Below are positions 1 through 29,875 of a DNA stretch of 29,875 nucleotides, in pieces (position 1 is the stretch's first letter; each line of letters opens with the position of its first letter). The translations under genes and the position numbers were made by a program. The stretch covers positions 1-29,875 of the IMG/VR virus record IMGVR_UViG_3300044699_000034; one strand, written 5' to 3'. The notes under the pieces are model-generated. The model did not search any database. It was given only the letters and a program-made list of their open reading frames with translations, and was not told the origin of the DNA. The stretch is from a virus.

Positions 1-692
1 CGGATCAGCGTCCGATGGTTGCCCTACCGCTACGCTTCGGCCCGACAAGCATGAGGAGTTTCTGATAGCGCGTTGGTGGGCTGTGAGTAGGTAGGCCTAT
101 GAACTCTTGCAGCGTGGCGATCGGCTCGGACTCGTCAGGCCAACAACTGATCGCTGAAAGCGAATCCAGCGTGTAGGCTCCGGAGCGGGACGCGTCGTAG
201 GCGAACGGCAACAAGTTGAGCGTGAAGAACGCGGGCGTGGGTGTCAGTAAGTTCGCGCGTCGGGATGGTAGGATGCCGTTCTGAAGGGCTACGCACTCCG
301 TGGCGCTGTGGCGGCGAGTGCTCCAGCCAGCACGGCGCAGGCGCGGACGCCGAGAGAGGTGGCAGAGCGCCCGAAGCGCGTCGATGACGACATCCACCTT
401 GGCCGTGTGGGCTGGAAGGGGACGAAGCGATGCGTCTTCGGATGCAAGCGGATGGTGTGCTCAAGGAACGCGTAGATTTCCTCGCGCGCCTTGGCGTCAT
501 TCAATCGCCTCGTAGCTGCGCGCGGTAGCGGTAGAAGACGCCCGCCGCGGTGCCACAGCTTGCCCGCGTTGTCTCCGACCGATGCAGCCATGCGCGAGCG
601 GACGGCAGCGGGTCGTCAGGATGAGTAGGAGGTCCGTCAGGTGGCGGGTCTGATGGTGCCGTTCGAACGGGACGACGCGTTCCGTTGCTCAT
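1..692 (-). CDS. D5-like phage DNA primase-helicase, partial and frameshifted
   Basis: This is the N-terminal half of a phage primase-helicase that would prime and unwind DNA at the fork; the rest lies left of the window. The clearest signal is the Walker A region at the left edge, LMLVGPKRSGRATIGR, close to the GPKRSGKGTIAR typical of D5-family helicases. It is preceded by the family-like TLQEFIGL and TRYQK. Upstream pieces fit the D5 N-terminal domain but sit in different frames: DDPLPSARAWL, VFYRYRA, AREEIYAFLE and VPFQPTR, then VIDALRALCHL and FFTLNLLPFAYD. At least four frame changes are needed between about 30 and 560. The start at 692 (MSNGTRRP) is the best ATG upstream of the first recognisable piece but overlaps the preceding gene by 56 bp, so it is uncertain. 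Family call is fairly sure; the intact sequence is not. Confidence 0.75.
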
Positions 693-853
693 ACCCGGCG
701 CTGACTTTGGCGCCATCGCCGTGCGGCCCGGAGGCTACGATCAATCTGGTCACGTCTCGTTCAAGAACGTCGAGACGCTTGATGATTTGTTCAGGAGGGA
801 GACGATCGTTTGGTAGCGATCCGTTGATGATGGGTGAGCGCAGTCGGTGTCAT
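637..853 (-). CDS. Small hypothetical protein with short coiled coil, frameshifted
   Basis: The ATG at 853 follows a good ribosome binding site (GGAGAGG, about 6 nt upstream) and begins MTPTALTHHQRIATKRS. After an apparent one-base loss near 795 the protein continues as PPEQIIKRLDVLERDVTRLI, a short heptad-like helix, and ends ...SNGTIRPAT at a TGA at 637-639. I recognise no family. It sits just upstream of the primase-helicase on the same strand and is probably co-transcribed with it. Confidence 0.45.
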
Positions 854-856
854 GTC

Positions 857-959
857 TCAACCTCTCCACAGGTGAGAATGTGCCGGGCCTATCGAACGCT
901 GGTGGAGCGCGCCCGACAGCGGGGGCTTCTGGGGGCGCCGGCACTGGGTATCTTAGCAT
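857..959 (-). CDS. Tiny possible ORF, frameshifted
   Basis: A stretch with strong G/C at third codon positions reads QCRRPQKPPLSGALHQRSI and stops at TGA 857-859, three bases before the next start at 853. An ATG at 959 would begin it if one C is surplus near 945. It would make about 33 residues. No family is recognised, and it may be a remnant or chance. Confidence 0.25.
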
Positions 960-992
960 TCTACGCCCGTCGCACGCCGGGTTACAAGGTTG

Positions 993-1419
993 CTAGCCGA
1001 TGAGACTGACGCACGCCCAACAGTCGTAGTGGAACGCTGGCCCACCGTAGCACGCGTGCGTGTGCATAGCCGCCCGTCGAAGGTTGGCCGTGCCCAGCGC
1101 TTGTAGCGGCGTGAGAAGCGGGTCCCGAGCTCGCGTCCGTCGCTGAGGCTGCCATTCCTGGCCTGTCTTCGGCCGCACATCGCCTTCTTGAGTCGTCGTG
1201 CGCGTCGCATGGGACCTACCGCCGACCCGTTCCGTAGACACGCGACCAGCCGCACAAACAGTCGCATTTCGAACCGCTGAAGAGCGTCATTCGCGCGGAA
1301 CGTGACGCCGGCAAACGTGTGCGCCGTGACGGCGAGTTGCTTCGTGATGGCGCAGCGGGCGAACTTCTCGGCGCCTCGTCGCGCATCTCGGCGGTGATGT
1401 TAGGGAGCTGCGTGATCAT
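993..1419 (-). CDS. Hypothetical protein, frameshifted
   Basis: The ATG at 1419 (MITQLPNITAEMRDE) shares an ATGA overlap with the stop of the RuvC-like gene, a strong sign of a real start. After a frame change near 1370 the protein continues EKFARCAITKQLAVTAHTFA and then GVTFRANDALQRFEMRLFVR. A further change near 1070 leads to MHTHACYGGPAFHYDCWACV and a TAG at 993-995. The CxxxxxxxxxxCxxC spacing in the tail could bind a metal. Third-position G/C bias supports coding in the chosen segments. It could be two small genes rather than one. Function unknown. Confidence 0.4.
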
Positions 1420-1980
1420 AGACGCTTCGAGGTCGGTGGCGCTGCGGCCGTTGCACGTCGGGCCTTGCAGCAAATCTCTACCTGTTTTTTCAGCGCGTGT
1501 CCTTTCGGTTGTCGGTTCGCGTTCAATCCACGTGACCGCGACGGCCAGCGCCGCGACTCGTGGCCCTTGAGCCCAATAGAGTGGCCCTTTCCGGCCTTGA
1601 CGCCGATCGCATCGGAACCGCCGAACGATCGATCGCAACGCCTGCCGCACGTTGCTGTCCTTCGCCTGCATGTTGCCGCACAGGTGCAATTGATCGGTCT
1701 CCGCGGCAACTGGAAGCGTTGCGCGTTCGGCCACGCCTCGTAGAAACGGCCGGCCCACCAGACAGTGCTGAACACTTCCTGTCGACCGCATGCCCATCGA
1801 CTGAATCTGCTCGATGACAAGTGTCGCGTCCGGTGGGCACGTGACGTAGTCGGTCAAGGATATGTCGCCGTTCAGAGCCGTGCGCGACTCCATCACGACC
1901 ATGCTAGGGCCGACGACAGACCACACGGACCAGCGCGGACTGAATCGTGCCTGGATCTACGGCGTAGAACAGGCCCTCAT
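1416..1980 (-). CDS. RuvC-like Holliday-junction resolvase, frameshifted
   Basis: This is a phage RuvC-like nuclease that would cleave four-way junctions made during replication and recombination. The N-terminal motif FYAVDPGTIQSALV carries the first catalytic aspartate of the RNase H-like fold (DPG). Then come ATLVIEQIQSMGM (with the usual acidic residue), WWAGRFYEAWP, LCGNMQAKDSNVRQAL, AIGVKAGKG and HESRRWPS/AALAVAVTWIE, all in the order seen in phage RuvC-like resolvases. The pieces lie in three frames. A missing C just after the ATG at 1980 would join MRA to LFYAVDPG, and other breaks lie near 1900, 1800, 1700, 1620 and 1560. The reconstructed length of about 188 residues is normal for the family. 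The TGA at 1416 overlaps the next start. Confidence 0.8.
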
Positions 1981-2246
1981 CGGTCGCACCTTGGCGAAGC
2001 GGGCGAAGCGACCGCGGGCGCCCATTAATCGGCCTGCACCAATAGAAGTAGGTATGCTGGCCGCTTCGATGTTGCGGCGCTCAACATCGTCGAGTTTCGC
2101 GCGTTGAGAAGAAGTCCGCTTTTGTCGCGCGCGCCGAATCACGCGGTAGCGAACCTCGCCGAACCGCCGTCCTTGTGACCGCTCGACACCGAAACCGATT
2201 ACCTCTGGCAATACCGCGGCGAATCACGACGAGTGCCATCGCTCAT
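1981..2246 (-). CDS. Hypothetical basic protein, frameshifted
   Basis: The ATG at 2246 (MSDGTRRDSPRY) follows a G-rich ribosome binding site (GGGGTGG). A frame change near 2205 joins it to PEVIGFGVERSQGRRFGEVR, then YRVIRRARQKRTSSQRAKLD and DVERRNIEAASIPTSIGAGR. The protein is rich in arginine and lies directly upstream of the RuvC-like gene, so a nucleic-acid role is possible, but I recognise no family. The exact 3' end is not clear. Confidence 0.35.
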
Positions 2247-2367
2247 CGTCCACCCCTTCCCGCCCACGCGCGCAGACCCGATCCACACGCCGAGCAGCGC
2301 GCAGGAGAGGCGGTCCAGGAGACGGCGATGAGGAGGAGGGTGCGGATTCATATGCGCCTCGGATCAT
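2224..2367 (-). CDS. Small hypothetical ORF
   Basis: This open frame starts at an ATG that shares an ATGA overlap with the stop of the gene before it and encodes 47 residues, MIRGAYESAPSSSSPSPGPP onward, ending DERWHSS. The 3' part overlaps the next start at 2246. The serine/proline-rich composition and an alternative ATG at 2351 in another frame (MNPHPPPHRRLLDRL) leave the true reading frame open. No family recognised. Confidence 0.3.
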   Translation of the reverse strand: MIRGAYESAPSSSSPSPGPPLLRAARRVDRVCARGREGVDDERWHSS

Positions 2368-2510
2368 CCGGCTGCATCCGTTCGGCAGTTCCCGCACACG
2401 CCGCAGTCCTTCTCGTCGTGGTTACTCGTGCTTGCAGACCGGCTTGTGCTCGGACGATGAGGGGCAGCGAGGGGACGCCGCCAGCGCGGGCACTGATGAA
2501 CCCAGGTCAT
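2364..2510 (-). CDS. Small cysteine-rich, zinc-finger-like protein
   Basis: A 48-residue frame begins with an ATG overlapping the upstream TGA (MTWVHQCPRWRRP) and ends near DEKDCGVCGNCRTDAAG. The CxxCxxC cluster suggests metal binding. If one base is missing near 2487 the protein would instead read HQCPRCGGVPSLP, a standard zinc-knuckle start, and end in ...HKPVCKHE. Either way it is a tiny Cys-rich protein in a run of similar ones. Function unknown. Confidence 0.4.
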   Translation of the reverse strand: MTWVHQCPRWRRPLAAPHRPSTSRSASTSNHDEKDCGVCGNCRTDAAG

Positions 2511-2677
2511 ACGCGTCCACCACGATGATACCGCTCGCTCCAGCCGCAGGCTGGACACGTCAGCCTCGTCACGCCGCCGCTCTCGCTCGTGCGTGTCGGG
2601 ACGGCGTCCACATTCGCGGGGCAGCGGACGGAAGGTCCCGCGGCTTTCGTTTCGATGGGGCCGTGCGGTTTCTTCAT
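2507..2677 (-). CDS. Small zinc-ribbon protein
   Basis: This 56-residue protein starts MKKPHGPIETKAAGPSVRCP and contains TRLTCPACGWSERYHRGG, a CxxC zinc-ribbon half with GW after it. RCP upstream may supply another ligand. Both ends are fixed by 4-bp ATGA overlaps with its neighbours, which supports it as a real gene in a translationally coupled run. No known function. Confidence 0.6.
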   Translation of the reverse strand: MKKPHGPIETKAAGPSVRCPANVDAVPTRTSESGGVTRLTCPACGWSERYHRGGRV

Positions 2678-2814
2678 GCTGTCACCTCTCGCGCGTCCGA
2701 ATACCAACCAGCGCAGTCCTTGCAGATATGCTTCTCATCTCCGAAGTCGTCGCTATCGTCAATGACCACGAAGTGCGTAGGCGGTAGGTCGTCGATGGCA
2801 ATTTCACAGCGCAT
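2674..2814 (-). CDS. Small acidic CxxC protein
   Basis: A 46-residue protein (MRCEIAIDDLPPTHFVVIDD...) ends with DEKHICKDCAGWYSDAREV. CKDCAGW is a single CxxC metal-binding half-site. The stop overlaps the next start (ATGA) and the start overlaps the reconstructed end of the methyltransferase by about 11 bp. No family recognised; probably a small phage DNA- or protein-binding accessory. Confidence 0.6.
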   Translation of the reverse strand: MRCEIAIDDLPPTHFVVIDDSDDFGDEKHICKDCAGWYSDAREVTA

Positions 2815-3764
2815 CGGTGGACTCCGCAAACAGCGGCGCTTGCTCACGGTCGCGCTCGATGACAAGCCGCGCCGACGTTTTTGAGGCCTGCTTGTAGTAG
2901 GACGCTTTCAGCTCCACCCCGATGCCCTTGCCGCCCGTTCAAGAGGGCACCGTAGATTTCCGATCCGACGCCCATAAACGGAGTCAGGACCGTCTCGCCT
3001 GGATTGCTGCGCAGGACCACGACACGCTCGATGACGTCCAGTTGCAGCGGGTGGACGTGCTTCTCGTCGTCAGGATCGCGGCCTTCTCGAACGGCACGAC
3101 GCGTTCGATGCGGATGTCGTCCAAAACGCCGACGCATACTGCCGCCAGATCCAATGCGAGTGCGATTCTCGGTCTGCTTGCCCTGCCAGCCGCGGTAGCC
3201 GTGCAGCTCCTCGGGAATCTTCCGTTCGCCCGCGTAGGCTGCAATCCCTCGGGATGGGCAATCGGATATCGGGTTGTCGCCGCGCTTGCGGAACAGCAGC
3301 AGGTAGTCGGCGCCGGCCACGTCGCAATACGCCGAGTCCTCGACAATTTGCTTGTGCGCGAGGCCCTTCGCCATCGTCCGCATCCGCACGCCGAGCGGTT
3401 CTTTCCAGATGGCGTGCCGGGCGATGTAGCGCATGCCCTGCGCTTCGTGCAGGCGCACAATATCGCCGGGAAGGTCGTAGAGGATGCCGCCACCCGTCGG
3501 CACGTCCATGCAGTGGACCGCCGTCAGCCGGCCAGGCATGGTGACGCGCGCAATCTGCTCGACGAGAAAGTTGTAGTGCTGCAAAAACTCGTCGCGCGAG
3601 CGGCAGTTGCTCATGTCGCGCTCGCTCGATGAGTAGTGGTAGAGGCCGCAGAACGGCGGGCTGTAGACGCTCAGGTGGGCGGAATCGTCCGCAAGCGTCG
3701 GCAGCACCTCGCAGCAATCACCGTGATACAAGCTGTAGAGATCGGTCTGATTCGTCGGTTGCAT
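2804..3764 (-). CDS. DNA methyltransferase (N4-C/N6-A class), frameshifted near C-terminus
   Basis: This enzyme would transfer methyl groups from S-adenosylmethionine to cytosine N4 or adenine N6 in DNA. Near the start LYHGDCCEVL and HLSVYSPPFCGLYHYSSS form the target-recognition and catalytic part; the SPPF tetrapeptide replaces the DPPY/NPPY of many adenine enzymes and is common in N4-cytosine enzymes. Near the end, HPLQLDVIERVV followed by ETVLTPFMGVGSEIYGALL is the AdoMet-binding FxGxG motif, so the motif order is the beta class. The uninterrupted frame stops at 2844. Frame changes near 3165, 3085 and 2885-2930 break it, and the true tail reads VIERDREQAPLFAESTDAL with a stop at 2804. It overlaps the helicase gene by 47 bp. 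Possible roles are self-protection from host restriction or genome modification; no cognate endonuclease is visible. Confidence 0.85.
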
Positions 3765-5065
3765 TGCGCATCTCCTCGGCCATGATGGCGAACATTTGGT
3801 CGGCGGCGGCGGCTTTGCGCTGGAGGTTTGCCAGCACGTTGCCCTCGCCTTGTGTCGTGATGACGTGGACGGTGACGTCGCGGGTCTGACCGTAGCGCCA
3901 GCAGCGGCGCACGGCCTGGTAATACTGTTCGTAGGAATGGGACGGGAACATGCTGAGATTGGCGCAGTGCTGCCAGTTCAGGCCGAACGCGCCGATCTTC
4001 GGCTTCGTGATGAGCACGCGCAGGTGCCCGGCCGTGAACGCATCGAACAGGTCTAGCTTGCGCTCGTCAGACATGGACCCGCTGACCTGATTGGACCCTG
4101 GAATCAGATGTTCCAATAGGTCAGCCTCGTCGTTGAGGTGACACCACGCGACGAACTTGTCGGATCCTTCGGCGGCGCGCTCAACCGCCTCGCACCGCTC
4201 CTTGAGCGTGGACCGTCGCTCGAGCCGCTGTTCTGGCAATGTGCGAGCCGCCGTCACGAAGAGATGCCCCGGCATCGGCCTGGAAGCTTCGACCGTCACG
4301 ACGCGCTCGTGTAGCGCCGGCAGGCTGAGCCTCGCATCATCGAACGGCCCAACGTCGGATGGTTTGCGCGCCGCGCGTGCCCATGTGGACATCCACTGCC
4401 AGAACGGCCGCTCGGCGTGCGGCTTGAAGCGCCATTTCGCGCCGTGCGACAGCGGCGCGAGTGACGACTCGTCGTTCTTGAAGAATCGCCCAAGCATGTC
4501 CACGTGTCCCATCTCGCCCAGGGCCTCAGATGACGTGCCGAGTTCGATGTAGTCGTTCGGCGCGGCCGTCGCCGTGCATAGCAAGCGATAGGGCATAAGA
4601 CGCATGAACTCCGTGACGGTCGCTTTTGTTACACCGTCGAAGTTTTTCAGGATGCTCGACTCGTCGCACACCATGCCGGCATAGCGCGAAGCATCGAAGA
4701 GATGCAGCCGCTCGTAGTTGGTCACGATGATACGCGCACCGTCGGCGTGATGTCCCGTGCTGCTGCGCTCGCAGTCGATGCCAAATTTGGCCGCCTCGCG
4801 CACGGTCTGCGTTGACGCGGCGAGCGGGGCCACGATGAGCACGGGGCGGTTCGTGTGCATCACCACGTTCTGCGCCCACACCAGTTGCATCGGCGTCTTA
4901 CCCATGCCGCAATCGCAGAACAGCGCGGCTCGACCCTTCCACGTAGACCAATCGACGAGCGACGATTGGAAATCGAATAGGAACTCCGGCATCCAGAGCG
5001 GCGAGAAACCGTGACGGCCGCCGAGTTGACGTTTTGCGTTGTAGAAACTCAGCGTAGCTACTCAT
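3718..5065 (-). CDS. SNF2-type superfamily 2 helicase
   Basis: This is an SF2 ATPase of the SNF2/DEAD-like group, which would move along or remodel duplex DNA. Motif I is ALFCDCGMGKTPMQ (Walker A, GMGKT), motif Ia VLIVAPLA, then IIVTNYE, motif II MVCDESS, motif III LLCTATAAPN, and in the second lobe LITKPKIGAFGLNWQ and motif VI QAVRRCWRYGQ. The open frame begins at 4992 (MPEFLFDF), but family members start about 24 residues earlier. Here FYNAKRQLGGRHGFSPLW precedes it in frame and one surplus T near 5045 separates that from an ATG at 5065 (MSSYAEF), which overlaps the upstream stop. I therefore take 5065 as the true start. It overlaps the methyltransferase gene at the 3' end, suggesting a linked pair. 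Confidence 0.9.
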
Positions 5066-5321
5066 TTATCTCTCCCACCTCATGGCTCGGCGTCCATCCG
5101 AACAGTTGCCGCGCGATCCGTCCGCGCTCCTCGTGCAACTCGGCGCATTGCCGCCGCAGCGCATCGTTCTCGCGTTGCAGCTTTACCGCCGCATCGAAGC
5201 ACGCGACAAATAGGCCGCGCAGGATGGCCGCCTCTCGTCGCGCCTCGGTCAGTTCGTCGCGCCACGCGTCCTCATCGTAGCGGACGAGCGTCAGGCCGCA
5301 GGGGGCGGTGAGGTCGGTCAT
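5058..5321 (-). CDS. Small coiled-coil protein
   Basis: An 87-residue protein (MTDLTAPCGLTLVRYDEDAW...) whose middle, AAVKLQRENDALRRQCAELH, forms a heptad-rich helix. The start at 5321 is preferred over 5366 because its ATG shares an ATGA overlap with the stop of the gene before it. Its stop overlaps the helicase start by 8 bp. Function unknown; the coupling suggests it is made with the helicase. Confidence 0.7.
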   Translation of the reverse strand: MTDLTAPCGLTLVRYDEDAWRDELTEARREAAILRGLFVACFDAAVKLQRENDALRRQCAELHEERGRIARQLFGWTPSHEVGEINE

Positions 5322-5479
5322 GGCCGCGTCCGTGAGAAATACTCGCGATGATACGCGTGCCACCACCGCTCGTCATCCAGCGGCCCATTTCTCGCAATGG
5401 CCTGCGCATTGGCACGCTCTACTGCGCGGAAGTGCGCCCAAGCGAGCAGGACGCCATACTCGTTGTAGCCGCCGCTCAC
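5318..5479 (-). CDS. Small hypothetical protein, 53 residues
   Basis: A GTG start overlapping the upstream TGA (GTGA) opens a 53-residue protein reading SGGYNEYGVLLAWAHFRAVE, then RANAQAIARNGPLDDERWWH and ending YFSRTRP. Both ends are fixed by 4-bp overlaps with neighbours, and third positions are G/C rich. It is mostly helical and amphipathic with several aromatic residues. No family recognised. Confidence 0.65.
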   Translation of the reverse strand: MSGGYNEYGVLLAWAHFRAVERANAQAIARNGPLDDERWWHAYHREYFSRTRP

Positions 5480-5733
5480 CGCCCCTCCGTCCCGCCGCGC
5501 CCGAAGGTGGAGAGGTGCTGGTCCTGTCGCTCTTTCGGAGACTGAGCGTTGCGAACGCGCGAGCGCAGTTCAGGGTTGATGGCCGTCTCTGCCGCGAGCG
5601 CCAACATGGCGGCCAGTTCAAGCCGCGACAGATGAATCTCAGAATGATCGCCGCGTCTCAGGAAGGCCCATGCGGCGATGTCCTGACCGATTTCGGCCGA
5701 TGTGAGTCCGTCGCCGTCGTGGTTGTGGCTCAT
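5476..5733 (-). CDS. Hypothetical protein, 85 residues
   Basis: The protein begins MSHNHDGDGLTSAEIGQDIA and continues AWAFLRRGDHSEIHLSRLEL with a helical stretch AAMLALAAETAINPELRSRV. The ATG at 5733 overlaps the TGA of the gene before it (ATGA), fixing the start. Soluble, mixed charge, no signal peptide. No family recognised; part of the early minus-strand run. Confidence 0.7.
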   Translation of the reverse strand: MSHNHDGDGLTSAEIGQDIAAWAFLRRGDHSEIHLSRLELAAMLALAAETAINPELRSRVRNAQSPKERQDQHLSTFGRGGTEGR

Positions 5734-6112
5734 GGGCTACTCCTTGGCTTTGACAAGTGGGGGACGTTCCGGTAGCCGCACAGCCGAGTCTGTCGTCCTC
5801 CCCACCGAGTCTGATGCTCAGTTCAGACAGGCAGCGCGGACACCATTGGTAGAGACGTAGGTTGTGCTCCGACACGTCCCTGTCGTAGAAGGTCAGGCAC
5901 GGTTCAGTGTAGGGGCCTGTGCACGGAGCCATCCACCAAACGACAGGCCAATCGACAGGCTCGTCGCGCTTCGGCTGCAACGCCGCGATGAGCGCGTCGG
6001 CCTCGGCGCGGGTGATGCGCTCGTAGCAGCTCGGACAGTCGCAGCGCATTTCGATGTCGTAGATACCGTTGATGTCCGGCCCTTCGACGCTCAGGCGCTT
6101 GGTGATGTGCAT
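5730..6112 (-). CDS. Hypothetical Cys-rich protein, frameshifted near C-terminus
   Basis: The protein starts MHITKRLSVEGPDINGIYDI, then EMRCDCPSCYERITRAEADA, and later YQWCPRCLSELSIRLGG. The pairs CPSC and CPRC are a likely zinc site. The open frame runs on to 5639 across the next gene, which is implausible. If one base is gained or lost near 5795 the protein ends LCGYRNVPHLSKPRSSP at a TGA that forms an ATGA overlap with the next start. I prefer that end. Function unknown. Confidence 0.6.
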
Positions 6113-6117
6113 GGGCG

Positions 6118-6530
6118 CTAGTCCTTCGCAGGGGCGTTAGCCTTGATGTAGTCGAGCATGGCCTGAGCGTCAGAGTCCCAATCCAGGTTGCGGGCCGCTT
6201 CTGCCTCAGCCTCTTCCTGTGGCACGATGGCGTCCAGATATCCGGCACCGAACGTCGCAGCTTGGCAGCGTATCCAGCTTTGCTCGCTCGGCAGTCGGCG
6301 CACTTTGGTTGATGACCCTTGAAGCGGTGAGCCTCGCACTCATCTTCTTCGCCGTAGCCGAATTCGGCCTCGAACGCATCGCAGCCAGAACACGAGCCGT
6401 AGCTGCCGTGAATCCACCCGGTCTGCCCGTTGACCGTGACCAGCGCCCACCAGTCGCCCTGATAGCTGCCGAACTGCTCAAAACGGTGAACCGTAGCGCC
6501 AGCCGCCTCTAACGCTTCTTGATAAGCCAT
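6118..6530 (-). CDS. Conserved phage hypothetical protein, frameshifted
   Basis: The N-terminal part reads MAYQEALEAAGATVHRFEQF and GSYQGDWWALVTVNGQTGWI, followed by HGSYGSCSGCDAFEAEFGYG, a pattern I know from uncharacterised phage proteins. CSGC and later CADC may bind metal. After a frame change near 6270 it continues AATFGAGYLDAIVPQEEAEA and ends DAQAMLDYIKANAPAKD. The start at 6530 is chosen over 6551 because homologues begin MAY. It is the first gene of the leftward arm. Role unknown. Confidence 0.65.
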
Positions 6531-6578
6531 GCGCCATCCTCCCACAACCACGCGCAGAACGCAACAGGAAAAGCACGC

Positions 6579-6606
6579 TTGCTATTTCGCGCAGAATCCG
6601 TATAGT
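6579..6606 (+). promoter_or_regulatory. Likely rightward promoter
   Basis: TTGCTA at 6579-6584 and TATAGT at 6601-6606 are separated by 16 bp and resemble a sigma-70-type promoter. It lies in the 84-bp gap between divergent genes. The expected transcription start is only about 2-3 nt before the ATG at 6615, so the first message would be almost leaderless. Inferred from pattern only. Confidence 0.55.
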
Positions 6607-6614
6607 AGCTGAAT

Positions 6615-6797
6615 ATGCGATACCTCACCGACGGCACACGGGTCAGCGTCCAGGCGATGCGTTACGACCCCACGACACAGAAATACAAGCGGAACGGGCA
6701 GACTGAGCGCGTATCGGTCGAGAACGCCAAGGAAGCGGACGCGCTGTGGCGGTTCATCGTCTCTCAGATTCGGCTCTGGAAGGCACGCGCAAAATAG
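6615..6797 (+). CDS. Small basic protein, first gene of the rightward arm
   Basis: A 60-residue basic protein, MRYLTDGTRVSVQAMRYDPT then TQKYKRNGQTERVSVENAKE, ending WRFIVSQIRLWKARAK. No ribosome binding site precedes the ATG, which fits the near-leaderless promoter described upstream. The first-gene position and strong positive charge would suit a regulator or nucleic-acid binder, but this is a guess; no family recognised. Confidence 0.65.
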   Translation: MRYLTDGTRVSVQAMRYDPTTQKYKRNGQTERVSVENAKEADALWRFIVSQIRLWKARAK

Positions 6798-6810
6798 TTT
6801 CGTTTTTCTC

Positions 6811-6839
6811 TTGACGTCTGCGCGCGGAAATGCGAGGAT
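6811..6839 (+). promoter_or_regulatory. Possible second rightward promoter
   Basis: TTGACG at 6811-6816 matches the -35 consensus at five of six positions, with GAGGAT at 6834-6839 a weak -10 after a 17-bp spacer. The ATG at 6846 lies at about the expected +1, so this too would give a message with almost no leader. The -10 is weak, so confidence is low. Confidence 0.35.
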
Positions 6840-6845
6840 AGGCAC

Positions 6846-7010
6846 ATGAAGCTTTTGACCCACTGCCCCGAATGCTTGCGCGACCTCCGCGATCTGGACT
6901 GCGACGACAACTGCTGCCCGATCTGCGATGCCGATATCGTCGATTGGGACAACTACGAGCCGGGCGACACGGACGATTCGTGGGCGGGCGGATTTGCGGA
7001 GAATCACTGA
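6846..7010 (+). CDS. Small zinc-ribbon protein, 54 residues
   Basis: The sequence MKLLTHCPECLRDLRDLDCD then DNCCPICDADIVDWDNY has two CPxC pairs (CPEC, CPIC), the layout of a treble-clef or ribbon zinc site, followed by a strongly acidic tail (DTDDSW). It ends one base before the next start. Acidic small zinc proteins in early phage regions often bind host proteins, but no specific role can be given. Confidence 0.65.
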   Translation: MKLLTHCPECLRDLRDLDCDDNCCPICDADIVDWDNYEPGDTDDSWAGGFAENH

Positions 7011-7011
7011 C

Positions 7012-7526
7012 ATGACACAGACAGCAACGACCTGGACGGACGGACTCGGGAAACTGCGCGCGTGCAGCGAAGCGCTAGCATGGCGCGTGGCTACGACTCG
7101 CTCGACGCGGCATGGTCCGCCTGCGATCGCGGCGATTGGATGCTCTGGCTGCTCGGGCGCGTGAGTGGAGCGCCGGAGAGCGAGGACCGCAAGCGGCTTG
7201 TGCTGTGCGCGTGTGCCTGTGCTCGCACGGCGCTGCCTTTTGTGCGGTCTGGCGAGGAACGGCCGTTGCGCTGCATCGAGACGGCCGAGCGGTGGGCACG
7301 CGGAGAGGCCACGATAGGCGAGGTGCGCGAAGCGCGACGAGCCGCCGCCGCCGCCGCCGCCGCCGCCGCCTACGCCGCCGACGCCGCCGACGCCGCCGAC
7401 GCCGCCGCCTACGCCGCCGCCGCCGCCGCCGCCGCCGCCTACGCCGCCGACGCCAGATCTAAAGCGCTCAAGGCCTGCGCCGATATCGTACGCGCGCACT
7501 ATCCGCAGGCGCCTGTGCTGCCATGA
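7012..7526 (+). CDS. Imm5-like (putative immunity) alanine-rich protein, one frameshift
   Basis: The protein starts MTQTATTWTDGLGKLRACSE ALAW. One G is missing near 7083 and the rest follows in another frame: ARGYDSLDAAWSACDRGDWM, LWLLGRVSG, RLVLCACACARTALPFV and CIETAERWARGEA. This conserved order matches proteins annotated as putative immunity protein (Imm5-like), which occur in phages and bacteria. Next comes a long low-complexity block of Ala with periodic Tyr and Asp coded by GCC repeats, then KALKACADIVRAHYP. Imm5-type proteins are predicted to neutralise toxins in polymorphic toxin systems, but no toxin gene lies nearby, so the phage role is unknown. An internal start at 7062 gives the longest open frame. 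Confidence 0.7.
7341..7454. repeat. GCC trinucleotide repeat
   Basis: About 114 bp of almost pure GCC triplets are interrupted at regular points by TAC or GAC. It codes Ala with spaced Tyr and Asp in the Imm5-like protein. Long GC triplet runs can slip during copying and are prone to assembly errors, so the copy number shown should be treated with care. Confidence 0.9.
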
Positions 7527-7804
7527 GAACCGAACAGCCGGCCATCTGCTACTCCTGCGGCGCCGACGTCGAGGACGGCCCGCGCTTCGGTGCAGAGGCG
7601 ACGTGTGACGCGTGCCGGCGCATCATGGCGCCGGATCATTGGCGCGCGGTCTACGGGATGTCCGCGCCGTTCACGTTCGAGCAGGATGGGAGCTGGTTCG
7701 TCTGCGCCTGGCATCCCGGTTTCAATCGTGACCATCCGGCGAACCGGAACGCGAGCCACGGCATTTGTCCGAGCTGCATTGAGCGGGAAGGGTGGCCGAC
7801 ATGA
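7523..7804 (+). CDS. Zinc-ribbon-like hypothetical protein, 93 residues
   Basis: The ATG overlaps the previous stop (ATGA). MRTEQPAICYSCGADVEDGP is followed by CDACRRIM, then FVCAWHPGFNRDHP and ICPSCIEREGWPT. The pairs CYSC/CDAC and CAWH/CPSC suggest two zinc sites, one with a histidine ligand. Soluble. No known function; coupled to the genes on both sides. Confidence 0.7.
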   Translation: MRTEQPAICYSCGADVEDGPRFGAEATCDACRRIMAPDHWRAVYGMSAPFTFEQDGSWFVCAWHPGFNRDHPANRNASHGICPSCIEREGWPT

Positions 7805-8211
7805 GCACGGTTTGGGCTATCGAGCAAGGCGAGTATTCAGACTACAGGGTTGTCGGCGTGTTCTCGACTGAGGCCAACGCCCGCCTTGTTGCCGAGGCTA
7901 TCGGGTCTGATGCCACCGTTTCCGAGTGGTCGATCGATCCAGTCGTTGACGATTTGAACGCCGGCCGCAGTCCGTATCTCGTCAACATGCTCAAAGACGG
8001 CTCGGTTGAGCGTTGCGAGAAGTGGACTATCAGCGGATACGAATTGGCAGGCACTATGCGCATTTGGAAGCGAAGCGAAGCGCCGGCCTATGTCGGTAAA
8101 AACATTCCCGACTGTTTGCATGGAACGGTGTGGGCATCAGACACGATGCACGCGATCAAGATCGTCAACGAGAAACGAGCGCAAATGATTGCGTCTGGTG
8201 AGTGGCGATGA
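7801..8211 (+). CDS. Conserved hypothetical protein, 136 residues
   Basis: The protein begins MSTVWAIEQGEYSDYRVVGV FSTEANARLVAEAIG. This opening, a beta strand with EYSDY followed by GVFST and a helix, recalls small phage proteins that read out as 'EYSDYxxxGVFS' with no assigned role. The ATG at 7801 gives the 4-bp overlap with the gene before it and is preferred to 7792. The end overlaps the next start. Confidence 0.7.
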   Translation: MSTVWAIEQGEYSDYRVVGVFSTEANARLVAEAIGSDATVSEWSIDPVVDDLNAGRSPYLVNMLKDGSVERCEKWTISGYELAGTMRIWKRSEAPAYVGKNIPDCLHGTVWASDTMHAIKIVNEKRAQMIASGEWR

Positions 8212-8423
8212 GGCTCCTCGGCCCCCGCGCCCCGAGATGCGACGAGACGACCGGCCCGGCGCTCATCGACCGCATCGCGCGCCTGCAAACGCCGCATCGG
8301 GTGCATCTGGTTCGGTGGCTCTGGTCGCTGCAATTATGGGACAACCTGCGGCGCGACGGTTACGAGGCGGTGCTCGCACGGATGCGCCGGAAGCCGAGGC
8401 GGCGCGGGATTCAGATTTCTTAA
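8208..8423 (+). CDS. Small basic hypothetical protein
   Basis: A 71-residue, arginine-rich protein (MRLLGPRAPRCDETTGPALI, DRIARLQTPHRVHLVRWLWS, ... MRRKPRRRGIQIS) with an amphipathic helix around LVRWLWSLQLWDNLRRDG. The ATG at 8208 overlaps the upstream stop; a GTG at 8202 is the alternative. The basic tail suggests nucleic-acid contact. No family recognised. Confidence 0.6.
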   Translation: MRLLGPRAPRCDETTGPALIDRIARLQTPHRVHLVRWLWSLQLWDNLRRDGYEAVLARMRRKPRRRGIQIS

Positions 8424-8444
8424 AAAGAGCAAATGGAGAAACCA

Positions 8445-10061
8445 ATGGCACGCACCAAGATACGAAGCGCGCACTCATCGACGGTGGACGGCAATGTGGC
8501 AGACGATGACTATCGCGCCGTGCTGGCGCATTTCAACGAGTCCGCGCTCGCGCGCATCGCGTCGGGTCCGGTGTTCACGACAGATGCTGCTGATTTGTTC
8601 GATGACTACCTGCGGATGTTTCCGGCATCACTCCGACAGCACCACACTTGTTCTGCGTGCAAGTCGTTCGTGGAGAGCTACGGCGGGCTCGTGACAATCG
8701 ATGCGCAGGGCGTGACTGAGTCGGTGTTCTGGCCTGATGGCGCAGAGTGGTCCGCCGAGTACGCCGCACCGATCACCGAATTGCGGGCGCGTGTGCGCGC
8801 AGCCAAGGTTACGGGCGTGTTCCTGTCCAAAGACTCCGTGTGGGGCAAGCCGGTGACGGGTCCGTGGCGACATTTCGCGGTCACGCTCGCCAAGCCGTTG
8901 CCGCGTCGGTCACGTGTGTTGACGCCTGGCCAGGAGATGGCCGAACGTCGGCAGGATTACGCGACAGTGATGACCGCGCTCGGAGAGTGGTCGGTGGATG
9001 TGCTCAATGCCGCCGTCAACCTGCTTGACTCAGACGCGCTGTATCGATCAGAGAAGTTGCTCGGGGCGGCGACGTGGCTCCGCGATCTGGCCGTGGCAAA
9101 GCGTGACACGAGGGGTCGCACGACAAGTAATCTCGTCTGGCGTGCCATCGGTAGCGCACCGGCAGGATTCTGTCATCCGCGCTCGGGTATGATCGGGACG
9201 CTGCTGGACGATTTGTCGAACGGGTCTGCCTTCGACGCCGTTGCTCGGCGGTTTGCCGACAAGATGCACCCGCTGCGCTACCAGCGTCCGCAGGCGGCGC
9301 CGTCAGCGGGCACGATCGCGCAGGCCGAGAAGATTGTCGAACAGCTCGGCATCGCGCGTGCGCTGGTGCGCCGGTTCGCTCGGTTCGATGAAGTGCAGAC
9401 CTTTTGGACGCCGTCGCCGTCATCGGAGGGTGTCAAGACTGGCGGTGTGTTCGGCCACTTGAAGCCGAAGGGGACCGCCGCCGATGTCTCGCTGTCCGTG
9501 CCCACGCGCGCGATGTCGTGGGCAGTGTTTCAGCGCGACGTCTTACCGCGCGCGAAGGCGTTGCAGGCTCTTGCGCCTGCGCTCGGCAACTACGTGACAC
9601 TGACGACCGCTGAGCACGCTGATGCGCAGCCGATCATGCAGTGGGACAGAGACGATGCGAGAAACCCGGTGTGCTGGTATGTCTGGCATGGCGGATCGAC
9701 CGCCGCGCAGTATGGCTTGGCCCCAAACGCGTGGGTGTCCGTCATCGGCTTGAGCCGATCGCCACACGAATGGAACGGAACGAAGTCCGCTCACTTTGGC
9801 GCGAGTGTGCTGGTGTTCTTGGAAGGCGCCAAGGAAACGCGAAACGCGGGGTCTGCGCTGTTTCCGGAGTGCTTGAAGTCAGACCTTCACAGCGTCCGTG
9901 CGGTGGTGGAGGCGCATTCGCGGTCACAGAATCTCGTGAGCCACGGCGACCATGCTGGCGCAACGGCCCTGCGGATCTCATCCGACAAAGACGCGGGCGT
10001 TCAGTTGCGCGTGACGATCGATGGCGTGACATCAGCGTATCGAATCGATCGCTGGGAATAA
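8445..10061 (+). CDS. Large conserved phage protein of unknown function
   Basis: A 538-residue soluble protein that I know as a recurrent but uncharacterised protein of environmental phages. Recognisable blocks are LRQHHTCSACKSFVESYGGL near residue 70, VTGVFLSKDSVWGKPVTGPW near 125, a helical middle with DALYRSEKLLGAATWL, then SAPAGFCHPRSGMIGTLLDD, QRPQAAPSAGTIAQAEKIVE, MQWDRDDARNPVCWYVWHGG, FLEGAKETRNAGSALFPECL and a final YRIDRWE. HTCxxC could bind metal. The ATG at 8445 has GGAG six bases upstream and is preferred to the ATG at 8433. It is the only large gene of this arm before the nuclease block, so a replication or host-takeover job is plausible but not shown. Confidence 0.85.
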   Translation: MARTKIRSAHSSTVDGNVADDDYRAVLAHFNESALARIASGPVFTTDAADLFDDYLRMFPASLRQHHTCSACKSFVESYGGLVTIDAQGVTESVFWPDGAEWSAEYAAPITELRARVRAAKVTGVFLSKDSVWGKPVTGPWRHFAVTLAKPLPRRSRVLTPGQEMAERRQDYATVMTALGEWSVDVLNAAVNLLDSDALYRSEKLLGAATWLRDLAVAKRDTRGRTTSNLVWRAIGSAPAGFCHPRSGMIGTLLDDLSNGSAFDAVARRFADKMHPLRYQRPQAAPSAGTIAQAEKIVEQLGIARALVRRFARFDEVQTFWTPSPSSEGVKTGGVFGHLKPKGTAADVSLSVPTRAMSWAVFQRDVLPRAKALQALAPALGNYVTLTTAEHADAQPIMQWDRDDARNPVCWYVWHGGSTAAQYGLAPNAWVSVIGLSRSPHEWNGTKSAHFGASVLVFLEGAKETRNAGSALFPECLKSDLHSVRAVVEAHSRSQNLVSHGDHAGATALRISSDKDAGVQLRVTIDGVTSAYRIDRWE

Positions 10062-10168
10062 ATCAAGTTTCCGCCCCGTCGCGCGGCACAAGAGGACCGC
10101 GCCGCCGCAATCCTGCGGTGTGGCTTGGAACACCAGCGGGGCGGAACGTTTTCGTAGGAGGCGAGCAA
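10062..10168. other. Gap before next gene
   Basis: Nothing gene-like is seen in these 107 bases except a strong ribosome binding site, AGGAGG at 10156-10161, belonging to the next gene. A short 5-bp stem (CCGCA/TGCGG) is too weak to call a terminator. Confidence 0.5.
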
Positions 10169-10384
10169 ATGGGCTGCATCAAGAACATCAGTATCAGCGA
10201 GTGGCCCAAGCAGGGCTCGCACTTGGGGAAGCGCGTCAAGGTGTGTTTTCACTTCGATGCGTCTCGGTCGGTGATGGGCACTGTCGTGCGAGACGACGCC
10301 GAAGAACCGCACCGGACCATTATCAGTTTGGACAATGGCCGCGTTGTGCTGGCGACTGAGTGCCAGTATTCGACTCAGGCTTAA
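10169..10384 (+). CDS. Small hypothetical protein, 71 residues
   Basis: The start has a perfect AGGAGG at 10156-10161, eight bases from the ATG. The protein reads MGCIKNISISEWPKQGSHLG, then KRVKVCFHFDASRSVMGTVV and ends GRVVLATECQYSTQA. The alternating hydrophobic pattern suggests a small beta-barrel (SH3- or OB-like). No family recognised. The strong site implies high expression. Confidence 0.7.
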   Translation: MGCIKNISISEWPKQGSHLGKRVKVCFHFDASRSVMGTVVRDDAEEPHRTIISLDNGRVVLATECQYSTQA

Positions 10385-10394
10385 CGTAACGCAT

Positions 10395-10479
10395 GGACAG
10401 CGTAGCTCAGAGGCAGAGCGCGCAATGTCGCCGGCTCTATGCCGGGCGAGGTCGCCGGTTCGATTCCGGTCGCTGTCCA
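10395..10479 (+). tRNA. Unusual tRNA-like gene, CTA in the anticodon loop
   Basis: GACAGCG at 10396-10402 pairs with CGCTGTC at 10471-10477, and G10395 with C10478 extends the stem to 8 bp. TA follows, then a D-arm GCTC/GAGC with GG in its loop, and a textbook T-arm GCCGG-TTCGATT-CCGGT at 10454-10470. The anticodon hairpin is CCGG-CTCTATG-CCGG, placing CTA at 10437-10439 after the conserved T33; CTA would read the stop codon UAG. Oddities: about ten extra bases lie between the D-stem and the anticodon stem, position 37 is a T rather than a purine, and CCA is not encoded. It could be a suppressor tRNA, a tRNA with an assembly insertion, or a tRNA-like RNA. Confidence 0.6.
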
Positions 10480-10502
10480 CTTAATTTTCATCAGGAGACA
10501 TC

Positions 10503-10706
10503 ATGGCAAAACCGAGCGCTGTATCGTTGGTCGTGGCGCGCATCGACGCGGACATTGCGAGCCACCAGAAGGAAATCAACAAGTTGGAAGGCATGCGGAG
10601 CTACGTGCTGCACCGCGGCGTCGAGACCGCGCCTGCCGACAAGCCCAGGACGCGCCAGCGCGGCCCGAACAAGCCGAAGCCGGTCGAGACGGAGCCCGCG
10701 CAGTGA
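10503..10706 (+). CDS. Small lysine/proline-tailed protein, 67 residues
   Basis: A good ribosome binding site (AGGAGA) precedes MAKPSAVSLVVARIDADIAS HQKEINKLEGMRSYV, a predicted helical pair, followed by a basic, proline-rich tail (TRQRGPNKPKPVETEPAQ). The basic tail suggests DNA binding. The stop overlaps the next GTG start. No family recognised. Confidence 0.65.
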   Translation: MAKPSAVSLVVARIDADIASHQKEINKLEGMRSYVLHRGVETAPADKPRTRQRGPNKPKPVETEPAQ

Positions 10707-11260
10707 CCGCCGATCTGCTGCGGCGGCAGTTATGGGCTGCTGCTCAGGTATTTCCAGACCACTGCCGGTCCGCCGCACTGATGGCCGTCGGCGCGCAAAC
10801 TGCCCTGCAACGGGCGCATGTCGTCGGTATCGACGCGGCGCTGCGCGAGTTGGAGCCTGAGCTGTCCGACGACGACACGATCCGCGCCTGCCGCTCCGCG
10901 CTGAAAGCCACGCACGATCCTTTTCAGCAGCCTCACGGTAGCCCCGGCGGCGACGACATCGACGCTTCGCACGTCCGGCACATGGCCGTGCAGGATCGCG
11001 TGATGCGCGAGCTGTCCGCGCAGGATGCCGTGCGCGCCTGCCGCTCCGCGCTGCAACAGGCGGCGGAGCGGATTCTGGCGACAGCGCAGCGGTCGGACCC
11101 ATCGGACGAAGTGACGCGGATTGTCGGTCGACGGCCGGGTAACACACGGGCGGCTACGGTCGCCCATTGCACAGGAGCGAACACATGGACGTGCGCACAC
11201 TCTACGACAAGGAATACCTCTACGCGTTCGATCTCCAGGGGAAGGACGTCACGGTCGTAA
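10703..11260 (+). CDS. Hypothetical helical protein with internal repeat
   Basis: A GTG start overlapping the upstream stop opens TADLLRRQLWAAAQVFPDHC. The motif ELSDDDTIRACRSALKA recurs as ELSAQDAVRACRSALQQA 50 residues later. The open frame runs 75 bp into the next gene, which starts with a good ribosome binding site at 11185, so the true end may lie near 11140 if there is a frameshift, or the genes may really overlap. Function unknown. Confidence 0.5.
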   Translation: MTADLLRRQLWAAAQVFPDHCRSAALMAVGAQTALQRAHVVGIDAALRELEPELSDDDTIRACRSALKATHDPFQQPHGSPGGDDIDASHVRHMAVQDRVMRELSAQDAVRACRSALQQAAERILATAQRSDPSDEVTRIVGRRPGNTRAATVAHCTGANTWTCAHSTTRNTSTRSISRGRTSRS

Positions 11261-11580
11261 TCGAGTCGGTCAAGGGTGGGACGCTCGTCGGAACGGGCGG
11301 GAAGAGCAATAAAAAGCCGGTCGTGCGGTTCAAGGGCAAAGAGAAGGCACTGGCCCTGAACATCACGAATGCGCGTATCATCGCGGGACTCTACGGCGGG
11401 TTCGATACGGGTCTATGGATCGGCAAGGCCATCACGCTCTACCCGACAACCACCACGTTCGGCTCGCAGACGGTCGAGTGCATCCGTATCCGGCCGATCA
11501 AGCCGAAGGGGCGTAACGGCGCGGAGCCAACGCCAGATCCCGCACCGTCCGAGGAACGCGAGCCAGGGGAGGAAGGGTAA
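11185..11580 (+). CDS. Conserved phage protein next to recombination nucleases
   Basis: A 131-residue protein starting MDVRTLYDKEYLYAFDLQGK with AGGAG upstream. The core reads KPVVRFKGKEKALALNITNA, then WIGKAITLYPTTTTFGSQTV and ECIRIRPIKPKGR, a beta-rich fold ending in an acidic, proline-rich tail. I know this protein as a common companion of phage exonuclease genes without an assigned role; a single-strand binding or annealing-partner job fits the position. It ends directly at the nuclease start (TAAATG). Confidence 0.75.
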   Translation: MDVRTLYDKEYLYAFDLQGKDVTVVIESVKGGTLVGTGGKSNKKPVVRFKGKEKALALNITNARIIAGLYGGFDTGLWIGKAITLYPTTTTFGSQTVECIRIRPIKPKGRNGAEPTPDPAPSEEREPGEEG

Positions 11581-12342
11581 ATGCGCATCCACAACACCGA
11601 CCCGCTCCGCTTCTCGCGTCTCAAGCTGATGGGTAAGTCGCCGGCCCACTACGCCGCGTATGTGCCGACGCCTACCGGAGCGATGGAGACCGGGACGGCC
11701 GCTGACCGGCTGCTGCTGGGCGGCGCGGTAATCGCCTATCCTGGCCCTGTCCGGCGCGGCAAGGAATACGAAGCGTTCGCAGCGAAGCATCCAGACGCGT
11801 GCATCGTGACGCAGAAGGAGGGCGCGCTCGCACTCGGGATCGCAGAGGCCGTCAACAAATGTCCCGACGCGATGCGGCTGCTCAAAGGCGTGCGACAGGA
11901 GACCATCTACTGGGACTTCAACGGCCGGGCATGCCGAGGCACACCGGACGTCCGCGGCGATGGGTTTCTGACAGACCTGAAGACCGGCGAGACGAGCGAC
12001 CCTCGGTTCTTCCCGTTCAAGGTCCGTCGCTTCGCCTATCACTCGCAAATGAGCTACTACGAAACGGGCGTTGCGCTGGCCGGCCTGCCGCCCGTGACGC
12101 AGAGCTACATCGTCGCCGTCGAGCAGGCCCCGCCGCATGTCGTCACGGTCTACCGTCTGACCGAGCAGACCATCGAACTCGGCGCGAGGCTGTGGCGGAC
12201 GTGGCTGGAGCAGTTGCAAGTCTGCGAGGCGTCCAACTCGTTCCCGCCCTACTCGCAGAGCATCGTAGACCTTGAGTTGTTCGAGGACGGCGAATTGCTG
12301 GAATTGGGCGATGCGGTCGAAGTGGTTGAGACGACGGCATGA
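11581..12342 (+). CDS. RecE-like PD-(D/E)XK exonuclease
   Basis: A 253-residue nuclease of the RecE/exonuclease VIII-like group (DUF3799-type) that would resect duplex DNA ends for recombination. It opens with MRIHNTDPLRFSRLKLMGKS PAHYAAY, then METGTAADRLLLGG, the helix carrying the first acidic region. The catalytic core is GTPDVRGDGFLTDLKTGE (PD...DxK-like) and the following FAYHSQMSYYETGVALAGL supplies the conserved Q-x3-Y. The stop overlaps the next start (ATGA), so it is made together with the Cas4-like protein. Family assignment is strong; substrate preference is inferred from the family. Confidence 0.85.
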   Translation: MRIHNTDPLRFSRLKLMGKSPAHYAAYVPTPTGAMETGTAADRLLLGGAVIAYPGPVRRGKEYEAFAAKHPDACIVTQKEGALALGIAEAVNKCPDAMRLLKGVRQETIYWDFNGRACRGTPDVRGDGFLTDLKTGETSDPRFFPFKVRRFAYHSQMSYYETGVALAGLPPVTQSYIVAVEQAPPHVVTVYRLTEQTIELGARLWRTWLEQLQVCEASNSFPPYSQSIVDLELFEDGELLELGDAVEVVETTA

Positions 12343-12995
12343 GCCTCGATAGCCCACGCAACGGCAAACCCTACGTATGGGTCACGTGGATTACCGGCCT
12401 GCTGTCCGGCATAGACGCCTGCCAGTGGCGGGCTTGGTATCGGTCGCGCTACCGATACGCGAAGCGCGAGCGGGAAGGTGGCGACCTGTCGGCTTGGAAT
12501 TCCGAACACGATCAGATGACGAGTCGACGCGTCGATGAACTCAAGATAAACGGCTGGCGCGTCCATGTCGAAGAGGCCAACGCGTTCAAGTTGCAAGGCA
12601 AGACCGCGACACTCGCCGGCAAGCCTGATATCGTCGCCTATCACGATGCGACCGTTCGCGCGCTAGTGATTGACGAGAAGTCCGGTTCTCCGAAGCCGTC
12701 CGATGAGTGGCAGGTTCTGCTCTACATGTTCGCGCTGCCCATCGCAGGCGTGATGCAGTGCATCAACGGCGAACTGTCCGGAGAGGTTGAATACCGCGGG
12801 TCGAGTGCGCATGTGCCGTTGGCGCGCTTGGACGAAAAGGCCCGAGCATCCATTTCCGGAACGATGAAGATGATCGGCTTACCGGTCGCGCCGACGCGCA
12901 CGCCATCGCAGCGAGAATGTGCATTCTGCGACATCGCGGCCTGTCCGGAACGTATCGAAACCGCTGCGTCACTCGGCGAAACGGAGGCGTGGTAG
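12339..12995 (+). CDS. Cas4-like Fe-S PD-(D/E)XK nuclease
   Basis: A 218-residue nuclease of the Cas4/AddB-type family. One cysteine near the N-terminus (GIDACQWRAWY) and three near the C-terminus (RECAFCDIAACPERI) are in the 1+3 layout that holds a 4Fe-4S cluster in Cas4. The active site is ATLAGKPDIVAYHD (GxPD) then VRALVIDEKSG (ExK), followed by SDEWQVLLYMFALPIAG, matching the QxxxY motif. Cas4 proteins are 5'-3' exonucleases or spacer-processing nucleases. No CRISPR array or cas1/cas2 is present here, so a phage recombination role is more likely. Starts with an ATGA overlap with the RecE-like gene. Confidence 0.85.
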   Translation: MSLDSPRNGKPYVWVTWITGLLSGIDACQWRAWYRSRYRYAKREREGGDLSAWNSEHDQMTSRRVDELKINGWRVHVEEANAFKLQGKTATLAGKPDIVAYHDATVRALVIDEKSGSPKPSDEWQVLLYMFALPIAGVMQCINGELSGEVEYRGSSAHVPLARLDEKARASISGTMKMIGLPVAPTRTPSQRECAFCDIAACPERIETAASLGETEAW

Positions 12996-12997
12996 CC

Positions 12998-13267
12998 ATG
13001 AGTCAGGACCAGACGACGCGGACGCAACGGAAGAACTACGACAGCACGGTTATGCGGATCGCGGGGAATCTGCTGAGCGGTAACCCGTTCGTTGAGGCTG
13101 GCCGAAGTCGGACCACACATCGACTGCTTGACGGTAACGGCGGGATGCTCTCCCAAGGCGATCAAGACATCATCGCGCAGGCCGTTATGGTCGCCCGTGC
13201 TATCGCGGCCGAAGTCCAGCGCACGTCGTCCCGCGCCACCGCTCCCCCCGACGCAGAGGAGAGATAG
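12998..13267 (+). CDS. Hypothetical protein, 89 residues
   Basis: Preceded by GGAGG, the protein reads MSQDQTTRTQRKNYDSTVMR, IAGNLLSGNPFVEAGRSRTT and a helix IAQAVMVARAIAAEVQRTSS. It follows the Cas4-like gene by two bases and is presumably in the same transcript. No family recognised. Confidence 0.65.
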   Translation: MSQDQTTRTQRKNYDSTVMRIAGNLLSGNPFVEAGRSRTTHRLLDGNGGMLSQGDQDIIAQAVMVARAIAAEVQRTSSRATAPPDAEER

Positions 13268-13396
13268 CCGATGAAGGAACAGCAGCGGATCGCGCTCGGA
13301 TTGAGGCCACGCACGCTCGGCGGCTGGTGGTTCTGGCTGCGCTACTGGTCGCCCTTAGCGTTCTGGTGGCAGAGGATAAGCCGATGAAGGAACAGA
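13267..13396 (+). repeat. 17-bp direct repeat around two start codons
   Basis: AGCCGATGAAGGAACAG occurs at 13267-13283 and again at 13380-13396. Each copy contains the ATG of a gene and codes MKEQ. The copies are 113 bp apart. Confidence 0.85.
13271..13387 (+). CDS. Tiny Trp-rich, possibly membrane-associated protein
   Basis: A 38-residue frame, MKEQQRIALGLRPRTLGGWW then FWLRYWSPLAFWWQRISR, has six tryptophans in about 17 residues in an amphipathic or membrane-seeking segment. Its TGA overlaps the next ATG (ATGA). The first 17 bases around its start are repeated exactly at the next start. It could be a real leader-like peptide or the by-product of a duplication. Confidence 0.45.
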   Translation: MKEQQRIALGLRPRTLGGWWFWLRYWSPLAFWWQRISR

Positions 13397-14724
13397 CCGT
13401 GATTCAGGAGATCGCCGCCTTGGCGATGACGGCGCAGTCCGATCCCTACGCTCAGGCTCACGTCTACCGGAAAGCCCTGATCGATATTTGCAATCTGGCG
13501 CTGTCCGTGTCCGCTCCTGCCGTGTCGGGGGAGGCGCAGGGGAGCCGGTCTGCCGCGTTCTGTGGCGGCGCTCGCATCGGCTTGGAATCGGCCGGCTGCG
13601 GCGGCGCGCTGCGCTACGAGCACACAGCTAACGGGATCGAATACTGGCGCTGCCCAGCCTGTGGCAATCCGCACTGGTGGCCCGCTCCCCCGTCTGGCGA
13701 GTCGCGCGTCCCGTCCGAGGCGGGCACGGAGACGGGCGCCAAGGAGCAATCGGTTCCTACGGTTTGGGATCAGGTCGATGCCTTGAAGGCCGCCCTGGAG
13801 CAGTCCGAGCAGGCACGGGCACGAGCGGAGGCGGCGCACGGCTTGATCGTCGCCAAGCTGGGACTGTCGGTAGAGACGCCCGGCGTTGAGATTGCTTCGA
13901 GGATCAGCCAGTTGCGGGAGGCCGAATCCCAACGCGCCGCCCTGCAAGCTCAGCTCGATCTGTCTGAGCGCAGGCTCGCAACAAGCGAGGAATGCCGTAA
14001 CAACTTAGCCTCTGGGATTGCCACCCTGCAAGCCGAACGGGATGAGGCGGTGAAGGAACGGGATCGGCTGAAGGCTGCGGTTGACCTCCTCTCGTCTCCA
14101 ACTGGTCAGGAGCTTGTCGAGTGGGCCAAAACTCACGTCGATGATCGAATTGAGTTCACAGGACAAAACAGCCGGAAAGATGTAGTTATGAGATCCGACA
14201 ACCACTCCACTCTCGGCGTCGTGTCGTGGCCTGACTGCTGTTGCGGGCATCCGATCGACCATCACCATCCGAGCGAGCCGAAGCGATGCGCGCGATCGGG
14301 ATGCTCCTGCACGCACTACTGGCCTAACGACGTGATGCCGTCATCGGCGGTCTTTGTTCCTGAGTCCGAGCGTGTCAACTGCGTCGATTCATGGAACGAC
14401 CAGCACGGCTACGAGTGCGTGCTCTGCGGTCATCGGCTCGGTCAGCAGCAGGCGCTCCCCGCGCGTGTCCAGTCGTCGGAAGGGTCACATGAGAACGGCT
14501 CCGCCAGAGAAGCGTCTCTTCGCGCCGAACTCTCCACCCTGCATGCGGCGCACGCGCGGATGCGGGAGGCGCTGACAGGGATCTTGGCCGCCGTTGAGGA
14601 TACGGACTGGCAGCTCTCACCGTTGGCTGTTCGATTGCGCGCGGCTCTGAATCAGGCTGATGCCGCCCTCGCCTCCCCCTCCCAGCCAGGATCGCCGGTC
14701 GATCCGCAGACGAAGGGCGACTAG
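13384..14724 (+). CDS. Coiled-coil and zinc-finger hypothetical protein
   Basis: A 446-residue mosaic protein. It starts MKEQTVIQEIAALAMTAQSD, has a possible ribbon (CGGARI...CGGALRYEHTA...WRCPACGNPHWW) near residue 75, a long coiled coil from about 130 to 240 (DALKAALEQSEQARARAEAA through KERDRLKAAVDLL), a second Cys/His-rich part (DCCCGHPIDHHH, CARSGCSCTHYW, YECVLCGHRLG) and a final helix ending in RLRAALNQADAAL. Such mosaics are typical of phage early or accessory proteins of the Ea22-like type, but no function can be given. It is the last gene of the rightward arm; its TAG interlocks with the stop of the opposing gene. Confidence 0.75.
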   Translation: MKEQTVIQEIAALAMTAQSDPYAQAHVYRKALIDICNLALSVSAPAVSGEAQGSRSAAFCGGARIGLESAGCGGALRYEHTANGIEYWRCPACGNPHWWPAPPSGESRVPSEAGTETGAKEQSVPTVWDQVDALKAALEQSEQARARAEAAHGLIVAKLGLSVETPGVEIASRISQLREAESQRAALQAQLDLSERRLATSEECRNNLASGIATLQAERDEAVKERDRLKAAVDLLSSPTGQELVEWAKTHVDDRIEFTGQNSRKDVVMRSDNHSTLGVVSWPDCCCGHPIDHHHPSEPKRCARSGCSCTHYWPNDVMPSSAVFVPESERVNCVDSWNDQHGYECVLCGHRLGQQQALPARVQSSEGSHENGSAREASLRAELSTLHAAHARMREALTGILAAVEDTDWQLSPLAVRLRAALNQADAALASPSQPGSPVDPQTKGD

Positions 14725-15014
14725 ACCGGCACCATATCCTTCGGAGTCGCGACAGCCGGCGCATTGCCGGCCCGGATCTCCGCTTCCACCTCGTGCTCGG
14801 TCACGCCCTTACCCATCGACTGCGCGGTGAGCAGCTTCTGCCGTTCTCGGAACTTCTGGTAGAACGACCAGCCGAGGACCAGCACGACCGGCACGATCTC
14901 GGCGGTCAGTTTCACGACTTCATCATCGCTGAGGCTCGCGCCGAACTTAGCTGAGATCCACACGATGGCGGTGCGGACGACGGCGCCGAGCAGCTTTTCG
15001 AGGAAGGGATTCAC
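14721..15014 (-). CDS. Holin-like small membrane protein
   Basis: The GTG at 15014 overlaps the TGA of the upstream gene (GTGA) and opens NPFLEKLLGAVVRTAIVWIS. Two hydrophobic stretches follow, LLGAVVRTAIVWISAKFG and EIVPVVLVLGWSFYQKF, split by an acidic SLSDDEVV turn, with a charged C-terminus (97 residues). Size, topology and place at the end of the structural block suit a holin, but the sequence is not a clear match to any holin family. An upstream ATG at 15044 is less likely. Confidence 0.55.
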   Translation of the reverse strand: MNPFLEKLLGAVVRTAIVWISAKFGASLSDDEVVKLTAEIVPVVLVLGWSFYQKFRERQKLLTAQSMGKGVTEHEVEAEIRAGNAPAVATPKDMVPV

Positions 15015-16333
15015 TTCGCCCTCGCGATGGTGAATACTTCCCATCCGCCGACCGCTGTCCGAGTCGCGTTGACTTCGCCACCGCCCGCGCCTTCTGCGCA
15101 GAGGTAGTGCGTGCCATCGTTCGTCTGAATGGTGACGGCGCGCGGTCCTTCCAGGGCGTCCAGCCGCGCGAGGATGCTCGCGATCACGTCCGGTGAGGGA
15201 ACAGGGCCAGGGGTTGGCGTCGGTCCCGGCGCAGGTCCAGGCAGAGGCTGGCCCGGAAGCGCGACTCCAGAGACGTCCACATACTCACCCAGGGCCGGCG
15301 TGTCCTTCAACTGGAACACCGGATCGGCTGTGCCCTCTGAGTTGGCGAGGATGTCGGCCCACTGATTGCCCAGCGTGCCGCGGCCGATGATGTCCAGGCT
15401 GACTCTGACGCCAAGCGCTGGGATCTTGACGCTGTTGTCGTCCTCCTTGCGATAGAGCTGCGTCACCGTCTGCTGCGCGACATCGACCAGGAATTCCCAA
15501 TGGCGAGCGCCCAGCGGCGTCGGATACTTGGCGCGGACGCGCGTGATGATGGCGAGATAGTCCATGACGGGTGGCTCCGGTGTGGGCGGTTTCGGTGGAA
15601 CAGGCACGGGTGGAACAGGAATCGGCGTCGGCGCATCGGTGACGAACGGCAGGGCGCGCAGCTCCGCGAGCGTGGCCCAGATGAAGTAGGTCTTGCGGGC
15701 GCCCAGGTCAACGATCGCAATGCCGAAGTTGTCGCCGTCGCGGTCTGAGTGCATGAAGCGGGCTTGGAACGGATAGGTCCGTTCACCGACGGGGCGCGGG
15801 TCGAGTCGGCGCAGCTTCTCGCCGGGGAAGCTGACGACGGCGCCCATGTCGGGCTTCCCACCCTGGCCGATCGCCACGTCCGGCCACGCGGTGTATTCGT
15901 AGAGGCCGCGCGCCTTGTCCGCGTAGGTGCTCTGGCAGTCCACCAGCGTGCCTGTGACGTCGAGATAGCGCCAGCCGTCCGTCACCTGATAGTCAGCGCG
16001 GCTCGAGACAGCCACCAGCGCGTCAGCCGCCCCGTAGATGGCCGCATTCGGCCCGTAGAACGTCCCGCGCACGGCCCAATGGTTGACGTCCCACTCAAGC
16101 GTCTGGTCGCTCGTGTGGCCGCCACCCACGATGCGGCCGTCGCCGGGCGTGTGCGGAATGCGGATGAAGATGACGTTCTCGGCGATCGGGTTCTGGAACG
16201 TGAAGCCGCTGAAGCTCGATTCGACGTAGCGATCCGGCAGCAGGCAGGCGTATTCGCCTGGGACGGCACGGCACGCGCCGTAGCCGGGGACGGGGCCTTT
16301 GTAGTAGCTCCAGTCGATGGTTTTGATGGTCAT
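15011..16333 (-). CDS. Spike- or fibre-like virion protein with beta-trefoil-like C-terminus
   Basis: A 440-residue protein in three parts. Residues 1-235 are beta-rich (TIKTIDWSYYKGPVPGYGAC, WDVNHWAVRGTFYGPNAAIY, QARFMHSDRDGDNFGIAIVD). A proline linker (PIPVPPVPVPPKPPTPEPP) leads to a domain starting MDYLAIITRVRAKYPTPLGA that recurs in phage proteins. A second proline linker precedes the C-terminal VTIQTNDGTHYLCAEGAGGG and VNATRTAVGGWEVFTI, which matches fascin/ricin-type beta-trefoil repeats known to bind sugars. That layout suits a host-surface binding protein. No lytic active site is visible. It directly precedes the holin-like gene. Confidence 0.65.
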   Translation of the reverse strand: MTIKTIDWSYYKGPVPGYGACRAVPGEYACLLPDRYVESSFSGFTFQNPIAENVIFIRIPHTPGDGRIVGGGHTSDQTLEWDVNHWAVRGTFYGPNAAIYGAADALVAVSSRADYQVTDGWRYLDVTGTLVDCQSTYADKARGLYEYTAWPDVAIGQGGKPDMGAVVSFPGEKLRRLDPRPVGERTYPFQARFMHSDRDGDNFGIAIVDLGARKTYFIWATLAELRALPFVTDAPTPIPVPPVPVPPKPPTPEPPVMDYLAIITRVRAKYPTPLGARHWEFLVDVAQQTVTQLYRKEDDNSVKIPALGVRVSLDIIGRGTLGNQWADILANSEGTADPVFQLKDTPALGEYVDVSGVALPGQPLPGPAPGPTPTPGPVPSPDVIASILARLDALEGPRAVTIQTNDGTHYLCAEGAGGGEVNATRTAVGGWEVFTIARAK

Positions 16334-16350
16334 GGCTGTTGTGCTAGGAT
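16323..16350 (+). promoter_or_regulatory. Possible promoter for the tRNA cluster
   Basis: TTGATG at 16323-16328 and TAGGAT at 16345-16350 have a 16-bp spacer. Transcription would start near 16357, about 25 bases before tRNA-Thr. It overlaps the start of the opposing spike gene. Assigned by pattern only. Confidence 0.4.
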
Positions 16351-16382
16351 ACCCGACATGGATCGCGACGGCACGACAATCC

Positions 16383-16460
16383 GGCTCCGTAGCTCAAATG
16401 CGGCAGAGCAGCTGCCTTGTAAGCAGACGGTTGTCGGTTCAACTCCGGCCGGGGCCTCCA
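16383..16460 (+). tRNA. tRNA-Thr(TGT)
   Basis: Acceptor GGCTCCG pairs with CGGGGCC (one G-U). D-arm GCTC/GAGC, anticodon arm with loop CTTGTAA (anticodon TGT, Thr ACA codon), T-arm GTCGG-TTCAACT-CCGGC. CCA is encoded at 16458-16460. One mismatch at the base of the anticodon stem. Confidence 0.9.
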
Positions 16461-16485
16461 TCCAACCTCCACATCGCCCGTGATT

Positions 16486-16550
16486 GCGGTGCCGAATGCT
16501 CGGCGCGACTACATTGGTAGTTGTCGCGCCCTCGTTCTTGTCGGCACCGC
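16486..16550. ncRNA. Nested hairpin of unknown function inside the tRNA cluster
   Basis: GCGGTGCCGA at 16486-16495 pairs perfectly over 10 bp with TCGGCACCGC at 16541-16550. Inside it GGCGCGAC at 16502-16509 pairs perfectly with GTCGCGCC at 16523-16530, capped by a further TAC/GTA step and an ATTG loop. It lacks tRNA D- and T-arm signatures on either strand, is followed by TTCTCTTTAG rather than a T-run, and lies between tRNA-Thr and tRNA-His. It could be a processing signal or a small structured RNA. Confidence 0.5.
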
Positions 16551-16562
16551 TTCTCTTTAGCT

Positions 16563-16637
16563 TTGGTCGATCCGCAATGGATGCGGGCCGCACTGTGACT
16601 GCGGCGTAGACGGGTTCGATTCCCGCCGACCAACCCA
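16563..16637 (+). tRNA. tRNA-His(GTG)
   Basis: Acceptor TTGGTCG pairs with CGACCAA. The D-arm is CCGC/GCGG, and the anticodon arm CCGCA-CTGTGAC-TGCGG gives anticodon GTG. The T-arm is ACGGG-TTCGATT-CCCGC with one outer mismatch. The discriminator is C as usual for histidine, and CCA is encoded. The base at -1 is T rather than G. Confidence 0.88.
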
Positions 16638-16639
16638 AC

Positions 16640-16714
16640 TGGGGTATGGCCGAGAGGTTAGGCGTTCGCTTTGGGAGCGAAAGATCGGGGGTTCGATTCC
16701 CTCTGCCCCAACCA
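16640..16714 (+). tRNA. tRNA-Pro(TGG)
   Basis: Acceptor TGGGGTA pairs with TGCCCCA. The anticodon arm TTCGC-TTTGGGA-GCGAA gives anticodon TGG, and the T-arm is GGGGG-TTCGATT-CCCTC. Discriminator A and encoded CCA at 16712-16714. Only two bases separate it from tRNA-His. Confidence 0.9.
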
Positions 16715-16722
16715 TTCACTAC

Positions 16723-16796
16723 GGGGAAGTCGTTCAGCGGTAGGACGTCGCCCTTTGAAGGCGAACACGGTGGTTCGATTCCATCCTTCTCCGCCA
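16723..16796 (+). tRNA. tRNA-Gln(TTG)
   Basis: Acceptor GGGGAAG pairs with CTTCTCC. The D-arm is GTTC/GGAC, and the anticodon arm TCGCC-CTTTGAA-GGCGA gives anticodon TTG. T-arm GGTGG-TTCGATT-CCATC, discriminator G, encoded CCA at 16794-16796. It ends three bases before the stop of the opposing gene. Confidence 0.9.
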
Positions 16797-16799
16797 TTC

Positions 16800-16979
16800 T
16801 CACGACTTCCCCGAATCCAGCAGCGGCAAGCCGAGGGCCTTGCGCGCCACTTCGCGCAGGTAGGCGCAGTGCCCGACCGGCACGTATTCGCCGCGGCCTT
16901 TCTTCACCGTCACGGCCGCGACGTCGAACTGCGCGATGGTGGTCAGGGCGGCGAGGGCGGTGGTGAGGTCAGGCGTCAT
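16800..16979 (-). CDS. Small hypothetical protein, 59 residues
   Basis: MTPDLTTALAALTTIAQFDV then AAVTVKKGRGEYVPVGHCAY and a C-terminal helix REVARKALGLPLLDSGKS. The ATG at 16979 overlaps the previous stop (ATGA). No family recognised; sits beside membrane-protein genes at the end of the late block. Confidence 0.65.
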   Translation of the reverse strand: MTPDLTTALAALTTIAQFDVAAVTVKKGRGEYVPVGHCAYLREVARKALGLPLLDSGKS

Positions 16980-17218
16980 CGCCACCGTCCCGGATCTGTC
17001 GGCGCCGGCCTATCGTGCGTCTCGCCGCACGTTCGATATACCGCAGCCGGCTCCTGCGGATGAGCGGCGACCCATTCGGACCATGCTGTCTTCGTTACGC
17101 CGTCCGCGAGCAACCTTCCAGAGCAGTTCGCCGCGCCGAGACAGGCACAGAATTCAGCCTCGCACCAGCGATAACGCCAGTCATGGGGCATGGCTTCCAT
17201 GCGCGCGTCAATGCTCAT
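16976..17218 (-). CDS. Small Cys-rich hypothetical protein, 80 residues
   Basis: MSIDARMEAMPHDWRYRWCE AEFCACLGAANCSGRLL shows four cysteines close together, then DGVTKTAWSEWVAAHP and a proline/arginine tail. The internal start MPHDWRYRW (about 17191) is an alternative. Both ends overlap neighbours by 4 bp. No family recognised. Confidence 0.6.
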   Translation of the reverse strand: MSIDARMEAMPHDWRYRWCEAEFCACLGAANCSGRLLADGVTKTAWSEWVAAHPQEPAAVYRTCGETHDRPAPTDPGRWR

Positions 17219-17481
17219 CGGCCCACGTCAGCCGCACCGACGCCTCCGATTTTCGTATGGTTGGTCCGAGCGTAGTAGGTCGAAATCACGGCCACGAAGG
17301 CGAAGTTTAGCACGTCCGCGTCCACCTTCTGCACCGCGCAATAGATGGCCGCGACGGTAATCAGCACCGTGACCGTCGCCTGGGTGAACTCCCAAATCAG
17401 GTTGATCCGACGCTGCCCAGCGACGACGAGGTCCTGCTGCTTGGTCGTGTCGGCGGGGAGGGAGATGGAATCCGGGCTCAC
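17215..17481 (-). CDS. Small membrane protein, 88 residues
   Basis: A GTG start overlapping the previous TGA opens SPDSISLPADTTKQQDLVV. Two probable membrane segments follow, FTQATVTVLITVAAIYCAV and VLNFAFVAVISTYYA, with a short soluble tail. Two-segment proteins in a lysis-like position may be holins or anti-holins. No clear family match. Confidence 0.65.
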   Translation of the reverse strand: MSPDSISLPADTTKQQDLVVAGQRRINLIWEFTQATVTVLITVAAIYCAVQKVDADVLNFAFVAVISTYYARTNHTKIGGVGAADVGR

Positions 17482-17636
17482 TTGGCGTGCCCGTTCTTCA
17501 CTTCCGCGTTGAGCTTGCGGAACTCTTCCACCTGCCAGCGATGCTGACGACCCTCACGCAACCACGCGAACACAAACCCGGCGACCGTCGTCAGGAACAG
17601 AAAGACGTGGCCGATGAGGGTCGCGTGGTCGTGCAT
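17478..17636 (-). CDS. Small membrane protein with coiled tail, 52 residues
   Basis: MHDHATLIGHVFLFLTTVAG FVFAWLREGRQ gives one N-terminal membrane span, followed by a basic amphipathic helix HRWQVEEFRKLNAEVKNGH. This resembles one-span phage lysis accessories in layout, but no motif proves that. The stop is shared with the next GTG start (GTGA). Confidence 0.65.
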   Translation of the reverse strand: MHDHATLIGHVFLFLTTVAGFVFAWLREGRQHRWQVEEFRKLNAEVKNGHAK

Positions 17637-17643
17637 TCAGGGC

Positions 17644-17847
17644 TCAGTCACAGAACTCTCGGACGATTTTCTGCACCGTCCGGAACTGGCCGTGCTCCTT
17701 GAGGATGCGGCTCACGCACGCTTTGACCTTGGCTTCCGTGGCGTCTGGTCGCGCCTTCTGCACCATGTGCTCCAGGGCTTGACGCTGCGCATCCGATCCC
17801 GGCGGGCAGCAGACGGCCAAAATACAACAAACTTCCCCGTTGCTCAT
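17644..17847 (-). CDS. Small hypothetical protein, 67 residues
   Basis: MSNGEVCCILAVCCPPGSDA then QRQALEHMVQKARPDATEAK, a helical protein ending GQFRTVQKIVREFCD. The two CC pairs near the start are distinctive and may bind metal or form disulfides. ATGA overlap with the upstream gene. No family name that I can give with confidence. Confidence 0.7.
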   Translation of the reverse strand: MSNGEVCCILAVCCPPGSDAQRQALEHMVQKARPDATEAKVKACVSRILKEHGQFRTVQKIVREFCD

Positions 17848-18359
17848 CGCGTGCTCCCGTTCTTTTTGGTCACGTCCTCACGCAACCGTTGCTGTTCGTA
17901 TTTCATCAGTTCCATCTGACGGCCGAAGGCTTCGAATTGCTTCTCAGACCTGAGATAGCGTTCTTCCAGACGCTTCTCGACGTTAGCTCGTTCGGTCTTG
18001 TCTTCGTCGGACTGTCGGTCCATCCGCGCCTCGAATGCGCCGATGCGGCTCATGACCATGTTACCGACGCCATAGCCTGTGCCGACGATGCTGATCGTAA
18101 CGACGACGATCGAGACAACGACGCCGGTTGAGAATCGCAGCTTCGTGACGTCCGGCGGCGTGCGTTCGATGATGTCGATGCGTCCGGCCAGTTCCCTCTG
18201 GTGCTCGTCTCGTTCATCGGCCTGTTTTTCGAGTTCTTCCAATCGCGTGCGTAGCCGCTTGTGCCCGCTCTGACATTCGCGCCCGAGATCATCCAGACGG
18301 TCCCAAATCGACAGCGTCCGTCGCTCTTGAAAATCGGCACTCTCCGGCGCGTCCGTCAT
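17844..18359 (-). CDS. Coiled-coil protein with a central membrane span
   Basis: A 171-residue protein built as coiled coil (residues 20-65, LEELEKQADERDEHQRELAG), a single membrane span (about 77-98, FSTGVVVSIVVVTISIVGTG) and a second coiled coil (about 110-165, NVEKRLEERYLRSEKQFEAF). The layout resembles phage membrane proteins that link the inner membrane to other lysis or late factors. No catalytic motif. Confidence 0.75.
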   Translation of the reverse strand: MTDAPESADFQERRTLSIWDRLDDLGRECQSGHKRLRTRLEELEKQADERDEHQRELAGRIDIIERTPPDVTKLRFSTGVVVSIVVVTISIVGTGYGVGNMVMSRIGAFEARMDRQSDEDKTERANVEKRLEERYLRSEKQFEAFGRQMELMKYEQQRLREDVTKKNGSTR

Positions 18360-18363
18360 CGCC

Positions 18364-18549
18364 CTATCGCAGCCTCAGCCCCGGCACGCCGTAGCCAAAC
18401 TGCGACAGGATCCAGAACACCAGCAGCAGCACGAAGACGACCTTGACAACGGTCGCCACCGGATCGCCGATGCCGGTCGCGCTGAGGATGGCCTGGACGC
18501 ACCAGTAGAGCACGCAGGCGACGATGAGCGTTACGAGCAGCATAATCAT
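18364..18549 (-). CDS. Thivi_2564-like small membrane protein
   Basis: MIMLLVTLIVACVLYWCVQA and VVKVVFVLLLVFWILSQFGY form two membrane segments separated by ILSATGIGDPVATV. The pattern matches the small Thivi_2564-type membrane proteins found in bacteria and phages, of unknown role. An internal ATG at 18543 may be the actual start. Four bases separate it from the next start. Confidence 0.65.
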   Translation of the reverse strand: MIMLLVTLIVACVLYWCVQAILSATGIGDPVATVVKVVFVLLLVFWILSQFGYGVPGLRLR

Positions 18550-18550
18550 G

Positions 18551-18643
18551 TCAAACCTCGTCCACGCCGGCCGACTTCTTCTTCACGATCGCGGCAATTG
18601 CGGAAATGACGCGGATGATCCAGCCGGGGTTCTTGCTTGTCAC
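18551..18643 (-). CDS. Tiny basic protein, 30 residues
   Basis: AAGGAG lies six bases before a GTG at 18643 opening TSKNPGWIIRVISAIAAIVK KKSAGVDEV. The short hydrophobic helix with a lysine patch could sit at the membrane. The strong ribosome binding site and fit between neighbours are the support; there is no homology signal. Confidence 0.5.
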   Translation of the reverse strand: MTSKNPGWIIRVISAIAAIVKKKSAGVDEV

Positions 18644-18675
18644 GTGGTGCTCCTTGCCCTACGACGTCCTTGCCT

Positions 18676-19425
18676 CTACGACGTCCGCACGAAGGACCCA
18701 ACGAAGCCCTTATAGACCGTCGTCGTGTCCGCATGCGAGGTTTCCTGCGCGAACTGCACCGCCAACGTGCCGCCCACGTTGACCACGAGCGAGCCCTGTA
18801 ATTCGACGTCGATGTAGGCCGTGGCCTTCTGGTTGATGAATTTCGTCTGGTCCGTCGTGGTTGTGCTCTGCGCGAGCGCGAAGGCTGAGGCCGTCCGCTG
18901 AGTCGCATTGACCACGATGCTCGTGAGCGTAGCCGTGGTGTATTTGAACGCCACCGCGAGCCCGCCGTTGGTGGTCATGCCGACCTTGCCGCGCACGACG
19001 AACGCATAGGTCCCGGCCGCAACGAGCGTCCACGAGAAGCCCGTCAGGTTGGCGAGGGTCGCGCTGGATGTGGCCGTAGCATCGGCTGCCAGCACCTTGA
19101 CGTCCGCGTAGATGTTGCCTTGCGAGAGCGTCGAGCTGGAAATCGTCGCGTCGGAGATCGCGCCGCCGGACGCGTTCACCATCGGCTCTTGGCTCAACAG
19201 CGTGTATTGCAGCACGCCGGCTGAGTTCTTGACCTGAATGTCCAGATTGGTGCCCGCCGCGACGAACGCGCGGAAATAGCCGGACGCGTCCGCTTCGATG
19301 GGATTTGTGTTGGCCGACGTCAGGGCGGCATCGCTCCATGTCGTGAGCGGCGTCGTGAACGTGCCATCCGCGACCCAGGTATAAATCAGGCCACCGGCGA
19401 GCGGCAGGCCATCGGCATCGACCAC
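18676..19425 (-). CDS. Tail fibre protein
   Basis: The N-terminus VVDADGLPLAGGLIYTWVAD GTFTTPLTTWSDAAL is the common phage tail-fibre opening that also reads 'DxxGxPLxGGxxYxY'. It is followed by ANTNPIEADASGYFRAFV and a beta-rich C-terminal domain (VRGKVGMTTNGGLAVAFKYT, TSIVVNATQRTASAFALAQS, VNVGGTLAVQFAQETSHADT). The real start is probably upstream: PRIPDRVAQRVVDADG reads in frame before the GTG at 19425, and an ATG at 19484 lies in another frame, so one base is likely wrong near 19475. It would recognise the host surface. Confidence 0.75.
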   Translation of the reverse strand: MVDADGLPLAGGLIYTWVADGTFTTPLTTWSDAALTSANTNPIEADASGYFRAFVAAGTNLDIQVKNSAGVLQYTLLSQEPMVNASGGAISDATISSSTLSQGNIYADVKVLAADATATSSATLANLTGFSWTLVAAGTYAFVVRGKVGMTTNGGLAVAFKYTTATLTSIVVNATQRTASAFALAQSTTTTDQTKFINQKATAYIDVELQGSLVVNVGGTLAVQFAQETSHADTTTVYKGFVGSFVRTS

Positions 19426-19500
19426 GCGCTGGGCAACCCGATCAGGTATCCTTGGCTCATCTGCGCTACACTCTATCCCTTCATGGCAGCACTGCGCTGG

Positions 19501-20853
19501 TCACTTGGCGCTCGCAGTGAACGACCGGATGATCTGCGCTCGCAGCTTCGTGGGGATGTCCTTGTTCTTCGACACCGCCGCAATCGCCTGACCGACCGTC
19601 ATCCCGCGGTCCTTGATTTCCGCCCGGAGCGCTGCGGTGATTTCCTTCGCTTCCGCGCCCGTCACCGGGAACAGGTCCTGACCCGTGTGCGACTTCCAGG
19701 CCGCCGGCAGATCCGAGACGTTGACCGATCCTGACGGCGCGACGGCTTCAATCGGTTCGGCGGCAGTCGCGATCTCATCCTGCGACTTCAGGAAGTAGGC
19801 CCGCTTCGGTGGCCCTTCATTCGGCGGCGGTGACGCTGGCGGACGCTGGCGGGCGGCCGGCGCCGACTCCGGCATGGCCGCTTTCGCCATCTTCGGCTTG
19901 GGCACGGTCGAGCGCGGCGTATACCCAGGCGGCAATGACGCTGGCGGGGGCGTGGTGACGATGGCGGGCGGTTCGGCCTGCCTGACTTCGCCGAGCGCGT
20001 CCGTAAGCTCCTGGGTCAGCGTGGGCGCTTTGACGGCGGCGAGACGACCGCCCGCGTTCGGAGACACATCAGCCACAGCCTCTGCGGCGGCGCCCTTCCC
20101 GGCCTTCGCGGCATCCAATACTTGCTTCAGCAGCACGCGCGCCACGACGCCAGCTCCGTGGGGAGCGCCAAAATAACTCGCGGCGATTTCTAACGGTGCG
20201 GTTTTCGCGATTTCCTTCACGACGGGTCCGGCGACACGCGCCACGCTGCGTCCCTTGCTCGCGAGCTGCTCGCCCATCGTCGCCAAGGCCGGCGCGACCT
20301 TCGGCGCGACCTTGGCCGCTGCGGCCGGCGCGAGCATGGACCCGACCAGGCCGATCGCGTTGCCGCCGCCGCGTTCGATGCGTTCGGGATCGCCAGATCC
20401 GATGTCCTCGCCGGCATCAGCGGCGGCCGGACCGATGAGCGGGATCGAGGCCGCCAGCGAGTGCCCGATGGTTTCCGGAAGAGTCTTCGACGACATGACC
20501 TTCCGGCCTTCCGATAAAGCACCGGCCGCCGCGGCTCTGATGAGCGGCGCCAGCACGCGCCCAGGCCCGAGCGCGACGTCTTCCGGCCGCTGGTCGGTGT
20601 AGAGCGTTTTGGCCGTGTCGACGATGCCTGCCGGGATGGACTTCGCCGTGTTCCACAGCATGTTGCCGACGCTGACATCGCGAGGCGCCTGATAGTAGTC
20701 CTCGGTGGATGCCGGCTTGCGGTTCGGGTCGTAGAGCCCACCAGCGCCCGTGAAGAGATGCGTGACGTCATCTCCTACGGCAGGCAGACTTCCGCCGCCA
20801 CCACCGAACAGGTGCGTGACGTCCTCGCCGATGGCCGGAAGTTTCTGCGGCAT
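19501..20853 (-). CDS. Large virion protein with N-terminal tandem repeat
   Basis: A 450-residue protein whose first 35 residues repeat a unit twice, LPAIGEDVTHLFGGG and LPAVGDDVTHLFTGA, then YDPNRKPASTEDYYQAP. A long Ala/Gly-rich part with hydrophobic helices (AASIPLIGPAAADAGEDIG, AIGLVGSMLAPAAAAKVAP) follows, then a proline-rich linker and an ordered C-terminal domain (LPAAWKSHTGQDLFPVTGAE onward). This composition is usual for proteins ejected with the DNA or lining the tail of podoviruses. It starts right after the stop of the upstream virion gene. Function inferred from context. Confidence 0.65.
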   Translation of the reverse strand: MPQKLPAIGEDVTHLFGGGGGSLPAVGDDVTHLFTGAGGLYDPNRKPASTEDYYQAPRDVSVGNMLWNTAKSIPAGIVDTAKTLYTDQRPEDVALGPGRVLAPLIRAAAAGALSEGRKVMSSKTLPETIGHSLAASIPLIGPAAADAGEDIGSGDPERIERGGGNAIGLVGSMLAPAAAAKVAPKVAPALATMGEQLASKGRSVARVAGPVVKEIAKTAPLEIAASYFGAPHGAGVVARVLLKQVLDAAKAGKGAAAEAVADVSPNAGGRLAAVKAPTLTQELTDALGEVRQAEPPAIVTTPPPASLPPGYTPRSTVPKPKMAKAAMPESAPAARQRPPASPPPNEGPPKRAYFLKSQDEIATAAEPIEAVAPSGSVNVSDLPAAWKSHTGQDLFPVTGAEAKEITAALRAEIKDRGMTVGQAIAAVSKNKDIPTKLRAQIIRSFTASAK

Positions 20854-22383
20854 CTACTCCACACGAATCAGCCGACCGTGCGCATCTCGGCAAACCCACC
20901 GCTCCAGGCAGCGGCACGCGCGTCCCTTCAGGGATACCAGACACGCCCGTCGCCGGAGCCTTCGGTGCAGCACCATCCGTGATGCCCTGCAGCGCGTCCA
21001 GACGCTTGCGTGATTCCGGCGAAATAGCCGTGATCTTGTCGGTGCCCATGCCCTGCTTGTATTGGCTGTCGAGCGCCGACAGTTTGCTTTCCAGCATGCC
21101 GCCGATGGTCTTGAACGCGCCGTCGCAACTCTTCCGGGGACTTCGTCGCCTCGAGCTGGGCTTTCCAGTCCTCGCATTTCACTTCTCAGACCCCGCGCCG
21201 ACCTGACGCCAGGTCCGCATCAGTTCGGTCGAGACGCCTTCTTTCAGGGTCTCGAAGTTGTTCAGCGCTACGCCGCGCTTCGTTCCGCCCGGCGTCAGTT
21301 GGTTGTAGACGCGATCACCCAATTGAGGCCCGTATTGCCCAACTCTTTGCCGGTATCGGCCAAGTCGTGCAGATGCCCCACGACGGTATTGATGGCGTTG
21401 ATTTGCGCCGCGCCTTTCCCGCCTCGTGAAGTCTTTTCGCGTGTTGGCGCGAGCATTGAAGTTCACCGTGTCGAAGTTCGGATCGATGGCGTTGGCCGTT
21501 TCGAGGATGTCTTTCCAGTAAGGGTCCTTCAGCGCCGCGCCGGATGGAATGGCCTGCCGACCTTCCAGGACGGCCGTCACGAGTTTTTGCTTTGAGGACG
21601 GCAACGTCTTCAGCAGCGCGTCTCCCGTGATCGGCGCACCGCTCGCATCGACAGGGACCGCCATCGGCTTGGCCGGCGCGTTCTTGTCGTCAGGCGGCGC
21701 CAGCGTGGCTGGATCGACCGCCGCCGCCCCATGTCATACATCCGTCCGTCAGACCCTGGGCGCACAAAGACGCGCTTGCCGTCTATCATCGCCGGCTCAG
21801 GATTACCGAACGTGACGGGCTTCTCAGGCGGTGGCGGCGCGATCAGCCCAGGCGCCATCTGGGCCGCGATGGCCTGACGATTGGCCGGCGCACCGGTCGG
21901 CCCGGACGTCTGATACGACCCGTCCGGCCCCTGCAACGATGTCCCGCCCGTTCGGCGACACGTCAGGCTGGTTGGCGATGGCCGCCGCACGCTGGACCGC
22001 CTGCCGATCGCGCAGATCGCCGCAATTCCTGCTCCACGATGTCGAGCGGCACATTCGATCCGCTCCAGGCCGCGAGCGATGGCGCCTGGCTCAGGCATGA
22101 TGTCCGGCTCGGGCGCCGCAATCGGCGACGGCTCCTGCTGAGCGATGGCCGGCCACCCGGACGGATGCCAATTCGCCGCCACGAAACCAAGACTCGCGAA
22201 GCTGAGTCCCTGCTTGCGGAGCGCCGCCGCCAGCGCCGCCGGACCTGGCCCGGCGAAGTTGTGCTGCGCCTTGCTCTCGAAGGGGTCGTTCAGATTGCCG
22301 TGATGCGGTTCACGCCCTTTCTGGAGATAGGCGGAATCTCTTCTCCGGTGAACGCGTTCAAGGTCGTGGGACGTGTTTGCCAT
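20854..22383 (-). CDS. Large internal virion/tail protein, heavily frameshifted
   Basis: Frame pieces in order rebuild one protein of about 500 residues. They are MANTSHDL, AFTGEEIPPISRKGVNRITA, DPFESKAQHNFAGPGPAALA, IAQQEPSPIAAPEPDIMPEP, GTSLQGPDGSYQTSGPTGAP, PVTFGNPEPAMIDGKRVFVR, ITGDALLKTLPSSKQKLVTA, VLEGRQAIPSGAALKDPYW, QINAINTVVGHLHDLADTGK, LTPGGTKRGVALNNFETLKE, MLESKLSALDSQYKQGMGTD and KITAISPESRKRLDALQ, ending RDAHGRLIRVE at 20854. The block from ITGDALL to PESRKRLD is a well-known conserved region of podovirus virion proteins. At least eight frame changes are needed. No transglycosylase motif is visible here. Its role is probably in DNA ejection. Confidence 0.7.
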
Positions 22384-22445
22384 AGCCCCTTACCGCGCGA
22401 CAAAGGACCGCAGGGACGAGAACGGCCGGCCCTGCGCGAATCATC

Positions 22446-23103
22446 TCACGCTGTCTCGTGGCATTTGCCGAGAGTTGCGGTAGGTTGGGCGCGATAGTCG
22501 ATCATCGACGACGGGTTCATCCCAGACGAGCCCAGCGGACGGCCGCCCATGCCGCCGCCGACACCGCGCGGCATCGCGGCCGGAACCGCCTCGTCGCGCT
22601 GCGCCTGGACCGCCGCGTTGTAGTCCGCCCATCTGCCGGGCATAGGCATCATCGGCGCCGCTGTTCGCGTTGAGCGTGTCGCCGCCCTGCTGCATGGCCG
22701 CTATCGCGCGCGTCTCCGTAGACGTCGCGCTGCGGCGCCAACTCGCGAGCGACTGGCCGAAGTTCTGCCCGGTCGTCTCGCGATTGGTGTCGTAGGTGCG
22801 CAGCGCGCGGTCGTAGAGATTGCCGTATTCCTGCGAGGCGAGCCCCTGATTCAGCTTCGCAAGCTCCGTCTGGAAGCCGCCAGACAGCAGCGTACCACGC
22901 GCTGCGCGGCGCTCCGCTCGCGACCAGCAGATTAGCCTGTTGCATCCGGAACTGCACGCCGGGATCGCTCGCCAGCGACGAGGCGTCCCGGCGCCTGAAA
23001 CGCGCACCACGGGCTGCGCGGTAGGAGCCTGCGTCAGAGGCGGCAGATTGGGCGCCACCAGCGGCGTCGTGCGCGTCGGCATCGGCGTGCGGAGTGTAGC
23101 CAT
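22446..23103 (-). CDS. Virion structural protein, frameshifted
   Basis: The protein begins MATLRTPMPTRTTPLVAPNL PPLTQ and includes VQFRMQQANLLVA, RGTLLSGGFQTELAKLNQGL, ASQEYGNLYDRALRTYDTNR and ETTGQNFGQSLA, ending in a Gly-rich part and YRAQPTATLGKCHETA. The RTYDTNR...QNFGQ region is typical of podovirus virion proteins with many Asn and Gln. Frame changes fall near 22985, 22870, 22735 and 22640. It sits between small late genes and the large internal virion gene. Confidence 0.65.
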
Positions 23104-23121
23104 CGTTGTGGTCCTTGGCGA

Positions 23122-23324
23122 TTATGACGCCTGAGGTTGTCTGGAACTGGCGCGGGAATCTGCGGGCTTGGGCGTCATGGCCGCGACCTGATCGCGGAGT
23201 TCCGCGTTTTCGTCCTCACAGCGCCGCGTTTTTGCGCTTCGAGCGAGACGATGCGCATCAGTTGGTTGCCCAGCACGTTCCTCACAGCCCTCGTTCATAC
23301 CGTTCCGGCTATCGAGACTGCCAT
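23122..23324 (-). CDS. Small coiled-coil protein, frameshifted
   Basis: An ATG at 23324 starts MAVSIAGTV. After a frame change the protein reads TRAVRNVLGNQLMRIVSLEA Q and, after another, CEDENAELRDQVAAMTPKPA, ending SSRQPQAS. The middle is a short heptad-rich helix. Between two late genes; function unknown. Confidence 0.5.
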
Positions 23325-23332
23325 GAAATCCT

Positions 23333-23628
23333 CTATTCTGGAGTGCCGGAGACGGTCCCCGCCGGCAACTTCCCATCAGTCACTAGCTTTTGAAGTACTC
23401 GCTTATGCAGGGACGACGTCGACAGGTTGGCCGTGTTCAACACCGTCAGTCAGCGCCACGGCTTCCGCCCCTAAATATTCAGCCCCAACACACCGTCACA
23501 TTATCGGACCCGACCATGTGTCGCCTGAATTGCGCTGGCACTCCAGTCCAGCACCAGCCGAAACGACGCGATATGTCGTCCGATCTCGGCACCACCAAAG
23601 GCGAAGTCAGCGAAAGAATCTCAGGCAT
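23333..23628 (-). CDS. Small late protein, frameshifted
   Basis: MPEILSLTSPLVVPRSDDIS opens the gene. Pieces FRLVLDWSASAIQAT, GSDNVTVCWG, GAEAVALT, LNTANLSTSSLHKRVLQKLV and TDGKLPAGTVSGTPE follow in different frames. The order and spacing make a coherent beta-rich protein of about 98 residues, of a type that often follows tail-fibre genes. Three or four single-base changes are needed. Role unknown, probably structural. Confidence 0.55.
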
Positions 23629-23639
23629 GAAACACCATT

Positions 23640-25574
23640 TTACGTGTAAAGAGGAATTTTATAGGTCGCGCCCTAGCACGTTGACACTCAGCCAGCGATT
23701 TCGGATCGCCAAGAAAGTTCGTACGCGTTGCCCCCATAGAAATTGACGATCCCGACGCCGATGGATGCCCCTGGCGCCGCTACTTGTCGATCGCCACGAG
23801 CATATTCTCACGCACTTGTCCCTGCGCGCGTAAAGAACAGGTTCGTCCCGTTGTATTCCATCGCCCCGGCTTCGGCGGTTGTGAGATTCGTGCCGGCCGT
23901 GTGAACTTGAGCGGAGCGGTGTTCGCCGCGGCGGTGCCGGCGTTGAGATGGACGACCGCCGTTGGCGCGGTCAACCCCGCGCCGATGCGCCCAGCCAAAG
24001 TAATTAAACGCGTTGGCATCGGACGCGTAGAAGCTAAACGGCGTATTGGTCTGCGTGCCCGTTGTGATGTCGCCGACGTGGACGCCATAGGTATTCGTGA
24101 TCGTCCCAGAGTTGGTCAGGTCTGCGACCTGCAATTCCGTAGGCGTTCGTGACCGTCGCGCCGGCCGTTGAGAGCTTCGACGTCGCACGCAACCGCCGCC
24201 AGCGTCCGTCCACGGTGCCTCAGTCGCATCGCTCGTATCAGCCTGGAATCGTCCCCCGATGAGTGTAGCCGCTCGGCCTGACGCGGATGTGATGCGAGCG
24301 TTACCGTAAACGGCCGTGACGAAATTGATGGTGTTCGTGTTGGACGATCCGGCATCGACGCCTATTCCGCGCGCGTTTTCAAATTCCTGCGACCCGAGAA
24401 AACCGGATCTCCCCTCCGAAAAACCCAACGGCCGCGGTGATCCCGTTCGTGTTGTTCGTGATCGGTCGACAGCCCTCCGAAGTCGGCATGGTCGTGACGT
24501 AGAAGAACTTGTATTCGTCGTCACGGTGACGTTCTTCCCGACACCGACCGAGCTATCGTCCGCACGGCGAACATGTCGGTTCCGGCCGAATCCTCAACTA
24601 CCCGACGCTTTCGTGGCAGAGGTTGCCGCTGTGCTACCGCAGTGTCAGGCGCGCGGCCGATGTGACCGACGTGCCGAGGCCAACATTGCCGACGGCATCT
24701 ATCCTCAGTCGCTCTGCGGGCCGCCGCGCCGAGCGTGGCTGTGAGAAAATTGAATGTAGCCGCTGACATTCGACCCGGATATCGCTTCGACGAACATGCC
24801 GATATTCGCGATTGGCACACGCGCCGTTGCCGTTGTAGCCTTCCGCTTCCCAGAACGAGCAGAGATAATCAGTCGCAACCGCCGTTGGTGTGTCGAGCGT
24901 GCCGCCGGAACGAATGCCGCGAAGGTAGAGACCTGGACGATGTGCATCAGCGGTCGACGCGGCGACACCTTGTAACGTGCCGGAGGCCGACCCGCTGAGG
25001 AGGGCCACGACCGCCCCAGGCAGCAGCGCCGCGGCAATGTTCGTCCGGGCCACCATCGTTGACGTGGAGTGAACGCTTCGGCACGGTCGTGCCGATCCCA
25101 AGCTTGTTATTGGTGTCGTCCCAGAAGAAGTTGGTGTTGTCTTCTGAGAACGTGCCGCCCGAGCCTGCGAATATGACGGAGCCTTGCGTAAAACGCCGTG
25201 CCCGTGCCCGTGCCGCCGCGCGCCACCGACAGCACGCCCGTCCAACCGAGCGTCAGCGATGTTGCCGCCAGCAACGCCGACGAGGGCGATCCGCCGAGCG
25301 TCAGCGTGACGTTGGTATCGTTCGCGCGGGTCAGCGCCGAGCCCGTGATGCCGAGCGTGAGCGCGGACAGCGTCAACGGCCCTGAGACGCTTATCTCTTC
25401 CGCCCCGCCCGTGCCCGCCGTCGTGCGGCCGAGCAGGTGCGGCGCGGTCATCGTGATCTGTTCAGGCGCCACGCCGGAAATGGGCGTTTCGATCGCCTTC
25501 TGGACCGCCTGGAACCAGCGAATCCAGTCCTCGTGCATCAGCGGGGCGGGATTATCCACGGCGCTTGCCCCCAC
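23640..25574 (-). CDS. Long tail fibre protein, heavily frameshifted
   Basis: The first 150 residues are intact: GASAVDNPAPLMHEDWIRWF QAVQKAIETPISGV, then LTLGWTGVLSVARGGTGTGT, the usual fibre motif. Further pieces are GTFSEDNTNFFWDDTNNKLG IGT, IDAVGNVGLGTSVTSAARL, AGRIGAGLTAPTAVVHLNAG, AAANTAPLKFT, GAMEYNGTNLFFTRAGT and the classic ending VLGATYKIPLYT with TAA at 23640. The total is about 640 residues. Many frame changes lie between 23700 and 25150. The GTG at 25574 begins the longest frame; a GTG at 25559 or ATG at 25538 could be the real start, since the preceding gene ends at 25552. The protein would bind the host cell surface. Confidence 0.8.
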
Positions 25575-26372
25575 CCTGCGTCATAGGCGTCCGAATCGGC
25601 ATCGGCGGCAGGCGGACGCGCTCCAGCGTGTAGGTATACAGGTTCGTGCCGGTCGCCACACTCAGGACTTCGACCGTCCACAAGACCGCTCGGATGGGCC
25701 GGCGTCACGGCGGTGATATGCGTATCGTTCCACGATCACCACGGACGTCGCCGCGATCCCGCCGAACTCCACGCCCGTGGCCGCCGTGAACCCTTCCCCG
25801 ACAATCGTCACCGCCTGCCCGCCGTTCACCGTGCCGCTTGAGGGCGTTGACGCTGATGACTTGCGGCTGTGCTGGGCGTCGTGTAGGTGATCGTAACGGT
25901 AAAGCCCGAAAACCGTGACTGCCCTGCTGGGCCGAAGCGCCCGTTGAGTCGAACTCCCAAATGACAAAGTTTGAGAACACGGCAGCGCGATCATCGGCGC
26001 CCCAATACGTCAGCGGGTCGGAGTTTTCGTTGTAGGCGCCAGAACCGCCAGCGGCACGGCCGTGAACGTCTCGGCATTGCCGATCTCAGTCGGTCCAGAC
26101 GGACCCACCGTCACAATCGTCCAACTGAATTGGAAATTGATGTTCGTGACCGTGAGCACTGGCGGCAAGCTCGCATCGTCCACGAGCAACGCGCCCGACT
26201 GGAGCAGAATCTTCCTGGGCGAGGCCGGCGCCGCATAGGTGATGAGCCCCGTCGCACCGTTCATGCTCGCCGCGGCCTGCCAGGTGAGCACTTCCGCCGG
26301 CCATCCGCCGCCAGCGGTGGTCTGCACCAGCAGCGTCGTCATCTCGGCGTCGGTAAAGACCTTCGTCGCCAT
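25552..26372 (-). CDS. TIG/IPT-domain virion protein, frameshifted
   Basis: It begins MATKVFTDAEMTTLLVQTTA GGGWPAEVLTWQAAA, continues through LTVTNINFQFSWTIVTVG, shifts frame near 26045 into GSGAYNENSDPLTYWGADDR and AAVFSNFVIWEFDSTGASAQ, and then near 25920 and 25850 into PSSGTVNGGQAVTIVGEGFT AATGVEFGGIAATSVVIV. That last part is an immunoglobulin-like TIG/IPT fold, common in phage fibres and surface proteins. It ends ATGTNLYTYTLERVRLPP... at TAA 25552. Its ATG overlaps the stop of the gp10-like gene (TGATG). It is likely a tail or adhesin component. Confidence 0.7.
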
Positions 26373-27872
26373 CAGCTTGGCCCCACCGAGTAGTCGAGAA
26401 ACGCCGCAATGAGACGGTAGGACACCGCGGCCGAGCACCGGACCTCAAAGATACGATCCTGCGCCTGCTCGAGCTGAAACCAATCCACAGCGTGCTGTAG
26501 GCGCCAACCTTCCCAGCCGACATCGTAATTGGCGATCCGAACGTCTGCCGCCATCATTCGACCAGGCCAGTGTGATTTGCGGGTCATATGCCGGATCGGT
26601 TGAGGCGACATCGCCCAGCCCAATGCCGGTCTCCATCAGCGCACGGAACTGCCGATAGCGGATGCGTTGCTGCGCTTGGTTGATGTGCGGTGCGCGACGA
26701 AGGCGGACAATACCGAGCCCGTCCGTGCCAACCGACAGGCTGATCGACTGGAGGTAGACCTTGCCAGACGTCCGGCTCAGCGTGAATTGCACGTTGCTCT
26801 GCACGTTGCCGATCGTATCGATACACCCAAACGTCAGGCCGTTCCACACGCCGCGCTCGTGCCACAGCCCGGACGTCGCATCGTAGACCCATGTCGCCCC
26901 TGCGAAGTCGGTGTCGAGATTGGCCGGGAACGTCAGCACGTAGAAAATGTGCCCGTTCTCTTGATAGGTCGACGCGTCGGCGTTGGACACGGTCAGCGCC
27001 GCGCCGAAGATTTCGCGGAAAGCATTCTCCACCGCATGCGTCGAAATGCGCACGGGCGTATAGCCCTCCGCTTTGTAGACGATGCAGCTGCCGTTCGGTG
27101 TGCCGCCCAGCCAAATCGGCGACCCATCGACCACGACCGCCGAATGCGGCGCCGCGATGCCGTAGGGGATGAACACGGACGGGGATCGGCGCGAAGGGTC
27201 CAGCGACTCCCTCATCGCCCGCGTTATACCAGACCGAGGACGTGTCCGACCCGAACAGCCAGAGTTCCTTGTGATTGACCAGCAACCGCAGCCACTTGTC
27301 TGGCGCGTCATTCCGCTGCGAGACGTCCAGCGCGTTCCAGACCGTAAAATCGAACGGGGCCGACACGCTGATTTCCGAACGCACCGAATCAAGCCGGATA
27401 CCGTAGCCATCCACGTAGCCGATCGAGACCGCGCTTTCCGTGCCGACTTCGGTCAGGACTTCCGAGTCCAGATCGTAAGCGTAGGTCGTGTCGTCTGACG
27501 CGATGAGCAGTTGGCGGCCCGTGTCGCCGTTGCTCGCGAAATAGACCGGAGCATTGCTGATGTTGCTGATGCCGGTGGCGACGGCCGCGGGCGTGCCAGG
27601 ATAGAGGCGGTAGAGCGTGTCGCCGACGATGTAGTAAGCGCCGAAGTCACGCAGCGACCAGCCGCCTCGACCAGGCGTCGTCAATGCCGACGAGGCCGAG
27701 GGGATCTCGAAATTACCCGGGGTCGGATACAGGACGTAACGCGCCGCCGTATATTCCCGGTGCCCGATTCGATCTGCTCGGGATACCAGTTGACGGTGCG
27801 GTCGTAGGCCGCGATTTTCGATTCGCTGGTGTAGCTAGGCCCGATGAAGCCGGGATAGGGACGGAGCGCCAT
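26372..27872 (-). CDS. P22 gp10-like packaged-DNA stabilisation protein, frameshifted
   Basis: This tail protein plugs the portal after packaging in P22-like podoviruses. The start MALRPYPGFIGPSYTSESKI AAYDRTVNWYPEQIESG fits the family. Then come WSLRDFGAYYIVGDTLYRLY, LDVSQRNDAPDKWLRLLVNH, KELWLFGSDTSSVWYNAG, FIPYGIAAPHSAVVVDGSPI, WLGGTPNGSCIVYKAEGYTP, VRISTHAVENAFREIFG, FAGATWVYDATSGLWHERGV and ITLAWSNDGGR, ending QLEQAQDRIFEVRCSAAVSY and TGA 26372. Frame changes lie near 27745, 27180, 26560 and 26490. The length of about 500 residues is as expected. Confidence 0.85.
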
Positions 27873-27887
27873 GCATTCGCCCGCCCC

Positions 27888-28223
27888 TCAGCTCATCGCG
27901 AGATTGATGACGAGTGCCGCGCTCGGATTCGTGTTGCCGTTGACCGTCGTCGCCGCCGCGACCCACAGCCCGGTCTGAAAGAACAGACCGGCCGGCTGCA
28001 AGTCAATCCAGGCGGCCGTCAACGTCGGAAGCACCACGATCCATTTCGGAACGGTCGTGCCGACAGTTGGCGCGACGTTGATATCGTAGAAGCTCACAAA
28101 CGCCGTCGCGTTGCTCGTGTTGAAAATGTGGTAGCCCTGCACGTAGATTTCTTCATTGCCGCGCACAAAGATCGGGGTGGCCTGCACACCGGTCAGACCG
28201 TTGACGAGGACGGGAGATGCCAT
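27888..28223 (-). CDS. Small beta-rich virion protein
   Basis: A 111-residue protein, MASPVLVNGLTGVQATPIFV, RGNEEIYVQGYHIFNTSNAT and later GLFFQTGLWVAAATTVNGNT ending SAALVINLAMS. It is almost all beta strand, without frame problems. Its ATG overlaps the stop of the gp4-like gene (TAATG). The position between gp4-like and gp10-like genes suggests a head-tail or decoration role. No family recognised. Confidence 0.7.
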   Translation of the reverse strand: MASPVLVNGLTGVQATPIFVRGNEEIYVQGYHIFNTSNATAFVSFYDINVAPTVGTTVPKWIVVLPTLTAAWIDLQPAGLFFQTGLWVAAATTVNGNTNPSAALVINLAMS

Positions 28224-28972
28224 TAGCGAGACCCCTGAATCTGATCGGAGTAGACGTTGTAGCCGCTTGAGGCGCCAATCGTGAGCGCCGCATCGACGGA
28301 CAGCACTCCGGGTTTCGTGTTCGGCCGCGTCATGTTGCGCCACGCCCGCGCCGCGAGTCCTTCCGGGCCGAGCAGCATGGGACGCTCTCAGCCGAGACGC
28401 CAAGAGGCGTCATCAGCCGTTCGGCCAAGCCATACATGAAGGCGTCGGCATAGCCAGGAGGGCCAATCAGCACCGTGTCGAGTGTAGCGGGCACTTCGAT
28501 GGCCTGCGGCGTGTAGATGACGATCGTGACGTCCTGCGAGACTTCCGGCCACAGAAACAGCGTCCCGTAGGCGTTCGCCAAGTTGCGCTGATAGAACGAC
28601 TGCAACGGCAACGCCGAGGACAATTCCTTGATGGAGAAGCGCGGCGAACGCGTCCTCGTCCATCTGGCCGATCGGCACTTCGACGCTCGGTGTGGACCCA
28701 GGATTGAGGTAGTTGATCGAGTTAATCCACATCGGCGTCACGATATCGACGGCCTGACCTGAGCCCACCGTGATCTCGTTGTCCCCGTCCGGCATCGTAA
28801 ACGACGTGCGCAACTGCCGCGCGAGTGTCTGACGGTTCGCGGCCCACGCGTCGATCATGCCCTGAATGCGCGAGAGGCCCGTTGCCATCAACGGCGCATC
28901 CACCGTCGCGCCTGGGCGGACGATGCTCAGCTCTACCAACGCGTCGGTAATGATGTCGCGGACCAGGGCCAT
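28223..28972 (-). CDS. P22 gp4-like tail accessory factor, frameshifted
   Basis: This head-closure protein would join the portal to the tail. MALVRDIITDALVELSIVRP GATVDAPLMATGLSRIQGMI, DAWAANRQTLARQLRTSFTM and PVEVPIGQMDEDAFA-like text is the start. After a frame change near 28640 it reads LPLQSFYQRNLANAYGTLFL, WPEVSQDVTIVIYTPQAIEV and YADAFMYGLAERLMTPLGVS, and after a second near 28395 MLLGPEGLAARAWRNMTRPN and GYNVYSDQIQGSR. The order, length of about 249 residues and place before gp10 support the call, though sequence similarity to P22 gp4 itself is weak by eye. Confidence 0.7.
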
Positions 28973-28975
28973 GCG

Positions 28976-29245
28976 TCAGCGCTTCTTGCCGCCGCGCTTG
29001 GCGTGCGTCTGGTCGTGCGGCGGGCCGAAGGTGGGGCCTTCTGGCTCGTCAGGCTCATTGCCCACCGCAAGCGCCGCCTCTTCGCTGGGGTCAGTTCCAG
29101 GGCCAAGCTCAGACGCGATGTCGTCAGCCTGCGGCCCGTCCAGCGGCGAGCTCCAGCCCTCCCCGCGCTTGACCGCCTCGTCCGCTGCGCCGCCGACGCT
29201 GATTTCCTCACCGCTGCGCGTCATGATCTTCGGGTAGTCTTTCAT
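28976..29245 (-). CDS. Small acidic hypothetical protein, 89 residues
   Basis: MKDYPKIMTRSGEEISVGGA ADEAVKRGEGWSSPLDG is followed by a Glu/Asp/Pro-rich disordered stretch and a basic tail (HAKRGGKKR). It overlaps the upstream stop by 4 bp and ends three bases before the gp4-like start. Probably a small head or connector accessory; no family recognised. Confidence 0.65.
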   Translation of the reverse strand: MKDYPKIMTRSGEEISVGGAADEAVKRGEGWSSPLDGPQADDIASELGPGTDPSEEAALAVGNEPDEPEGPTFGPPHDQTHAKRGGKKR

Positions 29246-29763
29246 GCCGACTTCCTCGCCTTCTCGGGCATCAGCGCCGCCACCAGCGCCTCGCGTTCCT
29301 CGTCGCTCAGGTCGAGAATCCCGTCCTTGATGCGGTCCAGCCGCGTGGCGTGCGCGCCCTTGAGCACGAGCTGACGATCCGCCTCGGACAGACCCTCCAG
29401 CATGTCCTTGAGCGCATCGAACGGGGACGGCTTCTCGGCGTTGGCCGGCGGGGTCAGGATGAAGCCCTGCGCCGTGTAGGTGGCCTGCTCCTTGGCGTCC
29501 TTGACGGTGATTTCGCGTCCCGTCGGCTGCTCCCACATGAGCCGCGGATACGGCGTCGTTTTCGTCAAGTCTCCCGCATCGTCCGGCGACTTGGCCGACC
29601 AGAAGAACGTTGGCCTCGGGTTGGTCGCGCTGGGCAGCGGCCTAAGGTCGTGCAACTGCCGAGGCTTGAACGGGGACCGCCCCGATGCATCCGACATCAG
29701 GGCGGCTTTGAGCAGTTCGATCTGCTCCGGTGAAAACGCCGAGAGAACCGACTGTGCGTCCAT
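29242..29763 (-). CDS. Hypothetical late protein, 173 residues
   Basis: AGGAGG lies seven bases before the ATG. The protein reads MDAQSVLSAFSPEQIELLKA ALMSDASG, then TNPRPTFFWSAKSPDDAGDL and TTPYPRLMWEQPTGREITVK, and a helical C-terminus with LSEADRQLVLKGAHATRLDR. It lies between a presumed head gene and the connector genes, so a head-assembly role is likely. No family recognised. Confidence 0.7.
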   Translation of the reverse strand: MDAQSVLSAFSPEQIELLKAALMSDASGRSPFKPRQLHDLRPLPSATNPRPTFFWSAKSPDDAGDLTKTTPYPRLMWEQPTGREITVKDAKEQATYTAQGFILTPPANAEKPSPFDALKDMLEGLSEADRQLVLKGAHATRLDRIKDGILDLSDEEREALVAALMPEKARKSA

Positions 29764-29779
29764 GTGTCCTCCTGAGAGG

Positions 29780-29875
29780 TTACGCGAGCACCGGAGTCAC
29801 CGACTGGCCGACCATCCACAGCACATACATGCGCGTGCGGCCGGCGGTGGTCGCGGGCGTGCCGACCGTCCGACG
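29780..29875 (-). CDS. C-terminus of a gene cut by the window edge
   Basis: The last 31 codons of a leftward gene read RRTVGTPATTAGRTRMYVLW MVGQSVTPVLA and stop at TAA 29780-29782. The frame is open to the window edge. Place just upstream of connector genes fits a head protein (coat or decoration), but this much sequence cannot settle it. Confidence 0.55.
   Translation of the reverse strand, partial: RRTVGTPATTAGRTRMYVLWMVGQSVTPVLA

Follow-up and report, generated by a model that had tools for sequence, protein, structure and literature searches.

Sequence 10395-10479 on the + strand of a virus record of 29,875 bases (the window, analysed over its whole length) is likely a gene derived from a tRNA that no longer decodes, with a diverged, T-arm-like hairpin in place of the anticodon arm. 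Five features are read from the sequence: an intact tRNA body, an internal repeat, the lack of a standard anticodon arm, the lack of an encoded CCA, and absence from the closest relative. The gene and its neighbours comprise the following elements.

10395..10479, + strand: whole tRNA-like gene, with a tRNA body and a rebuilt anticodon arm (sequence; ARAGORN tRNA-???; Rfam RF00005, 45.1 bits)
10395..10402, + strand: acceptor stem of 8 bp, 5′ strand with G-1 and nt 1-7 (8/8 pairs with 10471-10478)
10405..10419, + strand: D arm GCTC-AGAGGCA-GAGC (4/4 pairs)
10421..10448, + strand: 28-nt segment replacing the 17-nt anticodon arm (sequence, Rfam alignment, ARAGORN)
10425..10448, + strand: T-arm-like copy ATGTCGCCGGCTCTATGCCGGGCG, 19/24 identical to 10449-10472 (24-nt direct repeat at a spacing of 24; shuffles)
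10431..10445, + strand: hairpin CCGGC-TCTAT-GCCGG, with CTA at 10437-10439 in the loop (sequence, folding)
10449..10472, + strand: variable loop AGGTC followed by the T arm, which itself spans 10454-10470; source-like copy of the repeat (sequence, 24-nt repeat, Rfam model)
10471..10478, + strand: acceptor stem, 3′ strand; ACTT comes next and no CCA is encoded (sequence)
10169..10384, + strand: upstream gene of 71 aa (phrog_9720), whose end lies 10 nt from the tRNA-like gene (gene call, profile match)
10503..10706, + strand: downstream gene, 67 aa, starting about 23 nt past the tRNA-like gene (gene call)

Read directly, the tRNA-like gene is GGACAGCG-TA-GCTC-AGAGGCA-GAGC-G-[CGCAATGTCGCCGGCTCTATGCCGGGCG]-AGGTC-GCCGG-TTCGATT-CCGGT-CGCTGTCC-A. 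The acceptor, D and T arms are canonical, with a T loop that fits TTCRA, and all 17 pairs of the three stems are formed, one of them a G-U pair in the T stem. Specifically, the acceptor stem GGACAGCG/CGCTGTCC comprises 8 bp, a His-like G-1:C73 plus seven pairs, beyond which one extra outer T:A pair is possible (at most 9 bp); the T stem has 5 bp, the T loop is TTCGATT, and the variable loop is AGGTC. In a permissive search of a 301-nt stretch, the Rfam tRNA model RF00005 (gathering score 29) matches the gene at 45.1 bits (E 1.1e-8); the default fast Rfam scan of the whole window missed it. The coordinates given in a preliminary description of this DNA are correct, and its excellent acceptor, D and T arms are borne out. 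ARAGORN, suggested there as a check, calls a tRNA at 10395-10479 but cannot place its anticodon ('tRNA-???', gtcg). CCA is not encoded (ACTT stands in its place), in contrast to the four other tRNAs of the window. These are Thr, His, Pro and Gln genes at 16383-16796, a stretch absent from the closest relative (L002), and their tRNA-His has T, not G, at position -1. When 10395-10479 is folded as an isolated RNA, the structure of lowest energy differs from the cloverleaf (−42.9 versus about −37.9 kcal/mol). A tmRNA-like identity was rejected, its 9.5-bit score being that of a chance match.

The departure from a tRNA lies in the anticodon-arm region. Nucleotide 26 and AGGTC are separated by 28 nt, as against the usual 17 nt, so that the surplus noted in the preliminary description is real and amounts to 11 nt; in the RF00005 alignment the anticodon arm shrinks to CGC/GCG around a 22-nt insert. 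The hairpin loop CTCTATG, earlier said to present CTA, is indeed present and is closed by CCGG/CCGG, but its terminal C and G pair with each other to leave TCTAT, and the 5-bp/7-nt geometry of an anticodon hairpin is not obtained. In the standard register the stem stops short of 5 bp, the next apposition being G × G. Position 37 is T, as in 9 of the 252 tRNAs called across the compared loci, a set that includes some irregular calls. The segment does not form a canonical anticodon arm (5 bp, 7-nt loop, U33 and purine 37).

The segment instead resembles the T arm of the same gene. ATGTCGCCGGCTCTATGCCGGGCG at 10425-10448 and AGGTCGCCGGTTCGATTCCGGTCG at 10449-10472 (variable loop, T arm and first acceptor bases) agree at 19/24 positions as a tandem unit of 24 nt, and a scan of the rest of the window found no equally similar segment. 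The ungapped repeat score of the arm against its own T arm is 14; among the matches listed, the same comparison gives 8 or less in 88 other distinct elements, and about 7,800 cross comparisons of an arm with a T arm give 13 or less. A score of 14 was reached by 1/20,000 mononucleotide shuffles, 0/20,000 dinucleotide shuffles, 1/20,000 random 5-bp/7-nt hairpins, and 43/20,000 arms in which the GCCGG/CCGG stem was held fixed. Because 10425-10448 matches the gene's own T arm, CTA falls on the T-loop positions C56-R57-A58: CTCTATG takes the place of TTCGATT, with CTA at C56, at G57 (now T) and at A58. Of the five differences between the copies, two (T54 to C and T60 to G) create the C-G pair that leaves the loop TCTAT. 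Judging from these sequences, the rebuilt arm most likely originated when the gene's own variable loop and T arm were duplicated, the copy then diverging; derivation from the T arm of another tRNA, or convergence on a GC-rich hairpin, is less likely. The acceptor, D and T arms belong to a tRNA whose acceptor is His-like (G-1:C73). A remark in the preliminary description, that this might be a tRNA-His-like 8-bp acceptor with a lost anticodon arm, came closest to this account.

The same repeat bears on the possibility of an assembly or sequencing artefact, raised earlier as an inserted segment. The gene is carried by one metagenomic contig, and no second copy was found in the collections searched, as would be expected of an error; against this, the 24-nt copies differ at five positions, and deletion of one copy leaves no anticodon arm and restores no normal tRNA. 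We regard an artefact as highly improbable.

That CTA can be accounted for as part of a T-loop copy also weighs on the earlier proposal that the gene reads UAG. A functional suppressor tRNA directing regulated readthrough would draw on the intact body and on a CTA that follows T in a 7-nt loop. Opposing it are the 11 extra nucleotides, the missing 5-bp stem at the standard place, T37, and the C-G pair closing the loop, so that CTA sits inside a T-arm-like copy in a non-standard arm and not in a decodable anticodon. The genome gives no sign of readthrough or recoding either: TAG, TGA and TAA are exchanged at orthologous stops. In particular, the genes ending at 6797 and 5058 have TAG in the window and TGA in the closest relative, the gene ending at 8423 has TAA in the window and TAG in the relative, and at 6118 and 18676 both genomes stop with TAG. 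Among 39 rough gene calls of the window, TGA ends 24, TAG 10 and TAA 5; ten TAG ends are a further point against suppression. No tRNA above threshold was found in the record of the relative (41,785 bases, which may be a fragment), and the exchange of stops with a relative in which tRNAs are not detectable speaks against suppression. TAG behaves as an ordinary stop in the window. The preliminary description was correct that UAG is not globally recoded, but its suggestion of partial UAG readthrough is not supported. It is very unlikely that 10395-10479 reads UAG stop codons, and a regulated suppressor tRNA is scarcely credible.

The non-decoding tRNA-derived gene occupies a slot whose content varies. 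The closest relative shares about 69-94% identity in the larger surrounding blocks, mostly at least 79%, and has a close relative of the downstream gene 10503-10706. Between that gene and a conserved motif at 10066-10149, it carries an RNA ligase gene (PF09414; L002:6488-7090), which occupies the slot of the window's gene 10169-10384 and the tRNA-like gene; since the slot content differs, 10395-10479 belongs to an exchangeable cassette. The tRNA-like gene is absent from a second relative (L003) too. No close homologue emerged in similarity searches, and exact searches of viral contigs for the junction of D arm and rebuilt arm and for the arm hairpin gave no match. The upstream gene was considered as a carrier of the tRNA-like gene and rejected: none of its homologues compared (L124, L125, phage Dori and ICP1) has such a neighbour, and the L125 homologue is located among ordinary tRNAs. 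The motif at 10066-10149 is itself a non-coding 84-nt element, 94% identical in the relative (L002:6202-6284), that folds as a four-way junction, closed by a stem of 11 bp and bearing three hairpins (z −3.8 and −3.1). It has no Rfam match at E 1, and in other viruses it was found only in this relative, apart from a chance coding match.

Elements of similar build occur elsewhere. Nearest to the window gene are an element on a plasmid of Streptomyces (79% identity across 68 nt, E 4e-4) and one in Stenotrophomonas phage C121 (L258:1495-1573), both with lengthened arms. The C121 element has the same body type, a T-arm-like CCGG-TTCGCTG-CCGG in the anticodon place and no CCA; it differs in having A73 and an arm that is 4 nt shorter than that of the window gene and does not duplicate the T arm beside it (GTGGG). 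The C121 element lies within 1.7 kb without annotated genes (L258:520-2243), which also holds a tRNA-Asn-like gene with a poor acceptor and more strong hairpins.

Another family occurs in Pseudomonas phages and plasmids, with members on several IMG/VR contigs, in phages Haboob and Itty13 (unannotated in each), in phage Shamal (overlapping a hypothetical ORF), and on P. aeruginosa plasmids, at the following loci.

L248:3001-3121: Pseudomonas-family tRNA-like element
L249:3001-3122: Pseudomonas-family tRNA-like element
L250:3001-3087: Pseudomonas-family tRNA-like element
L255:2501-2586: Pseudomonas-family tRNA-like element
L256:2501-2585: Pseudomonas-family tRNA-like element

The family has a 12-bp acceptor stem and a nearly invariant arm of 41-43 nt. 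Relative to the other members, Itty13 changes six acceptor pairs and one T-stem pair on both sides; in the family alignment 100% of cells are paired and 0/500 shuffles reach the observed values, this covariation coming mainly from the Itty13 sequence. From this pattern, phages seem able to maintain a tRNA body that lacks a decoding arm; it does not show as much for 10395-10479. The window gene shares with the family canonical D and T arms, AGGTC, a G-1:C73-type acceptor and the lack of a decoding anticodon arm, and, as in most members, ACT follows directly 3′. It differs from the Haboob type, with its 12-bp acceptor and AGCGAGCGC...CATGC arm, in that its acceptor is shorter, at 8 bp (9 at most), and its arm is unrelated. 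A gap in the locus tags of L255 and L256 suggests that the original annotation holds an RNA gene, and the paper describing Haboob and Shamal gives ordinary tRNAs, entries that may include the tRNA-like element (PMC11846083). In phage Haboob, an RT-15 RNA (RF03018, 155.6 bits; L248:4723-4899) lies just before an annotated reverse transcriptase gene.

The pattern AGCTCAGN{3,6}AGAGCN{27,45}AGGTCNNNGGTTCGA, which itself selects intact D and T arms and makes no demand on acceptor pairing, matched at least 119 viral stretches, representing at least 89 distinct elements including that of the window. Among the matches listed, 84 of the 89 distinct elements have at least six of seven acceptor pairs and 67 have all seven; only nine form at least four of five pairs at the standard anticodon-stem place, seven of these with U33. 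The set is mixed, comprising class II-like tRNAs (among them an Ile(UAU) type) and many elements without a recognisable anticodon. An extended acceptor does not mark the class as a whole, being confined to the Pseudomonas family and a few others. The set also includes a tRNA-Arg(CCT)-like gene on the minus strand of L112, in whose anticodon loop about 11 nt are tandemly duplicated (TTTCCTAAAC twice). Applied to prokaryote genomes, the same pattern returned, among the matches listed, many tRNAs of archaea that carry intron-like inserts (5-bp stem, U33) and few odd bacterial ones; viral and prokaryote frequencies are not comparable, both counts being among the matches listed.

These sets bring in a further reading, in which 10395-10479 is a tRNA that becomes usable once a short, intron-like insert has been taken out. 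The archaeal genes offer one parallel, and viral tRNA-Gly(GCC)-like genes (L021:1128-1200, L022:4468-4540 and L115) another: in them about 25 nt forming a hairpin are inserted after the anticodon, and L021 and L022 differ there by compensatory changes. (In phages RcXuper and MD18, the best match to these insert-bearing genes is a tRNA-Gly of ordinary length.) An intron of the bulge-helix-bulge type would lie at 37/38 beside a 5-bp stem; the window gene has only three outer pairs (CGC/GCG) and no bulge-helix-bulge, removal yields no plausible 5-bp stem with U33, and the ARAGORN intron solution leaves a poor stem. An intron is extremely improbable.

More weight attaches to the proposal that 10395-10479 is a selectively maintained non-decoding RNA that keeps the tRNA body as a tool and has a functional rebuilt arm, although we consider it doubtful. 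It fits the acceptor pairing of the viral set, six or seven of seven pairs in 84/89 distinct elements among the matches listed and unasked by the pattern; the two-sided pair changes and nearly invariant arm of the Pseudomonas-phage family; the 17/17 intact body pairs of the window gene, as against five differences between its repeat copies; and the C-G pair made by two of those differences. Against it, the window gene has no homologue and hence no direct sign of selection, the Pseudomonas arm is unrelated in sequence to that of the window, and the family's covariation is mainly that of Itty13. Such an RNA might conceivably serve as a processing or stability signal, or as a mimic that binds tRNA enzymes or tRNA-targeting defences. 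Equally tentative is an extension to the wider set, under which phages would carry a broad, largely unannotated class of tRNA-bodied RNAs with the anticodon arm replaced by other hairpins and with non-decoding roles, the window member having recruited its own T arm.

In a literature search of partial coverage, no description of phage tRNA-like genes with rebuilt anticodon arms was found. The nearest described precedent among the papers found is the pseudo-tRNA tRNA-Other of Bacillus cereus, which is not functional in translation and has been proposed as a structural part of a larger regulatory RNA (PMC3399842). The window gene, in sequence and structure, is likewise a tRNA body unable to decode; in contrast, tRNA-Other is chromosomal, lies beside a genomic island and has demonstrated expression. 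Phage tRNAs are also described that evade tRNA-cutting defences (PMC10264068, PMC11555353). These resemble the window gene in being phage-encoded, and the latter may similarly serve against host defence; they act as working tRNAs, however, and the window gene has no usable anticodon arm.

Search of 9900-10800 found no -35/-10-like or terminator-like sites. The non-decoding tRNA-derived gene would be co-transcribed within its same-strand gene run. RNase P and RNase Z recognise chiefly the acceptor/T-arm half of a tRNA. By these general properties of the enzymes, the gene is probably still an RNase P/Z substrate, and its ends would be cut by the two. At most, it would give the transcript a stable structured element or a processing element; otherwise it may be persisting as a relic.

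The analysis removes one candidate stop-codon suppressor and shows how the duplication of a T arm can take on the look of an amber anticodon, a pitfall when phages are annotated. Many viral genes keep the tRNA body and not the anticodon arm; if some of them are maintained, as the two-sided pair changes of the Pseudomonas family suggest, phages would be using tRNA mimics for something besides codon reading.
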